Positions 1 through 64,000 of a stretch of DNA of 64,000 bases are shown piece by piece. Source of the DNA: Brevundimonas sp. 357 (GTDB lineage Bacteria > Pseudomonadota > Alphaproteobacteria > Caulobacterales > Caulobacteraceae). The stretch is taken from assembly GCF_003938605.1 (NCBI RefSeq), contig NZ_RHWX01000011.1, forward strand, positions 1 through 64,000, in the 5' to 3' direction. Made by a program: the position numbers and the translations under genes. The notes beneath the pieces are model-generated. The model did not search any database. It saw nothing but the letters and a program-made list of their open reading frames with translations, and was not told where the DNA came from. Position 1 is the stretch's first letter; the number at the start of each line of letters is the position of its first letter.

Positions 1-95
1 TCTCCGAAGCCCGTCGGGCCAGCCCGTCTCCGAGCGAGGCGGCGATATACGTCCGCTCCCTCCGACTGGCAATAGGCAAAAGCGGCTTTCCCGAT

Positions 96-123
96 CTATC
101 CACAGAACGGGCGCTTATGCACA
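96..123. promoter_or_regulatory. Two DnaA-box-like 9-mers
   Basis: TTATGCACA at 115-123 matches the TTATNCACA DnaA-box consensus, and CTATCCACA at 96-104 differs at one position. They lie in the otherwise featureless 138 bases left of the CBS-protein gene. Two boxes close together can occur by chance in a genome, and nothing else here suggests an origin. Confidence 0.25.
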
Positions 124-138
124 GGGGGAAGCCGCGCC

Positions 139-567
139 CTAGCCCGCCGCTATATAGGTGCGCAGGCTCTCAGCTTCCTGCGTGGCCTGGGCGATCTGGC
201 ATTTGACCACGTCTCCGATCGAGACGACGCCGGCCAACCGCTTGTCCAGCAATACGGGCAGATGGCGGATTCGGCGGTCGGTCATGCGCGCCATCAGCGC
301 CTCGACCGTTTCAGCCGGATCAGCGAAGACCACTTCGCTCGTCATATAATGAGAGACGGGACGCTTCAGCGCCTCGGGACCGTCGCGGGAGATGGCCCGC
401 ACGATGTCGCGCTCGGACAAGACGCCCGCCACGCCGTCGCCTTCACAGACGATCAGCGCCCCGACCTGACGGCGCTCCAGTTCGGCGCAGGCTTCACTCA
501 GAGAGGCGTCCGGCGCCAGGGTGAAGACGGCGTTTCCCTTGCCCTTGAGAATCTCGGCGACCAGCAT
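139..567 (-). CDS. CBS-domain pair protein
   Basis: A 142-residue soluble protein made of two CBS motifs (roughly residues 5-60 and 70-130). The second contains the characteristic RHLPVL strand followed by a GVVSIGDVVK segment. Stand-alone CBS pairs bind adenosyl ligands and act as regulatory modules, but the partner cannot be read from the sequence. The start at 567 is preferred over an in-frame upstream one because AAGGAG lies about nine bases before it. The gene is followed on its left by non-coding DNA and preceded by the rhomboid gene on the same strand, 73 bases away. Confidence 0.85.
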   Translation of the reverse strand: MLVAEILKGKGNAVFTLAPDASLSEACAELERRQVGALIVCEGDGVAGVLSERDIVRAISRDGPEALKRPVSHYMTSEVVFADPAETVEALMARMTDRRIRHLPVLLDKRLAGVVSIGDVVKCQIAQATQEAESLRTYIAAG

Positions 568-639
568 GGCGACTTGCTCCTTATGGGCAGGCCGTCGTCC
601 GCGGGCGTCGCGGACCGGCCGCAAGGCGGACAGGTTCGC

Positions 640-1308
640 TCAGACTCCGCCGATAGGCAAATCACGGCGCGCGGCGAACCACCCGCCGATGGGGCCGATG
701 GCGAGGATGCCGAACAGGAAGCCGACGGCGTGCGCTTCCCAGGCGATGCGAGCGCCGTCCGCGCCGGGCGCCAGGCCGATCAGGCCCACAATGAGATTCA
801 CAGCCATCCACGCAGCGGACGCTTTCAGAACCATCGGATGGAACAGCGGCAGGACGCGCCCATGGCCGCCCATCAACCGGGTCGCTGCGCCGATCAGGCC
901 GAAGACAGCCCCCGAGGCGCCGACCAGCGGCGCCATGCTGTTCGGGTGCACCAGCCCATAGCCCAGGGCCGCCACGGCGCCCGCCGCTATATAGAAGAGG
1001 ATAAAGACCAGCGGCCCCGGCCCGCGCTCCATCAGCCGCCCCACGGGCGCGCCGAAGGCCAGGGCGCCCACGGCGTTCATCGTCACATGGGGCCAGTTGC
1101 CATGCAGCAACATGGAGGTGAACAGCCCCGTCCATTCTCCGCGCCACAGCTCCGACGGGACGAAGGCCATGGAGAGTCCCTGATCGGGAAGCCGCTCCTG
1201 CAGATAGAAGAGCACCGGCATGGATGCTGCGATCAGCAGAGGCAGGAAGGGCGCGTTGAAGATCTTTTCGCGCGGCGGCCGCGGCGAACGGGCGTCAGAT
1301 TGGGACAT
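640..1308 (-). CDS. Rhomboid-family intramembrane serine protease
   Basis: A 222-residue polytopic membrane protein. The rhomboid signature is complete: HGNWPHVTMN at 69-78 (oxyanion-region His/Asn), GASGAVFG at 130-137 with the nucleophile Ser132, and His193 in a late membrane helix (EAHAVGF). Rhomboids cleave transmembrane substrates within the bilayer, and the substrate is unknown here. The start at 1308 has AAGGG upstream. It is the first gene left of the divergently transcribed holdfast operon, and about 120 bases between them hold the hfa promoter. Confidence 0.92.
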   Translation of the reverse strand: MSQSDARSPRPPREKIFNAPFLPLLIAASMPVLFYLQERLPDQGLSMAFVPSELWRGEWTGLFTSMLLHGNWPHVTMNAVGALAFGAPVGRLMERGPGPLVFILFYIAAGAVAALGYGLVHPNSMAPLVGASGAVFGLIGAATRLMGGHGRVLPLFHPMVLKASAAWMAVNLIVGLIGLAPGADGARIAWEAHAVGFLFGILAIGPIGGWFAARRDLPIGGV

Positions 1309-1379
1309 TCGCCCTTGATGGGGCCAGTCGCATCCGATCTCAAGACGCCGTTTTGCGCCAATACGACACTGAAACCGTA

Positions 1380-1394
1380 TGGCACGGTCATTGC
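1380..1394 (+). promoter_or_regulatory. Sigma-54 (RpoN) promoter of the hfa operon
   Basis: TGGCACGGTCATTGC matches the -24/-12 consensus TGGCACG-N4-TTGC at every position. The -12 GC lies 34 bases before the hfaA start, so transcription would begin near 1405 and leave a leader of about 20 bases. The match and spacing are visible; its use is inferred. The same window encodes FlbD, the sigma-54 activator of the flagellar cascade. Confidence 0.7.
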
Positions 1395-1427
1395 GTGAGC
1401 CGTTCCAGAAGTTCTCGGGAGCGCCTT

Positions 1428-1868
1428 ATGCCGTCTCATAGCCTGACACTCATGACCGTAGCGGCCGCCGCCGTGCTGGCGGTCCTGCCCGCCGGTTCGG
1501 CCGCCGCGCAGTCGACCGGCTCGGCCGGAGCGGGCCAGTTCCAGGCCGGCTACGGCGCCTCGCGCTACACCACCGCCCAAGCCAGCCGCGGCACGACCCG
1601 CGACGCCAACGGCAACCGCCTGGTTGTCGACGGCATCATTCAACAGAACGGCAGCGCCTACTCGCGCAGCGGCAGCAGCTCTTCGTCCAGCCACTTCAGC
1701 GGCGGCGTCGGATCGGGCAGCGGAACCAACATCGGCGGCTCCACCGCCATCGGCAACAACCTGAATGTGGTCGTCCAGGGCAACCGCAACACGGTCGTCG
1801 TCAACTCCAACCAGACCAACAACGGCGCCATCAACGCCGGCACCACCCTGAATGGGCCCCGTCCATGA
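1428..1868 (+). CDS. hfaA: Holdfast attachment protein HfaA, curli-like subunit
   Basis: A 146-residue secreted protein with a Sec signal peptide (hydrophobic stretch about residues 8-25, cleavage near AAAQS). The mature part is rich in Gly, Ser, Asn and Gln, with Asn-punctuated segments such as NNLNVVVQGNRNTVVVNSNQ that resemble curlin repeats. In Caulobacter, HfaA, HfaB and HfaD anchor the holdfast polysaccharide to the cell pole, and HfaA forms a high-molecular-weight amyloid-like complex. The start at 1428 is chosen because GGGAG precedes it and the signal peptide begins there. It overlaps the next gene by four bases (ATGA). Recognition rests on composition and operon context more than on strong sequence identity. 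Confidence 0.82.
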   Translation: MPSHSLTLMTVAAAAVLAVLPAGSAAAQSTGSAGAGQFQAGYGASRYTTAQASRGTTRDANGNRLVVDGIIQQNGSAYSRSGSSSSSSHFSGGVGSGSGTNIGGSTAIGNNLNVVVQGNRNTVVVNSNQTNNGAINAGTTLNGPRP

Positions 1869-2884
1869 ACATCACCGCCATCCGTCGCTCGCCCGTGCGC
1901 GCCTTCGGCTGCGTCGCCGCCGCCGCTGCTCTGCTGAGCGGCTGCGCCACCTCGGCCGGTCCCTCGGGCCAGTACGCCAAGCCGATCGGCAACGCGCCGG
2001 TCACGTCGAACCCGACGCCCTATTCGACCGCGCTGTATTGCCTGGCCGACTATGCGCGCCGCTACAACCTGCCCTCGCCGCGCATGGCTGTGGGGCGGAT
2101 CAGCGACTACACCGGCTCCATCTCCTCAGACGGCGGCCGCCAGATCACCCAGGGCGCGTCCCTGATGGCCAACACCGCCCTGGCGAAAGCCGGCGCCCGC
2201 ATCGTCGAGCGCTACGACACCTCGGTTTCCGAGCTGGAGCTGCGCTACGCCAACAACAAGCTGATCGGCGACGACGTGCCGAACGGCGCGCCCCAGGACG
2301 CCGCCTTCCGCCGCATCCTGGCCGGTCAGGTGCCGGGATCCGACTTCTATGTGGTCGGCGGCATCACCGAGGTGAACTACAACATCCGCTCGGGCGGCTT
2401 CGACATCGCCGGCGGCGAAGTGGGCGAGAACGGCGGCTCGGGCCTGCTGACCGGCAAGGTGTTCGTGATGAACGTCGCGATCGACCTGCGCCTGGTGCAG
2501 ACCACCACCCTCGAGGTCGTGGACGTCGTCTCTTATCAGAAGCAGATCGTCGGCCGCGAAGTGTCGGCGGGCGTCTTCGACTTCCTGAACGGCAACGTCT
2601 TCGACATCTCGGCCGGCACCAGCGGCCTGGAGCCGGTCCAGCTGGCGGTCCGCGCCCTGGTCGAACGCGCCACGGTCGAGTTCATGGCCAACCTCTACGG
2701 CGCCCCCGGCCCGGAAATCTGCCTCAACCCCGCCAATGACCCGCTGGGCGACAGCCCCGTTGGCGCCACCGGCGGCTACTATCCTGCTTACGCAAACACG
2801 GACACGAACAATGGCCAAACTCGCGCCGACCCGTCTCGCTGGCACGATCGCCGCGACAGCGCTGTGCGTAGCGGCGGCCGCTGA
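1865..2884 (+). CDS. hfaB: Holdfast attachment lipoprotein HfaB (CsgG-like secretion pore)
   Basis: A 339-residue lipoprotein: the signal peptide ends in the lipobox LSGC with Cys27, and a CsgG-type fold follows (conserved PR-AVGRISDYTG, QGAS.M, ALAKAG.RIVER and DFYVVGGITE segments). CsgG proteins form nonameric outer-membrane channels that export curli, and HfaB does the same job for HfaA and HfaD at the holdfast site. It is translationally coupled to hfaA through a four-base overlap, and its 3' end overlaps hfaD by 74 bases. That long overlap is unusual, because the hfaD start is set by its signal peptide and falls inside the hfaB tail. Confidence 0.9.
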   Translation: MNITAIRRSPVRAFGCVAAAAALLSGCATSAGPSGQYAKPIGNAPVTSNPTPYSTALYCLADYARRYNLPSPRMAVGRISDYTGSISSDGGRQITQGASLMANTALAKAGARIVERYDTSVSELELRYANNKLIGDDVPNGAPQDAAFRRILAGQVPGSDFYVVGGITEVNYNIRSGGFDIAGGEVGENGGSGLLTGKVFVMNVAIDLRLVQTTTLEVVDVVSYQKQIVGREVSAGVFDFLNGNVFDISAGTSGLEPVQLAVRALVERATVEFMANLYGAPGPEICLNPANDPLGDSPVGATGGYYPAYANTDTNNGQTRADPSRWHDRRDSAVRSGGR

Positions 2885-4064
2885 GGCTTCCGCCCAGGAT
2901 CGCGGTTTGGTCCTGAATGAACAGCTCAACCTGGGCGACGTCATCAGCGGTCAACGCCTGAACGTCGTCAATGTCAGCGACAACGTCGCCGTGTCGAACG
3001 CCGCCATGGGCAACGCCCTGTCCGGCGGCGCCGACGGCCGCGCCGCCGACATCCGCTCGACCCAGGACATGCAGGGCGCCGCCGTGGCGGACACCTCCCT
3101 GACCCTGCGCGGCGAGACGGGCTATGTGAACAGCGTGACCCAGGCGCGCGGCAACTATCTGGCCGGGACCGCGGTCAACACGGGCATCGACGTCGACGCA
3201 GGCCAGAACCTGAACGGCAACGTCACGGCGCGCAGCCAGATCGTGGAGACCGGCGCTCGCCTGAACTACGGCGGCCATGTCTCGGCCGACGCCATCGGCA
3301 ACACCGTCGCCCTGGGCGCCAGCGGCACGGGCGAGCAACGCGGCGCCGTCACGGGCCGCACCGATCAGAACTCGACCGGCGAAATCTACGCCGAGAACGA
3401 GGCCCGCTTCACCTACGCCCCGGCGCCGGCCGTCTTCAGCAGCCAGGCATCGGCCAACGCCGTACAGGCGACCTCGACGCCGAACTCGCACCAGAACCTG
3501 GCGGTCAGCCAGAACGCCTCGGGCGCAGGCGTCACCGCCTGGACGGGCGTGTGGGCAGGCAACGCCTGGGACATAGCCGCGCGCAGCCGCGCCGCCTCCA
3601 ACCAGGCCGCCTTCTATAATCAAGGCGGTTCGCTGGTCGTGGACGTGGATCAGCAGAACTCGGCGGAGGTGCTGTCGCGCACCGAACTCAGCTCCTATGA
3701 CTTCGGCGCCGCCCATTCGACGGCCGAGGCCGTGGGCAATGAAGTCCATGCCGGCAACAACGACATCTATGTCAGCATCGACAACACCCAGATGAACACC
3801 GGCGGCGTCACCGCCAGCGCCGGCTTCACGGGTCAGAACGGCTATGACGCCTACGTCGGGGCCAATGCGGCGGGCAACGCCGTCACCGGCTTCGCCTGCT
3901 CGACCTGCGGCGGCGACCTGAACGTCCGCAACAGCCAGACCAACATGGGCGACGTGCGGGCGACGGCGACGACCAACGTCAACGGCTGGGGCCGCAACGT
4001 CGTCGCGGGCGCCAACGCCGTCGGCAACACGGCGAGCTTCTACGTCACCAATCCGGGAAATTAA
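2811..4064 (+). CDS. hfaD: Holdfast anchor adhesin HfaD
   Basis: A 417-residue secreted protein. The start at 2811 gives a clean signal peptide (MAKLAPTRLAGTIAATALCV, cleavage near ASAQ). The mature chain is Asn/Ala/Gly/Ser/Thr-rich, with recurring short units of the form NAVGN or DAIGNTV, each followed by Gln-Asn-rich strands, as expected for a beta-solenoid adhesin. HfaD is the surface component that, with HfaA, binds the holdfast polysaccharide. It is the third gene of the operon and overlaps hfaB in another frame. Two Cys close together (CSTCGG) near residue 365 may form a disulphide. hfaC is not visible nearby. Confidence 0.82.
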   Translation: MAKLAPTRLAGTIAATALCVAAAAEASAQDRGLVLNEQLNLGDVISGQRLNVVNVSDNVAVSNAAMGNALSGGADGRAADIRSTQDMQGAAVADTSLTLRGETGYVNSVTQARGNYLAGTAVNTGIDVDAGQNLNGNVTARSQIVETGARLNYGGHVSADAIGNTVALGASGTGEQRGAVTGRTDQNSTGEIYAENEARFTYAPAPAVFSSQASANAVQATSTPNSHQNLAVSQNASGAGVTAWTGVWAGNAWDIAARSRAASNQAAFYNQGGSLVVDVDQQNSAEVLSRTELSSYDFGAAHSTAEAVGNEVHAGNNDIYVSIDNTQMNTGGVTASAGFTGQNGYDAYVGANAAGNAVTGFACSTCGGDLNVRNSQTNMGDVRATATTNVNGWGRNVVAGANAVGNTASFYVTNPGN

Positions 4065-4106
4065 CTTTCGGTAACTTGAGATAGTCAAGTTCGTTTGTCA
4101 CCGTGA

Positions 4107-4139
4107 ACAGGCGCGGAGCTGAACAAGCTTCGCGCCTGT
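4107..4139 (+). terminator. Hairpin ending the hfa operon
   Basis: The nine-base arms ACAGGCGCG and CGCGCCTGT flank an inner AGCT/AGCT pairing, giving a stem of about 14 bp. It lies 43 bases after the hfaD stop and is followed only by CTTA, so the U-tract is weak. Confidence 0.6.
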
Positions 4140-4202
4140 CTTACGTGCAGGGCCGCAATCAGTCCCGGGGGCCGCCCGCTCGCACGTCGCGGAGACTACC
4201 GA

Positions 4203-7082
4203 ATGCGATCCCCTCGCCGCCTGCTCCTGCTTGCCGCGTCCAGCCTCGCCCTGATGGGTGGAGCCGCGCTTCCCGCCGTCGCCCTGACCCAGCCGCCAGC
4301 CGCCGCGACGCAGGACGCCCAACCCTCCAGCCCCTGGGCCCAGGCGGCCAGCGACATTCCGGCCGATGCGGCCGTACGCTTCGGCGTCCTGCCCAACGGC
4401 ATGCGCTACGCCATCATGAAGAACGCCACCCCGCCCGGTCAGGCGTCCCTGCGCCTGCGGATCGCGGCCGGTTCGCTGATGGAGAACGAGGACCAGCTGG
4501 GTCTGGCCCACTTCATGGAGCATATGGCCTTCAACGGCACGACCAATGTGCCCGAGAACGAACTGCTGCGGATTCTGGAACGTCTGGGCCTGGCCTTCGG
4601 CGCCGACACCAACGCCTTCACCAGCTTCGACCAGACCGCCTATACGCTGGAGTTGCCGCGCACCAACGACGAGACCGTCGACACCTCGCTGCGCATCATG
4701 CGCGAACAGGTCTCCGAAGCCCTGATGAAAGCCGAGGACATCGACGCCGAGCGCGGCGTGATCGAGGGTGAAGAGCGCCTGCGCAACACCCCGGCCCTGC
4801 GCTCGCTGAAGGCGCAGATCGCCCTGCTGGCGCCGGGCCAGCGCCTGTCGAACCGCCTGCCGATCGGCGACCTCAGCATCATCCGCAGCGCCCCGCGCGA
4901 ACGCTTCGTCGAGTTCTACGAAGCCTATTACCGCCCCGAGCGCGCCACCATGATCGCGGTCGGCGACTTCGACGTCGATCAGATGGAAGCCAAGATCAAG
5001 GCGACCTTCTCGGACTGGACGCCCAAGGCCGCCGACGGTCCCGAGCCCGATCTGGGACAGGTGGCCCCGCGCCAGCCCGAGACCCGCATCCTGGTCGAGC
5101 CGGGCGTGCAGTCCTCGGTCCAGCTGAACTGGATCCGCAACCCGGACCTTGATCCCGACACGGCTTCGGAACGTCGCGACGCCCTGCTGCAGAACCTGGG
5201 CATGGCCGTGCTGAACCGCCGCCTGGGCGAACTGGCCCGGGCCGACAACCCGCCCTTCATCGGCGCCGGCGGCGGCCAGGCGACCCTGTTCAAGACCCTG
5301 GACCTCGGCAGCGTCTCGGCCGCCTTCAATCCCGGCGGCATCAAGCGCGCGCTGGAAACCATCGAGCAGGAACAGCGCCGCCTGGTGCAGTTCGGCGTCT
5401 CGCAGGTCGAACTGGATCGCGAGATCGCCAACACGCGCACGGCGCTGGAAAACGCCGTTCAGGCGGCCGCGACGCGCAGCACCCCGGCCCTGGCCAACGC
5501 CCTGCTGGGCGCCGCCAACGACGACAAGGTCTTCTCGGCCCCGTCCGCCAACCTCGCCCTGTTCGAGGCCGCAGTGAAGGATCTCAAGGCCGAGCAGGTC
5601 AGCGCCGAGGTCAAGCGCGCCTTTGAAGGTCAGGGCCCGCTTGCCCTGGTCATCACGCCCGAACCGATCGAGGGCGGCGAAGCGGGCGTCACCGCCCTGC
5701 TGGAAGCCAGCCGCGCCACTCCCGTGACCGCTCCGGCCGTCCAGGCGGAACTGGCATGGCCCTACGCTGACTTCGGCGCCGCCGCCACGCCGGTCTCGAC
5801 CACCGAAGTCGCCGCCGTCGGCGCCACGGTCGTCACCTTCCCCAACGGCGTGCGCCTGACCGTCAAGCCGACGACCTTCAAGGATCAGCAGATCCTGATA
5901 TCGGTCCGCACCGGCATCGGCGAAATGGGTCTGCCGACCGACCGCTTCACCTCCGAGTCTCTCGCCCCGATGGTCTTCACCGCGGGCGGTCTGGGCAAGC
6001 TGACGGCGGACGAACTGAACCGCGTCCTGACCGGCAAGATCTACGGCGCGGGCTTCGCCATCGACGGCGACGCCTATCAGCTGTCGGGCGCCACCCGCCC
6101 GGCCGATCTGCAACTGCAGATGCAGGTGCTGGCCGCCTATCTGACCGATCCGGGCCTGCGCCCGGCGCCGTTCGAGCAGATCAAGGCCGTCCTGCCGCAG
6201 TTCATGGCCCAGCAGATGGCCACGCCCAGCGGCGCCTTCAGCCTTCAGGCCAGCGGCCTGCTGGCCAGCGGCGACAAGCGCGAATCCATGGCCTCGCTCG
6301 AAGAAATCGCCGCCTTCACCCTGGATGAACTGAAGCAGGGCGTGGTTCAGGGCCTGGCCTCCGGCCCGATCGACATCGTCATGGTCGGCGACGTCAAGGT
6401 GGAGGACGCGGTCGCCTCGGTCGCCTCGACCTTCGCCGCCCTGCCCGCTCGCGCCCCGGCCGCCCAGCCGATGGCCGGTTCGGATCAGCGTCGCTTCCCG
6501 GCGCCGACGGTCCAGCCGATCCGCCTGACCCACGCCGGTCCGGCCGAGCAGGGCTTGGCCTACATCGCCTGGCCGACCACCGATGCGGTCAATGATCGCA
6601 CCGAGTCGCGCCGGGCCGCCATCCTGGCCGAGGTGCTGAAGCTGCGCGTCCTGGACGAAATCCGCGAGAAGCAGGCCCTGGCCTATTCGCCCAGCGTCCG
6701 TTCCTCGGCGTCCGACGTGTTCGAGGGCTACGGCTCCATCTCGATCACGGCGGACACGGCTCCGGACAAGTTCGGCGCCTTCTTCACCGCCGTCGACGCC
6801 ATCATCGCCGACCTGCGCGACAAGCCCGTCAGCGAGGACGAGCTGAACCGCGCCCGCCTGCCGGTGATCGAGTCCCTGCGTCGCAGCCAGGCCGGCAACG
6901 AATACTGGCTGGGCCAGCTGGAGGATCTGGCCGCCAAGCCCGCCTCCCTGGAGCAGATCCAGACGCACATCAGCGATCTGGAATCCTTCACCGCCGCCGA
7001 CATCCAGGCGGCTGCGCGTCAGTATCTGAAGCCCGATACGGCGTGGAAGGCCGAGGTCGTCTCGGCCAACGCCGCGCAGTAA
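4203..7082 (+). CDS. M16-family zinc metallopeptidase (PqqL-like, double-domain)
   Basis: A 959-residue exported protease with an N-terminal signal peptide (about residues 1-28). The inverted zinc motif HFMEH is at 103-107, inside LGLAHFMEHMAFNGT, and the downstream third-ligand glutamate region (RGVIEGEER) is intact. The length and two homologous halves, the second without the motif, match the periplasmic PqqL/insulinase group, which degrades peptides in a clamshell chamber. The start at 4203 has GGAG eight bases upstream. It stands alone: the hfa terminator precedes it and a strong terminator follows. Its substrate is unknown. Confidence 0.92.
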   Translation: MRSPRRLLLLAASSLALMGGAALPAVALTQPPAAATQDAQPSSPWAQAASDIPADAAVRFGVLPNGMRYAIMKNATPPGQASLRLRIAAGSLMENEDQLGLAHFMEHMAFNGTTNVPENELLRILERLGLAFGADTNAFTSFDQTAYTLELPRTNDETVDTSLRIMREQVSEALMKAEDIDAERGVIEGEERLRNTPALRSLKAQIALLAPGQRLSNRLPIGDLSIIRSAPRERFVEFYEAYYRPERATMIAVGDFDVDQMEAKIKATFSDWTPKAADGPEPDLGQVAPRQPETRILVEPGVQSSVQLNWIRNPDLDPDTASERRDALLQNLGMAVLNRRLGELARADNPPFIGAGGGQATLFKTLDLGSVSAAFNPGGIKRALETIEQEQRRLVQFGVSQVELDREIANTRTALENAVQAAATRSTPALANALLGAANDDKVFSAPSANLALFEAAVKDLKAEQVSAEVKRAFEGQGPLALVITPEPIEGGEAGVTALLEASRATPVTAPAVQAELAWPYADFGAAATPVSTTEVAAVGATVVTFPNGVRLTVKPTTFKDQQILISVRTGIGEMGLPTDRFTSESLAPMVFTAGGLGKLTADELNRVLTGKIYGAGFAIDGDAYQLSGATRPADLQLQMQVLAAYLTDPGLRPAPFEQIKAVLPQFMAQQMATPSGAFSLQASGLLASGDKRESMASLEEIAAFTLDELKQGVVQGLASGPIDIVMVGDVKVEDAVASVASTFAALPARAPAAQPMAGSDQRRFPAPTVQPIRLTHAGPAEQGLAYIAWPTTDAVNDRTESRRAAILAEVLKLRVLDEIREKQALAYSPSVRSSASDVFEGYGSISITADTAPDKFGAFFTAVDAIIADLRDKPVSEDELNRARLPVIESLRRSQAGNEYWLGQLEDLAAKPASLEQIQTHISDLESFTAADIQAAARQYLKPDTAWKAEVVSANAAQ

Positions 7083-7103
7083 GCCTGCTCCAGACGAAGA
7101 AAG

Positions 7104-7131
7104 GGCCCCGTTCCGCAAGGAACGGGGCCCA
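7104..7131 (+). terminator. Strong hairpin terminator after the M16 peptidase gene
   Basis: A perfect 12-bp stem (GGGCCCCGTTCC with GGAACGGGGCCC) closes a GCAA tetraloop 21 bases after the stop codon. It lies before a convergent gene and could act in both directions. Confidence 0.85.
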
Positions 7132-7208
7132 GTCGTTTAGGCCTATCGACGGAGAGTCGATGCCTGGACCTTAGGCGTCTACGCCTGTCGCCAGGCTGAA
7201 CAGCCGGT

Positions 7209-8135
7209 TCAGAAAACCCGACCGCCGACCCCACCGTCCATCATGATCATGCCCGTGGACGCCGCGCCCTCGACCATTTCCTCGCGATACTCGGTGTAGG
7301 TCTCTTCGCGCATCATGCTCAGCACCTTCACGCCGGCGCCGTAGCGACGCAGCAGCGAACGCTCGTTACACTGACGCGCCTGCTTTTCAGGACGGCATTC
7401 CAGACGGCCGCCGGCGCCGTGCCACAGGGCGTCGCCCTTGTTGCAGGCCACGGTCTCGCCCGGCGCGCCTTCGGCGTCGCTGATGGTCCATTGCAGTTTG
7501 GTGCCCGCCAGGCAGCGATACAATTCGCCGTCATAGCTGTTGGCGACGTCGCGGCCCGGCGTCACCTGGGACGCGGGGTGCGGCACATTGCGGTCGTCTA
7601 TGCAGACGGCCTGCAGCACGACCTGCTTCTCGATACGGCGCGTGGCGGTGAAGGGCACGCGCACCGACTGCATCCCGCCCTGGACGTTCAGGCCCTGGAT
7701 GGTGGTCGGATAGGGCTGGTCGACGTTGAAGTAGGCGCCGCCGCCGCCCGCGACGATGACCGTCGAGCCTGCTCGCGATCCAGCCCAGGCGCGCGCCGAA
7801 GCGTTGGCGTTGGCGTTCGCATTGACGTTCACGTTGACGTTCACATTGCCGCCGCCCGAGCCGCAGCACGGAGGGGGCGGAGGCGGCAGGCAGCCGCCGC
7901 CGGCGCACGGCGGCGTCACCGGCGGACGCGGCGGCAGGCAGCCGCTGGGACCGCACCCTCCCCCCGGCGGCGTCACCGGCGGCGTGATCGGCGTCGGCGG
8001 CGGCAACATCGGCGTCGGCGGCGGAGGCGGCAGGCAACTCGAAGGCCCGCACTGCGCCGCTGCGGCATCGGCGACCGCCATCAGCCCCACAAAGGCCACG
8101 GCTCCCGCCAGCATTTTCGTAATCCCTATCCGCAT
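7209..8135 (-). CDS. Secreted Cys/Pro-rich protein with Asn-Val/Asn-Ala repeats, unknown function
   Basis: A 308-residue protein whose start at 8135 is fixed by GGAG eight bases upstream and by a signal peptide (cleavage near AAAQC). Residues about 27-95 are a low-complexity segment of repeated CGPSGCLPP-type units and polyproline. Next comes an alternating Asn-Val then Asn-Ala run (about 100-112), and then a folded C-terminal domain of about 190 residues. That domain contains several Cys (for example in VVLQAVCIDDRNVPHPAS, LYRCLAG, TVACNKGD, LECRPE) likely to form disulphides. I do not recognise the domain. The layout suggests an exported surface or envelope protein. It converges on the M16 gene. 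Confidence 0.75.
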   Translation of the reverse strand: MRIGITKMLAGAVAFVGLMAVADAAAAQCGPSSCLPPPPPTPMLPPPTPITPPVTPPGGGCGPSGCLPPRPPVTPPCAGGGCLPPPPPPCCGSGGGNVNVNVNVNANANANASARAWAGSRAGSTVIVAGGGGAYFNVDQPYPTTIQGLNVQGGMQSVRVPFTATRRIEKQVVLQAVCIDDRNVPHPASQVTPGRDVANSYDGELYRCLAGTKLQWTISDAEGAPGETVACNKGDALWHGAGGRLECRPEKQARQCNERSLLRRYGAGVKVLSMMREETYTEYREEMVEGAASTGMIMMDGGVGGRVF

Positions 8136-8303
8136 GGGATCGGACTCCTGAATTGATCGTCGACAGGTCCGATGCAAACGCCAGGCCGTTTTAAATGTCC
8201 GACATTGGGCGTTTTCCTCCCCCTTGAGGCGAGTTTGCGTCAGTCCGCCTCGCCTCACAGGCCGTCTGTCTCATTGTGAGCCGTGCCATTGTGGGGCGAC
8301 GGA

Positions 8304-8834
8304 TCAGTCGAGACGTTTCAACCCGCCCGCATAGCGGCGCCAGTTCTGTACATAGTGCTGGGCCGAGAGGCGCAGCGCCTCGATCTGCCCCTCTTCCAAT
8401 TCCCGGACCACCTTGCCGGGCTGGCCCATGACCAGGCTGTTGTCGGGAATGACCTTGCCCTCGGTGATCAGGGCGTTGGCGCCGATCAGGCAGTTCTTCC
8501 CGACGCGCGCGCCGTTCAGGATGACCGCGCCGATGCCGATCAGGCTGTTGTCGCCGATCTCGCACCCATGCAGCATCACCTTGTGCCCCACCGTCACGCC
8601 GGCGCCGATGGTCAGGGGCGAGCCGACGTCAGTATGCAGGATGCCACCATCCTGAATATTCGTGTCCGCCCCGATGACGATGGGATCGTTGTCGCCACGC
8701 AGCACGGCGTTGAACCAGATGCTGGCGCCCGGATGCAGAATCACGTTCCCTAGAATGGTTGCATTCGGCGCGATCCAGTATTCGCCCTCCGGCGGAAGCT
8801 GAGGCTTGCTGTCGCCTAGACTGTAAACACTCAT
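8304..8834 (-). CDS. Gamma-class carbonic anhydrase-like hexapeptide-repeat protein
   Basis: A 176-residue left-handed beta-helix protein built from hexapeptide repeats ([40 protein letters not shown]) followed by a C-terminal helix. The zinc-ligand histidines of the gamma carbonic anhydrase family are present: His67 (ILHTD), His84 and His89 (GHKVMLHG). Members are trimeric; some hydrate CO2 and many have no proven activity. The ATG at 8834 is preferred, although an in-frame GTG lies two codons upstream. It is transcribed away from phoH, leaving a 300-base intergenic region between the two. Confidence 0.9.
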
Positions 8835-8840
8835 CCGCAC

Positions 8841-9145
8841 ACCGCCTATTCTTCTTAAAATGAAGGCTTTAACCCTTCAGAAACCACGTTAGCATCAGAC
8901 TGTTGATGCGATTCGGCAGGCCCCATTCGCCTCCGGATCCGAAGCCGGATCAAGCCCGGTCCGGTCAGACGCTGGAGAATGCGCTTGGCGTGTTCACGAC
9001 CAGTTCGGGGACGGCGACGCACCTGCTGCGGCGAAGACCCTGCGACCGTTCGGGACGGCTGCGCGACTTCGGCCCCCACCTCCCCCACCGACGACCAAGG
9101 CGAGACCCTGCCGGGCTCGCCTTTTTTCATGCCCTGGAGGCGTCC
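8841..9145 (+). ncRNA. Possible structured leader RNA upstream of phoH
   Basis: These 305 bases contain no convincing gene. From about 8960 the plus strand is dense in GC-rich self-complementary segments. It ends in a terminator-like hairpin at 9097-9123 (AAGGCGAG pairing with CTCGCCTT) running into TTTTTT at 9122-9127, only about 20 bases before the phoH start. This could be an attenuating leader or a small RNA ending just before phoH. I tried to match it to 6S, SRP and tmRNA patterns and could not. Confidence 0.3.
9097..9127 (+). terminator. Intrinsic terminator immediately before phoH
   Basis: An eight-base stem AAGGCGAG/CTCGCCTT with a loop of about 11 bases is followed by six T residues. 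It lies upstream of, and in the same direction as, phoH, so it must end a leader or small RNA rather than a gene seen here. Confidence 0.65.
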
Positions 9146-9913
9146 ATGAGCAAACGATCGGCCATCAAGCGTCAGCTGCGCGAAGGCGTACTGGATTCGC
9201 CCGAATTCATTCAGGACGCCAAGGTACGGCGATTGCCCGCTCGCGTCGGCGGCTGGTCGCCCGTCCCCTCGAACGACGAGCGGGACCAGGGCTATATGAA
9301 GACGCTGAAACCCAAGTCGGACGGTCAGGCCGAACTGATGGAGGCCGTCGACCACGCCAATCTGGTGCTGGCGCTGGGCCCGGCGGGTACGGGCAAGACC
9401 TATCTGGCCGTCGCCAAGGCGGTCGAGGCGCTGGAGGCGGGCAAGGTCGGCCGCATCGTCCTGAGCCGCCCCGCCGTCGAGGCCGGGGAATCGATCGGCT
9501 TCCTGCCCGGCGACATGGAGGACAAGCTGGCCCCCTATCTGCGCCCGCTCTACGACGCCCTGTCGGACCGTCTGTCGATGAAGCGGGTCAAGGCCCTGAT
9601 GGCCGAGGGCCTGATCGAGATCGCCCCCATCGGCTATATGCGCGGCCGCACGCTGAACAACGCCTTCATCGTCGTGGATGAGGCGCAGAACTGCACCTAC
9701 GTCCAGTTGAAGATGCTGCTGACCCGGCTGGGCTGGCACTCGACCATGGTGGTGACGGGCGACCCGCACCAGTCCGACCTGCTGCCGGGCGTGTCGGGGC
9801 TCTCGGACATCGCCGAGCGGCTGGAGGCCGTGCCCGAGATCGCCGTCGTCCGCCTGGCCGAACGCGACATCGTGCGCCACCCGCTGGTCGCCAGCATGAT
9901 CGGGGTGCTGTGA
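9146..9913 (+). CDS. phoH: PhoH-family P-loop ATPase
   Basis: A 255-residue cytoplasmic ATPase with Walker A GPAGTGKT at 78-85 and Walker B IVVDEAQN around 175-182, followed by a VVTGDPHQ segment typical of helicase-like PhoH proteins. The start at 9146 has GGAGG eight bases upstream and gives the short-form length of E. coli PhoH, not the longer YbeZ form; no ybeY or miaB neighbour is present. The family is phosphate-starvation induced in E. coli, and RNA-related roles have been proposed. A terminator-like hairpin sits just before the gene, so its transcription may be controlled in the leader. Confidence 0.9.
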   Translation: MSKRSAIKRQLREGVLDSPEFIQDAKVRRLPARVGGWSPVPSNDERDQGYMKTLKPKSDGQAELMEAVDHANLVLALGPAGTGKTYLAVAKAVEALEAGKVGRIVLSRPAVEAGESIGFLPGDMEDKLAPYLRPLYDALSDRLSMKRVKALMAEGLIEIAPIGYMRGRTLNNAFIVVDEAQNCTYVQLKMLLTRLGWHSTMVVTGDPHQSDLLPGVSGLSDIAERLEAVPEIAVVRLAERDIVRHPLVASMIGVL

Positions 9914-9928
9914 CCCAGCGCGCACCTT

Positions 9929-10074
9929 CTCCCCCCCTTCATGGGGAGGGTGGTCGCGCAGCGACCGGGTGGGGAGGGCGAGGCGATCCTAGCCTCAACG
10001 CCTGAATGGCCTTGCCGCCCCCACCCGTCTTCGGCCTGACGGCCTCAGCCACCCTCCCCATGAAGGGGAGGGAG
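9929..10074. repeat. Long intergenic inverted repeat (REP-like pair)
   Basis: The left arm (9929-9953) and right arm (10049-10074) are nearly perfect inverted copies of a unit centred on CCCTTCATGGGGAGGGTGG. About 95 bases between them include GGTCGCGCAGCGACC and GACGGCC-type inner palindromes. It lies between the convergent genes phoH and dxs. A second, different pair of the same design lies at 54235-54384, so these are dispersed intergenic repeats rather than gene-specific signals. Confidence 0.75.
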
Positions 10075-10090
10075 AGGCGTTGCGTCGATG

Positions 10091-12001
10091 TCAGGCCCTA
10101 ACGGCCCGGCTGGCGTCGACGCCCAGAGCCGTCACGGCGGCGGCGGCGATGTGTTCGGCGTTCAGGCCGGCCTGGGCGTACATGACCTCGGGCTTGTCCT
10201 GATCCTGGAAGATGTCGGGCAGGTGAAGGGTGCGGATCTTGAGCCCGCCGTCGAGCGCCCCCTTCTCGGCCAGCAACTGAAGCACGAAGGCGCCGAAGCC
10301 GCCCATGGCGCCCTCTTCCACCGTGATCAGCGCCTCGTGCTCGCGCGCCAGGCGCAGGATCAGGTCGGCGTCCAGCGGCTTGGCGAAGCGGGCGTCGGCG
10401 ACGGTGGCCGAGACGCCGCGCGCGGCCAGCATGTCGGCGGCCTTCAGCGATTCCTGCAGGCGGGTGCCCAGCGACAGGATGGCGACCGACGTGCCTTCGC
10501 GGACGATGCGGCCCTTGCCGATCTCCAGCGGGGCGGCCAGTTCGGGGATGTCGACGCCGACACCCTCGCCGCGCGGATAGCGGAAGGCGCTGGGGCGGTC
10601 GTCGATGGCCAGCGAAGTCGAGATCATCGCCGCCAGCTCGGCCTCGTCCGAGGCCGCCATCAGCACCATGCCCGGCAGGGCGCCCATATAGCCGATGTCG
10701 AACGACCCGGCGTGGGTCGAGCCGTCGGCGCCCACCAGACCCGCGCGGTCCATGGCGAAGCGCACCGGCAGGGACTGGATCGCCACATCGTGGACGACCT
10801 GATCGTAACCGCGCTGCAGGAAGGTCGAATACAGGGCGCAGACCGGCTTCATCCCGTCAGCGGCCAGACCGGCGGCGAAGGTCACAGCGTGTTGCTCGGC
10901 GATGCCAACGTCGAAGGTGCGGTCCGGGAAGGCCTGGCCGAACAGGTCCAGCCCCGTGCCGGACGGCATGGCGGCGGTGATGGCCATGACGGTCGGGTCG
11001 GCTTGCGCGTGCTTGATCAGCTCGGTCCCGAACACCTTGGTGTAGCTGGGGGCGTTGGAGACGGCCTTGGCCTGCTTGCCCGACACCACGTCGAACTTGA
11101 CCACCGCGTGCAGCTTGTCGGCGCTGCTCTCGGCCGGGGCGTAGCCCTTGCCCTTCTGGGTGACGACATGGACCAGCACCGGACGGTCGGTGATGGCCGC
11201 CGCATTCTTGAGGATGGGGACCAGGTTCTCCATGTCGTGGCCGTCGATCGGCCCGATGTAGTAGAAGCCCAGCTCCTCGAAGAAGGTGCCGCCTACGATC
11301 ATGCCCCGAGCGTATTCCTCGGCCTTGCGCGCCGCATCGCGGAAGGGGCGCGGCATGTGGTCGACGAACTTCTTCCCGACCTTGCGGATGTTCTGATAGG
11401 CGCCGCCCGAGACCTGTTTGGCCAGATAGGCGCTCATGCCGCCGACGGGCGGGGCGATCGACATGTCGTTGTCGTTCAGGATGACCATCAGCTGGCCGCT
11501 GGTGGCCTCGGCGGCGTTGTTCATCGCCTCATAGGCCATGCCCGCCGACATGGAGCCGTCGCCGATGACGGCCACGACGCGGTTGTTGCCGCCCTTGGCG
11601 TCGCGCGCGGCGGCGAAGCCCAGCGCCGCCGAGATGGAGGTCGAGGCGTGGGCTGCGCCGAACGGGTCGTATTCGCTCTCCGACCGCTTGGTGAAGCCCG
11701 ACAGGCCGCCGCCCTGTCTCAATGTGCGAATCCGGTCGCGCCGCCCGGTCAGGATCTTGTGCGGGTAGCACTGGTGGCCGACGTCCCAGATCAGGATGTC
11801 CTGCGGCGTCTCGAAGACGTGGTGCAGGGCGACCGTCAGCTCGACGACGCCCAGCCCAGCGCCCAGGTGCCCGCCGGTCACGGACACGGCGTCGATGGTC
11901 TCGGCCCGCACCTCGTCCGCCAGCTGTTTCAGCTGGGGAATGTCGAAGCCCCGCGTGTCGGCGGGAAACTTGACGGTGTCGAGAAGGGGAGTGTGGGGCA
12001 T
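10091..12001 (-). CDS. dxs: 1-deoxy-D-xylulose-5-phosphate synthase
   Basis: A 636-residue thiamine-diphosphate enzyme that condenses pyruvate and glyceraldehyde 3-phosphate, the first step of the MEP isoprenoid pathway. The TPP motif begins GDGSMSAG at 147 and ends at LNDNDMSI. The transketolase-type middle domain carries [17 protein letters not shown], and the C-terminal domain FAKPLDADL. Length is usual for Dxs. It follows ispA on the same strand with a gap of 66 bases, the standard alphaproteobacterial xseB-ispA-dxs order supplying isoprenoid precursor and prenyl diphosphate together. Confidence 0.98.
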
Positions 12002-12067
12002 GGGGATCGGGGGCCTTCAGACGACGGAGCGTCAACAGTAACCCGCTGAGGGCGGGCGCGTTTCCTA

Positions 12068-13331
<1,264 letters not shown>

Positions 13332-13332
<1 letters not shown>

Positions 13333-13589
13333 CAGCCGAACTCGGCCGGTTCAACGCCCTTGGCCTGGCCGTCGGCGCCGACTACAATCTTCTCGACCCG
13401 CAACTGGGCGGCCTTCAGCCGCGCCTCGCAATGGGCCTTCAGTCGTGCGCCCTCTTCATACAGGGCGATGGACTCCTCGAGCGGCGCCTGACCCGATTCC
13501 AGGCGCGAAACGATGCCCTCCAGGCGCGACAGGGCGTCCTCGAAGCTGAGATCGGCGGGCACGGCGGGGGAAGCGGATGCGTCAGTCAT
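13332..13589 (-). CDS. xseB: Exodeoxyribonuclease VII small subunit
   Basis: An 85-residue acidic helical protein. LSFEDALSRLEGIVSRLESG followed by PLEESIALYEEGARLKAHCEARL is the XseB signature. With XseA it forms exonuclease VII, which degrades single-stranded DNA to oligonucleotides. It is the first gene of the xseB-csaA-ispA-dxs run on the minus strand. No strong ribosome-binding site is visible before the start. Confidence 0.95.
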
Positions 13590-13649
13590 GATGGGCGCAA
13601 CCTAGAGAGGCGGGCGCGCGGCTTCAACGGCCTTCCTGACCCCGCGACG

Positions 13650-14306
13650 TCAGCGCTTCACGAAACGACGCTGGGACCAGTATTTGAAGCCCTGATTGTG
13701 GGCCAGACGCCAGCCGTGCGCCTTCAGCCGCTGGCCGACCATGTGGTTGAAATAGCCGTGCGCCAGCACCAGCACGTCATGGCCTTCCGAGGCGCGGGCG
13801 ATCAGGACGCGCGCGGCCTGGTCGGCGCGGACCTCGGCCTCGGCGCGGGTCTCCTGGCCCTCGTGGTGGTTGAAGGCGTGCCACCAGATGCGCGAGATCA
13901 CGCCCCAGTAGCGCGGCGACAGCTTGATCCAGGCCGGAAAATGCGGCGGCGGCAGGGGGGCCTCGATGAACAGGGCGTCGACCAGGACGTCGCGGCCCGG
14001 CGCGACGGCGCGGGCGGTTTCCTGCGCGCGCGGCCGGGTGGAAGCGTAGATCGCCCCGGCGCCCTCGGCCGTGCTCAGCAGGGCCTGGGGCGGCGTCTGA
14101 CCTGCACGCAGGCCGCCGATCTCATAACGCCCCCACCAGTCGCGATACTGGTCTGAGGTGATCATGCATTTGCGCGACAGGGCCGGCTCGCCATGGCGCG
14201 CCAGGGTGATCGCGCCATGGGCGGTCTCCGACTCGGCGGAGCGGGCGGCCGCAACCGGCGTCTGAACTGCGGATTCGGAATGAGTCATGAGTGCAGGAGA
14301 AGTCAT
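13650..14306 (-). CDS. Histidine phosphatase family protein (phosphoglycerate-mutase-like)
   Basis: About 218 residues. The catalytic RHG motif is in ITLARHGEPALS near the N-terminus, an Arg is in YASTRPRAQETA, and the late catalytic His is in VLVLAHGYFNHMVG. These are the phosphohistidine nucleophile and its support residues. The substrate is unknown. An N-terminal tail of about 30 residues rich in Ala, Ser and Thr precedes the domain, and the exact start is uncertain (14306, 14288 or an upstream TTG), since none has a good ribosome-binding site. Divergent from the GNAT gene. Confidence 0.8.
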   Translation of the reverse strand: MTSPALMTHSESAVQTPVAAARSAESETAHGAITLARHGEPALSRKCMITSDQYRDWWGRYEIGGLRAGQTPPQALLSTAEGAGAIYASTRPRAQETARAVAPGRDVLVDALFIEAPLPPPHFPAWIKLSPRYWGVISRIWWHAFNHHEGQETRAEAEVRADQAARVLIARASEGHDVLVLAHGYFNHMVGQRLKAHGWRLAHNQGFKYWSQRRFVKR

Positions 14307-14523
14307 AGCACGGGGATCAGCCTGTGAAACCAAGGCCTTGGCGTCCCTTTACCTCCCCGATCCCAGCATTGGCGTGCGCCGCGAACAGCGCACCTTGGAC
14401 AAAGGTGGTAGCTCCCGCCGCGCGCCCCTGCAACCACGCAAAGATGACGAGACTGCAATGAGCAGGGCGCGGGACGTCCCGACGCGCCTTCACCCGGCCT
14501 TCGCGCGGCGCTATGCGTCGGTC

Positions 14524-15051
14524 ATGAGCGAACCCGTGATCCGTCCCGCCCGCCCCGATGACGCCGCCGCCCTGGCCGTGCTGGGACGCCAGACCTTCAT
14601 CGACACCTTCGTCACCGGCTTCGGCATTCGCTATCCGACCGCCGACCTGACCATGTTCCTGGACGCCAGCTTCAACACCGAGGCCATCACCAAGAAGCTG
14701 GCCGAGCCCGGCGCCGCCTGGTGGGTGGCCGAGCGCGACGGCGAACTGCTGGCCTTCGCCAACGCCGGACCGAACACCCTGCCCCACCCCGACGGCCGGG
14801 CCAGCCACGCCGAACTGCGCCGCCTCTACGTCGGCAAGCAGGCGCAGGGGCTGGGCCTGGGCACGAAGCTGCTGAAGATCTCGCTGGACTGGATGGAGGC
14901 CCACACCGACGGTCCCCTGTGGATCGGCGTCTGGAGCGGCAATCTGAAGGCGCAGAAGCTGTACGCCGCTTACGGCTTCGAGAAGGCGGGCGAGTATCAA
15001 TATCCTGTCGGCGCCTGGATGGACGACGAGTTCATCTTGCGGCGCGGTTAG
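14524..15051 (+). CDS. GNAT-family N-acetyltransferase
   Basis: A 175-residue acetyltransferase: IRPARPDDAAALAVLG opens the fold, the acetyl-CoA-binding loop reads GKQAQGLGLGTKLL (near residues 108-121), and WSGNLKAQKLYAAYGFEKAG supplies the helix and strand that close the domain. The acceptor substrate is not predictable. The ATG at 14524 starts the domain cleanly; an upstream ATG at 14458 would add 22 residues of no recognisable character. It lies 21 bases before the VWA gene and could be cotranscribed. Confidence 0.88.
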   Translation: MSEPVIRPARPDDAAALAVLGRQTFIDTFVTGFGIRYPTADLTMFLDASFNTEAITKKLAEPGAAWWVAERDGELLAFANAGPNTLPHPDGRASHAELRRLYVGKQAQGLGLGTKLLKISLDWMEAHTDGPLWIGVWSGNLKAQKLYAAYGFEKAGEYQYPVGAWMDDEFILRRG

Positions 15052-15072
15052 GCCGGGGCCAGTCTTAAGCCC

Positions 15073-16251
15073 ATGCTGCTGCCCTTCTTCACCGCCCTGC
15101 GCGAGGCCAAGGTGCCTGTGTCGCTCAAGGAATGGCTCCATCTGATGGAGGCCATGGACAAGGGCGTGGCGGGCCGCGACGTCGAAGCCTTCTACCACCT
15201 GTCGCGCGCCGTCCTGGTCAAGGACGAGAAGCACTACGACCGCTTCGATCAGGTCTTCGGCAAGGTGTTCAAGGGGCTGGAGGGCGTCAGCCCCGGCGAA
15301 GAGATCACCGCCGACATCCCCGAGGACTGGCTGCGCCTGCTGACCGAAAAATACCTGACCGACGAGGAGAAGGCCCAGATCGAGGCGCTCGGCGGTTTCG
15401 AGCAGTTGATGGAGACGCTGAAGCAGCGTCTGGAAGAGCAGAAGGAGCGCCATCAGGGCGGCAACCGCTGGATCGGCACGGGCGGAACCAGCCCCTTCGG
15501 CCACGGTGGCTACAACCCCGAAGGCGTCCGCATCGGCGGCCCCGGCCGCCACGGCCGCGCGGTCAAGGTCTGGGAAAAGCGCGAATACAGGAACCTGGAC
15601 GACACGGTCGAACTGGGCACGCGCAACATCAAGGTGGCGTTGCGTCGCCTGCGCCGCTTCGCCCGCGAAGGCGCGGCCGAGGAGCTGGACATCGACGGCA
15701 CCATCGACGGCACGGCGCGTCAGGGCTGGCTGGACATCCACATGCGGCCCGAGCGGCGCAATACGATCAAGGTGCTGCTGTTCCTCGACGTCGGCGGCTC
15801 GATGGACGGCCATATCCAGCTGTGTGAAGAACTGTTCTCGGCCGCGCGGACCGAGTTCAAGAACCTGGAGTTCTTCTACTTCCACAACTGCCTCTACGAA
15901 GGGGTGTGGAAGGACAACCGACGCCGCCACAGCGAACGCATCCCCACCTGGGATCTGATCCACAAATACCCCGGCGACTGGTGCGCCATCTTCGTCGGCG
16001 ACGCGACCATGTCGCCCTATGAAGTGACCATGCCCGGCGGCTCGGTCGAGCACTGGAACGAGGAAGCCGGCGCAGTCTGGCTGAAACGCGCCCGCGAACA
16101 ATGGGACAAGTCGGTCTGGCTGAACCCCGTGCCCGAGCGCCACTGGAGCTACACCCCCTCGGTCAGCCTGATCGGCGAGGTGATGGAGCACCGCATGTTC
16201 CCCCTGACGCTGGAAGGGCTGGAACGGGCCATGCGGACGCTGGCGCGCTAA
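15073..16251 (+). CDS. VWA-domain protein, CoxE-like
   Basis: A 392-residue cytoplasmic protein. The N-terminal half is helical and charged (residues 1-130), followed by a Gly-rich linker (GTGGTSPFGHGGYNPEG, about 136-152) and a von Willebrand A domain. Its MIDAS-like sequence is DVGGS at 239-243, where the canonical DxSxS has Gly in place of the first Ser. Proteins of this type often work with MoxR-type AAA ATPases, but none is seen nearby. It overlaps the convergent ChaN-like gene by four bases. Confidence 0.85.
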   Translation: MLLPFFTALREAKVPVSLKEWLHLMEAMDKGVAGRDVEAFYHLSRAVLVKDEKHYDRFDQVFGKVFKGLEGVSPGEEITADIPEDWLRLLTEKYLTDEEKAQIEALGGFEQLMETLKQRLEEQKERHQGGNRWIGTGGTSPFGHGGYNPEGVRIGGPGRHGRAVKVWEKREYRNLDDTVELGTRNIKVALRRLRRFAREGAAEELDIDGTIDGTARQGWLDIHMRPERRNTIKVLLFLDVGGSMDGHIQLCEELFSAARTEFKNLEFFYFHNCLYEGVWKDNRRRHSERIPTWDLIHKYPGDWCAIFVGDATMSPYEVTMPGGSVEHWNEEAGAVWLKRAREQWDKSVWLNPVPERHWSYTPSVSLIGEVMEHRMFPLTLEGLERAMRTLAR

Positions 16252-17513
16252 TCGACGCTGAGCGCGCCGAAGGCCGGTTGAATGCCTGCGGCGGTCTCCT
16301 GGCGGAAGAAATAGCGGCCTGGGTGAAGGAAGAAGGTCGCCTCCGACGCGCCGGGCGGCAACAGATAGTGATCCGACGGCGGACCAGCCGTGGCTTCCGC
16401 CATCGACAGGGCCTGGATCAGCACCAGTTCGTCCAACGGCGGAACCTTGATCGTCACACGCCGACGCTCGGAATCCGCCGCCAGCCATCCCGGCCGCCCC
16501 GCCACGGACTCAGTGCGCGGATGGAAGACCGACAGATCCATCTTTCCGGCATAGTTGGGCGAAGCGATGCTCTCCCCGCCCTTTGACGCCACGATCGGCG
16601 CATCGGGCGCGAAACGGGCCAGGACGGCGGCCACGTGTGGGGCATCGTTTTGAGGCGCGATCGCGGGCCAGTTCCTCGACTGCTCGATGGTCAGCGGATC
16701 GATGCCCGTCTTGGCCTTCAGGCGCGCGGCGAACCACAGCCCGCCGCGTCCTTCAATCTCCATCGCATGACTGTAGCCGACGAAGACGAAGACGCGCGCG
16801 GAAGGGTGAGTCGCCAGGATGTTGGCGATCAGGTTGTCGGCCTGCGCCTCTTCACGCGCGGCGATCTGCGCGGCGCTGTCCGCGCCCTCGGGCGCCCTTT
16901 GGTCAAAGCGCTGTTCATAGTCCGAGAAGCGGTAGCCGAGCCGGGCCGCCTCGCGCACCATCTCGGCGAAGACCGGATCGTGGGTGTAATAGCCGTAGCT
17001 GGCCAGGAAGGGCGCGCCATTCGCATAGGCGCCGATCCGGACAAGCGGCACAGGCTGAGGCTGGGTGAAGGTTTCGGCGGCGAACCAGTCGTAGCCCAGC
17101 GGGCGCAGCGCCCGCATCACCCGCGCGGCGAAGGCGCGATGTCCGGAAACATTGTGCGCTTCATTCAGGATGACGATACGGGTGTTTCCGGCCGCCTCAA
17201 CGATGGCGTCGATCGCATCGCGCGCCACGGCGCCGTCCAGGTCGGGCGGAACGGCAGACGGATGAGGCGGCCGTTCGTCCAGACCGACGGCGGTTGCCTC
17301 ATCCCCCAGGAAGGATGCGAACTGGCTGAGCATCTGACGCGCAGCCTGATCACCCGCTTCGGACTTGGCCTTCAGGTCGAGGTAGGTCGGCAGATAGCGG
17401 CCTTCGGTAAAGAAAAGCTCGTCATTGGATAGCGCCTCCTGCGCCAGAACCGACGTCGCACACGCCGCGCCCAGACCCGCCGTTCCCCATAGCACCGACC
17501 GACGCGACCACAT
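16248..17513 (-). CDS. Exported ChaN/EreA-like (haem-binding-uptake superfamily) protein
   Basis: About 421 residues. The start at 17513 has GGGGGAAG upstream and begins MWSRRSVLWGTAGLGAAC, which carries a twin-Arg-like SRRSVL export signal; the in-frame ATG at 17543 has no ribosome-binding site. The mature domain has RIVILNEAHNVSGHRAFAARVM and a later FVFVGYSHAMEI, the His/Glu pattern of the ChaN/erythromycin-esterase superfamily. Function is unassigned: haem handling or hydrolysis are both possible. It converges with the VWA gene. Confidence 0.7.
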   Translation of the reverse strand: MWSRRSVLWGTAGLGAACATSVLAQEALSNDELFFTEGRYLPTYLDLKAKSEAGDQAARQMLSQFASFLGDEATAVGLDERPPHPSAVPPDLDGAVARDAIDAIVEAAGNTRIVILNEAHNVSGHRAFAARVMRALRPLGYDWFAAETFTQPQPVPLVRIGAYANGAPFLASYGYYTHDPVFAEMVREAARLGYRFSDYEQRFDQRAPEGADSAAQIAAREEAQADNLIANILATHPSARVFVFVGYSHAMEIEGRGGLWFAARLKAKTGIDPLTIEQSRNWPAIAPQNDAPHVAAVLARFAPDAPIVASKGGESIASPNYAGKMDLSVFHPRTESVAGRPGWLAADSERRRVTIKVPPLDELVLIQALSMAEATAGPPSDHYLLPPGASEATFFLHPGRYFFRQETAAGIQPAFGALSVD

Positions 17514-17605
17514 CCCGCGCTTCCCCCATGCAGCGACTGACATGACGGCGATACTAGAAGCGATTCCGGTATAACTATGGCGAGGAGATGGAAACCAGAG
17601 ACGGA

Positions 17606-18577
17606 TCAGAAGGCGCGCGTCACGCCGAAATTCACCTGGGTGTAATCGTAGGTGTAGCCGCTGGCGACCGGCGTATTGCTGTAAGTCAGGCCCGCAGTGA
17701 AGGCCCATTCCCGCACTGGCGGACTGGTGACCTGGGCGTTGAAATAGCGAGCGCTGCGCCAATCGCTACCGGTTTCCTTCTGGCCGCCCAGACCGCCGGC
17801 GATCACGTAGCGCCAACCGCCATAGTAGCGGCGCACTTGCAGCACCGGCATGACTTCCATGTAGTTCTCGGGGGAGAAATAATCGTACTCGCCCGGGTCG
17901 CTGCTGTGAAAGTAGCGGGTGCGGAGTTGGGCGGACAGGCCCCACTCGGGCTTCAGCACATGGATGTAGTTAAGGCGGAGATGGGTGCGAACGTTGTCGC
18001 CGGTGAAGTCCTGAATACCCGCCACGACGGTGAAGTTGTTGCGATCATTGATCGGTAGATCGAAAGCCCCGCCGACAAAGGTGTAGTAGATTCCCTCGTC
18101 CAAACCGCGCGGCGTTTCCAAAATCTCGCGCTCGATAAAGTACTCCTGACGAAAACGGGCCTCGTTGTGCACGCTGACCGCGCCCAGGACGGTGTCGCCG
18201 TCCGTGCCCACCTGCCCCTTCCATGACCAGTCGCCAGTCCGGTCGGCGAAGCGCAGATAGAAGCGTTGATCCTCGGTCGACTTCCGGCCCAGCGGCTTGA
18301 AGCTGGCCGTCTCGATCCGCAAGCCCAGGTAATCGTCCGGCCCCTTGTAGCGCCAGTCGAGGTTGAGCCCCGCCTTGATCACGTCGGTGTCGTCGGCGTC
18401 GGTCGAAGCGAACAGGTCCGCGCCGACGGCGTAGGACGGCAGGAAGCCTGCGGATACGCTGTCCGGATGTTCAACGCGAGCGGTCTGCTGGGCCGTCTCA
18501 GGCGCAGATTGCGCCTGGGCGGAGACGGCGGCCGCCAGGACGAGCGCCAGGACGGCGCCCCCGGTCAGGGCGTTCAT
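17606..18577 (-). CDS. Outer-membrane beta-barrel protein linked to a glycosyltransferase (YaiO-like)
   Basis: A 323-residue protein with a signal peptide (MNALTGGAVLALVLAAAVSA, cleavage near AQAQ). It consists of amphipathic beta-strands with many Tyr, Trp and Arg and ends in the C-terminal Phe (FGVTRAF) expected of outer-membrane barrels. Its ATG overlaps the stop of the glycosyltransferase gene (ATGA), so the two were translationally coupled. A synthase plus barrel pair suggests export of a surface polysaccharide. Because the synthase gene is now broken by the island, the barrel may no longer have a substrate. Confidence 0.72.
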   Translation of the reverse strand: MNALTGGAVLALVLAAAVSAQAQSAPETAQQTARVEHPDSVSAGFLPSYAVGADLFASTDADDTDVIKAGLNLDWRYKGPDDYLGLRIETASFKPLGRKSTEDQRFYLRFADRTGDWSWKGQVGTDGDTVLGAVSVHNEARFRQEYFIEREILETPRGLDEGIYYTFVGGAFDLPINDRNNFTVVAGIQDFTGDNVRTHLRLNYIHVLKPEWGLSAQLRTRYFHSSDPGEYDYFSPENYMEVMPVLQVRRYYGGWRYVIAGGLGGQKETGSDWRSARYFNAQVTSPPVREWAFTAGLTYSNTPVASGYTYDYTQVNFGVTRAF

Positions 18578-19150
18578 TTGGTGTCCCATTTCTTCCTCAT
18601 CCCCAGCAGTTCGGCGCCGTAGCCCCACACGCAGACGGGCTGCATCACCAGGCTGTAACCCAGGGCGTAGAAGAAGAAGCCTCCGAAGTTGCGGCGCACC
18701 TTCAACCCTTCGCGGTGGAACATGCGGCGCTGGATGCGGAAGATGAACATGTTCCACAGGGCCGCCAGCGGCAGCACCGCCAGCGTCAACGGCCCCGCGA
18801 TCCAGAATATGCCGAACAGCGCCAGCACCAGACCGGGGATGAAGATGAAGGTGTAAACGAGGTCCAGCGGCAGGAAGCACAGATTCCACCATATGAAGAT
18901 GGTCGTCAGACGCGGCTTCAGCAGTAGGCCGCCGTGCGCCTTGAAGGCCTCGATCAAGCCGCGCGACCAGCGTTTGCGCTGCAGGGCAAACTGCTTGAAC
19001 CGCGTCGGCACATTGGTGAACGCCAGGGCGTCCTCAGCGTAGCCGATGCGATACCCCTTCTCGAGCATGGCCCAGGACACGACGATGTCCTCGCCCACGC
19101 ATTCCGGCCATCCGCCGACCTCCTCCAGCGCATTGCGCCGGTAGAGGGAG
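18574..19150 (-). pseudogene. 3' part of a family-2 glycosyltransferase gene split by the island
   Basis: This is the C-terminal portion of a processive GT2 synthase of the PgaC type. The frame enters at about 19150 with LYRRNALEEVGGWPECVGED, which holds the catalytic ED. QRKRWSRG (the QxxRW product-channel motif) and four or five membrane helices follow, ending at 18574. The missing N-terminal half is at 38652-39483 on the same strand. An internal GTG at 19098 could restart translation, but the fragment would lack the nucleotide-sugar site. The sequence upstream of 19150 in this frame hits a stop and belongs to the island. Confidence 0.88.
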
Positions 19151-19170
19151 CACGAAGGCCTGAAGAATCA

Positions 19171-19207
19171 TGAATTGCCTGGTGTCCCAAAAATGGACGG
19201 CAATTCA
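19171..19207. repeat. Inverted repeat at the left island end
   Basis: TGAATTGCC (19171-19179) and GGCAATTCA (19199-19207) are perfect inverted copies about 20 bases inside the left junction. They are candidate integrase or excisionase binding sites. Confidence 0.5.
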
Positions 19208-19303
19208 GATTGTTATCTCATTTCTGAACGCTGCCTTTGGTCGCTGTCAGAGAGGCTTTCCGGGTCCATTTGGGATCACTTAGGACGACTTACGACCACC
19301 GTT

Positions 19304-19320
19304 AGTGGCACGGTGGGTGG
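19304..19320 (+). repeat. Left copy of island-end direct repeat
   Basis: AGTGGCACGGTGGGTGG here and AGTGGCACCTTGGGTGG at 38545-38561 differ at two of 17 positions and have the same orientation. Located 154 bases inside the left junction, it could be an arm-type integrase site. It lies in the 224-base non-coding stretch before the integrase gene. Confidence 0.55.
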
Positions 19321-19374
19321 TCTGTCTGGCGTGGGAAGTGCTGCTCGAACCTCGAACTTTGAACGAGGTAGAGA

Positions 19375-20703
19375 ATGACAAACCACGAGAACAGGAAGGG
19401 CAATCGCGCCCGCTTGACGCGCAAGCTGATCGACAAAGCGCAAGCCGATCATGTGCGGGGAAAGCGGGTGCGCCTATGGGACACAGACGTGCCCCAACTG
19501 TACGTCCAGATCACGCCCGGAGGCTCCGCCAGCTACTACATTCGCTATCCTAGGGCTGACGGCAGCAAGAATGACTTTCGGCTGTGCGCAGCTTCCATTC
19601 CGCCCGAAGACGCCCGCCGTGGAGCGCTTCAGCGGTTGGCTGCGCTGCAACTGGAAGGAATTGATCCCGCCGTTGAACGTCGTGACGACATTGCAGCCGC
19701 GAAACGTGGAAAGGTGGAAACGGTCAGCGCGCTGGCGGAGTTGTTTGACGAAGCCCACCCGCATTTTTCGGAGGGGGATAAGAGGGCGAGAAGCTACCTG
19801 CTGGGGCGTTTTGTGTTGCCACGCATAGGCGATCGTCCCTTCAGGGAAATTTCGAAACCTGAGATGAAGGATTTGGTTCGCAGCATCCAAAGCCAGATTG
19901 CGACAGATGCCCGCCATCCCCGATTCAATGGGCATTCCACAGCCAACCAAATCCAGTCCATTGTCCGCAGAATGTACAACTGGGCGATCTCTGATCGGGA
20001 GTGGTTGTCCGAAAACCCCGCGTCGTTCCCGGCCCTCTTTGAAGACAATCTGGAACAACGTCCCGAGTACTTTGATCCGGATTCATTTGCCAAAATCTGG
20101 CATGCGAACGTCGCACGCGCCACCGGTAAGGACACGCGGATCAGTGTCGCGCTTGCGACGCTGCTCTATCTGGTGACACTCCAGCGGCCCGTTGATGTTG
20201 CTCGCGCGCAGCGGGAGCATATCAATTTGTCTGAGGCCACCTGGATTGTTCCGAAACATCTGACCAAGAAAAAGCGGAAGCCCTACTATGTGCCTTTGAC
20301 TCCGCTGGCTATGCGGTTGATCCAGGCGCAGATGGAGCGCAGCTCCAGCACGTATCTCTTCCCGACATGCGGACGCGGCGACCACCTCTTGAGGGGGTCG
20401 ATGGGAGGTGCCTTTATGGCCATGCGCAACCAGATGGTTGAGGCTGGCGAACTTCCGTCGAAAGAACTGCAATTGTACGACGGTCGACGATACGGACGCA
20501 CTGTCATTGAAGAAGACTTGGGCTTTCCGGAGCGTGTCGCCGAGCACGTCATCAACCACTACGATGAAAACCAGCCTTCGCGCCGCTACAACGTTCGTAC
20601 AATGCGTGAGAAGGTGCGGGCCGCTCAGAATGCCTGGAGCGATGAAATCGCTCGAATGGTGGGGCCGCACGCGTTTAGCCCTGCGCCTTCGGACAAGCAG
20701 TAA
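19375..20703 (+). CDS. int: Tyrosine-type integrase of the island
   Basis: A 442-residue site-specific recombinase. An N-terminal arm-binding and DUF4102-like part (RLTRKLIDKAQ, LYVQITPGGSASYYIRY) precedes a core-binding domain (about 115-225) and the catalytic domain. Visible catalytic residues are Arg271 (TLQRPVDVA), a beta-hairpin Lys (VPKHL, 294), Arg371/372 in LYDGRRYGR, His395 (VINH) and the nucleophile Tyr405 (SRRYNV). The usual His of the HxxR box appears replaced by Tyr368. The position just inside the left junction and the outward-facing att sequence fit an integrase that inserted this island. A GAGGTAGAGA stretch precedes the ATG. Confidence 0.92.
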   Translation: MTNHENRKGNRARLTRKLIDKAQADHVRGKRVRLWDTDVPQLYVQITPGGSASYYIRYPRADGSKNDFRLCAASIPPEDARRGALQRLAALQLEGIDPAVERRDDIAAAKRGKVETVSALAELFDEAHPHFSEGDKRARSYLLGRFVLPRIGDRPFREISKPEMKDLVRSIQSQIATDARHPRFNGHSTANQIQSIVRRMYNWAISDREWLSENPASFPALFEDNLEQRPEYFDPDSFAKIWHANVARATGKDTRISVALATLLYLVTLQRPVDVARAQREHINLSEATWIVPKHLTKKKRKPYYVPLTPLAMRLIQAQMERSSSTYLFPTCGRGDHLLRGSMGGAFMAMRNQMVEAGELPSKELQLYDGRRYGRTVIEEDLGFPERVAEHVINHYDENQPSRRYNVRTMREKVRAAQNAWSDEIARMVGPHAFSPAPSDKQ

Positions 20704-20774
20704 CGTCCCGGAAGCAAGTTTCTCCTGCCGCAAATTCCGACAAAAACTGTCAATGCATTTGAGGCAGCCCCAGG

Positions 20775-20805
20775 CGCCGCGTGTCAGAGATTCTGACATG
20801 CGGCG
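20775..20805. terminator. Long hairpin downstream of the integrase gene
   Basis: A 14-bp stem with one G-T pair (CGCCGCGTGTCAGA against TCTGACATGCGGCG) and a three-base loop, about 70 bases after the integrase stop. There is no T-run. It lies in the roughly 310-base stretch 20704-21014, where no gene is convincing. Confidence 0.55.
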
Positions 20806-20939
20806 TCCTACAATTGGTGAGGCCTCATCCCTTCAATTTGGGCAACGTTCATATGGCCCCAAAGCCCCACATCCACGAGCACCGATCGCGCTGCCAGCGC
20901 CTGACGGCGCGCTGATGTTTAGGCCGGCGGGGTACGAGG

Positions 20940-20969
20940 ACGCCGCCTCTCAGGTATGCGAGGCGGCGT
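20940..20969. terminator. Hairpin between integrase and excisionase-like genes
   Basis: A perfect ten-base stem ACGCCGCCTC/GAGGCGGCGT around a ten-base loop. It lies about 45 bases beyond the end of the minus-strand excisionase-like gene and could terminate transcription from either side. No T-run follows on the plus strand. Confidence 0.5.
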
Positions 20970-21014
20970 GAAATTGATGGAGCCGTCGAGTGAAGGGTTC
21001 GCGCGTCGGGGAGG

Positions 21015-21344
21015 CTAACCACGATCCGTGGATTGCACCGATCGCAACGGGCGCGTCGGTCGCCGCAGCGTCATCGGGGAGTGGTCAGCGGCATAGGAGA
21101 TGCGAACGGTGCGCGCTTCGCGGGTGTTGGACACCATTTGAGCGGCCATGTGTTCCATGAGGTCGGACAGGCGATAGCGCGGATCGCGCCGCAAGGCGGC
21201 CGAGTAGCGAGGGCCGTGGCCGCGAAGGCGCCATTTCGAAAGCGTCTCGACCTTCACACCGATGTAGGCGGCGGCTTCTTCGGCTGTCAGCCAGCGGTTC
21301 TCCAGCGGGCTCAGGCTAGGCGCATCACGTTCGTCGTTCTTCAT
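21015..21344 (-). CDS. Excisionase-like helix-turn-helix protein (AlpA/HTH_17 type)
   Basis: A 109-residue protein whose middle is a winged helix-turn-helix of the excisionase/MerR superfamily: RWLTAEEAAAYIGVKVETLSKWRLRGHGPRYS. The AAAYIGVKVETLSKWR recognition region and GPRY turn are typical of AlpA and phage Xis proteins, which bend attachment-site DNA and often repress int. The C-terminal tail is basic and likely disordered. A TCTCC-complement ribosome-binding site (GGAGAAG) precedes the start. Placed next to the integrase and divergent from the HNH side, it probably controls excision of the island. Confidence 0.8.
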   Translation of the reverse strand: MKNDERDAPSLSPLENRWLTAEEAAAYIGVKVETLSKWRLRGHGPRYSAALRRDPRYRLSDLMEHMAAQMVSNTREARTVRISYAADHSPMTLRRPTRPLRSVQSTDRG

Positions 21345-21508
21345 GGCTTCTCCTTGCTTCGTTGCACATCTCCTGTGGGTCAGTGCGAGTTAATAGTGAG
21401 ATTTACGAAAACTTAACCGAAAACGTTAGTCAAGAAAAAATAGCAAAAACTAGACGATTTGTTGGTTAATTCAGTATTATCGTAAACAAAATCTACATTG
21501 AATCGTGA

Positions 21509-22081
21509 TTATCGCGGAATGTATTCGCGAAAGCAGTTCTCCAAGAAATCAGCAATCACCTGCCAAGGTCTGCTCGGAGACGGGTCAATAGCCGCCTTTC
21601 GCTTCACCTCAGCCAAGAGCGCTTCCCGCTCCATGTAGGCCGCAACGGCAGCATATTGCGCGCGTCGTTCAGGCGCCCCTCGCTGGCTCAGTCGGACGAC
21701 CTCTTCAAGACTGCGGTTACTTTTCAGGCGATTAGCCTGGTCGCTGATGACCCTGACATTGCCAGGCTGATAGCCTTTGGCGGGATTGATCCGATCAAGA
21801 GAGGGGGAACTGGCGGACCTCGCCGTACCCACGGTCAAGGGCAGACCAAGAACGGGGCAACGGCGCGGCATGGAGATGTCCTGACGCCGAAGCGTATAGG
21901 GCACGCCCTGACGGACAGCGCGCTGACGTGCTCGCGTCAAAAGCGCGGATGTGGGACGAGTTTTACGCGCAACGCTAAGGTAGCCGCGCATGTAGGCAGC
22001 ATTGCAGCTTCGGCAGGTTCGGCGTTGGCTCGGCTTTCCATGGAGCGGACAAGTCGGTTGATCCGGTTTAACGTCATTCAT
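21509..22081 (-). CDS. Phage-type HNH/recombination-endonuclease-VII-like nuclease
   Basis: A 190-residue protein. An N-terminal Cys cluster (CPLHGK, then CRSCNAAYMRGY) suits zinc binding, and a core reading CPVLGLPL, SLDRINPAKGYQPGNVRVISDQANRLKS is the conserved block of small phage HNH endonucleases. The start at 22081 has GGAGGT seven bases upstream. Its promoter region faces the XRE gene and contains two direct repeats. It may be a phage relic or a mobility or defence nuclease; the core residues look intact, so it is probably functional. Base composition is noticeably less GC-rich than the chromosome. Confidence 0.75.
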   Translation of the reverse strand: MNDVKPDQPTCPLHGKPSQRRTCRSCNAAYMRGYLSVARKTRPTSALLTRARQRAVRQGVPYTLRRQDISMPRRCPVLGLPLTVGTARSASSPSLDRINPAKGYQPGNVRVISDQANRLKSNRSLEEVVRLSQRGAPERRAQYAAVAAYMEREALLAEVKRKAAIDPSPSRPWQVIADFLENCFREYIPR

Positions 22082-22103
22082 AGAGGCACCTCCATTCATG
22101 TAT

Positions 22104-22132
22104 TGGTGCTATTTATCAAATATGGTGCTATT
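22104..22132. promoter_or_regulatory. Direct-repeat operator candidate between HNH and XRE genes
   Basis: TGGTGCTATT occurs at 22104-22113 and again at 22123-22132, 19 bases apart, in the AT-rich 59-base gap between two divergent genes. This is a likely binding site for the XRE protein encoded next to it. Confidence 0.5.
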
Positions 22133-22140
22133 GGTCAATC

Positions 22141-22455
22141 ATGAATTCTGAGCGCGACACAAGCCCCTCCGGCGCCGTCGTTACTGGGGCGCAGTTGCGC
22201 GCAGCGCGCGGGCTTTTGAATATGTCCGTGTCCGATCTGGCTGAGCGTACGGGGCTGGCGCTGAACACCGTTCGAAAGGCCGAAAGCACCAACGCCGCTG
22301 CGCCCGTCACAACGGCAAATGCACGGTTGCTTGTTGCAACTTTGGAAGACGCTGGTGTCGTATTCATCCCTGCAGGAATGCTCGGAGCCGGAGTGCAGCT
22401 ACGCTTTCCGGACCAGGAGCCACTGAAGCGACGGCGCGATTATAAAGGCGAGTAG
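22141..22455 (+). CDS. XRE-family helix-turn-helix regulator
   Basis: A 104-residue DNA-binding protein. GAQLRAARGLLNMSVSDLAERTGLALNTVRKAES is a standard XRE helix-turn-helix (about residues 16-50). A short C-terminal part with GVVFIPAGMLGAGVQLRF is common in small phage and plasmid repressors. It is divergent from the HNH nuclease and probably controls both genes through the direct repeats in between. Confidence 0.82.
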   Translation: MNSERDTSPSGAVVTGAQLRAARGLLNMSVSDLAERTGLALNTVRKAESTNAAAPVTTANARLLVATLEDAGVVFIPAGMLGAGVQLRFPDQEPLKRRRDYKGE

Positions 22456-22533
22456 GGCCAAACTGCTGCGACCCTCACGCAGTTGCATCGTCGACGGTTT
22501 CCCCGTAACGAAATTCGATCGGGGAATTTCGAT

Positions 22534-22956
22534 TTGCCACGCTTGTTCCGTTTCCTTTGCGTTTGCCTGGGCGTGACCGTCATGGTCGCGGTGCAGATGC
22601 ATGGCGTGCAGAATAATCAGCACAGGATCGAACACGGCCTTCAGTTCCCTGGCGTTTCCTATGAAGACACGGCCGATCTGGCTCACGACCATGACCACGG
22701 TCACAGCCATGACGCGGCGACGAACGACGATGGCTCGGCTAACCCTCAGGCGATGGATGTCGCCGATGAAAGCGGCAAATCCCCTCTCAGCCATCACCAT
22801 CACAGCGGGGGCGACATTCATGTGGCCCTGGCGACGCCTGTCCATCCGACCGGCGCGGGCGTGGTGACCTCGCTCGACCTTGGCCCGGCGCCCGACGCCG
22901 TGCCGCCCGGCGCCGTTCTCGACGCGCCGCTCCAACCTCCCAGACAGAACGCTTGA
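22534..22956 (+). CDS. Small His-rich protein heading the czc metal-efflux operon
   Basis: About 140 residues. A single hydrophobic segment (FLCVCLGVTVMVAVQM) near the N-terminus is followed by a His/Asp-rich stretch (DLAHDHDHGHSHD) and a second cluster HHHHSGGD, both able to bind divalent metals. No ATG gives a good start: TTG at 22534 with GGGGA upstream is preferred, and TTG at 22483 is the alternative. Small His-rich membrane or periplasmic proteins often precede czcCBA as metal-binding or regulatory accessories. No family is recognised with confidence. Confidence 0.6.
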   Translation: MPRLFRFLCVCLGVTVMVAVQMHGVQNNQHRIEHGLQFPGVSYEDTADLAHDHDHGHSHDAATNDDGSANPQAMDVADESGKSPLSHHHHSGGDIHVALATPVHPTGAGVVTSLDLGPAPDAVPPGAVLDAPLQPPRQNA

Positions 22957-23017
22957 TCGCCTGAAAAGCTGATCCTGCGCGGCCTCGCGGCCGTGCGCGT
23001 CCTGTTGGAGACATCCC

Positions 23018-24333
23018 TTGAAACCTTCCCAATCCGGCGTTGTCGGATGGCGAGGGCGAGGCGCGGCCGTATCCGCCCTCGCGCTCGCCCTGGCTGCGGC
23101 ATGGTCGCCGCCCGCCATTGTGCTTGCCCAGTCGCCGGCTTCTGCTGAAGCCGCATCTGGCCGGGCGCTCACCCTTGAAGGCGCGCTGCGGCGCGCCGCC
23201 GCCGCCGATCCGGCGCGACCGGGCCTCGACGCGCGCCTGCGCGGCGTTGAGGCCGGCGTTCGCCAGGCCGGCCTTCGCCCCAATCCGACCTTGGGTCTGA
23301 TGGTCGAAAACTTGCCCACCCTGGGCGGCGGCGACATTCTGGGGCGAACAGAAACCACCCTGACGTATGAGCAGAAGCTAGAACGGGGAGGCGATCGATC
23401 CGCCCGCACCGGCCTGGCGCAAAGCGAAGGCCTGCTGATCACGGCCCAGGCCCAGATCGGGCAACTGGATCGCCTCGAACTTGTGCAGCGCGCCTGGGTC
23501 GACGCCATGGCGGCAGAAGCCCAGCTGGAGATCGCACGGGAGCGGCTTTCGCTCGCGGAACGCTTCCAGACGGAAGTTCAGCGTCGCGTGAACGCGGCCC
23601 GCGATCCCCTGTTCGCGGGGGCGCGCGCCGAGGCCGAACTGGCCCAGGCCCAGATCGATTTCGATCAGGCCGAGATCGCCGTTCGCGTCGCGCGCATCGT
23701 CCTGGCCAAATTCTGGGACGGCGCCGCCGACTTCCGCATGGGGGCCTCCGACTTCGAGGACACCAGCGCCGCTCGCGTCGCCGCCGGCGCTGTGGCCCAG
23801 GCGGACCTTGAAGCCTTCCGCGCCCGCCAGGCCATCGCCGACGCCCAGGTTCGCCTGGAGCAGGCCCGCGCCGTGCCCGATCCCACGGTCAGCGTCGGCG
23901 TACGGCACATCTGGGACAATGAGGTGGCTCTGGTCTTTGGCGGGTCCGTACCGCTGCAACGCTACGACCGGAACCAGGGCGCTATCGACCGCGCCCGCGC
24001 TGACGGTCTGGCGGCCCAGGCCGATCAGAACGCCCTGCGCCTGGAGCGCGAGCGGGAAATCGCCCGCCTTCAGGTGCAGCTTCTGGCCCGCGCCAATGAA
24101 GCCCGGCGCATCGCCGAGGAAACCCAGCCCCAGGCTGAACGGGCCGTTGTCCTGGTCCGCGAGGGCTTCGCGCGCGGCGGCTTCACCTACAACGACGTGA
24201 TGAGCGCCCATGCGGCCCTGCTGCAGGCCAAGGCCCGTCGCGTCGCGGTGCTGCAGACCTTCCACAACGACCGCGCGCGGCTCGACCGCCTGACCGGCGC
24301 GCACGCCGACCTGCTCGGCCTGGAGACCCAACC

Positions 24334-24337
<4 letters not shown>
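23018..24337 (+). CDS. czcC: Outer-membrane efflux protein CzcC
   Basis: A 439-residue TolC-like channel protein. The signal peptide is followed by ALTLEGALRRAAAADP, the usual first helix, and by two long coiled-coil helical repeats containing RPNPTLGLMVENLP and a second copy of the same design. CzcC carries divalent metal ions across the outer membrane in a CzcCBA tripartite pump. The start is a TTG with GGAG eight bases upstream. Its stop overlaps the czcB start (ATGA), so the three czc genes are translationally linked. Confidence 0.92.
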
Positions 24338-28793
<4,456 letters not shown>

Positions 28794-28800
28794 AGCGGTC

Positions 28801-28823
28801 GGCCGCCCCGTTTCGGGGCGGCC
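28801..28823. terminator. Hairpin after czcA
   Basis: A perfect ten-base stem GGCCGCCCCG/CGGGGCGGCC around a TTT loop, eight bases after the czcA stop. It lacks a T-run, so it may only attenuate before hupE. Confidence 0.55.
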
Positions 28824-28902
28824 GGTCATCGGCGCCGACCCCATCACCGACGCCCGCCGACCACGGCGGACGTCGCACTTCACTCCAATCGCAAGGATGC
28901 AC

Positions 28903-29634
28903 ATGACTTCCGCACCCTGCCGCGACCGACTGTCGTGGCTTCGATCACCCTGGACCCTGGCGGTCCTGGTGGTCGGCTTCCTCTTCCTTGAAGGCCTGCT
29001 CAGCCAGGTCCTCGCCCACGGCGTCGCCGCAGGCGACAAGGGCTACATCCAGGAGACCTCAGGCTTCCTGTTCTGGCCCTTCGTCTATCTGGGGGCCAAG
29101 CACATGGTCACGGGCTACGACCACCTGCTGTTCCTGTTCGGCGTGATCTTCTTCCTCTACCGGATGAAGGACATCGGCATCTATGTGACGCTGTTCGCCA
29201 TCGGCCACTCGTCGACCCTGCTGCTCGGGGTGCTGATGAACATCAGCGTCTCCAGCTATCTGGTCGACGCCATCATCGGCCTGTCGGTCGTCTACAAGGC
29301 CCTGGACAACATGGGCGCCTATCAGAGGTGGTTCGGCTTCCAGCCCTCCACCAAGGCGGCCACGATGATCTTCGGCCTGTTCCACGGCTTCGGTCTCGCC
29401 ACCAAGCTGCAGGACTTCCAACTATCGCCCGACGGCCTGCTGTGGAACCTCGTGGCCTTCAACATCGGCGTCGAGATCGGCCAACTGCTCGCCCTGGGCG
29501 GCATCCTCATCCTGATGGGCTTCTGGCGCCGCACGAACGGCTTCTGGAAACACGCCTACCTCACCAACGTCGTGCTGATGACGCTCGGCTTCATTCTGAC
29601 GGGCTATCAGCTCGTCGGCTTCTTCGTCATGTGA
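28903..29634 (+). CDS. HupE/UreJ-family membrane protein
   Basis: A 243-residue protein with about seven membrane helices. The HupE signature is visible: HMVTGYDHLLFLFGVIFFL, then FAIGHSSTLLLG and GLFHGFGLATKL, with conserved His and Asp residues placed to bind a metal inside the membrane. HupE proteins are associated with nickel or cobalt transport. The start at 28903 has AAGG six bases upstream. It sits between czcA and a membrane-anchored protein, a recurrent accessory arrangement of czc loci. Confidence 0.88.
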   Translation: MTSAPCRDRLSWLRSPWTLAVLVVGFLFLEGLLSQVLAHGVAAGDKGYIQETSGFLFWPFVYLGAKHMVTGYDHLLFLFGVIFFLYRMKDIGIYVTLFAIGHSSTLLLGVLMNISVSSYLVDAIIGLSVVYKALDNMGAYQRWFGFQPSTKAATMIFGLFHGFGLATKLQDFQLSPDGLLWNLVAFNIGVEIGQLLALGGILILMGFWRRTNGFWKHAYLTNVVLMTLGFILTGYQLVGFFVM

Positions 29635-29648
29635 TCGGAGACACCCTC

Positions 29649-30290
29649 ATGTACAACGCAAACCGCCCCTCCAAAGCCGACCTGCCGACCACGGGCCAAC
29701 TGTTGAAGTCGACCGGCATCGCCGCCGCTGTAGCCTCCGTGCTCCTGGTCACCGTCGTTCTCCCCGCCGAATACGGCGTCGACCCCACCCGCATCGGTTC
29801 GGTCTTCGGTCTCACCGAAATGGGCCGCATCAAGCAGCAACTCGCCAAGGAGGCCGAAGCCGACGCCGCAGCTGACGCGGCCGCTGTAGATGCTGTCCCT
29901 GTGGCGGCGTCGCCGAGCCCCGTTGCGCCAGCCGCCACCGTTCCAGCCGCCGCCCCGACGGCCACGCCCAGCGTCGGCCGCACGGACGAAACCGTCCTGA
30001 CGCTGCAGCCTGATCAAGGTGCCGAGATCAAGCTGGTCATGGAAGAAGGCGCGACAGCGCGCTTCACTTGGACCAGCAGCGGCGGCAAGATCAACTTCGA
30101 CACCCACGCAGACCGACCAGGCGTCTCCTACCACGGCTACGGCAAGGGCTCCTCCCAAAGGGAGGAAGGCGTTCTGACGGCGGCCTTTACCGGTAGCCAT
30201 GGCTGGTTCTGGCGCAACCGCACCGGTCAGCCCGTAACCATCACCCTTAAAACCATTGGCGCCTATACCGAGATCAAGCGCGTCGTCTGA
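29649..30290 (+). CDS. Membrane-anchored periplasmic protein of the czc locus
   Basis: A 213-residue protein with one N-terminal transmembrane helix (about residues 23-41, STGIAAAVASVLLVTVVLPA). An Ala/Pro/Val-rich linker (about 70-110) is followed by a compact C-terminal beta-domain with FTWTSSGGKINFDTHAD, YHGYGKGSS and a final ITLKTIGAYTEIKRV. This layout matches the so-called transmembrane anchor proteins found after hupE in metal-efflux operons, whose function is unknown. GGAG lies nine bases before the start. It is the last gene of the plus-strand czc group. Confidence 0.8.
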   Translation: MYNANRPSKADLPTTGQLLKSTGIAAAVASVLLVTVVLPAEYGVDPTRIGSVFGLTEMGRIKQQLAKEAEADAAADAAAVDAVPVAASPSPVAPAATVPAAAPTATPSVGRTDETVLTLQPDQGAEIKLVMEEGATARFTWTSSGGKINFDTHADRPGVSYHGYGKGSSQREEGVLTAAFTGSHGWFWRNRTGQPVTITLKTIGAYTEIKRVV

Positions 30291-30312
30291 CGTAAATCCC
30301 GACACCTATAGA

Positions 30313-30341
30313 CAGGGCGCGCCGTTGCACGGCGCGCCCTG
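30313..30341. terminator. Bidirectional terminator closing the czc operon
   Basis: A perfect 12-base stem CAGGGCGCGCCG/CGGCGCGCCCTG with a TTGCA loop, followed by ATTTCTTT. It lies between convergent genes, 22 bases after one stop and 14 before the other. Confidence 0.85.
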
Positions 30342-30355
30342 ATTTCTTTACGGCG

Positions 30356-31687
30356 TCACACGCGATTCTTGGGCCACCGGCGGTGATTGTCATCAATCAC
30401 GACAGGGTGGGCGTGTGCTACGCCTTCCGCATCGGGGCGCATTCCCTCGCTCAGGTGCGCGTGATCCGGCTCCATGTCGTGGTGGTCGTGCAGCAGGTTC
30501 AGCGGATCGTGCGCAGGCCAGACGAAGAGCGCCAGAAGGGTGCCGAGGCCGCACAGTCCCGCCAGAACGACGAAGGCCATCTGAGGATCAGCTTCGGCCG
30601 ACACCAGCCCCGCGACCGGATAGGCGATCAACCAACAGGCGTGCGACAGGGCGAACTGGGCCGCAAACAGGGCCGGCCGTTCCGCCGCCGACGAGGACCG
30701 CCGCAGGGCGCGGCCCGCAGGCGTGATGGTCAGCGAGTAGCCAAAGCCCATGACGATCCACAGACCGATCAGCACCGGATAGCTGCGGGCGAACAGCGCA
30801 CCGGCGATGAGCACGGCGGTCATCAGGACGGCGCCCGACACCATGGCGCTGCGATCCGTCACCCGCTCCAGCGTCTTGGGAAGCAGGAAGGCGGCCGTCA
30901 TCGACCCGCCTCCGAATGCCGCCAAGGCCCAGGCGGTCGCCTGCTGCGACAGGCCGAAGTTCGACTGCACCAGGACGACAGTGTTGACGAAGACCATGGC
31001 GCCGCCCGCCGCCGTCGCCAGGCTAACCGCCAGCAGGCCGCGCAGGCGTGGCGTCAGGGCGAACAGCTTCACGCCTCCGGTCAGACGACGCAGGAACGGC
31101 AGGCTCTGCGACGCCGACAGCTTGGGCAGGACCGCCGTCACGACGAAGCCCGCTGACAGGATGAAGCCCAGCGCGGTCCCGACGAAGAGGTTGTGATAGC
31201 TGATGAAGGCCAATAGCACCGCCGCCAGCACGGGGCTGGCGACGCTTTCCAGATCGGCCGCCAGTCGGGACAAGGACAGGGCCTTAGTGTACTCGCCCTC
31301 GTCCTCCAGCAGGTCGGGGATCATGGCCTGGAAAGCCGGGGTGAAGGCGGCCGAGGCGACGTAGAGCACCGTCATAAGTCCGTAGACCTGCCAGGCCTCG
31401 TTGACGAAGGGCAGCGAAGCCGCAACGCCAGCGCGCACCACGTCCAGCGAAACCAGCAGGGTCTTGCGCGGCAGTCGAGACGCCAGGGCGCTGGCGAAAG
31501 GCGCCACCCCGACATAGGCGATCATCTTGATCGCCAGGGCCACGCCGAGGATTTCACCCGCGCTGGCGCCCGCCAGGTCATGCGCCAGCAGGCCCAGGGC
31601 CACGGTCGCCATGCCGGTTCCGAGCAGGGCCGCCACCTGGGCGATGAACAGGTGACGATAGGCGGCGTTCCTGAGGGGAGAGAACAT
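30356..31687 (-). CDS. NreB-like major-facilitator metal exporter
   Basis: A 443-residue transporter with about 12 membrane helices and a C-terminal cytoplasmic tail rich in His and Asp (LLHDHHDMEPDHAHLSEG, then VAHAHPV). The tail is the hallmark of NreB-type nickel exporters. The start at 31687 has AAAGG seven bases upstream and removes a spurious N-terminal extension. It is divergent from an RcnR/CsoR-type repressor with a GC-rich palindrome between them, so nickel or cobalt induction is likely. Confidence 0.85.
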   Translation of the reverse strand: MFSPLRNAAYRHLFIAQVAALLGTGMATVALGLLAHDLAGASAGEILGVALAIKMIAYVGVAPFASALASRLPRKTLLVSLDVVRAGVAASLPFVNEAWQVYGLMTVLYVASAAFTPAFQAMIPDLLEDEGEYTKALSLSRLAADLESVASPVLAAVLLAFISYHNLFVGTALGFILSAGFVVTAVLPKLSASQSLPFLRRLTGGVKLFALTPRLRGLLAVSLATAAGGAMVFVNTVVLVQSNFGLSQQATAWALAAFGGGSMTAAFLLPKTLERVTDRSAMVSGAVLMTAVLIAGALFARSYPVLIGLWIVMGFGYSLTITPAGRALRRSSSAAERPALFAAQFALSHACWLIAYPVAGLVSAEADPQMAFVVLAGLCGLGTLLALFVWPAHDPLNLLHDHHDMEPDHAHLSEGMRPDAEGVAHAHPVVIDDNHRRWPKNRV

Positions 31688-31723
31688 CACGGGCCTTTCG
31701 ATGCGGCGTTTTCGCGTTTGACG

Positions 31724-31742
31724 TATCCCCACCAGGGGGATA
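31724..31742. promoter_or_regulatory. Operator candidate of the metal repressor
   Basis: TATCCCC and GGGGATA form a perfect inverted repeat around five bases, placed between the divergent exporter and repressor genes, 12 bases before the repressor start. G/C-tract palindromes of this kind are the binding sites of RcnR/CsoR-family repressors. Confidence 0.7.
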
Positions 31743-31753
31743 GGTCAAATTGC

Positions 31754-32029
31754 ATGGCACACATCTCTCATGCGTCGCATCCCGAAGTCATCAAGCGCCT
31801 GAAGCGCGCCGAGGGTCACATGCGGACCGTCATCCAGATGATGGAGGATAAGAGGGCCTGCGTTGATCTGGCCCAACAGCTTCACGCCATCGAGAAGGCG
31901 GTCGCGGCGGCGAAGAAGACCTTGATTCACGACCACATCGACCACTGCTTGGCCCATGCCGCTGACGGCGACCCTGTCGAGGCGAAGCAGGCGATGGCCG
32001 AGTTCCGGGAAATCACCAAGTACCTGTGA
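31754..32029 (+). CDS. RcnR/CsoR-family metal-sensing repressor
   Basis: A 91-residue all-helical protein of the DUF156 family: HPEVIKRLKRAEGHMRTVIQMMEDKRACVDLAQQL is the family core. Candidate metal ligands are His3, Cys36, His59, His61 and His64 (LIHDHIDHCL), closer to the nickel/cobalt RcnR pattern than to copper CsoR. Family members are tetramers that leave the operator when metal binds. The ATG at 31754 fits the family N-terminus. It is divergent from the NreB-like exporter. Confidence 0.88.
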   Translation: MAHISHASHPEVIKRLKRAEGHMRTVIQMMEDKRACVDLAQQLHAIEKAVAAAKKTLIHDHIDHCLAHAADGDPVEAKQAMAEFREITKYL

Positions 32030-32171
32030 CGTCAGCTTCCAACCGGCAGGACGTCGCCCTGCCAATCCGCCTCCGGTAACGCTATGATGGGCGGGCAGGC
32101 AGTCGCGGCTGCCCTGCTGGTGCGATGCGTCAAACGCACGTCGTCGTCCGCGCGACCCGTGAGGCAAGTCC

Positions 32172-33362
32172 ATGACTACGTCGCCAGACACCCTCGGTCC
32201 GCCCCGCCTTTCGCTGGCGGCGCTGTTTCTCAAATTCCTGCGGTTCGGTTTCCTGGCGTTTGGCGGCCCCGTCGCCCAGATCGCCATGATCCGCCGCACC
32301 CTCGTCGATGAAGAGCGATGGATTTCCAGTCCGCGCTTCAACCGCCTTCTGGCGGTGATGCAGGCGCTTCCTGGGCCAGAGGCCCACGAGTTGTGCGTCC
32401 ATATGGGCATGATGGCGCGGGGACGGATCGGCGGCCTGCTCGCAGGCCTCGGCTTCATGCTGCCCGGCTTCGTGCTGATGCTGGCGGCGGCCTGGCTCTA
32501 TGAACGCTTCATCGTCGGACAATCGGGCCTGACCGGCCTGCTTTTGGGCGTTCAGATCGTCGTGGTCGCCATCATCATCCGCGCCGTGCATCGGATCGGC
32601 TCCCACGTCCTAGAGGACCGTCTGCTGTGGGCGCTAGCGATCGGGGCCTTCGTCGCCTCTCTCCTCCATGCGCCCTTCTGGATACCGCTTGTGGCTTGCG
32701 GCCTGATCTACGCCCTGGAGCAACGTCCCTGGGCAGGCGTCGCCATTGCCGTCGCCGCCGTCTTCATCGCCATCCTGTTCGGCGTCTATCTGGAGGTCGC
32801 CCCGCCTGCGATCGCGATCTCGGCTGAGCCGTCGCCTCAACTCGCCGCTCTATTCATCGCCGGGTTGAAGGGCGGGCTGCTGACGTTCGGCGGCGCCTAT
32901 ACCGCCATCCCCTACGTGCGCGCCGACACTGTCGGACGCGGCTGGTTGCCGGACGGCGTCTTCCTAGATGGCGTGGCGCTGGCCGGCGTCCTGCCGGCGC
33001 CTCTGGTGATTTTCGGCACCTTCACGGGCTATGTGGTCGGCGGCTGGGCCGGCGCGCTGGCGCTGACTGCCGGAATTTTCCTGCCCGCCTTCGCCTTCTC
33101 GATGGTGCTGTTCAATCACCTGGAGGCCGTGGTCGAGAACCCGGCCTTGCACCGCCTCCTGGCAGGCGTGGCGGCCGCCGTCGTCGGCGTCATCGCCGCC
33201 ACTTCGCTTCAACTGGCCTGGACCACAGCCCAGTCGGCGCCGACGTGGTGGATCGCAGGTTTGATCTTCATCGCCGCACTGATCGCCGCCGTGCGGATCA
33301 AACCGCGCTGGACACCGATTCTCATTCTGAGCGGGGCGGTTGCAGGACAGCTCGTGCTCTAA
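32172..33362 (+). CDS. chrA: Chromate efflux transporter ChrA
   Basis: A 396-residue long-chain CHR protein with two homologous membrane halves. The first carries FGGPVAQIAMIRRTLVDEERWI and QALPGPEAHEL; the second carries FGGAYTAIPYV and the GVALAGVLPAPLVIFGTFTGY segment. It expels chromate driven by membrane potential. A GAGGCAAG stretch precedes the start. A gap of 142 bases separates it from the metal repressor and holds no clear gene. No chrB regulator is present. Confidence 0.93.
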   Translation: MTTSPDTLGPPRLSLAALFLKFLRFGFLAFGGPVAQIAMIRRTLVDEERWISSPRFNRLLAVMQALPGPEAHELCVHMGMMARGRIGGLLAGLGFMLPGFVLMLAAAWLYERFIVGQSGLTGLLLGVQIVVVAIIIRAVHRIGSHVLEDRLLWALAIGAFVASLLHAPFWIPLVACGLIYALEQRPWAGVAIAVAAVFIAILFGVYLEVAPPAIAISAEPSPQLAALFIAGLKGGLLTFGGAYTAIPYVRADTVGRGWLPDGVFLDGVALAGVLPAPLVIFGTFTGYVVGGWAGALALTAGIFLPAFAFSMVLFNHLEAVVENPALHRLLAGVAAAVVGVIAATSLQLAWTTAQSAPTWWIAGLIFIAALIAAVRIKPRWTPILILSGAVAGQLVL

Positions 33363-33419
33363 AGATTCATTGTCCAATCGCGCCATGCGTGAGCACGCAG
33401 CGACGGCCTAAATTTCGTT

Positions 33420-33467
33420 ATGTCAGAAATCGTCGGTATTTTTATTGACAATGTCAGAATCGTGCGG
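33420..33467. promoter_or_regulatory. Repeats and palindrome upstream of the QueC-like operon
   Basis: TGTCAGAA appears at 33421 and 33452, each followed by a closely similar TCGTSCGG-like stretch, giving two direct repeats 31 bases apart. TGACAATGTCA (33446-33456) is a perfect palindrome around one base and overlaps TTGACA (33445-33450), a plausible -35 box. This looks like the binding region of the operon's own XRE-ImmA regulator. Confidence 0.5.
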
Positions 33468-33494
33468 CAACCTTCCTGGCATGGAGGTAAGACC

Positions 33495-34067
33495 ATGAGC
33501 GACGGTCCTCATCGTAGCCTGCCGTTGAGGCGGGCCTGGAAGAAAGTCTGCGAGATCGCAGACGGACGTGCCCATGCACTGGAGGAAGTGGTTGAGAGAA
33601 TTCCGGCCGCACTAGCTGCGGACGCAAAAGGCGAGATCAGCGAAGGCCTGCTCAGAAGCCTGCGTCGGATTCTCACGTCCGAACAGCCGCAACTGATCGA
33701 CGACACGCCCCAACAGGTGGCGGCGCTGCGTTCGCAGGCGGCCTCGGTTATGGAGATCGACTTGGTAGAAGCGGTCGGCGACGCCCTACGTAACGGCCAA
33801 CGCGGAGCTGAAGCTTTCCAAAGCGGAGCCGAGGCTGTCTTTGAGGAGCGTGGGGAAGCAGTGACCCGATCTCTTGTGGAGCACTACCTGCGCCGATCGC
33901 CGCTAGAACGAGCCGCTCATGTCGAGCAACGAGTCACCGCTGCGCTCAAGCAGGCGAGTGACCGGGTGCGTGATGTCGCAACCGGCCTAGTTACCGGGGT
34001 TATGAAGCGTGCCTTGCCGAAGGCCGTGGATCGGTCCGGCCTCGAAGATGGACCCGCCCTCGCATGA
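33495..34067 (+). CDS. Helical protein of unknown function, first gene of the QueC-like operon
   Basis: A 190-residue soluble, charged, predominantly helical protein with no signal peptide or membrane segment. Segments such as AWKKVCEIADGRAHALEEVVERIP and HVEQRVTAALKQASDRVRDVATG look like long amphipathic helices. The start at 33495 has GGAGG upstream; an in-frame ATG at 33420 overlaps the promoter repeats and is unlikely. No family is recognised. Its stop overlaps the start of the QueC-like gene (ATGA), so the two are translationally coupled and their products probably act together; it could be a partner or substrate of that enzyme. Confidence 0.75.
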   Translation: MSDGPHRSLPLRRAWKKVCEIADGRAHALEEVVERIPAALAADAKGEISEGLLRSLRRILTSEQPQLIDDTPQQVAALRSQAASVMEIDLVEAVGDALRNGQRGAEAFQSGAEAVFEERGEAVTRSLVEHYLRRSPLERAAHVEQRVTAALKQASDRVRDVATGLVTGVMKRALPKAVDRSGLEDGPALA

Positions 34068-35446
34068 CGGGTTTCGCCTCCTATCGCGCAAACGAAGCAC
34101 CGCTTTTAATCGATGCGGTCGAAGCAGATGCGCCGCTCCGTGACGGCGCGACGCCCGCTCTGCTAGGGCAAAGTCTTTGCCTTGATACCCGCGGGCTCAC
34201 CTCATTCTTCTTCGCGCGGTTTGATCGCCGCCTCTACGATCTCCTAGTTGTCGCGGCGGCGGTCGAATTCTGTGACCGCTTTAAACGACGTCCAGGTTGG
34301 GGGTGGTCGCGCGCGTTTGACGTCCGGGTCGCAGTGCACGAACCCGAAGTCTGGTCCGCACCGGAGGCGAAGGCACTTCTGGAAGAGACCGTGTCATTCC
34401 TGACAGGTGATGTCTGGCGGTTCTGCTTCGAAGCTAGACTAAGGGACGAACCCGCGCCCGTGACGCTTCCACTGCCGCTTCCGCCTTATTGCGCGCTCAT
34501 TATGCCCTACAGCGAAGGCCTAGATTCTCTTGCGGTCCATGCCCTCACGGCACACGCGACCAACAGCGAACTTGTCCGGGTGCGCCTAGGGTCAGGCGGC
34601 GTCGACAAGGCAGTGCTGGACAAGGACCGCAAACCCTTTGCACGAGTGCCCTACAAAGTCTCCGTGCCAAACAACGCGGAATCGTCCGCTCGATCTAGGG
34701 GCTTCAAATTCGCGGTCGTGACCGCGATCGCCGCAGCGATGTCGGGAGTTCAACGGATCATCGTCACCGAAAGCGGGCAAGGGGTCTTGGGACCGGTGCT
34801 TGTTCGATCCGGTCATGCGTACCCCGACTATCGCGTCCATCCCGCCTTTAGCCGGAAAATGGAAAGCCTGTTCTTGGCGCTCACTGGGCATGAAATTCGG
34901 TATGAGTATCCGCGTCTCTGGTACACCAAGGGTGAGACCATGGCCGCCGCGAAGGCATTACCGACGCCCCCGGATTTCGTCACGCGGACGCGCAGTTGCT
35001 GGCAGAGTTCGCAGCAAGCTTCCGTAGACGGCTCACGCCGCCAATGCGGAATTTGCGCGGCGTGCATGCTGCGACGTGTGAGCATGTTCGCTGCGGAGAT
35101 TGATGAGCCTGCGGACAGGTACGTGTGGGAAAATCTGACTGTCACTGAATTTGACACTGGCGCTGCCGCCGCATTCCAAGGACATACGCGCGCTCTGAGA
35201 GAGTATGGTATCGCAGGCGTGCTACATATGGACCATCTAGCGTCACTGGCTGCACCTTCAGCGCAGACCAGTGCATTCCATCGCGTCGTACGCCTCACTG
35301 CAGACGCGCTTGGTGAAGATGAAGGCTCTGTGCTGGCCCAGACCCGAGCTCTGCTGGATCGCCACGCTGAGGAATGGCGTCGCTTCGTGATCGCTCAAGG
35401 CAATCAATCTTTTGTTGCGCGGTATGCCGCCAGCGTGGTCGCGTGA
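34064..35446 (+). CDS. QueC-like ATP-dependent 7-cyano-7-deazaguanine-synthase homologue
   Basis: A 460-residue protein, about twice the length of QueC. Residues 1-140 form an extra N-terminal region of unknown fold. The PP-loop is SEGLDS at 150-155, SGGxDS with Glu for the second Gly. A conserved-looking stretch follows, with YPDYRVHPAFSRKMESL near 253-270. All four QueC zinc cysteines are kept: Cys312, Cys328, Cys331 and Cys334 (SCW, then CGICAAC). QueC makes preQ0. QueC-like proteins also occur in antiphage systems (Qat; type IV CBASS, where one conjugates a deazaguanine to a protein). It is not a housekeeping queuosine gene: no queD, queE or queF lies nearby. Confidence 0.85.
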   Translation: MTGFASYRANEAPLLIDAVEADAPLRDGATPALLGQSLCLDTRGLTSFFFARFDRRLYDLLVVAAAVEFCDRFKRRPGWGWSRAFDVRVAVHEPEVWSAPEAKALLEETVSFLTGDVWRFCFEARLRDEPAPVTLPLPLPPYCALIMPYSEGLDSLAVHALTAHATNSELVRVRLGSGGVDKAVLDKDRKPFARVPYKVSVPNNAESSARSRGFKFAVVTAIAAAMSGVQRIIVTESGQGVLGPVLVRSGHAYPDYRVHPAFSRKMESLFLALTGHEIRYEYPRLWYTKGETMAAAKALPTPPDFVTRTRSCWQSSQQASVDGSRRQCGICAACMLRRVSMFAAEIDEPADRYVWENLTVTEFDTGAAAAFQGHTRALREYGIAGVLHMDHLASLAAPSAQTSAFHRVVRLTADALGEDEGSVLAQTRALLDRHAEEWRRFVIAQGNQSFVARYAASVVA

Positions 35447-36624
35447 TGGAGACTCCTGCCGCCATCGATCCAATCGCCCTGGGGGAGCGCCTGCGTCTGG
35501 CGAGAGACGCGGCGAAGATCACCCAGGCCCAAGCGGCCGAAGCCATCTCTGCGGCTCGCACGACCCTAGTGGCGATCGAACAGGGCGGCCGCCGGCCGCG
35601 TCTAGAAGAATTGCAGACTCTCGCTGGCCTTTACGGCACGACAGTGAACGCGTTGTTGCGCCGGGAGTCAGCCAAGGTAGACCTGCGTCCCCGCTTTCGT
35701 CGAACCCAAGACGGCGGCTCAGCTGTTGAGATGGCTTCCGCCTTGTTGACCGACTTGGTCAAGGCCGAGGTGGAACTTGAAGATTTGCTTGGAGTGGTTC
35801 GGGGTCGATCCGAGCCTCCGGAGCGCCCCATTCTGCCCGGTAACGTCCTCGCCCAAGCCGAAGAAGATGCATTCGAACTACGCCAGTGGCTGGGCATAGG
35901 AGATGCGCCCGTCCATGACATGGTTTCAATTCTCGAACTTCAGCTTGGAGCTCGTGTGTTCGTCCGCAGGCTTGAGGCCAAGATTTCTGGTCTCTATGCT
36001 TACGACAACGACGCTGGTCCATGCGTCCTGCTAAACGCCCTACATCCGAAAGAACGGCGAGCGCAAACCGCCGCCCATGAACTCGGTCACTACATCTCTA
36101 CCCGAAACGCGCCGGACAGCCTTTATGAGGGCTCGCCTGAACAGACTCGCGAAGAGCGCTACGCCAATGCCTTCGCGCGGGCGTTCCTAACGCCTGCGCG
36201 AACGGTCAAGTCGATGTTCCGGGACACGACAGCGGGGGCGACAAATCTGACGCGCCGCCACGTGATCGTGCTTGCCCATGGCTTCGGTGTATCACGTGAA
36301 GCTTTGGTGCGGCGGCTCGAAGAATTGGACCTCGTGCCGAACGGAACTTGGGATTGGTTCGAACGGACCGGCGGCATTACTAACGACCAGGCGCGGCAGG
36401 TCCTGGGCGAAAACCCAGCATTCGATCCGCGCGGCGAAGATGGGGAGCGGTCGGTGTCGCTCCGCCTTCAACTCCTAGCGGCCGAGGCGTGGAAGCGTGG
36501 CCTGCTCTCCGAGGGTCAAGTGGTCAGTCTGCTCAAGATCGACCGGGTACAAGCGCGTGAGTTGATAGACGCCTATGAGGCAGATGAGGAGGCGGCCGAT
36601 GGGCTTCCCCGCATCCGGCGCTGA
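35446..36624 (+). CDS. XRE regulator fused to an ImmA/IrrE metallopeptidase
   Basis: A 392-residue protein. Residues 12-70 are an XRE helix-turn-helix (LGERLRLARDAAKITQAQAAEAISAARTTLVAIEQG). A helical linker follows, and then an ImmA/IrrE protease domain with the zinc motif HELGH at 211-215, preceded by RRAQTAA. The C-terminal 170 residues are helical. Such proteins cleave repressors or act as metal-dependent regulators and antitoxins in phage and toxin-antitoxin loci. The ATG at 35446 overlaps the previous stop by one base (TGATG). Context suggests it is both sensor and regulator of this operon. Confidence 0.88.
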   Translation: METPAAIDPIALGERLRLARDAAKITQAQAAEAISAARTTLVAIEQGGRRPRLEELQTLAGLYGTTVNALLRRESAKVDLRPRFRRTQDGGSAVEMASALLTDLVKAEVELEDLLGVVRGRSEPPERPILPGNVLAQAEEDAFELRQWLGIGDAPVHDMVSILELQLGARVFVRRLEAKISGLYAYDNDAGPCVLLNALHPKERRAQTAAHELGHYISTRNAPDSLYEGSPEQTREERYANAFARAFLTPARTVKSMFRDTTAGATNLTRRHVIVLAHGFGVSREALVRRLEELDLVPNGTWDWFERTGGITNDQARQVLGENPAFDPRGEDGERSVSLRLQLLAAEAWKRGLLSEGQVVSLLKIDRVQARELIDAYEADEEAADGLPRIRR

Positions 36625-37246
36625 GCCCCCAATACATGTCGCTGATGCGAGCGTTTGGATCAACCTCGCCGCTACGGGCCGATGCCCGGAAATCCTCGCT
36701 GCGCTCGGTGCGTCATTCGCTATCGTTGATGTGGTGCTCAGGGAACTTCAGCGCGGCAGCGCCAATGGGCATGGGGTGCTGGAGCATATCCAGCCGCTGA
36801 TCCAGTCCGGGCTAATTCGAGTTGTGGAGATGGAAACCGCAGACGAAGAGCCGTATCTTAGCCTAGTTGCAGGCGGCACGGCAGAAACCTTGGACGATGG
36901 CGAGGCTGCGACCTTGGTCGTAGCCGTGCGCCTTGGGGCAATCGCCCTGATTGACGAACGCAAAGCGACTGCGATCGCAAAGCGTCGCTTTTCTGCACTC
37001 GAACTTCGGTCCAGCACTGAGCTGCTATTCGCTACGCTACCAGACGAAGGCGGGAATGTCGGCCCCTTGGCCGATGCCCTGTTTTTGGCGCTCCAGAGGG
37101 CCAGAATGCGGGTGCCAACTCATTGGCAGGCTAGGGTGATCGAAGTTCTGGGTCCCGAGCGAGCGAGCGCCTGCAACAGTTTGCCGGCGCATCTACGGGC
37201 ACCGCTGATAGACACGGTAAACGCTCGTCCCGTTCGCTCCGATTAG
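36599..37246 (+). CDS. PIN-like domain protein, putative ribonuclease toxin
   Basis: A 215-residue protein. The PIN acidic residues are visible as Asp16 (VADASVWINL), Glu49 (LREL), Asp99/Asp100 with Glu102 (LDDGEAAT) and Asp119 (ALIDE), matching the DUF3368-like group of predicted nucleases. About 85 residues at the C-terminus are extra. The start at 36599 follows GAGGAGG and lies inside the 3' end of the ImmA-type gene (26-base overlap). PIN proteins paired with an XRE-metallopeptidase partner are typical of toxin-antitoxin-like modules, so this is the likely effector of the operon. Confidence 0.8.
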   Translation: MGFPASGAEPPIHVADASVWINLAATGRCPEILAALGASFAIVDVVLRELQRGSANGHGVLEHIQPLIQSGLIRVVEMETADEEPYLSLVAGGTAETLDDGEAATLVVAVRLGAIALIDERKATAIAKRRFSALELRSSTELLFATLPDEGGNVGPLADALFLALQRARMRVPTHWQARVIEVLGPERASACNSLPAHLRAPLIDTVNARPVRSD

Positions 37247-37452
37247 CGGACTGCGTAAAATTCTGTGGGATGGACGCCAAGCACTTCAGCCAACTTGCCT
37301 AGAATTGCCACTGTCGGGTTGCCCTCGCCTCGCTCTATGCGCCCGAGATGACGCATCGCCAGACCCGCTTCACCCGCTAACGCCTCCTGGCTCAAGCCGC
37401 GCTCCTTGCGGAGACGCCTGATATTTGCGCCGACGATCTTCTCCCATTCCAT
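37243..37452 (-). CDS. Small XRE-family repressor
   Basis: A 69-residue protein that is almost entirely an XRE helix-turn-helix: IVGANIRRLRKERGLSQEALAGEAGLAMRHLGRIERGEGNPTVAILGKLAEVL. It converges on the PIN gene with a four-base overlap and is divergent from the 39-aa membrane peptide gene. A perfect palindrome 36 bases upstream of its start is the probable operator, so it likely represses itself and the divergent pair. Confidence 0.88.
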   Translation of the reverse strand: MEWEKIVGANIRRLRKERGLSQEALAGEAGLAMRHLGRIERGEGNPTVAILGKLAEVLGVHPTEFYAVR

Positions 37453-37487
37453 CAGCGCGATGGTGTTAGCGGAGCGGTAACCTCTCT

Positions 37488-37503
37488 AGGACATCTATGT
37501 CCT
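37488..37503. promoter_or_regulatory. Palindromic operator between divergent genes
   Basis: AGGACATCTATGTCCT: seven-base arms AGGACAT/ATGTCCT around CT. It lies 36 bases before the XRE gene start and 20 before the membrane peptide start, so one dimer could control both directions. Confidence 0.75.
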
Positions 37504-37523
37504 ATTATTCCAGAGGGGCGATT

Positions 37524-37643
37524 ATGGGGTGTCTGGCGGGTGTGATGTTCGGCGCGGTCGGCTTTTTCGTCGCCGGACCGATAGGCGCGATCATCGGTCT
37601 GCTCATCGGCATCCTGGGTGCCGTAGGAGCGAAACGCCGATGA
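37524..37643 (+). CDS. 39-residue Gly-rich single-span membrane peptide
   Basis: Codons from the ATG at 37524 to TGA at 37641 encode a peptide opening MGCLAGVMFGAVGFFVAGPI and ending in a basic AKRR tail. It is nearly all one long hydrophobic helix or hairpin with small-residue spacing (GxxxG-like repeats) and a central Gly-Pro. GAGGGG lies six bases before the start. The stop overlaps the next start (ATGA). It may be a genuine small membrane protein or a membrane-active toxin; no family is recognised. Confidence 0.65.
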   Translation: MGCLAGVMFGAVGFFVAGPIGAIIGLLIGILGAVGAKRR

Positions 37644-38467
37644 GAAGGTTGCTTATCCTGACAAGCGCTAGCGCTCTGCTGACCGGCTGCGCCTCTACTC
37701 CGCCGCCGGAGGTGCGGATGATCCCCACCGCCGATCACGGCGTGGGTGTCCGCTTCTCGCGCGGCAACGCCCTGATGGTGTCGAATGGGCCGTCCGGCGC
37801 GATCATGCTGCTGCCGATCCGCTATAACGACACGCAGAAATTCTTCTTCTCGATCGCCGCCTTCAACACCTCAGGTTACCCGATCAACATCGGTTCAGAG
37901 GACGTGCGCCTCTATCTGGATGGGCAGCCCTACAGCGTCCAGGACTTCGACTATCTGCGCCACAGTGCGCGCACGACCGCCCAGCGTGAGATGAACCTGG
38001 CCTGGGCCGACGCGGCCGTGGAATATTTCCTCACTCTTCAGGAGATGGAGGACCACCCACGCCGCCACGACATCGCCTACCGCAGCGCCTCCGGGCAGCT
38101 GCAGGCGTCGCACGATCATATCCAGCGACGGTTGCGCCAGACTATCTCCACTCTGGGACGAACGATGCTGGAGACGACGACCATCGACCCCGGCACGGCG
38201 CATGGCGGCGCGATCCTGGCGGAACAGATCGTCATCCCTGACGGCATGGTTCGCGACATGGTGATTGAAGTGCGTTTCGGGGGCTTCCCGCACCGCTTCC
38301 GGTTGAACCTGGCGCCGTCGGGCACCTACGCCCCGACGCCGGTCGACATCCCAGCCGTCCCGGCCCAGGTCACGCAGGAGCTCATGCGCACCCGCGAGAC
38401 CTGGCACTGGACCGACGGCCCGCCGCCGTCGCCGGCGATCTTCAAGGGCATGCCGGTGATCGAATAG
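37640..38467 (+). CDS. Lipoprotein of unknown function, island cargo
   Basis: A 275-residue lipoprotein with a signal peptide ending in LLTGC (Cys17). The mature domain begins APSTPPPEVRM-like and has a beta-rich first half (FFFSIAAFNTSGYPINIGSEDVRLYLDG), a central helix (REMNLAWADAAVEYFLTLQEMEDHPRRHD) and a second beta-region (GMVRDMVIEVRFGGFPHRFRLNL). I recognise no family. It overlaps the 39-residue membrane peptide gene by four bases, so the two are coexpressed at the envelope under the adjacent XRE repressor. A hairpin follows directly. Confidence 0.8.
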   Translation: MRRLLILTSASALLTGCASTPPPEVRMIPTADHGVGVRFSRGNALMVSNGPSGAIMLLPIRYNDTQKFFFSIAAFNTSGYPINIGSEDVRLYLDGQPYSVQDFDYLRHSARTTAQREMNLAWADAAVEYFLTLQEMEDHPRRHDIAYRSASGQLQASHDHIQRRLRQTISTLGRTMLETTTIDPGTAHGGAILAEQIVIPDGMVRDMVIEVRFGGFPHRFRLNLAPSGTYAPTPVDIPAVPAQVTQELMRTRETWHWTDGPPPSPAIFKGMPVIE

Positions 38468-38485
38468 CTGCAGTTCGCACTGCAG
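38468..38485 (+). terminator. Hairpin after the island lipoprotein gene
   Basis: CTGCAGT and ACTGCAG pair around TCGC, directly at the stop codon, followed by TACGTTTT. It is short but a plausible terminator. Confidence 0.5.
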
Positions 38486-38544
38486 TACGTTTTGTGCTAC
38501 AGTTAGAACGTTGTCGTTCAAGGATTTTCCCGAACTTGTCGCAA

Positions 38545-38561
38545 AGTGGCACCTTGGGTGG
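38545..38561 (+). repeat. Right copy of island-end direct repeat
   Basis: AGTGGCACCTTGGGTGG, 15 of 17 bases identical to 19304-19320 and in the same orientation, about 90 bases inside the right junction. GTGGCAC repeats once more at 38558-38564. These are candidate integrase arm sites. The surrounding stretch 38486-38651 holds no gene. Confidence 0.55.
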
Positions 38562-38651
38562 CACGACATTTAGAACGGGCGCTCCTTGTCGATCAGCGAT
38601 CTGAAAACCAAGAGGTTCTTGCTCACCTACCCGCCCTACATTCCCTATTCG

Positions 38652-39483
38652 GGGAGAAGGCGCCCTGGGCCACCAAGGTGCCGTGATACATGGATTGCAT
38701 TCGCTTCACAGCGGCGATGCCGTGAAAATAGTCCCATTCCTGCGAGCGGGTGAGGAAGTTGTGGCGTGAGTTGCGGACCATGACGGCGCCCGCAATGGCC
38801 TGGGTTGAAGGCGGATCGGTCAGCAATCGCTCGACGATCTGGACCAGGCCGTCGTCGCGCACCCAGGAATCGCCGTCGATGGTGACGATCAGATCGTGCC
38901 GGGCCTCCTTCAGGCCGCGGTTGAGTACCGCCGCCTTGCCTGCATTGACCGTATAGTCGATCAGGCGCACGTCAGCGTTTGGCGGAAAGCCAAGTTCGAT
39001 AATGGCCGCGCGCGCGATCGCGACCGTATTGTCGGTCGAACCGTCGTTGAGGACCAGCACCTCATAAGAGCCGGGATAGGTCTGAGCCGCCAGGCTAGCG
39101 AGCGTGTCGCGGATCCCGGATGCTTCATTGTATGCCGCGACAAGAACGCTGACCGGCGGATAGGACGTCGGCCGGATACGCGGCGGCCTGCGGTCGAACA
39201 AGAGCGTGCCGAGCAGAAAGGCGTTCATGAATCCCGGCACATAGGCGATGAAGCCGATGGCGATGAGGGCGAATATCCAACTGCTGACGTTGGCCAGATC
39301 GGCCAGCCACCGCTGTGACAGCCAGACGCTAAGCGCGGTCCAGGCAATCGCCAGCGTCAGGGCCAGTGCGAACTTGGCGGGGATCGGCAAATACAACCGA
39401 CGATAAGGGCGCGGCAGCGCCGTCGTCGTTTCCTGAACAACGGCCATTGGCCCGGCTTTCGTATCAGACACTCTATCGGACAT
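38652..39483 (-). pseudogene. 5' part of the split family-2 glycosyltransferase gene
   Basis: The N-terminal half of a PgaC-type processive glycosyltransferase. Two membrane helices (about residues 38-85) precede the GT-A domain: PPVSVLVAAYNEASGI, the nucleotide-binding VLNDGSTDNT, and TIDGDSWV with the metal-binding DGD. The frame runs through GTLVAQGAFS and then leaves coding sequence at the island junction, ending at a stop at 38623. The matching LYRRNALEEVGGW and the catalytic ED and QxxRW motifs are at 18574-19150. The start is uncertain (39483 or 39495). Without the second half it cannot be catalytic. Confidence 0.9.
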
Positions 39484-39659
39484 CACAGGCCCCATGAACG
39501 TCTTACGGATGACGATTGAAAACCTTCGTTTCTTAAACCGACAAACTCAAACGTAGTAACCAGAGACCAAATATTACGGCACTTACTTCAAACAAATTGT
39601 AAATTCTTGCATCAGGCGAGTAGCAGGCGCCGCACAGCGGCGACGCCTGCCCAGACGCT

Positions 39660-39842
39660 CTAGCCCCGGTCGCCCTTCAGCGCGTCCTTCACGCCACCGA
39701 CAGCGTTTTGGACCTTGCCGGCGACCTGATCGGCTCGGCCTTCAGCTTTCAATTTTTCGTCGCCAGTCAGCTTGCCGGCTGCTTCCTTGAGCTTGCCGCC
39801 GATGTTTCTGGCGGCGCCTTCAATACGATCTTTGTCGGGCAT
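39660..39842 (-). CDS. CsbD-family stress protein
   Basis: A 60-residue hydrophilic protein of the CsbD type: DRIEGAARNIGGKLKEAAGKLTGDEKLKAEGRADQVAGKVQNAVG. These small, probably disordered proteins are abundant under general stress, and their molecular role is unknown. GGGAG precedes the start. Single gene between the broken glycosyltransferase and the Nudix gene. Confidence 0.93.
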   Translation of the reverse strand: MPDKDRIEGAARNIGGKLKEAAGKLTGDEKLKAEGRADQVAGKVQNAVGGVKDALKGDRG

Positions 39843-39902
39843 TAGGAGCTCCCTGCCAGGGAACGCCGGGACGGCGTCCCTCAGGAAAACAACCCTTTTC
39901 GA

Positions 39903-40373
39903 TCAGCCAGGTTCCGTAATGGGAGCGCCATGATCGCGAAGCCATCGAGCGATCGCCCAGCTGTGCGCCTCATGCCGCAGGCTGGACAGGGCCTGGAGCG
40001 GCTCCACCCAGACCAGGGCGTGATCCGCCTCCTGCTTTAGCGTCTCGTCAGTGCCTGTCACTCGCACCGTCCAGACGCCGCTGACGTTGTTGACCGGCGC
40101 GCCGTCCGACTTGTGGAAGAACTGAGCCGCCTCGACCAGACGATCGACCGGCTCGACGATCAGGCCCGTCTCTTCGCCGAATTCTCGGATCAGGGCCTGT
40201 TGTTCGCTTTCCTCGCCGTCCACGGCGCCGCCGGGCAGGTCGAAATAGGCCGCGCCGTCGCCTCTATCCACGCGAACACAGGCCAGGCGGCCGTCACGCT
40301 CGGCGATACCGAAGACGGCGGGACGATGGGTGTAATCAAGACCCGGACGGGCCGTGCCGAACTGAAGCTTCAT
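39903..40373 (-). CDS. Nudix hydrolase
   Basis: A 156-residue pyrophosphohydrolase. The Nudix box GX5EX7REUXEEXGU is complete, beginning at Gly49 and including Glu55, Arg63-Glu64, Glu67-Glu68 and Gly70. The family hydrolyses nucleoside diphosphates linked to another group; the substrate is not predictable. The ATG at 40373 is taken as the start, as the TTG one codon upstream is less likely. It lies beyond the kinase operon on the same strand. Confidence 0.9.
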   Translation of the reverse strand: MKLQFGTARPGLDYTHRPAVFGIAERDGRLACVRVDRGDGAAYFDLPGGAVDGEESEQQALIREFGEETGLIVEPVDRLVEAAQFFHKSDGAPVNNVSGVWTVRVTGTDETLKQEADHALVWVEPLQALSSLRHEAHSWAIARWLRDHGAPITEPG

Positions 40374-40435
40374 CAAGGAAGACTAGCGCCTGTCGTTCGA
40401 CCCGCGAAAGCCCGAAATGACGAAGAAACGATGAT

Positions 40436-41479
40436 CTAGAGATCAAACGCCAGGCGCGCACGCACGCCGTGGTGAACAGGGTCCACCTCGATCGTTGAAC
40501 GCAGCCCTCCCGCCATGGCCGAGATGATCTTGGAGCCGAGGCCCGTGCCCTTGGGTAGGCCGTCGCCCAGCCCCGGCCCGTCATCCTCGACCGTCAGCTG
40601 GGCGCGACGCCCATCCTGCAGGCGTTCAAGCAGCACGCGAATCTCGCCCGCCGCGCCCGGCTCATAGGCGTATTTGACGGCGTTGGTGACCAGCTCCGTA
40701 ACGATGACCCCCAGCGAGACGGCCTGGTCGGTCGTCACGTGCAAGGGTTCGGCGCGCAAAGCCAGTCGAGGCCCGCCGTCGTCAGGGCCGATGGACTTGC
40801 CCAGTTCCTCGACCAGCCCGGCCAGGTATTCGTCCATCTGCACCCGCTCGACGTCCGCCGAGGTGTAGAGGCGACGATGGACGTGGGCCACCGCCTCGAT
40901 ACGCACCTGCGCCTCTCGTAGGGCGTCCCGCGCGCCCTCGTCAGCCAGTTGCCGCAGTTGCAGGGAGATGAAGCTGGACACCAGTTGCAGCGAGTTGCCG
41001 ACGCGATGGTTCACCTCGCGCAGCAGGGCCTCAGCCCGGTCGCGCGCCTGCCGCACCTCCTCCAGAGCCTCTTCCTTCTCACGCTCCAGACGACGGCGCA
41101 GCAGGGCGTCTTCGACCGCTGAGCGCAACAGGGCCGTGAAGTCCTCGGAAACGTCCTTGATGACATAGTCGGCCGCGCCTGCGCGCAGGGCCGCCACGGC
41201 GATGCGCCCGTCCTGGGCCCCCGTGACGTAAACCACCGGCGGCGGTTCCGGCAGAGCCAGGATGTCGGGCAGAACATCCAGCCCCTCGCGTCCCGGCATG
41301 TAGTGATCCAGGGCGCAGACATCGAACACGTCCGCCTTCAACGCCTCATAGCCCGCGTCAGCGTCCGGCGCACAGGTCACCAGATAGCCGTGACGCTCCA
41401 ATTCCTTCTGGACCAGCCGCGAAAGACCGCGGTCGTCATCGATATACAAAAGACGGATGGCGGCCCCGACCTGATTCAC
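40436..41479 (-). CDS. Response-regulator receiver fused to a HisKA_2-type histidine kinase
   Basis: A 347-residue cytoplasmic hybrid. An N-terminal receiver (LLYIDDDRG, phospho-acceptor Asp58 in CALDHYMPG) is followed by a coiled-coil and the HisKA_2 dimerisation box [16 protein letters not shown] with phospho-acceptor His158. An HATPase domain ([24 protein letters not shown]) completes it. A receiver in front of a kinase lets an upstream signal gate the kinase. It is the last gene of a three-gene operon, three bases after the single-domain regulator. Confidence 0.92.
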
Positions 41480-41482
41480 GCT

Positions 41483-41905
41483 TCAGATCTCGGGCGCTTG
41501 CATGACTGAAAGGAACAGACCCAGTTGGCGGATCGCGCCGGCGAAGGCCTCATAGTCCACGGGCTTGGTGATGTAGACATTGCAGCCTAGGTCGTAGCAT
41601 CGCTGAATCTCGACCTTGTCGTCGGTCGTGGTCAGGACGACGACAGGGGCGCGTCGCAGGCGTTCGTCCGCCTTCACCCGCTCCAGAATCTCGGTCCCTG
41701 ACATGTCCGGCAAATTCAGATCCAGCAGGATCAGCAAAGGCCCGCTGCGGCGCACTTCGTCGCTGAACAGGTAATCCAGCGCCGCGTCGCCATGGTCGAA
41801 GTGGACGATGTCGTTGGCGATGTTCGCGCGCCGGATGTTCTTTTCGATGAGTTTGGCATGGCCATGGTCGTCTTCGACCATGACGATCTTCACCGAATGA
41901 CTCAC
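41483..41905 (-). CDS. Single-domain response regulator (Rcp1-like)
   Basis: A 140-residue receiver-only protein: acidic pair in MVEDDHGHAKLI, phospho-acceptor Asp62 (LLDLNLPDMSG), Thr in VVLTTTDD, and Lys in YITKPVDYEAF. The insertion around DYLFSDEVRRSG is typical of regulators paired with phytochrome or CHASE3 kinases. It has no output domain. It overlaps the upstream kinase by four bases (ATGA) and is three bases from the downstream hybrid kinase, so it probably passes phosphate between them. Confidence 0.92.
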   Translation of the reverse strand: MSHSVKIVMVEDDHGHAKLIEKNIRRANIANDIVHFDHGDAALDYLFSDEVRRSGPLLILLDLNLPDMSGTEILERVKADERLRRAPVVVLTTTDDKVEIQRCYDLGCNVYITKPVDYEAFAGAIRQLGLFLSVMQAPEI

Positions 41906-43437
41906 AGGCGGTCTCCTTGATGCTCACTCAGCATAATCAGACGTTTCGGAAATTTAATGTGAAAAGTCGAGCCTTCTCCCAACTGGGACTCGACGTCGAT
42001 GGAACCGCCCATGCGACGGACGATGTTGCGCACGAAGGCCAGGCCCAAGCCTTCGCCCGGCTTGTCCTGCTTGCCCGAGCGCCGGAACAGTTCGAAGATT
42101 CGCGCATGGTCCTTGGGCGAGACGCCTCGACCGTTGTCCCGCACGGCGTATGACACCCAGCCGTCCGGCTCGTCCTGACCGCTCACCTGGATACGGATGG
42201 GACGGTCCGCCTGCTGATACTTGACCGCATTATCGATCAGATTGCCGAATATCTGCTCGATCGACAGACGATCATTCTCCATCGTCGGAAGAGCTCCGAT
42301 GGTGATCTCACCACCCGTTTCCGTCACTTGATGGCTGACCGTATCGGCGATGGCGCGGACCATGCCGGTCATGTCCAAACGCTCAGGCAGCAAAGCGCGC
42401 CGCCCCTCGCGCGAGAGCTTGAGGATGGCGTTGATCAGCCGGTCCATCTTGGCCGTCGAGGTGCGGATGAAACCCACCGCCTCGGGCGCGTCTTCGCGGA
42501 CCGCGCGTAGCGCCTCGGGATCCACCAATTCGGGGTGGGTCGTCTCGAGCGCCGTCAACTGATGGTCCAAAGTCTTGCTGACCTGCTCCAATTCCGAGGT
42601 GTAGCCCATAACGTTGACCAGGGGCGCACGCAGGTCATGGCTGACGATATAGGCGAAACGCTGAATCTCTTCATTGGCGCGGGTCAGCTCGGCGGTGCGG
42701 TCGCGGACTTCGTTCTCCAGCCCGGCGTTAACGCGGTCCAGCTCGAAATGCGCCTCTTCGATCTCGGCCACGTAGCGACGCACCAGCCAGACGCTGATAC
42801 CCGCCAGAAGCAGGACCAGCACAGCCGCCAGGGCGTTGACCGCCACGGTGATCGTCTGCGCCCGCTCGGACTGGCGGGTGCGCTCGGCCAGGCGACGCGC
42901 CTCGACGGCGTCGACGGCGGCCAGTTCGACCCGTATGGCGTCCATCTGGGCCTTGCCCTGCCCGCCTCGAATAAGAGACACCGCCTCGCCGATCCGTCCC
43001 GTTCGGGTCAGTTCGATCGTGCTGTTCATCAGCGCCAGGCGCTCTTGGTAAAGCCCCTTCACCTTCTCCACCCGCCCGACCTGGGCTTCGTCGCCGTCAA
43101 CCAGCGTTTCCATCCGGTCGATGACGTCTGGAAGCTTGGCCACAGCATTGTCATGGACACCCAGGTATTCGGCCCGCGCCGTCAGCATGAAGCCGCGCTG
43201 CCCCGTCTCGGCGTCGGTCAGCAGCATCAACATGTCCTTGGCCGCCAGGCGCACCTGCTGGCTGTGATCCACGGTATCGTTGTACGTCGCCGTCCGCTGG
43301 ATCATGACGAAAGTGGCCGCATTAACCGCCATCAGCAGCAAGATAGCCAGCGCCAGAAGGGCGATGATCGAGCGACTGAGGGTCGGAGTGCGCAGGAAGG
43401 TTCCGAAGGTGCGCAGGGCCGGCCGAATGCGTTTCAT
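41902..43437 (-). CDS. CHASE3-domain sensor histidine kinase
   Basis: A 511-residue membrane sensor. A first helix (about 23-46) is followed by a periplasmic CHASE3 domain (about 50-195, hallmark ETGQRGFML at 77-85). A second helix (about 200-219), a coiled-coil, a HisKA domain with FAYIVSHDLRAPL (His267), and an HATPase domain (FGNLIDNAVKYQ, DNGRGV, GEGLGLAFV) complete it. Its cue is unknown. It is the first gene of the operon with the two regulators. Confidence 0.93.
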   Translation of the reverse strand: MKRIRPALRTFGTFLRTPTLSRSIIALLALAILLLMAVNAATFVMIQRTATYNDTVDHSQQVRLAAKDMLMLLTDAETGQRGFMLTARAEYLGVHDNAVAKLPDVIDRMETLVDGDEAQVGRVEKVKGLYQERLALMNSTIELTRTGRIGEAVSLIRGGQGKAQMDAIRVELAAVDAVEARRLAERTRQSERAQTITVAVNALAAVLVLLLAGISVWLVRRYVAEIEEAHFELDRVNAGLENEVRDRTAELTRANEEIQRFAYIVSHDLRAPLVNVMGYTSELEQVSKTLDHQLTALETTHPELVDPEALRAVREDAPEAVGFIRTSTAKMDRLINAILKLSREGRRALLPERLDMTGMVRAIADTVSHQVTETGGEITIGALPTMENDRLSIEQIFGNLIDNAVKYQQADRPIRIQVSGQDEPDGWVSYAVRDNGRGVSPKDHARIFELFRRSGKQDKPGEGLGLAFVRNIVRRMGGSIDVESQLGEGSTFHIKFPKRLIMLSEHQGDRL

Positions 43438-43491
43438 GCCGCGAACCTTATTCGCCGTCGAAGCCGTGTCCAGCCCCTACCATGCCGCGAC

Positions 43492-45591
43492 CTAGACTGA
43501 TCCCACCGTCCTGAGGCGGGCCTTGGGATGAATCTCATTTTGGCTCATCACCACCGTCTGACCGCGGAAGCGTTCGATGATGGAGCGGACGTAGGGGCGG
43601 ACCTGCGGCCCGGTCAGCAGGACCGGGTTCTCGCCCGTCATGGCGGCGCGCTCGAACACGTCGCGGACAGCCCGGATGAAGTCCTGAAGCTTGCTCGGCG
43701 CCATGGCCAGTTGCTTGTCCTCGCCGGGACCGATCAGGCTTTCGGCGAAGGCCTGCTCCCACTCGGGCGACAGGGTGACGATGGGCAGGGCGCCGTCGTC
43801 GGCCTTGTGCTGCCAGCACAGCTGACGCGCCAGACGGCCGCGCACGTGCTCGACCAGGGTGGCGACGCTGGTGGTGTGCGGCGCCGCCTCGGCCAGGCCT
43901 TCCAGGATGGCGGGCAGGTCGCGGATCGACACCTTCTCGCGCAGCAGGGCCTGAAGCACGCGCTGAAGCGTGGTCACGGTGACGACCGAAGGGATCAGCT
44001 CCTCGACCAGTTTCTGCTCCTCGCCCTTCAGCTCCTTCAGCAGCTTCTGCACCTCGGCGTAGGAGAGCAGCTCGGCCATGTTCTCCTTGAGGATTTCGGT
44101 CAGGTGCGTCGTCAGGACCGTCGAGGGGTCGACGATGGTGTAGCCGCGGAAGGTCGCCTCTTCGCGCAGGGACTCGTCGATCCAGGTGGCGGGCAGGCCG
44201 AAGGCGGGCTCACGCGTATGCTCGCCGGGCAGCTCGACCTGACGGCCCGCCGGGTCCATCGCCATCAGGGAGCCGAGGCGCACCTCGCCCGAACCGGCGT
44301 CCATCTCCTTGATGCGGATGGCGTAGCCCTGATTGGACAGGCGCATGTTGTCGAGGATGCGCACGCTGGGCATGACGAAGCCGTACTCCTGGGCCAGCGA
44401 ACGGCGCAGGGCGCGGATCTGGTCCGTCAGGCGGCGGCCTTCCAGGTCGTTGATCAGGGCCAGCAGGGCGTAGCCCAGTTCGATCTTGACCTCATCGATG
44501 GTCAGGGCGGTGGAGATCGGCTCCTCCACGTCCTCCTTCGGTTTCAGATTCACCGGCTCGGCAGGCGGCGGCTTCAGCCGGTCACGGCCCAGCTTCCACG
44601 CCATGAAGCCCGTCCCCAGCGCCAGCGCCGCGAAGGGCAGCAACGGCATCCCCGGAATCAGGCCGATCAGGCCCGCCGTGCCCGACACCACGCCCAGCGA
44701 CACCGGATTGCTGGCCAGCTGGGCGACGAAGGCCTTGTCGGCCGAACCCTCGACCCCCGCCTTGGTCACCAGGAAGCCCGCAGCCACCGACACGATGATG
44801 GCCGGGATCTGCGTCACCAGGCCGTCGCCGACGGTCAGCTGGACATAGGTGTTGGCCGCCTCCATGGCGGGCATCCCGTGCTGCACCACGCCGATCAGCA
44901 GGCCGCCGATGGCGTTGATGAAGGTGATGATCAGGCCCGCAACGGCGTCGCCGCGCACGAATTTGGAGGCGCCGTCCATGGCCCCGAAGAAGGTCGATTC
45001 CTGCTCCAGTTCCTTGCGGCGCAGCTTGGCCTGATCCTCGTTGATCAGGCCCGCGGACAGATCGGCGTCGATGGCCATCTGCTTGCCTGGCATGGAGTCC
45101 AGGGTGAAGCGGGCCGAGACCTCGGCGATGCGGGTCGCGCCCTTGGTGATGACCACGAAGTTCACCACCAGCAGGATGGCGAAGATGATCACCCCGATGA
45201 TGAAGTTGCCGCCCATCATCAGCTCGCCGAAGGCCTGGATGATCTTGCCGGCGCTGTCGTGCCCTTCCTGGCCGTTGCTGAGGATCAGCCGCGTCGAGGC
45301 CAGGTTCAGCCCCAGCCGGTACAGCGTCGAGACCAGAAGCACCGTGGGGAAGATGGCGAAGTCCAGCGGCCGCTTCATCATCACGGCCGTCATCAGGATC
45401 AGCACGCTGGACACCAGCGAGATCGCCAGCAGCAGATCCAGAAGCATCTTCGGGATCGGCACGATCAGCAGCATGATGACGGCGATGACGCCGACCGCCA
45501 TGCCGACTTCGCCACGCAACAGCCAGCCGAGCGCATCGCGCCCCGTGGGGCGCGCCAGGCCGTCCTTCATCAGGAGCGGCGCATCAGCCAT
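43492..45591 (-). CDS. flhA: Flagellar export gate protein FlhA
   Basis: A 699-residue protein. The N-terminal half has about eight membrane helices and the FHIPEP signature (YRLGLNLASTRLIL); the C-terminal half is the cytoplasmic substrate- and chaperone-docking domain. FlhA forms the nonameric proton-driven gate of the flagellar type III export apparatus. Length is usual. In Caulobacter it normally directly follows flbD; here a beta-lactamase gene separates them. No clear ribosome-binding site precedes the assigned ATG. Confidence 0.97.
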   Translation of the reverse strand: MADAPLLMKDGLARPTGRDALGWLLRGEVGMAVGVIAVIMLLIVPIPKMLLDLLLAISLVSSVLILMTAVMMKRPLDFAIFPTVLLVSTLYRLGLNLASTRLILSNGQEGHDSAGKIIQAFGELMMGGNFIIGVIIFAILLVVNFVVITKGATRIAEVSARFTLDSMPGKQMAIDADLSAGLINEDQAKLRRKELEQESTFFGAMDGASKFVRGDAVAGLIITFINAIGGLLIGVVQHGMPAMEAANTYVQLTVGDGLVTQIPAIIVSVAAGFLVTKAGVEGSADKAFVAQLASNPVSLGVVSGTAGLIGLIPGMPLLPFAALALGTGFMAWKLGRDRLKPPPAEPVNLKPKEDVEEPISTALTIDEVKIELGYALLALINDLEGRRLTDQIRALRRSLAQEYGFVMPSVRILDNMRLSNQGYAIRIKEMDAGSGEVRLGSLMAMDPAGRQVELPGEHTREPAFGLPATWIDESLREEATFRGYTIVDPSTVLTTHLTEILKENMAELLSYAEVQKLLKELKGEEQKLVEELIPSVVTVTTLQRVLQALLREKVSIRDLPAILEGLAEAAPHTTSVATLVEHVRGRLARQLCWQHKADDGALPIVTLSPEWEQAFAESLIGPGEDKQLAMAPSKLQDFIRAVRDVFERAAMTGENPVLLTGPQVRPYVRSIIERFRGQTVVMSQNEIHPKARLRTVGSV

Positions 45592-45638
45592 GGCGGACGA
45601 CGAAGGTCATGGCGCCTGATGACAGGATTCGCCGGGTC

Positions 45639-46538
45639 TCAGCCATGCCCCAGCGCCTTGAGCGCCTGACGGGTCGCGTCGGCGATCACCGCTTCGCGCT
45701 GGGCGTTGGTCGAATCCTTCGTGGCGTGGAAATAGACGGCGATGGCGATAGGCGCGCTGTTCGGCGGCAGGATCAGGCCGATGTCGTTGACGGGGCCGCC
45801 GCCGCCCGTCCCCGTCTTGTGCGCCACGGTCCAACCGGCAGGGGCGCCCGCCTTGATCCGTCCCGGCCCCGACGGGCTATCGACCAGCCAGCGCATCAGC
45901 AGGGCTTTGGATTCCGGGCTCAAAGGCGTGTCGGCGTCGACCAGCAGACGCTGGATGTTCCGAACCGACTGATCGGGGGTGATGGTGTCCTTGTCGCCTT
46001 CCGCGACGTTCAGTTCCGGCTCCAACCTGTCGACACGAGTGCTGTCGTCGCCGATGCCGCGATAGAAGGCGCGCAAGGCGTCCAACCCGCCCATCTCGCG
46101 GATCAGGATGTTGGCGGCGGGGTTGTCGCTGACCTCGACCGTGCCCTTCATCAACTGCTCGATAGTCAGGGTCGAGCCGACCGCCGGTTCCGTGACCGGA
46201 GCGTGGAATATCATGTCGGCCTGCGTCACCGGGATCGCCCGATCCAGCCGTTCCTGCCCTGCCTGGACGCGCAGCAGGATCGCGGCGGCCAGATACATCT
46301 TGAAGGTCGAGCAATAGACGAAGCGCTCGTCGCCGCGCCAGGCTGCGCGCAAGCCCTCGGTCGCGACGGAGACGCCCAGGCGGCCGCCGTGACGCGCCTC
46401 CAGCGCCGACAGGTCGAGATCGAGCACGATGGGGTCGGGCGTCGCCTGCTTCACGGCGCGCGCACACGCCCCCAGCGTCATTCCTCCCAGCGCCAGGGCG
46501 CCCGCGCCGATCATCAAGGCGCGACGGTTCGTGTGCAT
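45639..46538 (-). CDS. Class A beta-lactamase
   Basis: A 299-residue exported enzyme with a twin-Arg/lipoprotein-like signal (NRRALMIGAGALALGG, lipobox LGAC with Cys25). Catalytic motifs are complete: Ser77-TF-Lys80 (nucleophile), Ser137-Asp-Asn139, Glu173-PELN (omega loop) and Lys241-Thr-Gly243. It hydrolyses beta-lactam rings. The start at 46538 has GAGGAG ten bases upstream. An in-frame ATG overlapping the flbD stop would add 12 residues. It stands between two flagellar genes, an unusual place. Confidence 0.93.
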   Translation of the reverse strand: MHTNRRALMIGAGALALGGMTLGACARAVKQATPDPIVLDLDLSALEARHGGRLGVSVATEGLRAAWRGDERFVYCSTFKMYLAAAILLRVQAGQERLDRAIPVTQADMIFHAPVTEPAVGSTLTIEQLMKGTVEVSDNPAANILIREMGGLDALRAFYRGIGDDSTRVDRLEPELNVAEGDKDTITPDQSVRNIQRLLVDADTPLSPESKALLMRWLVDSPSGPGRIKAGAPAGWTVAHKTGTGGGGPVNDIGLILPPNSAPIAIAVYFHATKDSTNAQREAVIADATRQALKALGHG

Positions 46539-46573
46539 CAGTGGCTCCTCATCCCAGAAATGGTTCATGTGCA

Positions 46574-47989
46574 TCAGTGACTTCCTATTCCATAAGCCGC
46601 CGCAACCCCTGACTGGGGCGCCGGGATCGGCGCGCCCTGGTCGGCGTATTCGTTCAGCTTGTTGCGCAGGGTGCGGATGGAGATGCCCAGGATGGTCGCC
46701 GCGTGGGTGCGGTTGCCCAGGCAATGGCTGAGGGTGTCCAGGATCAGGGTCTTCTCCATCTCGGCCACGGTCTGGCCGACGAAGCTGCGGGTGACGGCGT
46801 CGGCGACCTGGGCCGCCTGACCGGCCACGCCGGCGTCATAGGTCGAGGCGGCAGGCGCGGCCTGAGCCCCCTCCCCGCCCAGCAGCGGGCGGCCGTCCGG
46901 CAGGCGGATGGCGTCGACGTCGATCTCGGCCCCCGCCGCCAGCAGGACGGCGCGGTGCATGGCGTTTTCCAGCTCGCGCACATTGCCGGGCCAGCGGTGG
47001 GCGACCAGGGCGCGCCTGGCCTCCGGCCCGATGGCGCGCGGCGGCACGCCGTTGGCGGCGGCGTATTTCCTGACGAAGTGGTCGGCCAGCACGGCGATGT
47101 CGCCGGGGCGTTCGCGCAAGGACGGCAGGCGCAGGTTCACGACGTTGAGGCGATACAGCAGGTCTTCGCGGAACGTCCCCTCGGCCACCGCCTTGGCCAG
47201 GTCGCGGTTCGAGGTGGCGATGATGCGGATGTTGACGGGCACCGGCTTGGAGCCGCCGACGCGGTCGATCACCCGCTCCTGAATGGCGCGCAGCAGCTTG
47301 GCCTGCAGCCGGGCGTCCATCTCGCTGATCTCGTCCAGCAGAAGCGTGCCGCCGTCAGCCTCCTCGAACTTGCCGATCCGACGCGCCACGGCGCCGGTGA
47401 AGGCGCCCTTCTCATGGCCGAACAGCTCGGATTCCAGCAGGTTGTCCGGGATGGCGGCGCAGTTGACGCTGATGAAGGCCTTGTCCGCCCGACGCGAATG
47501 CGTGTGCAGATAGCGCGCCATCACCTCCTTGCCGACGCCGCTCTCGCCGGTGATCAGGATGGAGGCTTCCGAACGCGCCACCTGATCGGCCAGCTGAATG
47601 ACCGACTTCATCGCCGGATCGGCCGAGATCATCGGCCGCTCGTCGTCCGCCACGGCGGACAGGACGGCGGCGATCAGGTCCGCCTCGGGCGGCAGGGGGA
47701 TGAACTCCTTGGCCCCGGCGCGGATGGCGTCGGCCGCCTCGCGCGCGTCGGCGTCGACGCCGCAGGCCACGACCGGCACATGGATGCGCTCGGCGTCGTT
47801 GGCGGCGATCAGGGCGGCGATGTCGATGCGGTAGTCGACCATCAGCAGGTCGGCGCCCTGCCCCCGGCGCAGCTGCTCGGTCGCCTGATCGGCGCGCTCG
47901 ACGTGCTGGACCTTGGCGCCGTGCGCCATGGCCATTTTCACCGCCGTCGCCAGTTGGCCGCTTAAACGACCCACCACCAGAAGACGCAT
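46574..47989 (-). CDS. flbD: Sigma-54-dependent flagellar activator FlbD
   Basis: A 471-residue transcription activator. The N-terminal receiver is degenerate: its usual acidic pair reads VVGRL. An AAA+ domain with Walker A GESGVGKE (148-155) and the sigma-54-contacting loop GAFTGA (195-200) follows, then a Fis-type helix-turn-helix ([18 protein letters not shown]). In Caulobacter FlbD activates late flagellar promoters and represses fliF at ftr sites. It is downstream of fliN in the fliF operon. The sigma-54 promoter before hfaA is a possible additional target. Confidence 0.95.
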
Positions 47990-48030
47990 CGCCCTACTCC
48001 TTCAAATCCTGTCGGTGACGGGGCGGCCGA

Positions 48031-48363
48031 TCAGGCGCCCTTGTCCTCGGTCTTGATGATTTCCGTCATGGTCACGCCCAGCCGGTCCTCGACGACGACG
48101 ACCTCGCCGCGCGCCACCAGGCGGTTGTTGACGAAGATGTCGATCGCCTCGCCGACCTTGCGGTCCAGCTCCAGCACCGAGCCCTTGTTGAGCTTCAGCA
48201 GCTGGGCCACCGACATATTGGCCTTGCCCAGCACGGCCGAGATGTTGACCGGCACGTCGAAGACGGGCGCCAGGTCGACGGCGGACTTCTCGCCGCCCTC
48301 GTCGGCCAGATTCAGGGCGGTGGACTCGCCGAATTCCTCAAGCGAAAGATCGTCGGTGGCCAT
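48031..48363 (-). CDS. fliN: Flagellar switch protein FliN
   Basis: A 110-residue protein with a short acidic N-terminus and a SpoA (C-ring) domain: VPVNISAVLGKANMSVAQLLKLNKGSVLELDRKVGEAIDIFVNNRLVARGEVVVVEDRLGVTMTEI. It forms the base of the C-ring with FliM and helps dock export substrates. Its ATG overlaps the flbE stop by one base (TGATG). Confidence 0.96.
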   Translation of the reverse strand: MATDDLSLEEFGESTALNLADEGGEKSAVDLAPVFDVPVNISAVLGKANMSVAQLLKLNKGSVLELDRKVGEAIDIFVNNRLVARGEVVVVEDRLGVTMTEIIKTEDKGA

Positions 48364-49037
48364 CAGAAGCCCCTTCTGTCATGAGCGCCGCCTTCGAGGG
48401 GCGGCTCGGCGTGGCCGGCTTCGGCGGCCAGGGCGGCGTTGAGCGCAGCGACCACACGGGCCTCGGCTTCGGCCGGATCGAATTCAGCGCGGCCGTCGGC
48501 CCATTCCAGGGCGAAGGCGGCGGCGGGCAGATGCGGTTCGTCGCGGAACACCACCAGTCCCGAGAAACCCGCCTGGGCGCACAGGGCCTCGATCTGGGCG
48601 CGGCCTTCGTCATCGAGCCCCGAGGCGCGAACCAGAAGGCGCGGCGTCGCGTCCATCTCCTGTCCCAGGGCCTCGATGGCGGCCTCGAGCGGACGGCGCG
48701 GAAAACGATCGAAGGCGGCTGAACCGATGACCCGCGCGGCGGCCAACGCCAGTTCGGCGGATTCGCGACGGTGCGACTCGGCCACGCCGCGCAACAGGGT
48801 CGCGGCCTGCGCCGTCGACTGGGCCACGATCGACAAGGCGTCGGCGCGCAGGGCCTCGACCTCGGCCAGGGCCTGCTGACGGGCCTCCAGCCGGGCCTGG
48901 GCGACCAGGGCTTCGACCTCGGCGGGGGCGAAGGATCGTTTGGCCGGCTGCCAGGTCGAGGCGCGCAGCACGGCGCCGTCGGCCCCGAACTCGGTGTCGA
49001 AGGCGAAGGGGACGGCGTTGGCGGGTTGGGCGCTCAT
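48363..49037 (-). CDS. flbE: Flagellar FliH-like protein FlbE
   Basis: A 224-residue soluble protein. An Ala-rich helical middle (ALVAQARLEARQQALAEVEALRADALSIVAQS) resembles the FliH stalk, which inhibits and positions the export ATPase FliI. Sequence is poorly conserved, so the call relies mainly on position: in Caulobacter, flbE (fliH) lies exactly between fliG and fliN. It starts one base after the fliG stop and overlaps fliN by one base. Confidence 0.85.
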   Translation of the reverse strand: MSAQPANAVPFAFDTEFGADGAVLRASTWQPAKRSFAPAEVEALVAQARLEARQQALAEVEALRADALSIVAQSTAQAATLLRGVAESHRRESAELALAAARVIGSAAFDRFPRRPLEAAIEALGQEMDATPRLLVRASGLDDEGRAQIEALCAQAGFSGLVVFRDEPHLPAAAFALEWADGRAEFDPAEAEARVVAALNAALAAEAGHAEPPLEGGAHDRRGF

Positions 49038-49038
49038 G

Positions 49039-50076
49039 TCAGTAGATCAACTCGTCGTCGCCGCCCTGGCCGGCCAGCATGATGTCGCCGCGCGCCGCCA
49101 GATCCTTGGCCACCTGGACCATGGCCATCTGGGCGTTGTCGACGTCCTTGAGGCGGACAGGCCCCATGGAATCCATATCCTCGCGCATGATCTTCGAGGC
49201 GCGCTCGGACATGTTGGAGAAGAACATTTCGCGCAGGGGGTCCGAGGCGCCCTTCAGCGCCAGCCCCAGCTGGTCCTTCTCGACCGCGCGCAGCAGGGTC
49301 TGCACCCCGCCCGGATCGAGGCGCGACAGATCCTCGAACACGAACATCAGGGCGCGGATACGCTCGGCCGCGTCGCGGTTGCGTTCCTCCAGCGCGCCGA
49401 TGAAGCGGGCTTCGGTCTGGCGGTCGAAACTGTTGAAGATGTCGGCCATAAGCTCATGGCTGTCGCGCTTGGACGTACGCGCCAGGTTGGACATGAACTC
49501 GCTGCGCAGGGTCTGTTCGATCTTGTCGAGAATGTCGCGCTGCACCGGCTCCATGCGCAGCATGCGCTGGACGCACTCCAGGGCGAAGTCCTCGGGCAGG
49601 GCCGTCAGCACGCGCGAGGCGTGATCCGGCTTGATCTTCGACAGGACGACCGCGACCGTCTGCGGGTATTCGTTCTTCAGATAGTTGGCGAGGACGGCCT
49701 CGTTCACATTGCCGAGCTTGTCCCACATGGTGCGGCCCGCCGGACCGCGGATCTCCTCCATCAGGGCCTCGACGCGATCGCCGGGCATGAAGGAGGCCAG
49801 CAGGCGCTGCGTCTGCTCATAGGAGCCCATCAGCGAGCCGGCCCCGCCGATGCCGGAGACGAATTCGACCAGCACCTCTTCGACGACGGCGGCGGTGACG
49901 GTGCCCAGCCCCGCCATGGCCTGAGAGACCTCCTTGATCTCTTCATCGTCGAGCTGCTGCCACAGGGCGGTGTGCTCTTCGCCCAGAGACAGCAGAACGA
50001 CGGCCGCCTTTTCAGGCCCCGTCAGCTTCTTGGCGTCGTCGACCGCCGCGCCCTTTGACACCAGCCGCGCCGCCAT
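49039..50076 (-). CDS. fliG: Flagellar motor switch protein FliG
   Basis: A 345-residue protein with the three FliG domains: an N-terminal FliF-binding part ([25 protein letters not shown]), a middle domain with [21 protein letters not shown], and a C-terminal torque helix with [34 protein letters not shown]. The charged residues that face the stator are present. Its ATG overlaps the fliF stop by one base (TGATG). Confidence 0.97.
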
Positions 50077-51713
50077 CAGCTTTCATGCATCCACGAGCGC
50101 AGGATCGCCGTGGATTCCTCTGGGTGGCTGTCGACGAAATCGGCGACCTTCTTGATGGAGGAGGCCTTCACCTGGCCCTCGATGCGAGCGATGTCGATGC
50201 GCTGCTCCATGTCGCTGGGGCCTGCGAGCATGGGCGCGCCGCCCGGCAGGGTTCCGCCGACGATCTGGGTGTCCAGGGCGGTTACGGGAATGCCGCCGGC
50301 GCCGGCCAGGGCGGGCGCGCCGCCAGAACCCGTCGCCGCTTTCAGCAGCGGACGCAGGACGAAGAAGACCAGCACGAAGCCCGTGACAGCCAGGATCAGC
50401 AGCTCGACCCCGCGCATGATGTCATTCTTGTCGAAGGCGAACATCGAGGAGCCTTCCTCGGCGCCCGGCGCAGCCGACGGCTCGCGGTTGAAGCGGACGT
50501 TGACGACCTCCAGCTTGTCGCCGCGCGTCTCGTCGATGCCGACGGCGGCGGCGACCAGGGCCTTGATCTGCTGCACTTCCTCGGCCGTGCGGGCGGCGTA
50601 GGCGGGCTCGCCCTTGCCGTCGGCGGCGGGTGTGTATTTGCCGTCGACCGCGACCGAGACCGACAGCTTCTTGACCTCGCCCGGCTCCTTCACCGTCGTG
50701 GTGGTGGTGTTGGAGATTTCGTAGTTGGTCGTCTCGGTGTTTTCCGAGTTGGTGGAGCCGATCGGCGTGGTGTTCGGGGCCTCGCCGCCGGGAATGTTGT
50801 TGGTGGCGGTGACGCCGCCGTCCTGCTGGCCGGTCGTGTCTTGCGACTGGCTGCCGTTGGTCGAGGTCGAGCGAACGACCTGCCCGTCCGGATCGAACTT
50901 CTGCTCCTGGGTGGTCGAGCGGCTGTGGTCGATGTCGGCCGTCACCTGCACGCGAGCGGCGCCCGCGCCGACGACGCCCTCGACAATGTCCTTGATGCGG
51001 GCCTGCATCTGGGCCTCGGTCGAGGCCTTGGACGCCTCGGCGGTGGCCGAGGTGAAGCCCGTGTCCTCAGACCCGGCCGCCAGGGTGCGGTTGGCCTGGT
51101 CCGTCACCGTGACCTTGTCCGGCTTCAGGTTCGGCACGGACGAGGCGACGACGTTGCGGATGGCCCGCACCTGATCGGCCGACAGGTCGCGGCCCGACAG
51201 ACCCACCACCACGGCGGCGGTCGGGTCGATGGCGGCGGCCTGGAACATCTCACGACGCGGCATGGTGATGTGGACGCGGGCGGAAGAGATGCCGCGCATC
51301 GACATGATGGTGCGCGCCAGTTCGCCCTGCAGGGCGCGCTGTTCGTTCAGGTTCTGCTGGAACTCGGTCTGGCCCAGCACCGACTGGTTGTCGAATATCT
51401 CGTAGCCGACGCTGCCCGAGGTCACGAGCCCCTTGCCCGCCAGCATCAGGCGCGCCGTGCCCACCTCGTCGCGGCTGACGAAGATGGTCGAGCCGTCGCC
51501 CTTGGAGGAATATTTGATGCCCGCCTGGTCCAGGGCGGCGCTGATTTCGGAGGCTTCGCGCAGGTCGAGGTTGGAATAGAGCAAGGCGTCCGGCGCCTGG
51601 CCCACGCGCAGCATGACGGCGACCAGCACGGCGGCCACGCCCGCAGCCACGCCCAGGATGGCGGCCAGGCGTCCGATGCCGAACCTTTTCAAAGCTTCCG
51701 TGAAGCCGCCCAC
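50076..51713 (-). CDS. fliF: Flagellar MS-ring protein FliF
   Basis: A 545-residue membrane protein. Two membrane helices (near residues 15-40 and 440-460) flank a large periplasmic region of ring-building motifs ([27 protein letters not shown]-type and [12 protein letters not shown] segments). A cytoplasmic tail that binds FliG ends in [16 protein letters not shown]. The start is taken as the GTG at 51713, which has AGGGG nine bases upstream and gives the usual N-terminus ([11 protein letters not shown]); a GTG six codons upstream is the alternative. A CtrA-like box lies about 80 bases ahead. First gene of the flagellar operon. Confidence 0.95.
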
Positions 51714-51789
51714 GCGCCATCGCCCCTGCACACGCGGGACGAACCGAACCCGCTAGGCAGAAACTGCCGCCTGGATGGTAAATGCGGCG

Positions 51790-51803
51790 TTAAGAGGCGT
51801 TAA
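51790..51803. promoter_or_regulatory. CtrA-box-like motif upstream of fliF
   Basis: TTAAGAGGCGTTAA, that is TTAA-N6-TTAA, one base shorter than the usual TTAA-N7-TTAA of Caulobacter CtrA. It sits about 80 bases upstream of the fliF start, where the class II fliF promoter is expected. Read on the minus strand it is TTAACGCCTCTTAAC. Confidence 0.5.
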
Positions 51804-51822
51804 AGAGATGGGAATCCTGCCC

Positions 51823-51842
51823 TCTCCCGCCGGGAGAGGGAT
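51823..51842. repeat. Short intergenic palindrome
   Basis: CCTCTCCCGCCGGGAGAGG is a near-perfect palindrome in the gap between fliF and the amino-acid dehydrogenase gene. A similar CCCTCTCCCGCTGGGAGAGGG lies near 58453, so this is one of several dispersed REP-like units. Confidence 0.6.
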
Positions 51843-51860
51843 CATGCACACCGCAAAAGA

Positions 51861-51897
51861 AAAAAGGGGCTGCGGGACCATCGCGTCCCGCACCCCC
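51861..51897 (-). terminator. Terminator of the leucine-type dehydrogenase gene
   Basis: Read on the minus strand, GGGGGTGCGGGAC pairs with GTCCCGCAGCCCC and is followed by TTTTTTCTTTT. It lies about 80 bases downstream of the dehydrogenase stop and shields the fliF promoter. Confidence 0.9.
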
Positions 51898-51974
51898 TTC
51901 GGCGCCCCCCGGCGCCCGCCCGCCTCCCGAGAGAGGCAGGCTAGCTGGTCAAAGGTCGATCAGACCTTCAGACT

Positions 51975-53069
51975 TTAGATTTTTAGGGCCGCGGCCTTCT
52001 TGTCGGCGGCGGCCTGGATACGGGCCTCGGCGATGGCGTCGGCAATCAAATGGGTCGGCTTGTTCTCGGAGACCGAACGCTCGAGGATTTCCTCGAAGGT
52101 CTCCATCAGGCGCGACAGCTTGCCTTCGACCCACGAGGCGTCATAGGCGCCGCCGGTTTGACGGGCGTTCATTTCCGAGGCGACGTTGATGATGCCGCCG
52201 CCGTTGATGACGTAATCCGGCGCATACAGGATGCCGCGCTTGAACAGCTCGTCGCCGATGTCGGCCGTGGCCAGCTGGTTGTTGGCGGCGCCGCAGACGG
52301 CCTTGACCTTCAGGCGGTCCAGCGTCTGCGGGTTCAGGGTCGCGCCCAGGGCGCACGGGGCGTAGATGTCGGCGGCGACGTCATAGATGGCGTCCGGGGC
52401 GACGATCTCCGCGCCGGTCTTGGCGGCGACGGCTTCCAGGTTGGCCTGGTTGACGTCGGTGATGATCAGCTTAGCGCCGGCCTTGTGCAGCATGTCGGCC
52501 AGATAAGCGCCGACGTGACCCACGCCCTGCAGGGCGACGGTCAAGCCGGTCATGTCGTTCTGGTTGAACAGGCGACGCGCGACGACCAGGTTCGAGCGGA
52601 ACACGCCCTGGGCCGTGACCGGGCTGGGATCGCCAGAAGCTTCCGGGCCGTCCTTCAGGCCCAAAACGAATTCGGTGACCTTGCGGGCTTCGGCGATGTC
52701 CTCGACCGAGGTGCCGACGTCTTCGGCGGCGTAGTAGTGACCGCCCAGACCGTTCAGATAGCGACCGAAGGCGTGGAACAGCTCAGGCGACTTCTGGGTG
52801 CGGCTGTCGCCGATAATGACCGACTTGCCGCCGCCCATTTCCAGATCCGCGACGGCGTTCTTGTAGCTCATGCCCTTGGACAGGCGCAGCACGTCTTCCA
52901 GTGCTTCAGCGGCGGTGGCGTAGTTCCACATGCGGGTGCCGCCGACGGCCGGACCGCGCGCGGTCGAGTGCACCGCAACAATCGCCTTCAGGCCGGTTTT
53001 CTCGTCATAGAAGGCGTGGACGCCTTCATGGTTCGAGAAAGAAGGAGAATCAAACAGCGTCTTGCCCAT
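51975..53069 (-). CDS. Leucine dehydrogenase-type amino-acid dehydrogenase
   Basis: A 364-residue NAD-dependent oxidoreductase of the Glu/Leu/Phe/Val dehydrogenase superfamily. The substrate-binding and catalytic lysines are in GMSYKNAVADLEMGGGKSVI (Lys70, Lys82), the Rossmann motif is VALQGVGHVGAYLA, and the C-terminal half includes CGAANNQLA. It reversibly deaminates a branched-chain or aromatic amino acid. The start at 53069 has AAAGG seven bases upstream. No partner catabolic genes are adjacent. Confidence 0.9.
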   Translation of the reverse strand: MGKTLFDSPSFSNHEGVHAFYDEKTGLKAIVAVHSTARGPAVGGTRMWNYATAAEALEDVLRLSKGMSYKNAVADLEMGGGKSVIIGDSRTQKSPELFHAFGRYLNGLGGHYYAAEDVGTSVEDIAEARKVTEFVLGLKDGPEASGDPSPVTAQGVFRSNLVVARRLFNQNDMTGLTVALQGVGHVGAYLADMLHKAGAKLIITDVNQANLEAVAAKTGAEIVAPDAIYDVAADIYAPCALGATLNPQTLDRLKVKAVCGAANNQLATADIGDELFKRGILYAPDYVINGGGIINVASEMNARQTGGAYDASWVEGKLSRLMETFEEILERSVSENKPTHLIADAIAEARIQAAADKKAAALKI

Positions 53070-53207
53070 GACAGGCCTTTCCTGGGGTACTTTTTTGTGC
53101 GGAAGGACATACGCGCAGCCTGACCAAACGGCAAGCATCACCATGCAGTCGCGCCAGGGTTCTAGGAAACATGCGGAAAACGCCTCCGCTTTCCGCAGGT
53201 TTTGCGT

Positions 53208-54227
53208 TCAGCGCGCCTTGGGATCAGCCTGCAACGCGGGCAGGACCGCCGGCGCGCCGGACGGCAGGGGCCGAGTCGAGTCGCGCAGCCAGGCCTCGAC
53301 GTCGGCGAAGACGATCTCGGCCTGAAGGTCGCGGTTCAGGATGTGCCAGCCGTCCGCATAGTAGCCCGTCGTCAGGTTCGACCGCTCGCCCGCCTGCTCC
53401 AGCGCGCGGCGCATGGGGCGTTTGGTGATGATCTGATCATGGGCGCCGTACAGCAGCAGGGTCGGTTTTTCGACCCGGCCCAGACGCTGGGTCGCCGTCT
53501 CCATCAGATCGACCAGGCCGTACAGGGAATCGAACCGCGTCGACAGGATCGACAGGGGGTCGCGGCCGTTGCGGATCAGCTCCAGCGTATTGTCCGAGGC
53601 GCGGATGTCGCGCACGGCGAAGGAGGGCGGCTCGACCCGCTTGGCGCCCATCAGGCGCGCGGCGGTCCACAGGCCCGCGCTATTGAAGGCGCTCTGGCTG
53701 GACCAGCCCCAGACGCCGGGCGCCAGCAGCACCACCCGATCAGCGTCCGGCGGCGTCTCCGAACCGAAGGCGGCGATGGTCGAGGAGCCGCCCATGCTCT
53801 CGCCCGCCACCACGATCAGGGCGTTCGGCCGCTCGGCGCGAACCAGCGCGACGATGGTGCGCAGATCCTGACTGGTCAGGCTTTCGGCGGCGAACTCCCC
53901 CCGGTTGGGGGCCAGGCCGAAGCCGCGCTGGTCATAGGCCCAGGTCTCAATGCCCCGCTGCGCCCACCACGGCCCGGCGAAGCGGAAGGAGGCGTAGTGG
54001 TCGTTGAAGCCGTGCAGGGCGACGATGACGGCCCAAGGCGCCTGCCCTTCAGGGCTCCAGCGCAGATAGGGCAGCCGCGCCCCGTCCTGCACCACAAAGG
54101 CGCCGCGTCCCAGGGTTCCCGCCTCGATGCGCGGCCCGTTGAACCCGTTGGGCGGCGTCAGCGGCGGCTGGACATGCGGCGTAGCGCAGGCGGACAGGGC
54201 GAGAGAGAGGAACGCGGCGGCGATCAC
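53208..54227 (-). CDS. Alpha/beta-hydrolase lipoprotein (monoacylglycerol-lipase-like)
   Basis: A 339-residue lipoprotein: start at a GTG (54227, with GGAAGAGG upstream), signal peptide ending LSAC (Cys14). Alpha/beta-hydrolase fold: oxyanion-side ALHGFNDHYASF, nucleophile Ser144 in AGESMGGSS, acid in YGAHDQI and His in DGWHIL. A lid region lies between residues 150 and 260. Similar to bacterial monoacylglycerol lipases, but an envelope location is unusual for that group. The in-frame extension upstream lies in a repeat and is not coding. Confidence 0.82.
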   Translation of the reverse strand: MIAAAFLSLALSACATPHVQPPLTPPNGFNGPRIEAGTLGRGAFVVQDGARLPYLRWSPEGQAPWAVIVALHGFNDHYASFRFAGPWWAQRGIETWAYDQRGFGLAPNRGEFAAESLTSQDLRTIVALVRAERPNALIVVAGESMGGSSTIAAFGSETPPDADRVVLLAPGVWGWSSQSAFNSAGLWTAARLMGAKRVEPPSFAVRDIRASDNTLELIRNGRDPLSILSTRFDSLYGLVDLMETATQRLGRVEKPTLLLYGAHDQIITKRPMRRALEQAGERSNLTTGYYADGWHILNRDLQAEIVFADVEAWLRDSTRPLPSGAPAVLPALQADPKAR

Positions 54228-54234
54228 ACCTCTT

Positions 54235-54384
54235 CCTTCTCCCCTTGAGGGAGAAGGTGGGCGCCGAAGGCGCTCGGATGAGGGGGCTGTATCAGCGGGC
54301 AGAACGGCCGATGATGAGGGCGAAGCAGGCAGCCCCCTCATCCGTCTCGCTCCGCGAGCCACCTTCTCCCTCAAGGGGAGAAGG
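54235..54384. repeat. Perfect 26-bp intergenic inverted repeat
   Basis: The 26-base sequence at 54359-54384 is the exact reverse complement of 54235-54260 (unit containing CTTCTCCCCTTGAGGGAGAAGG). The space between also contains an inverted GCCCCCTCATC-type pair, so the whole 150 bases can fold into one long hairpin. Comparable to 9929-10074. Confidence 0.85.
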
Positions 54385-54397
54385 AAAAATCGATGTG

Positions 54398-55003
54398 TCA
54401 CGCCAGCATCTCCTTCACCCGTTGCCGAAGGTAGGGCAGAATCTCCGCCTCAAACCACGGGTTTTTCTTCAGCCAGGCCGTATTGCGCCACGACGGGTGC
54501 GGCAGGGGCAGGACAGCAGGGGCGTAGTCGCGCCACGCGCGGACCGTCTCGGTCATGTTGGCCTTGGCCGCCGCGCCCAGAGCCCAGGCCTGGGCGTAGC
54601 CGCCGACCAGCAGAGTCAGTTCGACCTTCGGCAGTTCGGCCAGCAGGCGCGGCCGCCACAGCTCGGCGCAGCGGCGCGGCGGGGGGTAGTCGCCGCCCTT
54701 GGGATCGGTGCCGGGGAAGCAGAAGGCCTGCGCCGCCACGCCGAGGCGCGGATCGCCGTAGAAGGTCGCTTCATCCACCCCCATCCAGTCGCGCAGGCGA
54801 ACGCCGGACGGGTCGGTGAACGGCAGGCCGCTCTCATGCACCCGTCGCCCCGGCGCCTGGCCGCAGATCAGCAGGCGGGTCTCGGGCGCGACCATGACCA
54901 CCGGGCGCGGCGTATGCGGCAACAGGCCCAGACACGCCCGACAGGCGCGGATCTCGGCCAGGAGTTCATCCAGGCCGGATTCCGGATCAGTCGAAGTCGT
55001 CAT
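54398..55003 (-). CDS. Uracil-DNA glycosylase family protein
   Basis: A 201-residue protein of the uracil-DNA glycosylase superfamily. The first motif is LLICGQAPGRRVHESG and the second is LPLPHPSWRNTAWL, with a GTDPKGGDYPPPRRC loop between. The LLICGQAPG and HPSWRN motifs are typical of the subgroup lacking an iron-sulphur cluster. Substrate specificity is not established. Its start overlaps the end of the DUF3253 gene by 17 bases. Confidence 0.88.
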   Translation of the reverse strand: MTTSTDPESGLDELLAEIRACRACLGLLPHTPRPVVMVAPETRLLICGQAPGRRVHESGLPFTDPSGVRLRDWMGVDEATFYGDPRLGVAAQAFCFPGTDPKGGDYPPPRRCAELWRPRLLAELPKVELTLLVGGYAQAWALGAAAKANMTETVRAWRDYAPAVLPLPHPSWRNTAWLKKNPWFEAEILPYLRQRVKEMLA

Positions 55004-55322
55004 CCGACGCTTCGACCGGCGGCAGGGCCGCCCTGTTCTCCGCTTCTTGGGCCGCAGCCGTCTCGGCCTCGGTCGGCAGGCGCAGGCGGATCACGCCGCG
55101 GAAGTTGTTAGGGTCGACGACCTTGCCTTTCTTGGTGATGGTCAGCCTGCCCTGACGCATCAGGCCCAGCGCCGTGGCCTTCACCTTGGGCAGCATCCGC
55201 TGCCACTGCTCGGGTTGCAGCTCCTTGGCCACGTCGGCCGGTTCAATGCTCTTGCCGCCGACGTTCTTCGGATCGGCCTTGGCCAGTTTTTCAAAAATGG
55301 CTGCTTCGATTGGATCGCTCAT
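54987..55322 (-). CDS. DUF3253-family winged-helix-like protein
   Basis: About 111 residues: DPIEAAIFEKLAKADPKNVGGKSIEPADVAKELQPEQWQRMLPKVKATALGLMRQGRLTITKKGK is the DUF3253 core, a predicted winged-helix-like fold. The C-terminal tail is acidic and ends in DDDFD. Function is unknown. The ATG at 55322 is preferred over a GTG six codons upstream. Divergent from the thioesterase gene, coupled to the glycosylase gene. Confidence 0.85.
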   Translation of the reverse strand: MSDPIEAAIFEKLAKADPKNVGGKSIEPADVAKELQPEQWQRMLPKVKATALGLMRQGRLTITKKGKVVDPNNFRGVIRLRLPTEAETAAAQEAENRAALPPVEASDDDFD

Positions 55323-55369
55323 AGGCGCTATATGCTGCACCGCGAGATCGGAAAGAAGGCAAAACCGAC

Positions 55370-55804
55370 ATGGCCGAGATAATCACCGTCACCGAAGGCG
55401 AGTTCGCCGGCTGGAAGACCTATAATCTGCGCGACACCTTCGACGTGGTCGTCGGCCCCTTCTATGGCAAGCCCGATCCCGACGGGCATATGCGCTGCGC
55501 CTTCCGCGCCGAGCAGAAGCATATGAACGCAGGCGGGCGGATGCATGGCGGCTGCCTGATGACCTTCGCCGACATTGCCATGTTCCAGATCGCCTATCAG
55601 GAGATGGAAGGCGCCTCGGGCGTGACGGTGCAGCTGGATTCCACCTTCATCGACGGCGCTTACGTCGGCGAACTGATCGAGGCGACTGGCCAGGTGACCA
55701 AGGCGGGCAAGAGCCTGATCTTCGTGCGCGGCCAGATCGTCACGGGCGAGAGGCTGCTGATGACCTTCTCGGGCGTGATCCGAAAGTTCACGCCGCGCGA
55801 CTGA
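55370..55804 (+). CDS. Hot-dog thioesterase (PaaI/YbgC type)
   Basis: A 144-residue hot-dog-fold protein: NAGGRMHGGCLMTFADIAMF is the PaaI-type catalytic segment (HGG, with Asp in the following helix), and VTVQLDSTFIDGAYVGELIEATGQVTKAGKSLIFVRGQI forms the long strands. It hydrolyses acyl-CoA esters of unspecified chain type. The end overlaps the convergent YoaK-like gene by 17 bases. Confidence 0.88.
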   Translation: MAEIITVTEGEFAGWKTYNLRDTFDVVVGPFYGKPDPDGHMRCAFRAEQKHMNAGGRMHGGCLMTFADIAMFQIAYQEMEGASGVTVQLDSTFIDGAYVGELIEATGQVTKAGKSLIFVRGQIVTGERLLMTFSGVIRKFTPRD

Positions 55805-56426
55805 ACCGCACGCTCAGCGCCAGCCCCATCGCGGCGGCCGCCGCCGGCCACAGGGCGTCCAGTCCCAGGCGGCCATAGACCACGGCGCCCAGCAGCGCGC
55901 CGCCGACCAGCCCGGCCCACAGCACCATATAGGGCCGGAACGCCCACGGATCGCCGCCCCGCACCGCCGCCGCCAGGGCGTGGCCGGTCTTGACGAGCGT
56001 TCCGGTCATATAGGTCAGGCTGACCCCGACCTCGCCGTCGCGCAGGAAGACCGAGTTCTCGACGGCCATCGCCATGACCATCAGGCCGATGGCCACAGGC
56101 GCGATGCCCGCCCCCGCCGCCACGGCGGCTCCGCCCAGCAGGAAGGCCTCGACCGCCAGCACCCGGCTGCGCGACCGCGCGCCCTCGCCGCCTGCAACCA
56201 GGGCGCCGAGCATGGCGCCCAGCACGAACAGCGCCAGCACACCGGCCACCGCGCCCGCCGCCTGCCACCGCCCCTCGGCCAGACTGACGGCCAGCCGGGT
56301 GCTGTTGCCGCTCATGAAGGAGACGAACACTCCGCCCAGGTGCAGGAAGCCCAGACTGTCGACATAGCCCGCCAGCGCCGCCAGCATCAGAGCCAGCCAG
56401 CGATCCGACCGCGTCAGAGTGCGCAA
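55788..56426 (-). CDS. YoaK/DUF1275-family membrane protein
   Basis: A 212-residue inner-membrane protein with about six helices. The DUF1275 signature is present: LAGYVDSLGFLHLGGVFVSFMSGNSTRL near the N-terminus, and SVFLRDGEVGVSLTYMTGTLVKTGHALA in the middle. Function is unknown. The neighbour GST gene ends seven bases beyond its start. Confidence 0.88.
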   Translation of the reverse strand: MRTLTRSDRWLALMLAALAGYVDSLGFLHLGGVFVSFMSGNSTRLAVSLAEGRWQAAGAVAGVLALFVLGAMLGALVAGGEGARSRSRVLAVEAFLLGGAAVAAGAGIAPVAIGLMVMAMAVENSVFLRDGEVGVSLTYMTGTLVKTGHALAAAVRGGDPWAFRPYMVLWAGLVGGALLGAVVYGRLGLDALWPAAAAAMGLALSVRFSRAA

Positions 56427-56433
56427 GGCAGGC

Positions 56434-57051
56434 TCACATCCCCGCCGCCGCCGCCGGACGGGCGCGGCACGCCTCCAGCCAGCGGGCCAGATGGGTCAGT
56501 TCCTCCGGCGGGCGGTATTTGACCAGCCGGGCGAAATCCAGCCCCACGGCCCCGACGATATCGGCGATGGTGAAGCGGTCGGCGGCGATGAACTCATGAT
56601 CCGCCAAGTGCCGGTCCAGCGTCTTCATGAAGCGTTCGGCGCCCAGACGGTTGTATTCGGCGACCTGAGGCTGGGGCGCCTCAAGCGCGGCCAGGGCCGG
56701 ATGGGTGAAGCGCACGTTCAGCATCATCGGATTGGCCAGATACATCTCGCACCGACGCATCCACATCTCGATGATGGCCTGCTCCTTCGGATCGCGGCCG
56801 AACAGGTTCGGCTCGGGGTGCAGGGCCTCCAGATAGCGGCAGATGGCGATGGATTCGGTCAGGCAGGTCCCGTCGTCCAGTTCCAGCGCAGGAACGTGCG
56901 GCACGCCGAACTTGGCGCGATAGGCCGGCGTGCGGTGCTCGCCCGCCAGAAGCTCGATCTCGACCCGCTCGACGTCGGTCACGCCCTTTTCCGCCATGAC
57001 CCAGCGGACGCGGCGCGGATTGGGCGCGCGACGGCTTTCATAAAGCTTCAT
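56434..57051 (-). CDS. Glutathione S-transferase
   Basis: A 205-residue enzyme with an N-terminal thioredoxin-like domain (KLYESRRAPNPRRVRWVMAEKG; VPHVPALELDDGTCLTESIAICRYL with the cis-Pro and the ES glutathione-binding pair) and an all-helical C-terminal domain (about 90-205). It conjugates or reduces with glutathione; the substrate is not predictable. It precedes the YoaK-like gene on the same strand. Confidence 0.92.
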   Translation of the reverse strand: MKLYESRRAPNPRRVRWVMAEKGVTDVERVEIELLAGEHRTPAYRAKFGVPHVPALELDDGTCLTESIAICRYLEALHPEPNLFGRDPKEQAIIEMWMRRCEMYLANPMMLNVRFTHPALAALEAPQPQVAEYNRLGAERFMKTLDRHLADHEFIAADRFTIADIVGAVGLDFARLVKYRPPEELTHLARWLEACRARPAAAAGM

Positions 57052-57085
57052 CAGAGGGTTCCCTTCGGCTGCCCTCGGAACGCTA

Positions 57086-58357
57086 CTAAGCGAAGACGGC
57101 GGCGGGCAAGGCCCCGACGATGCAGGCCGTCATCAGCGTGGCCAGAAAGCCCGCCAGCAGCGCCTTCCACACCATGCCCAGCACCTCCTCGCGGCGTTCG
57201 GGCATCAGCACCGACAGGCCGGTGACGGTGATGCCGACCGAGCCGATGTTGGCGAAGCCGCACAGGGCGTAGGTCATCAGCATCCGCGTGCGCTCGCTCA
57301 TCTCGGCGGCGGGCACCTTGCCCAGTTCGATGAAGGCGACGAACTCGGTCAGGGTCAGCTTGACGCCCAGCAGCCAGCCCGCCTTCTGGGCGTCGGCCCA
57401 TTCCACGCCGGTCAGCCAGGCCACGGGAGCGAAGAGCACGCCCAGGATGCGCTCGATCGTCAGCGGCTCTCCGGCGATGACGAAGCCGCCCAGGATGACG
57501 TTGGCCAGCGCCACCAGGGCCACGAAGACGATCAGCACGGCCGAGATGTTCAGCACCACCATCAGGCCGTCGGACGTGCCTTTCACGATGGCGTCGACGG
57601 CGCTGTCGTACTTCAGCGCCGAGTTATAGTCGGCGACCGCCCCGCCCTCGCCCGGCTTTTCCGGAATGATGACGCGGGCCAGCAGGATGCCGGCGGGCGC
57701 CGAGACGATGGAGGCCACCAGGACGTGGCCCGCCGCATTGGTCAGCACCGGCGACAGAATGGTCGCATAGGCCACCATGGTCGAACCGGCGACCGTGGCC
57801 AGACCGACCACCATCATCAGGAAGACCTCGGACCGGCTCAGCTTGTCCAGATAGGCGCGGATGACGATCGGGCTTTCGATCATGCCCAGGAAGACATTGG
57901 CCGCGACCGCCAGGGCCGAGGCGCCGCCCAGCCCCATGGTCCGCTGGAACAGGAAGCCGAAGCCGAGCGTGATCCACTTCAGGATCTTCCAGTGCCACAG
58001 CAGGGCCGACAGGGCCGAGATCACCAGGATCAGCGGCAGCACATTGAAGGCGAAGGTGAACAGGGCGCCTTCATTGGCCACGGCGTAGGGCTGATCCCCG
58101 CCCGCCAGGTAGCCGAAGACGAAGCGCGTCCCCTCCGCAGTCGCCAGCTCCAGCCCCTTCACCGCATTGTTGATGCCGTCCAGCACCACCTGTGAGCCGG
58201 GAATGGCGAAGGTCGCCAGCACCAGAGCCGCCTGCACCAGCACCGCCCCGATCGCCAGCCGCCACGGAAAGGCGCGGCGGTTCTCGGAGATCGCCCAGCA
58301 GACGGCGACGATGACGACCAGGCCGAACAGGCTCTGGAGGTTCAGGAGGCTGAACAT
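57086..58357 (-). CDS. NupC-family concentrative nucleoside transporter
   Basis: A 423-residue membrane protein with about ten helices. Three conserved blocks are visible: FVFGYLAGGDQPYAVANEGALFTFAFNVLPLILVISALSALLWH, MTMGLGGASALAVAANVFLGMIESPIVI, and SERTRMLMTYALCGFANIGSVGITVTGLSVLMPERREEVL. It imports nucleosides with sodium or protons. Single gene, with a short repeat after it in the gap to ilvE. Confidence 0.94.
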   Translation of the reverse strand: MFSLLNLQSLFGLVVIVAVCWAISENRRAFPWRLAIGAVLVQAALVLATFAIPGSQVVLDGINNAVKGLELATAEGTRFVFGYLAGGDQPYAVANEGALFTFAFNVLPLILVISALSALLWHWKILKWITLGFGFLFQRTMGLGGASALAVAANVFLGMIESPIVIRAYLDKLSRSEVFLMMVVGLATVAGSTMVAYATILSPVLTNAAGHVLVASIVSAPAGILLARVIIPEKPGEGGAVADYNSALKYDSAVDAIVKGTSDGLMVVLNISAVLIVFVALVALANVILGGFVIAGEPLTIERILGVLFAPVAWLTGVEWADAQKAGWLLGVKLTLTEFVAFIELGKVPAAEMSERTRMLMTYALCGFANIGSVGITVTGLSVLMPERREEVLGMVWKALLAGFLATLMTACIVGALPAAVFA

Positions 58358-58449
58358 GGAAAGGCGGCTCCGCGACCGGCGCTATGGGAGCCGGCTTCTT
58401 CAGTGCGCATCAACGACAGCAGAACGCCGCTGGCAAGGGGGCAATGAAA

Positions 58450-58476
58450 AACCCTCTCCCGCTGGGAGAGGGAGAT
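58450..58476. repeat. Short intergenic palindrome next to ilvE
   Basis: CCCTCTCCCGCTGGGAGAGGG, close to the 51823 unit, directly downstream of the ilvE stop. It is a dispersed REP-like element that may also act as a terminator stem. Confidence 0.55.
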
Positions 58477-59354
58477 TAGAGCGTCCCGCGCACCAGCTTG
58501 CCGTAGTCGTCCATCAGGCTCAGCGACAGCGCGCCCGGCGTGAAGCGATAGTCGCCGACCTGACCGACCGGCGTCACCTCGGCGGCCGAGCCGGTCAGGA
58601 AGCATTCGGAGAAATCGCCCAGCTCTTCCGGCAGGATGTCGCGGACAATGACCTCGATCCCGCGCGCCTGGGCCATTTCGATGACGGTCTGGCGGGTGAT
58701 GCCGTTCAGGATGTGATCGACACGCGGCGTGTGCAGGGCGCCGTTCCGGACGAAGAAGACGTTGGCGCCGGTCGCCTCGGCCACATAGCCGCGCCAGTCC
58801 AGCATCAGGGCGTCGGCGAAGCCGCGCTTCTCGGCCGCCGTCTTGGACATGGTGCAGATCATGTAGAGGCCGGCCGCCTTGGCCGTCGACGGCGCCGTCG
58901 CCGGATCGGGGCGGCGCCACTTGGCCCACTCCAGGGCGATGCCCTTCTTCTTGACCTCGGGGTCGAAATAGCTGGGCCATTCCCAGGCGGCGATCGCCAG
59001 GTGGACCTTGCTGTTCTTGGCGGTGACGCTGAGCTGTTCCGGCCCCAGATAGGCGACGGGGCGGATATAGCAGTCGATCAGGCCGTTGCGCGCGCAGGTT
59101 TCCTTGCAGGCGGCGTCGATCTCGGCCACGCTATAGGGAATCTCGAAGTCGAGCAGCTCGGCGGAGCGCTTCAGGCGTTCGCTGTGCGCGGTCAGCTTGA
59201 AGATTTCACCGCCATACATACGCTCACCCTCGAACACCGACGAGCCGTAGTGAAGGCCATGGGTCAGAACGTGCGTTTTCGCCTCCCGCCAGGGAACGAA
59301 TTCTCCATCAAACCAGATCCATCCGTCACGATCGTCGAAAGGAACGAAGGCCAT
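58476..59354 (-). CDS. ilvE: Branched-chain amino-acid aminotransferase
   Basis: A 292-residue class IV PLP aminotransferase. The PLP lysine is Lys159 in PSTAKAAGLYM, the same number as in E. coli IlvE, and YVAEATGANVFFV and TRQTVIEMAQARGIEV provide the cofactor phosphate contacts. It converts leucine, isoleucine and valine with 2-oxoglutarate. The start at 59354 follows AGGAG. Divergent from the OmpR-type regulator gene. Confidence 0.95.
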   Translation of the reverse strand: MAFVPFDDRDGWIWFDGEFVPWREAKTHVLTHGLHYGSSVFEGERMYGGEIFKLTAHSERLKRSAELLDFEIPYSVAEIDAACKETCARNGLIDCYIRPVAYLGPEQLSVTAKNSKVHLAIAAWEWPSYFDPEVKKKGIALEWAKWRRPDPATAPSTAKAAGLYMICTMSKTAAEKRGFADALMLDWRGYVAEATGANVFFVRNGALHTPRVDHILNGITRQTVIEMAQARGIEVIVRDILPEELGDFSECFLTGSAAEVTPVGQVGDYRFTPGALSLSLMDDYGKLVRGTL

Positions 59355-59436
59355 TGAAGAACGTCTCCTGCGCAAGATATTTATTTAGACGCCCGTCGCG
59401 CGTCCGCGTCAACGGCGTCTCGCGAGGAGATTCGCA

Positions 59437-60174
59437 GTGAGCATGATCGATCCGCGCCCCAACGGCCGCTCGGGCCCCATCGCTCCGGCGGGCAGCGGAC
59501 GGCACCTTCTGGTCGTCGATGACGACGACCGTATCCGCGAACTGCTCAAGGAATTCCTGAGCCGCGAGGGCTATCGCGTCACCGGAGCCGCCCATGCGGG
59601 CGCCGCGCGTCGAATGATCGAGTTGATCGAATTCGACCTGATCGTGCTGGACGTGATGATGCCGGGCGAGAGCGGATTCGACCTGACCACCTGGATCCGC
59701 AGCCAGGCGGCCCTGTCCAAGACGCCCGTGCTGCTGCTGACCGCCAAGGGCGACCCCGACGATCGGATCGAGGGTCTGTCGCGCGGCGCCGACGACTATA
59801 TGTCCAAGCCCTTCGACCCGCGTGAATTGGCGCTGCGCGTCGACGCCATCCTGCGTCGCACGGGCGGCAAGCTGATGACGCCGAAAGAGATCCATATGGG
59901 TCCGGCGGTCTTTGACATGGAGCGGCTGGAGCTGACGCGTGACGGCGTGCTGCAGCGTCTGACCGAGGCCGAAGCGCAGTTGCTCAAGACCCTGGCCATC
60001 CACGCCCATTCGCCGGTCGAGCGCATGACCCTGTCGCCCGACACGGCCGATGTGACCGGCCGCGCCGTGGATGTGCAGGTGACGCGCCTGCGCCGCAAGC
60101 TGGAAGCCGATCCGAAGAACCCGCGCTATCTGCAGACTGTGCGCGGCGTCGGCTATATGCTGGCCCCGGACTGA
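59437..60174 (+). CDS. OmpR-family response regulator
   Basis: A 245-residue regulator. The receiver (LLVVDDDDRIRELLKEFL, phospho-acceptor Asp72 in IVLDVMMPG, Lys in YMSKPFDP) is joined to a winged-helix output domain (VTGRAVDVQVTRLRRKLEADPKNPRYLQTVRGVGYML). An extra 20-residue N-terminal tail precedes the receiver. It forms an operon with the EnvZ-type kinase 22 bases downstream. The target genes are unknown. Confidence 0.94.
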   Translation: MSMIDPRPNGRSGPIAPAGSGRHLLVVDDDDRIRELLKEFLSREGYRVTGAAHAGAARRMIELIEFDLIVLDVMMPGESGFDLTTWIRSQAALSKTPVLLLTAKGDPDDRIEGLSRGADDYMSKPFDPRELALRVDAILRRTGGKLMTPKEIHMGPAVFDMERLELTRDGVLQRLTEAEAQLLKTLAIHAHSPVERMTLSPDTADVTGRAVDVQVTRLRRKLEADPKNPRYLQTVRGVGYMLAPD

Positions 60175-60196
60175 GACTGGGATCGGAATATCGCCC

Positions 60197-61555
60197 ATGC
60201 GGCTGATGCCGTTCAACGTCTGGACGCGATGGATCAAGCGCCGGGTGCCGACCTCTCTGTGGGGCCGGTCGCTGCTGATCATCGTCCTGCCGGTTTTGAT
60301 CATGCAGGCGGCGGTGACCTGGGCCTTCTTCGACGCCCACTGGCAGGCGGTGACGGCGCGTCTGTCCGAGGGTCTTGCCGGCGACGTGGCCTGGGCGGCC
60401 GAAAGCTATCGCGACGATCCTTCGCCCCAGAACCTGGCCCTGATCTCCGAGCGCGCCGAACGGTCGATGCAGTTGTCCATCGCCTTCCAGCCCGAAGCGT
60501 CTCTTCCGCAGGAAGAACGGCGCGGCGCCCTGGGTCTGGTCGACCGAACGCTGGAGAAGGCCCTGGCCTCGCGACTGGACCAGCCCTTCTGGTTCGACAC
60601 CACCCGCTACCCCGCCTATGTCGACATCCGGGTGCAGGAGGCGGGCGGCGTGCTGCGCGTCATCGCCCCGCGTGAACGGGCCGTGGCGACCCAGGCCCAC
60701 ATCTTCGTCCTGTGGCTGATGATCGCCACCATCCTGCTGCTCGGCGTGGCGGTGCTGTTCATCCGCAACCAGGTGCGCGCCATCGAGCGCCTGGCCTCCG
60801 CCGCCGAGGCTTTCGGCCGAGGCGAGAGCGTGCCGCGCTTCAAGCCGCACGGCGCGCGCGAGGTGCGGGCCGCCGCCACCGCCTTCCTGGACATGCGCGC
60901 CCGCATCCAGCGCCACATCGATCAGCGCACCGCCCTGCTGGCCTCGGTCAGCCACGACCTGCGCACGCCCCTGACCCGGCTGCGCCTCGAACTGGCCCTG
61001 GCCCCGCCGTTCAAGCGCGCCGAGGCGATGAAGGGCGATCTGGACGAGATGGAGCATATGATCGACGAATACCTCGCCTTCGCGCGCGGCGAGGCGGGCG
61101 AGGCGATGCAGACGATCTCCGTGCCCGAAATGCTGCGCCGCGCCGCCGAGGACGCCGGTCGCTCCGGCGCCGTGGCCGAAGTCGAGACGCCCGACGATCT
61201 CAACATGCTGGCCCGCCCCCTGGCCTTCCGCCGGGCGATCAACAACCTGGTCGGCAACGCCGCCTCCCACGGGGAAAAGGTGCGGCTGTCGGCTCGCCCC
61301 CTGCCCTCCGGCGGACTGGAGATCGTGGTCGAGGACGACGGCCCCGGCATTCCGGACGACATGCACGAAGAAGCCTTCCGCCCCTTCTCGCGCCTGGACG
61401 CCTCGCGCAATCAGAACCGCAAGGGGGTGGGCCTGGGCCTGGCCGTGGCGCGGGACGTGGCGCGCGGCCACGGCGGCGACATCATCCTGGGCCGCAGCGA
61501 AATGGGCGGGCTGAAGGCGTCCATCCGGCTGCCGGCGGATCGTCGCGCCGCCTAG
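60197..61555 (+). CDS. EnvZ-type membrane histidine kinase
   Basis: A 452-residue sensor. Two membrane helices (about 25-47 and 168-190) flank a periplasmic domain; then come HAMP (about 190-243) and HisKA with LLASVSHDLRTPLTRLRLEL (His253). The HATPase domain shows INNLVGNAASHG, VEDDGPGIP and GVGLGLAVARD. The pattern is that of the OmpR/EnvZ pair, and the partner regulator is directly upstream. The stimulus is unknown. Confidence 0.94.
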   Translation: MRLMPFNVWTRWIKRRVPTSLWGRSLLIIVLPVLIMQAAVTWAFFDAHWQAVTARLSEGLAGDVAWAAESYRDDPSPQNLALISERAERSMQLSIAFQPEASLPQEERRGALGLVDRTLEKALASRLDQPFWFDTTRYPAYVDIRVQEAGGVLRVIAPRERAVATQAHIFVLWLMIATILLLGVAVLFIRNQVRAIERLASAAEAFGRGESVPRFKPHGAREVRAAATAFLDMRARIQRHIDQRTALLASVSHDLRTPLTRLRLELALAPPFKRAEAMKGDLDEMEHMIDEYLAFARGEAGEAMQTISVPEMLRRAAEDAGRSGAVAEVETPDDLNMLARPLAFRRAINNLVGNAASHGEKVRLSARPLPSGGLEIVVEDDGPGIPDDMHEEAFRPFSRLDASRNQNRKGVGLGLAVARDVARGHGGDIILGRSEMGGLKASIRLPADRRAA

Positions 61556-61643
61556 ATCTTTTGCCGGCGCCTCTAGCGAAACCGTAAAATCGTCGCCATC
61601 TTGTCCTGTGTTCCAGGGGGGCCTGGAATCAGGAGTCCGTACT

Positions 61644-62135
61644 ATGCGTCGTATTGCTTTCCTTGCGCCGCTCGCCGCCGCCCTCGTCGTCTCCGGCACA
61701 GCCGCGGCTCAACCCTCGGCCGTCGTCGTGACGGTCAGCCCCGACTTCGCCAAGACCGCCCAAGAACTGGGCGAACGCGATGTCCAACAACAGGTGAGCG
61801 ACCTGACCCGCACCGTCGAGCGCGTGCTGACGGATCGTCACGCCCTGGACGGCGCTCGCGTGGAACTGGTCATCACAGACCTGAAGCCCAATCGTCCGAC
61901 CATGCAGCAACTGGGCGACAAGCCCGGTCTGGACGGCATGCGCAGCCTGTCGATCGGCGGTGCGGCGGTGGAAGGGTCCGTGACCATGGCCTCGGGCGAG
62001 GTCCAGCCGGTCAAGTTCGACTACTACACCCCGACCCTGGCCGATGCGCGCGGTTCGACCACATGGACCGACGCCCAGCGCGCCTATGACCGCCTGGCTC
62101 GCAACCTGGCCGAGGGTCGCTTCGTCAAGCGCTGA
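61644..62135 (+). CDS. Secreted protein of unknown function
   Basis: A 163-residue exported protein with a signal peptide (MRRIAFLAPLAAALVVSGT, cleavage near AAAQ). The mature part has KTAQELGERDVQQQVSDLTRTVERVLT and DGARVELVITDLKPNRP. A DARGSTTWTDAQRAYDRLARNLAEG segment near the end suggests a compact alpha/beta domain. The start at 61644 has AGGAG nine bases upstream. I do not recognise the family. It follows the kinase gene by about 90 bases. Confidence 0.78.
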   Translation: MRRIAFLAPLAAALVVSGTAAAQPSAVVVTVSPDFAKTAQELGERDVQQQVSDLTRTVERVLTDRHALDGARVELVITDLKPNRPTMQQLGDKPGLDGMRSLSIGGAAVEGSVTMASGEVQPVKFDYYTPTLADARGSTTWTDAQRAYDRLARNLAEGRFVKR

Positions 62136-62147
62136 AGCGCCTGACGA

Positions 62148-62951
62148 TCAGCCGCTGAGTTCAGTGGACTTGGCGACCGCCGCCTTCACGGCGCTTTCGA
62201 CAGAATGGTCGAGGGCGCCGTTTTCATTGAGGGCGATCAGACCGGCCTGCGTCACGCCGCCGGGCGAGGCCACGCGGTCGATCAGGGCGTTCAGAGCCTC
62301 GTCGCCCTCCACCCCCGCCGCAGCCGAACGCAGGGTGGCGCGCGCCAGACGGGCGGCGGCCTCGGGCGACAGGCCTTCCGCCTCTCCAGCCTCGGCCAGG
62401 GCGCGGGTGAAGGCGAAGAAATAGGCCGGGCCACAGCCGGACACCGCCGTCGCCGCGTGCATCAGCGTTTCGTCATCCAGCAGGACCGTCTCGGCGATCG
62501 GCTCGAACAGTTCGCGCCCGACCTTCAGGGCGCCGGCGTCAGCAGACCACAGCGTCGCCACCCCGCGCGCCTGGGCCACGCCGGTCGTCGGCATGACGCG
62601 CACGACCGGGCGGTCGTCATAGCCGTCAGAGATCGTCTCGCCGCGCACCCCGGCCATGACCGAAACGATCACGGCGTCTGGCGCCAGATGCGGCAACACC
62701 GCCTGCGCCGCCTCCAGCCATTTGGCGGGCTTCACCCCGATGACGAAGGCGCGGGCGTTGGCCAGCGCCTCCAGTGGCGGATTGATCCGCGCGCCCTTGG
62801 TCCGCGCCGCCTCGGCGACCGGCTTTTCAGACGGCGTCAGGATGATCAGATCGGCCGGGTCGACGGCGCCCGTCGCCAGCCAGCCTTCCAGAATGGCCGA
62901 GCCCAGGCGTCCGACGCCCTGAAGCACGACCGGATGTCCAGAACCGCTCAT
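62148..62951 (-). CDS. proC: Pyrroline-5-carboxylate reductase
   Basis: A 267-residue NAD(P)H-dependent reductase, the last step of proline synthesis. The N-terminal dinucleotide fold reads VLQGVGRLGSAILEG, and the P5CR signature is in the C-terminal part (LMHAATAVSGCGPAYFFAF and SPGGVTQAGL). Its ATG overlaps the YbjN stop by one base (TGATG), and it converges on the secreted-protein gene. Confidence 0.95.
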   Translation of the reverse strand: MSGSGHPVVLQGVGRLGSAILEGWLATGAVDPADLIILTPSEKPVAEAARTKGARINPPLEALANARAFVIGVKPAKWLEAAQAVLPHLAPDAVIVSVMAGVRGETISDGYDDRPVVRVMPTTGVAQARGVATLWSADAGALKVGRELFEPIAETVLLDDETLMHAATAVSGCGPAYFFAFTRALAEAGEAEGLSPEAAARLARATLRSAAAGVEGDEALNALIDRVASPGGVTQAGLIALNENGALDHSVESAVKAAVAKSTELSG

Positions 62952-63454
62952 CAGGCGTTGCCCACGGTCTCGAACAGGCAGGCGTCGATCGCCTCCTTCG
63001 GCTTCTTGGAGCCGCGCACCATGAAGTCGAAGGCGGGATAATAACGGTCGGCCGCCTCGACCGCCGCGTCGATCATGGACGCGGCCTGGGCCAGGGTCGG
63101 GCGTTCAGTGTGCGGCAGGGCCAGGGCGTGGCGGAAGACGATCTCGCCCTCGTCCGGCCAGATCTCGAAATGGCCCAGCCAGGTGCGCTGATTGATCATC
63201 GACACCAGTTCATAGGCCGCCGCGCGGCGCGTCTTGGCCACCCGCAGGTCCAACGCCAGGCACAGCTGAAGGCAGTCCCCCTCGGGCCGCCAGGCGAACC
63301 ACAGCTCATAGTCCTTCCAGTCGCCGGCCAGGGCGAAGGCCAGATCGCCCTCGTCCGTGCGGTCGAACGGCAGGTTCTCCGCCGTCAGGACGTGTTCAAC
63401 CACATCCAGCGGATCAAAGGGCAGGTCGACCTCTTCGGGTCTCACAGCATCCAT
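62951..63454 (-). CDS. YbjN-domain protein
   Basis: A 167-residue soluble protein of the YbjN/type III secretion chaperone-like fold: PFDPLDVVEHVLTAENLPFDRTDEGDLAFALAGDW, then LWFAWRPEGDCLQLCLALDLRV and ELVSMINQRTWLGHFEIWPDEGEIVFRHAL. Function is not established; the family is often encoded next to proC in alphaproteobacteria. It overlaps proC by one base. Confidence 0.88.
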   Translation of the reverse strand: MDAVRPEEVDLPFDPLDVVEHVLTAENLPFDRTDEGDLAFALAGDWKDYELWFAWRPEGDCLQLCLALDLRVAKTRRAAAYELVSMINQRTWLGHFEIWPDEGEIVFRHALALPHTERPTLAQAASMIDAAVEAADRYYPAFDFMVRGSKKPKEAIDACLFETVGNA

Positions 63455-63533
63455 CAGGCGTTCAACTTCTTCAGCAGCGGCAGCGACTCAAATGAGCGCT
63501 TTCGAGAACGGTAGGCGTGTTCGCAGATTCGGC

Positions 63534-63821
63534 TCAACCGGCTGAATCCGGGCTCGAAGCCGCGTCTGTGGACGATCCCTTGGCGGCCTTCTTCGGAGCC
63601 GGAGCCGCAGCCTTCAGCGCCGCGATCTCGGCGCGCAGGGCGGCGATCTCGTCCTTCAGCACGTCGAACTCGTCGCGACGGACCAGATCCATTTCAGCGA
63701 CGAAGCGGTCAGCCTGGGCGCGCCAGGCGGCCTTGGCCTCTTCACCTGCGGCCTGGGCCAGACCCATGGCGCCGGTCGTCAGCTTGGCGAACTCATCAAG
63801 GAGGGGATTGCGCGTCTGCAT
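63534..63821 (-). CDS. ubiK: UbiK-family accessory protein (BMFP/YqiC)
   Basis: A 95-residue coiled-coil protein. NPLLDEFAKLTTGAMGLAQAAGEEAKAAWRAQADRFVAEMDLVRRDEFDVLKDEIAALRAEIAALKA is the BMFP domain, with the DEFDVLK-EIAALR trimeric coiled-coil, followed by an Ala/Lys/Pro-rich tail. UbiK assists aerobic ubiquinone assembly in E. coli. The start at 63821 has AAGAGG upstream. It is followed by YbjN and proC on the same strand. Confidence 0.88.
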   Translation of the reverse strand: MQTRNPLLDEFAKLTTGAMGLAQAAGEEAKAAWRAQADRFVAEMDLVRRDEFDVLKDEIAALRAEIAALKAAAPAPKKAAKGSSTDAASSPDSAG

Positions 63822-64000
63822 GGCGGCCTCTTGAGAACTCCCGGACCATCGGTCCGAAACGTGGTTAACGGTGCATTGATTTGGGTAAACCAAACCTTAC
63901 CTGCCTGCGGCCTATAGACTGCTTCGCGGGAAAAGCGCGCGACGAATGCAGTCCCGCTTGCTAGACGAGGGACAACTTCTGAAGGTGCAGGAGGCCCCGT

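Follow-up and report, generated by a model that had tools for sequence, protein, structure and literature searches.

The holdfast-anchor genes hfaA, hfaB and hfaD raise the question of which RNA polymerase transcribes them and which activator sets the time at which the anchor is made. We addressed it in a stretch of 64,000 nucleotides (the window) from Brevundimonas sp. 357 (contig NZ_RHWX01000011.1). The HfaB of the window is 99% identical to those of B. diminuta ATCC 11568 and 3F5N, and the genome is thus of the Brevundimonas diminuta type.

The hfa operon and its sigma-54 box

The first gene, hfaA (1428-1868, plus strand), encodes the holdfast anchoring protein HfaA of 146 aa (NCBIfam NF037934, 136.6 bits, cut-off 50) and is followed on the same strand by hfaB (1865-2884), encoding a CsgG-like holdfast anchor protein (NF037935, 422.6 bits, cut-off 300; Pfam CsgG), and by hfaD (2811-4064), encoding another holdfast anchor protein (NF037936, 447.6 bits, cut-off 100), for which the start codon was chosen from the sequence. 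The start of hfaB overlaps the stop of hfaA (ATGA), while hfaB and hfaD share 74 nt (2811-2884) in different frames. Since the three genes overlap, they fit a single operon. A divergent gene for a rhomboid protease (640-1308, minus strand; Pfam PF01694) is separated from hfaA by an intergenic stretch of 119 nt. In related genomes (L385, L386 and L387) an rRNA operon was seen upstream of hfa, with the 16S gene about 2-3 kb away in G204 and G184, and with 23S and 5S genes in G029; this neighbourhood is the probable reason why many draft genomes have hfa at 1-3 kb from a contig end.

The sequence TGGCACGGTCATTGC at 1380-1394 (plus strand) matches all 11 specified bases of the sigma-54 consensus TGGCACG-N4-TTGC, with the -24 element at 1380-1385, the -12 element at 1391-1394 and a GG/GC spacing of 10 nt. 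The ATG of hfaA at 1428 lies 48 nt 3' of the box, and a GGGAG is found at 1417-1421. If 1394 is taken as -12, transcription would be predicted to start at about 1406, giving a leader of about 22 nt. Exact matches to the box are rare, with one in the window against a shuffle mean of 0.07 (6 of 100 shuffles had at least one). Across the whole genome exact TGGCAC-N5-TTGC occurs at three sites, namely before hfaA, before flgF (L002) and inside a 387-codon frame close to a contig end. Sites with at most one mismatch numbered 75 genome-wide, fewer than the 169 for a reversed control pattern, and a weak match alone is therefore meaningless, so that we place weight only on the perfect site together with its conservation. 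RpoN is encoded once in the genome. A simple scan of 1150-4250 did not find an E. coli-type sigma-70 promoter, a result with little bearing on promoters of the Caulobacter type, and the inverted repeats within 1200-1440 are short and mostly inside the rhomboid gene.

Conservation across the Caulobacteraceae

HfaA was present in 204 of the 299 Caulobacteraceae genomes searched. The family survey comprised 165 loci with an aligned hfaA, taken among the matches listed of these 204 genomes, and 159 distinct upstream regions were scored, leaving out one that was too short (L038), four duplicates and one containing N (L191). When GG and GC were both required, the best site among the matches listed had no mismatch in 74 upstreams, one in 16, two in 18 and three in 4, with more or no site in 47, whereas the same scoring of 7,950 shuffles gave 1, 6, 95, 341 and 7,507, respectively. 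A box with at most two mismatches was thus found in 108/159 upstreams versus 1.3% of shuffles, and a perfect one in 74/159 versus 0.01%. If GG and GC were not required, the counts rose to 117/159 at two mismatches and, in the genus g1, to 24/67 at one, these counts including boxes without the GC of the -12 element. By genus, and again among the matches listed, perfect boxes and boxes with at most one mismatch numbered 43 and 45 of 46 in g32, 11 and 15 of 21 in g16, 2 and 2 of 2 in g13, and 18 and 22 of 67 in g1, the genus of the window. In g24 they numbered 0 and 6 of 21, with 14 more at two mismatches that were mostly of a TGGCAT type, and the single loci of g15 and g19 had no box with at most one mismatch.

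It is this conservation in relatives that settles that the box is real. Perfect consensus, position, RpoN and deep conservation together support a real and conserved sigma-54 promoter before hfaA, the use of which we infer from these features. The sequence-only reading had recognized a perfect sigma-54 promoter here at ideal distance from the operon, and on both points it was right, the box being where a promoter of hfaA would be expected (the range 1380-1868 given there begins at the box and not at the gene). It had also proposed that the motif be sought in relatives, and the motif is indeed kept across the family, although a large part of Brevundimonas is without it.

Several observations accompany the survey. 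The genus g32 appears to be Caulobacter, since in one of its genomes (G184) boxes of this kind stand, like in Caulobacter, at genes that we take to be flagellin, fliK, flgF, rcdA-type and spmX-type genes. In three g32 genomes (L285, L286 and L302) a perfect TGGCACG-N4-TTGC lies 71 nt before an rcdA-like gene, presumably rcdA itself, and this box is possibly a feedback on TacA turnover. The sequence TGGCACACTTCTTGC is conserved in three g32 genomes (L291, L295 and L299). A second, diverged HfaA-like locus is present in several Brevundimonas genomes (G002, G008, G012, G014 and G020). Finally, hfa loci of the Brevundimonas type were found on contigs titled Bordetella, Chrysosporum bergii and Rhodobacteraceae (L209, L269 and L273), which most likely reflects binning or contamination.

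FlbD or TacA as the activator

The genome has six matches to PF00158, three of them strong, which are FlbD, a second response regulator with GAFTGA and a protein without GAFTGA that we took for NtrX. An NtrC-type protein was not recognized among the three strong matches of this draft genome. The flbD gene (46574-47989, minus strand; NF050807, 803.5 bits, cut-off 750; GAFTGA present) belongs to the window, where a class A beta-lactamase gene (45639-46724, minus strand; NF033103, 255.7 bits, cut-off 200) sits within the flagellar cluster, between flbD and an flhA-like gene (43492-45591).

The sequence-only reading had FlbD drive hfaA, so that the anchor would be made together with late flagellar parts. 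The presence of flbD in the same window agrees with this, as does the near identity of the hfaA box TGGCACGGTCATTGC with the flgF box TGGCACGGTCGTTGC. It is from flgF that we recognized the FlbD-type palindrome, CGGCA-N5-TGCCG, which is exact there in the genome of the window. In all 12 Brevundimonas genomes tested, the sigma-54 box and the palindrome of flgF were 70 bp apart, the palindrome always being 5'; the box was perfect in 11 of these promoters and had one mismatch in the other, while the palindrome was exact in 8 and had one mismatch in 4. Six exact palindromes occur in the genome of the window, three of them at flagellar genes, which by their sequence we take to be flgF, flgB and flgI/fliX. 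Since the exact palindrome is rarer genome-wide than its reversed control (12 versus 108 strand hits), its value comes from its place at flagellar promoters. In three flgF promoters of g32 it was not seen at up to two mismatches, and the pattern therefore marks flgF of Brevundimonas rather than every FlbD site.

At hfaA of the window, the best match to this palindrome has 3 mismatches of 10, and over 162 hfaA upstreams (near-duplicates included) only one had a palindrome with at most one mismatch, compared with 3.3% of shuffles. The sole match in the window with at most one mismatch is AGGCAGAAACTGCCG (51755-51769, plus strand; one mismatch), and it stands not before hfaA but 24 nt before fliF (50076-51731, minus strand). 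Since 8.7 such matches are expected by chance, it is the place before fliF and not the match itself that is notable. A TTAA-N6-TTAA box (51790-51803) adjoins this palindrome.

Physiology points the same way. According to passages of PMC7885107, disrupted flagellar assembly leads to higher holdfast adhesion in C. crescentus, which is opposite to what would be predicted for an anchor operon switched on by FlbD. The assignment to FlbD, and with it the tie of anchoring to late flagellar assembly, is thus not supported, the palindrome being present at 12/12 Brevundimonas flgF promoters and not above chance at hfaA, and FlbD is unlikely to act at this promoter.

We provisionally named the remaining GAFTGA response regulator TacA by elimination; none of the NCBIfam equivalogs shown for it passes its cut-off. 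In C. crescentus, four such proteins are described in a passage of PMC10274813, of which only FlbD and TacA have GAFTGA. Since FlbD is unlikely at hfaA and two GAFTGA activators were found, TacA is left by elimination, and on balance we favour it as the likelier activator of hfaA. A link of hfaA to the swarmer-to-stalked transition through TacA is plausible. The TacA orthologue is 71-100% identical in 80/80 genomes tested, whether the sigma-54 box is kept or lost, and co-occurrence therefore names no activator.

The gene spmX, presumably a TacA target, has a weaker sigma-54 box in the genome of the window (CGGAACGAGGCTTGC, two mismatches). A TacA element common to hfaA and spmX or rcdA was sought by local alignment, and 0/9 alignments were convincing: for the best spmX alignment 12/150 shuffles were as good, and for rcdA 47 to 133 of 150. 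The hfaA and spmX control regions of six genomes had nothing in common beyond chance. When the control regions of hfaA and flgF were aligned as a control, 2/5 alignments reached 1-2 of 150, one of them via a GC-rich stretch, and we draw no conclusion from these. A TTRACC..GAGAC element seen by eye at hfaA and spmX of g32 was dropped as unproven.

In C. crescentus, as passages of PMC7885107 describe, the hyperadhesive phenotype of flagellar mutants is suppressed when shkA is deleted. The same screen also yielded shpA, tacA and rpoN, and its authors take pleD to act by way of the tacA programme. For B. diminuta, a passage of PMC5590869 reports that orthologues of ShkA and StaR are lacking and that TacA and ShpA are found. 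Since ShkA and StaR would be missing, the input to TacA would differ from that in C. crescentus, where staR is described as part of the TacA-sigma-54 stalk programme (in a passage of PMC10274813).

Apparent loss of the box in Brevundimonas and a CtrA-like box

Within Brevundimonas we analysed a named set of 77 of 80 loci, leaving out L206 (short), L237 (no hfaA found) and L265 (masked) and excluding by its position a site at -11 in L266. The sigma-54 box was kept in 27/77 loci at one mismatch or fewer and in 34/77 at two or fewer. In the other 43/77 loci no site retains both GG and GC at two mismatches or fewer, so the operon can evidently do without the box. Some degraded boxes, such as TGGCACGCGGACCGC and TGGCACGCAGGGTCC, resemble intermediate stages of decay. 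In several loci, among them L257 and L260 (the latter titled B. subvibrioides), TTGC is replaced by CCGC or TCGC with GG and GC retained, and such boxes may still work.

A second box is common in these upstream regions. TCAA/GCAA-N7-TTAA, at a score of at least 6.5 of 8, was found in 58/68 distinct Brevundimonas hfaA upstreams versus 4.9% of shuffles, and where a sigma-54 box is present as well (GG and GC kept, two mismatches or fewer) it begins exactly 31 nt 5' of that box in 14/17 upstreams (22/26 when GG and GC were not required). The four-base ends of this CtrA-like box persist while its middle changes. A 20-base form, TCAAGCGCTTCTTAATAACC, searched with at most three mismatches, has a single occurrence in each of the genomes G029 and G204, both times at hfaA, and was not found at this threshold in the genome of the window. 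In a passage of PMC11264516, CtrA-bound promoters are described as having TTAA-N7-TTAA, with the variants CTAA- and AAAA-N7-TTAA.

At a threshold of one mismatch for the sigma-54 box, 17 of the 77 loci have both boxes, 10 the sigma-54 box only, 49 the CtrA-like box only and 1 neither; at two mismatches the numbers are 23, 11, 43 and 0. The 68 distinct Brevundimonas upstreams, with GG and GC required, gave 14, 9, 44 and 1 at one mismatch and 17, 10, 41 and 0 at two. On a tree of HfaB, a quick tree with 20/77 inner branches starred, 9-10 changes are required for the sigma-54 state and 4 for the CtrA-like box. Since all five rows of the outgroup were entered as carriers of the sigma-54 box (three with a perfect box, one with one mismatch and one with two), repeated loss is the simplest reading, and the box at hfaA seems to have been lost repeatedly in Brevundimonas, with some regain possible. 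Only 4 independent pairs fall on starred branches; we therefore regard the exclusion between sigma-54 and CtrA-like boxes as a pattern and claim no statistical link.

Of the twelve flgF promoters read, nine belong to genomes that have lost the hfaA box (four or more mismatches, or GG/GC missing), and the flgF box is kept in 9/9 of these. It is also kept in G260, where the hfaA box is weakened to two mismatches. G204, with its hfaA box gone, keeps a box with two mismatches before spmX (CGGCGCGGCCCTTGC). Since flgF in 9/9 genomes and spmX in the one genome read keep their box, the loss at hfaA looks specific.

The B. diminuta clade of the window has the sigma-54 box only, its CtrA-like box being TCAA-N7-TTTT or worse, at a chance-level score. 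In the window itself TCAAGACGCCGTTTT (1340-1354, plus strand), 40 nt 5' of the -24 box, scores 5.5 of 8 and is either a remnant of a CtrA-like box or a chance match; since about 42% of shuffles score at least 5.5, it is no evidence of a CtrA site in the window. It could nevertheless be argued that here the sigma-54 box is the relic and that hfaA depends on a different promoter, such as one of the CtrA/sigma-73 kind presumed for the box-less Brevundimonas. The prevalence of the CtrA-like box in the genus and the persistence of the operon where the sigma-54 box is gone would agree with this, but in the window it is the CtrA-like box that is degenerate and the sigma-54 box that is perfect, as it also is in the B. 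diminuta-clade loci L203-L205 and L207-L209, and we consider a relic quite improbable. Least probable by far is a chance occurrence of the sigma-54 match, since, although one-mismatch versions are not enriched across the genome, no perfect box arose in 20,000 dinucleotide-shuffled versions of the 115 nt upstream of hfaA (39 had one mismatch) and, outside Brevundimonas, most of the family has the box at hfaA despite diverged surrounding sequence.

A model for hfaA transcription

Our preferred reading, to which we give a probability of about 0.62, is a sigma-54 promoter at 1380-1394 with TacA as its likelier partner. What we observe is a rare and deeply conserved box, RpoN, two GAFTGA activators and the lack of an FlbD-type palindrome at hfaA, and from this we infer the use of the promoter, its start site and the part of TacA. 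We propose that sigma-54 RNA polymerase would transcribe hfaA-hfaB-hfaD from 1380-1394, with an RNA start near 1406, and that the promoter, like other sigma-54 promoters, would need an ATP-burning enhancer-binding activator. If this activator is TacA, synthesis of the anchor would be timed with stalk and holdfast development rather than by the late flagellar checkpoint.

The ancestral promoter in Brevundimonas probably combined CtrA-like and sigma-54 boxes, with several lineages having kept only the CtrA-like box and the B. diminuta clade only the sigma-54 box. More tentatively, control of hfaA may have been rewired by splitting this two-input promoter, in which the CtrA-like box lies 31 nt (about three helical turns) 5' of the sigma-54 box, such that some lineages came under CtrA alone and the B. 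diminuta clade under sigma-54 and TacA only. If this were true, closely related species would use different cell-cycle regulators to time the anchoring of their holdfast.

The promoter itself is of a known kind; what is new is that it is conserved across the family, that it has no FlbD site and that in Brevundimonas it was apparently lost repeatedly and specifically at this gene. It would provide a direct, testable connection between sigma-54 and the anchoring of the holdfast, and it speaks against FlbD. In the open literature searched we found no paper joining hfaA, hfaB and TacA, or hfaA and sigma-54. An earlier description of a sigma-54 promoter at C. crescentus hfaA may nevertheless exist, since older reports (Janakiraman and Brun 1999; Kurtz and Smith 1992; Biondi 2006) reportedly deal with hfaA transcription and with TacA. 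In passages of PMC7885107, rpoN and tacA of C. crescentus are linked to adhesion without hfaA being named. A passage of PMC7987155 states that in B. subvibrioides no holdfast gene was found under GcrA and that the timing and regulation of such structures are now in question. The hfaA promoters found in nature, some with both inputs, some with sigma-54 only and some with the CtrA-like box only, form a series that offers a way to answer that question of timing.

Comparison with known systems

Compared with CtrA-bound promoters, most Brevundimonas hfaA upstreams are alike in carrying a candidate TCAA/GCAA-N7-TTAA, but the box of the window is degenerate, and placing a CtrA box 31 nt 5' of a sigma-54 box departs from the usual -35 arrangement. 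With the FlbD/ftr flagellar promoters (flgF, flgB, flgI/fliX and fliF), hfaA shares the core box, through flgF, whereas the palindrome is theirs. The C. crescentus fliF promoter presumably includes a CtrA site in its ftr4/CtrA arrangement. The fliF promoter of the window (51755-51803) resembles that arrangement, as far as ftr4 is described in a passage of PMC3930126.

The RpoN motif of C. crescentus is given in a passage of PMC4287350 as GGCNC-N4-CTTGC, from 33 cell-cycle starts that fall into two classes, swarmer-to-stalk and flagellar. The hfaA box differs from it in having A and not C before TTGC, and its start site and dependence on rpoN are predicted; it is alike in its GG and GC 10 nt apart, in the full TGGCACG-N4-TTGC and in a genome that encodes RpoN and GAFTGA activators. 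As to the TacA-sigma-54 stalk programme, hfaA differs in that no TacA element in common was found and in that B. diminuta is reported, in the passage of PMC5590869, to be without ShkA and StaR. It is nevertheless like the genes of that programme in being a non-flagellar developmental gene with a sigma-54 box.
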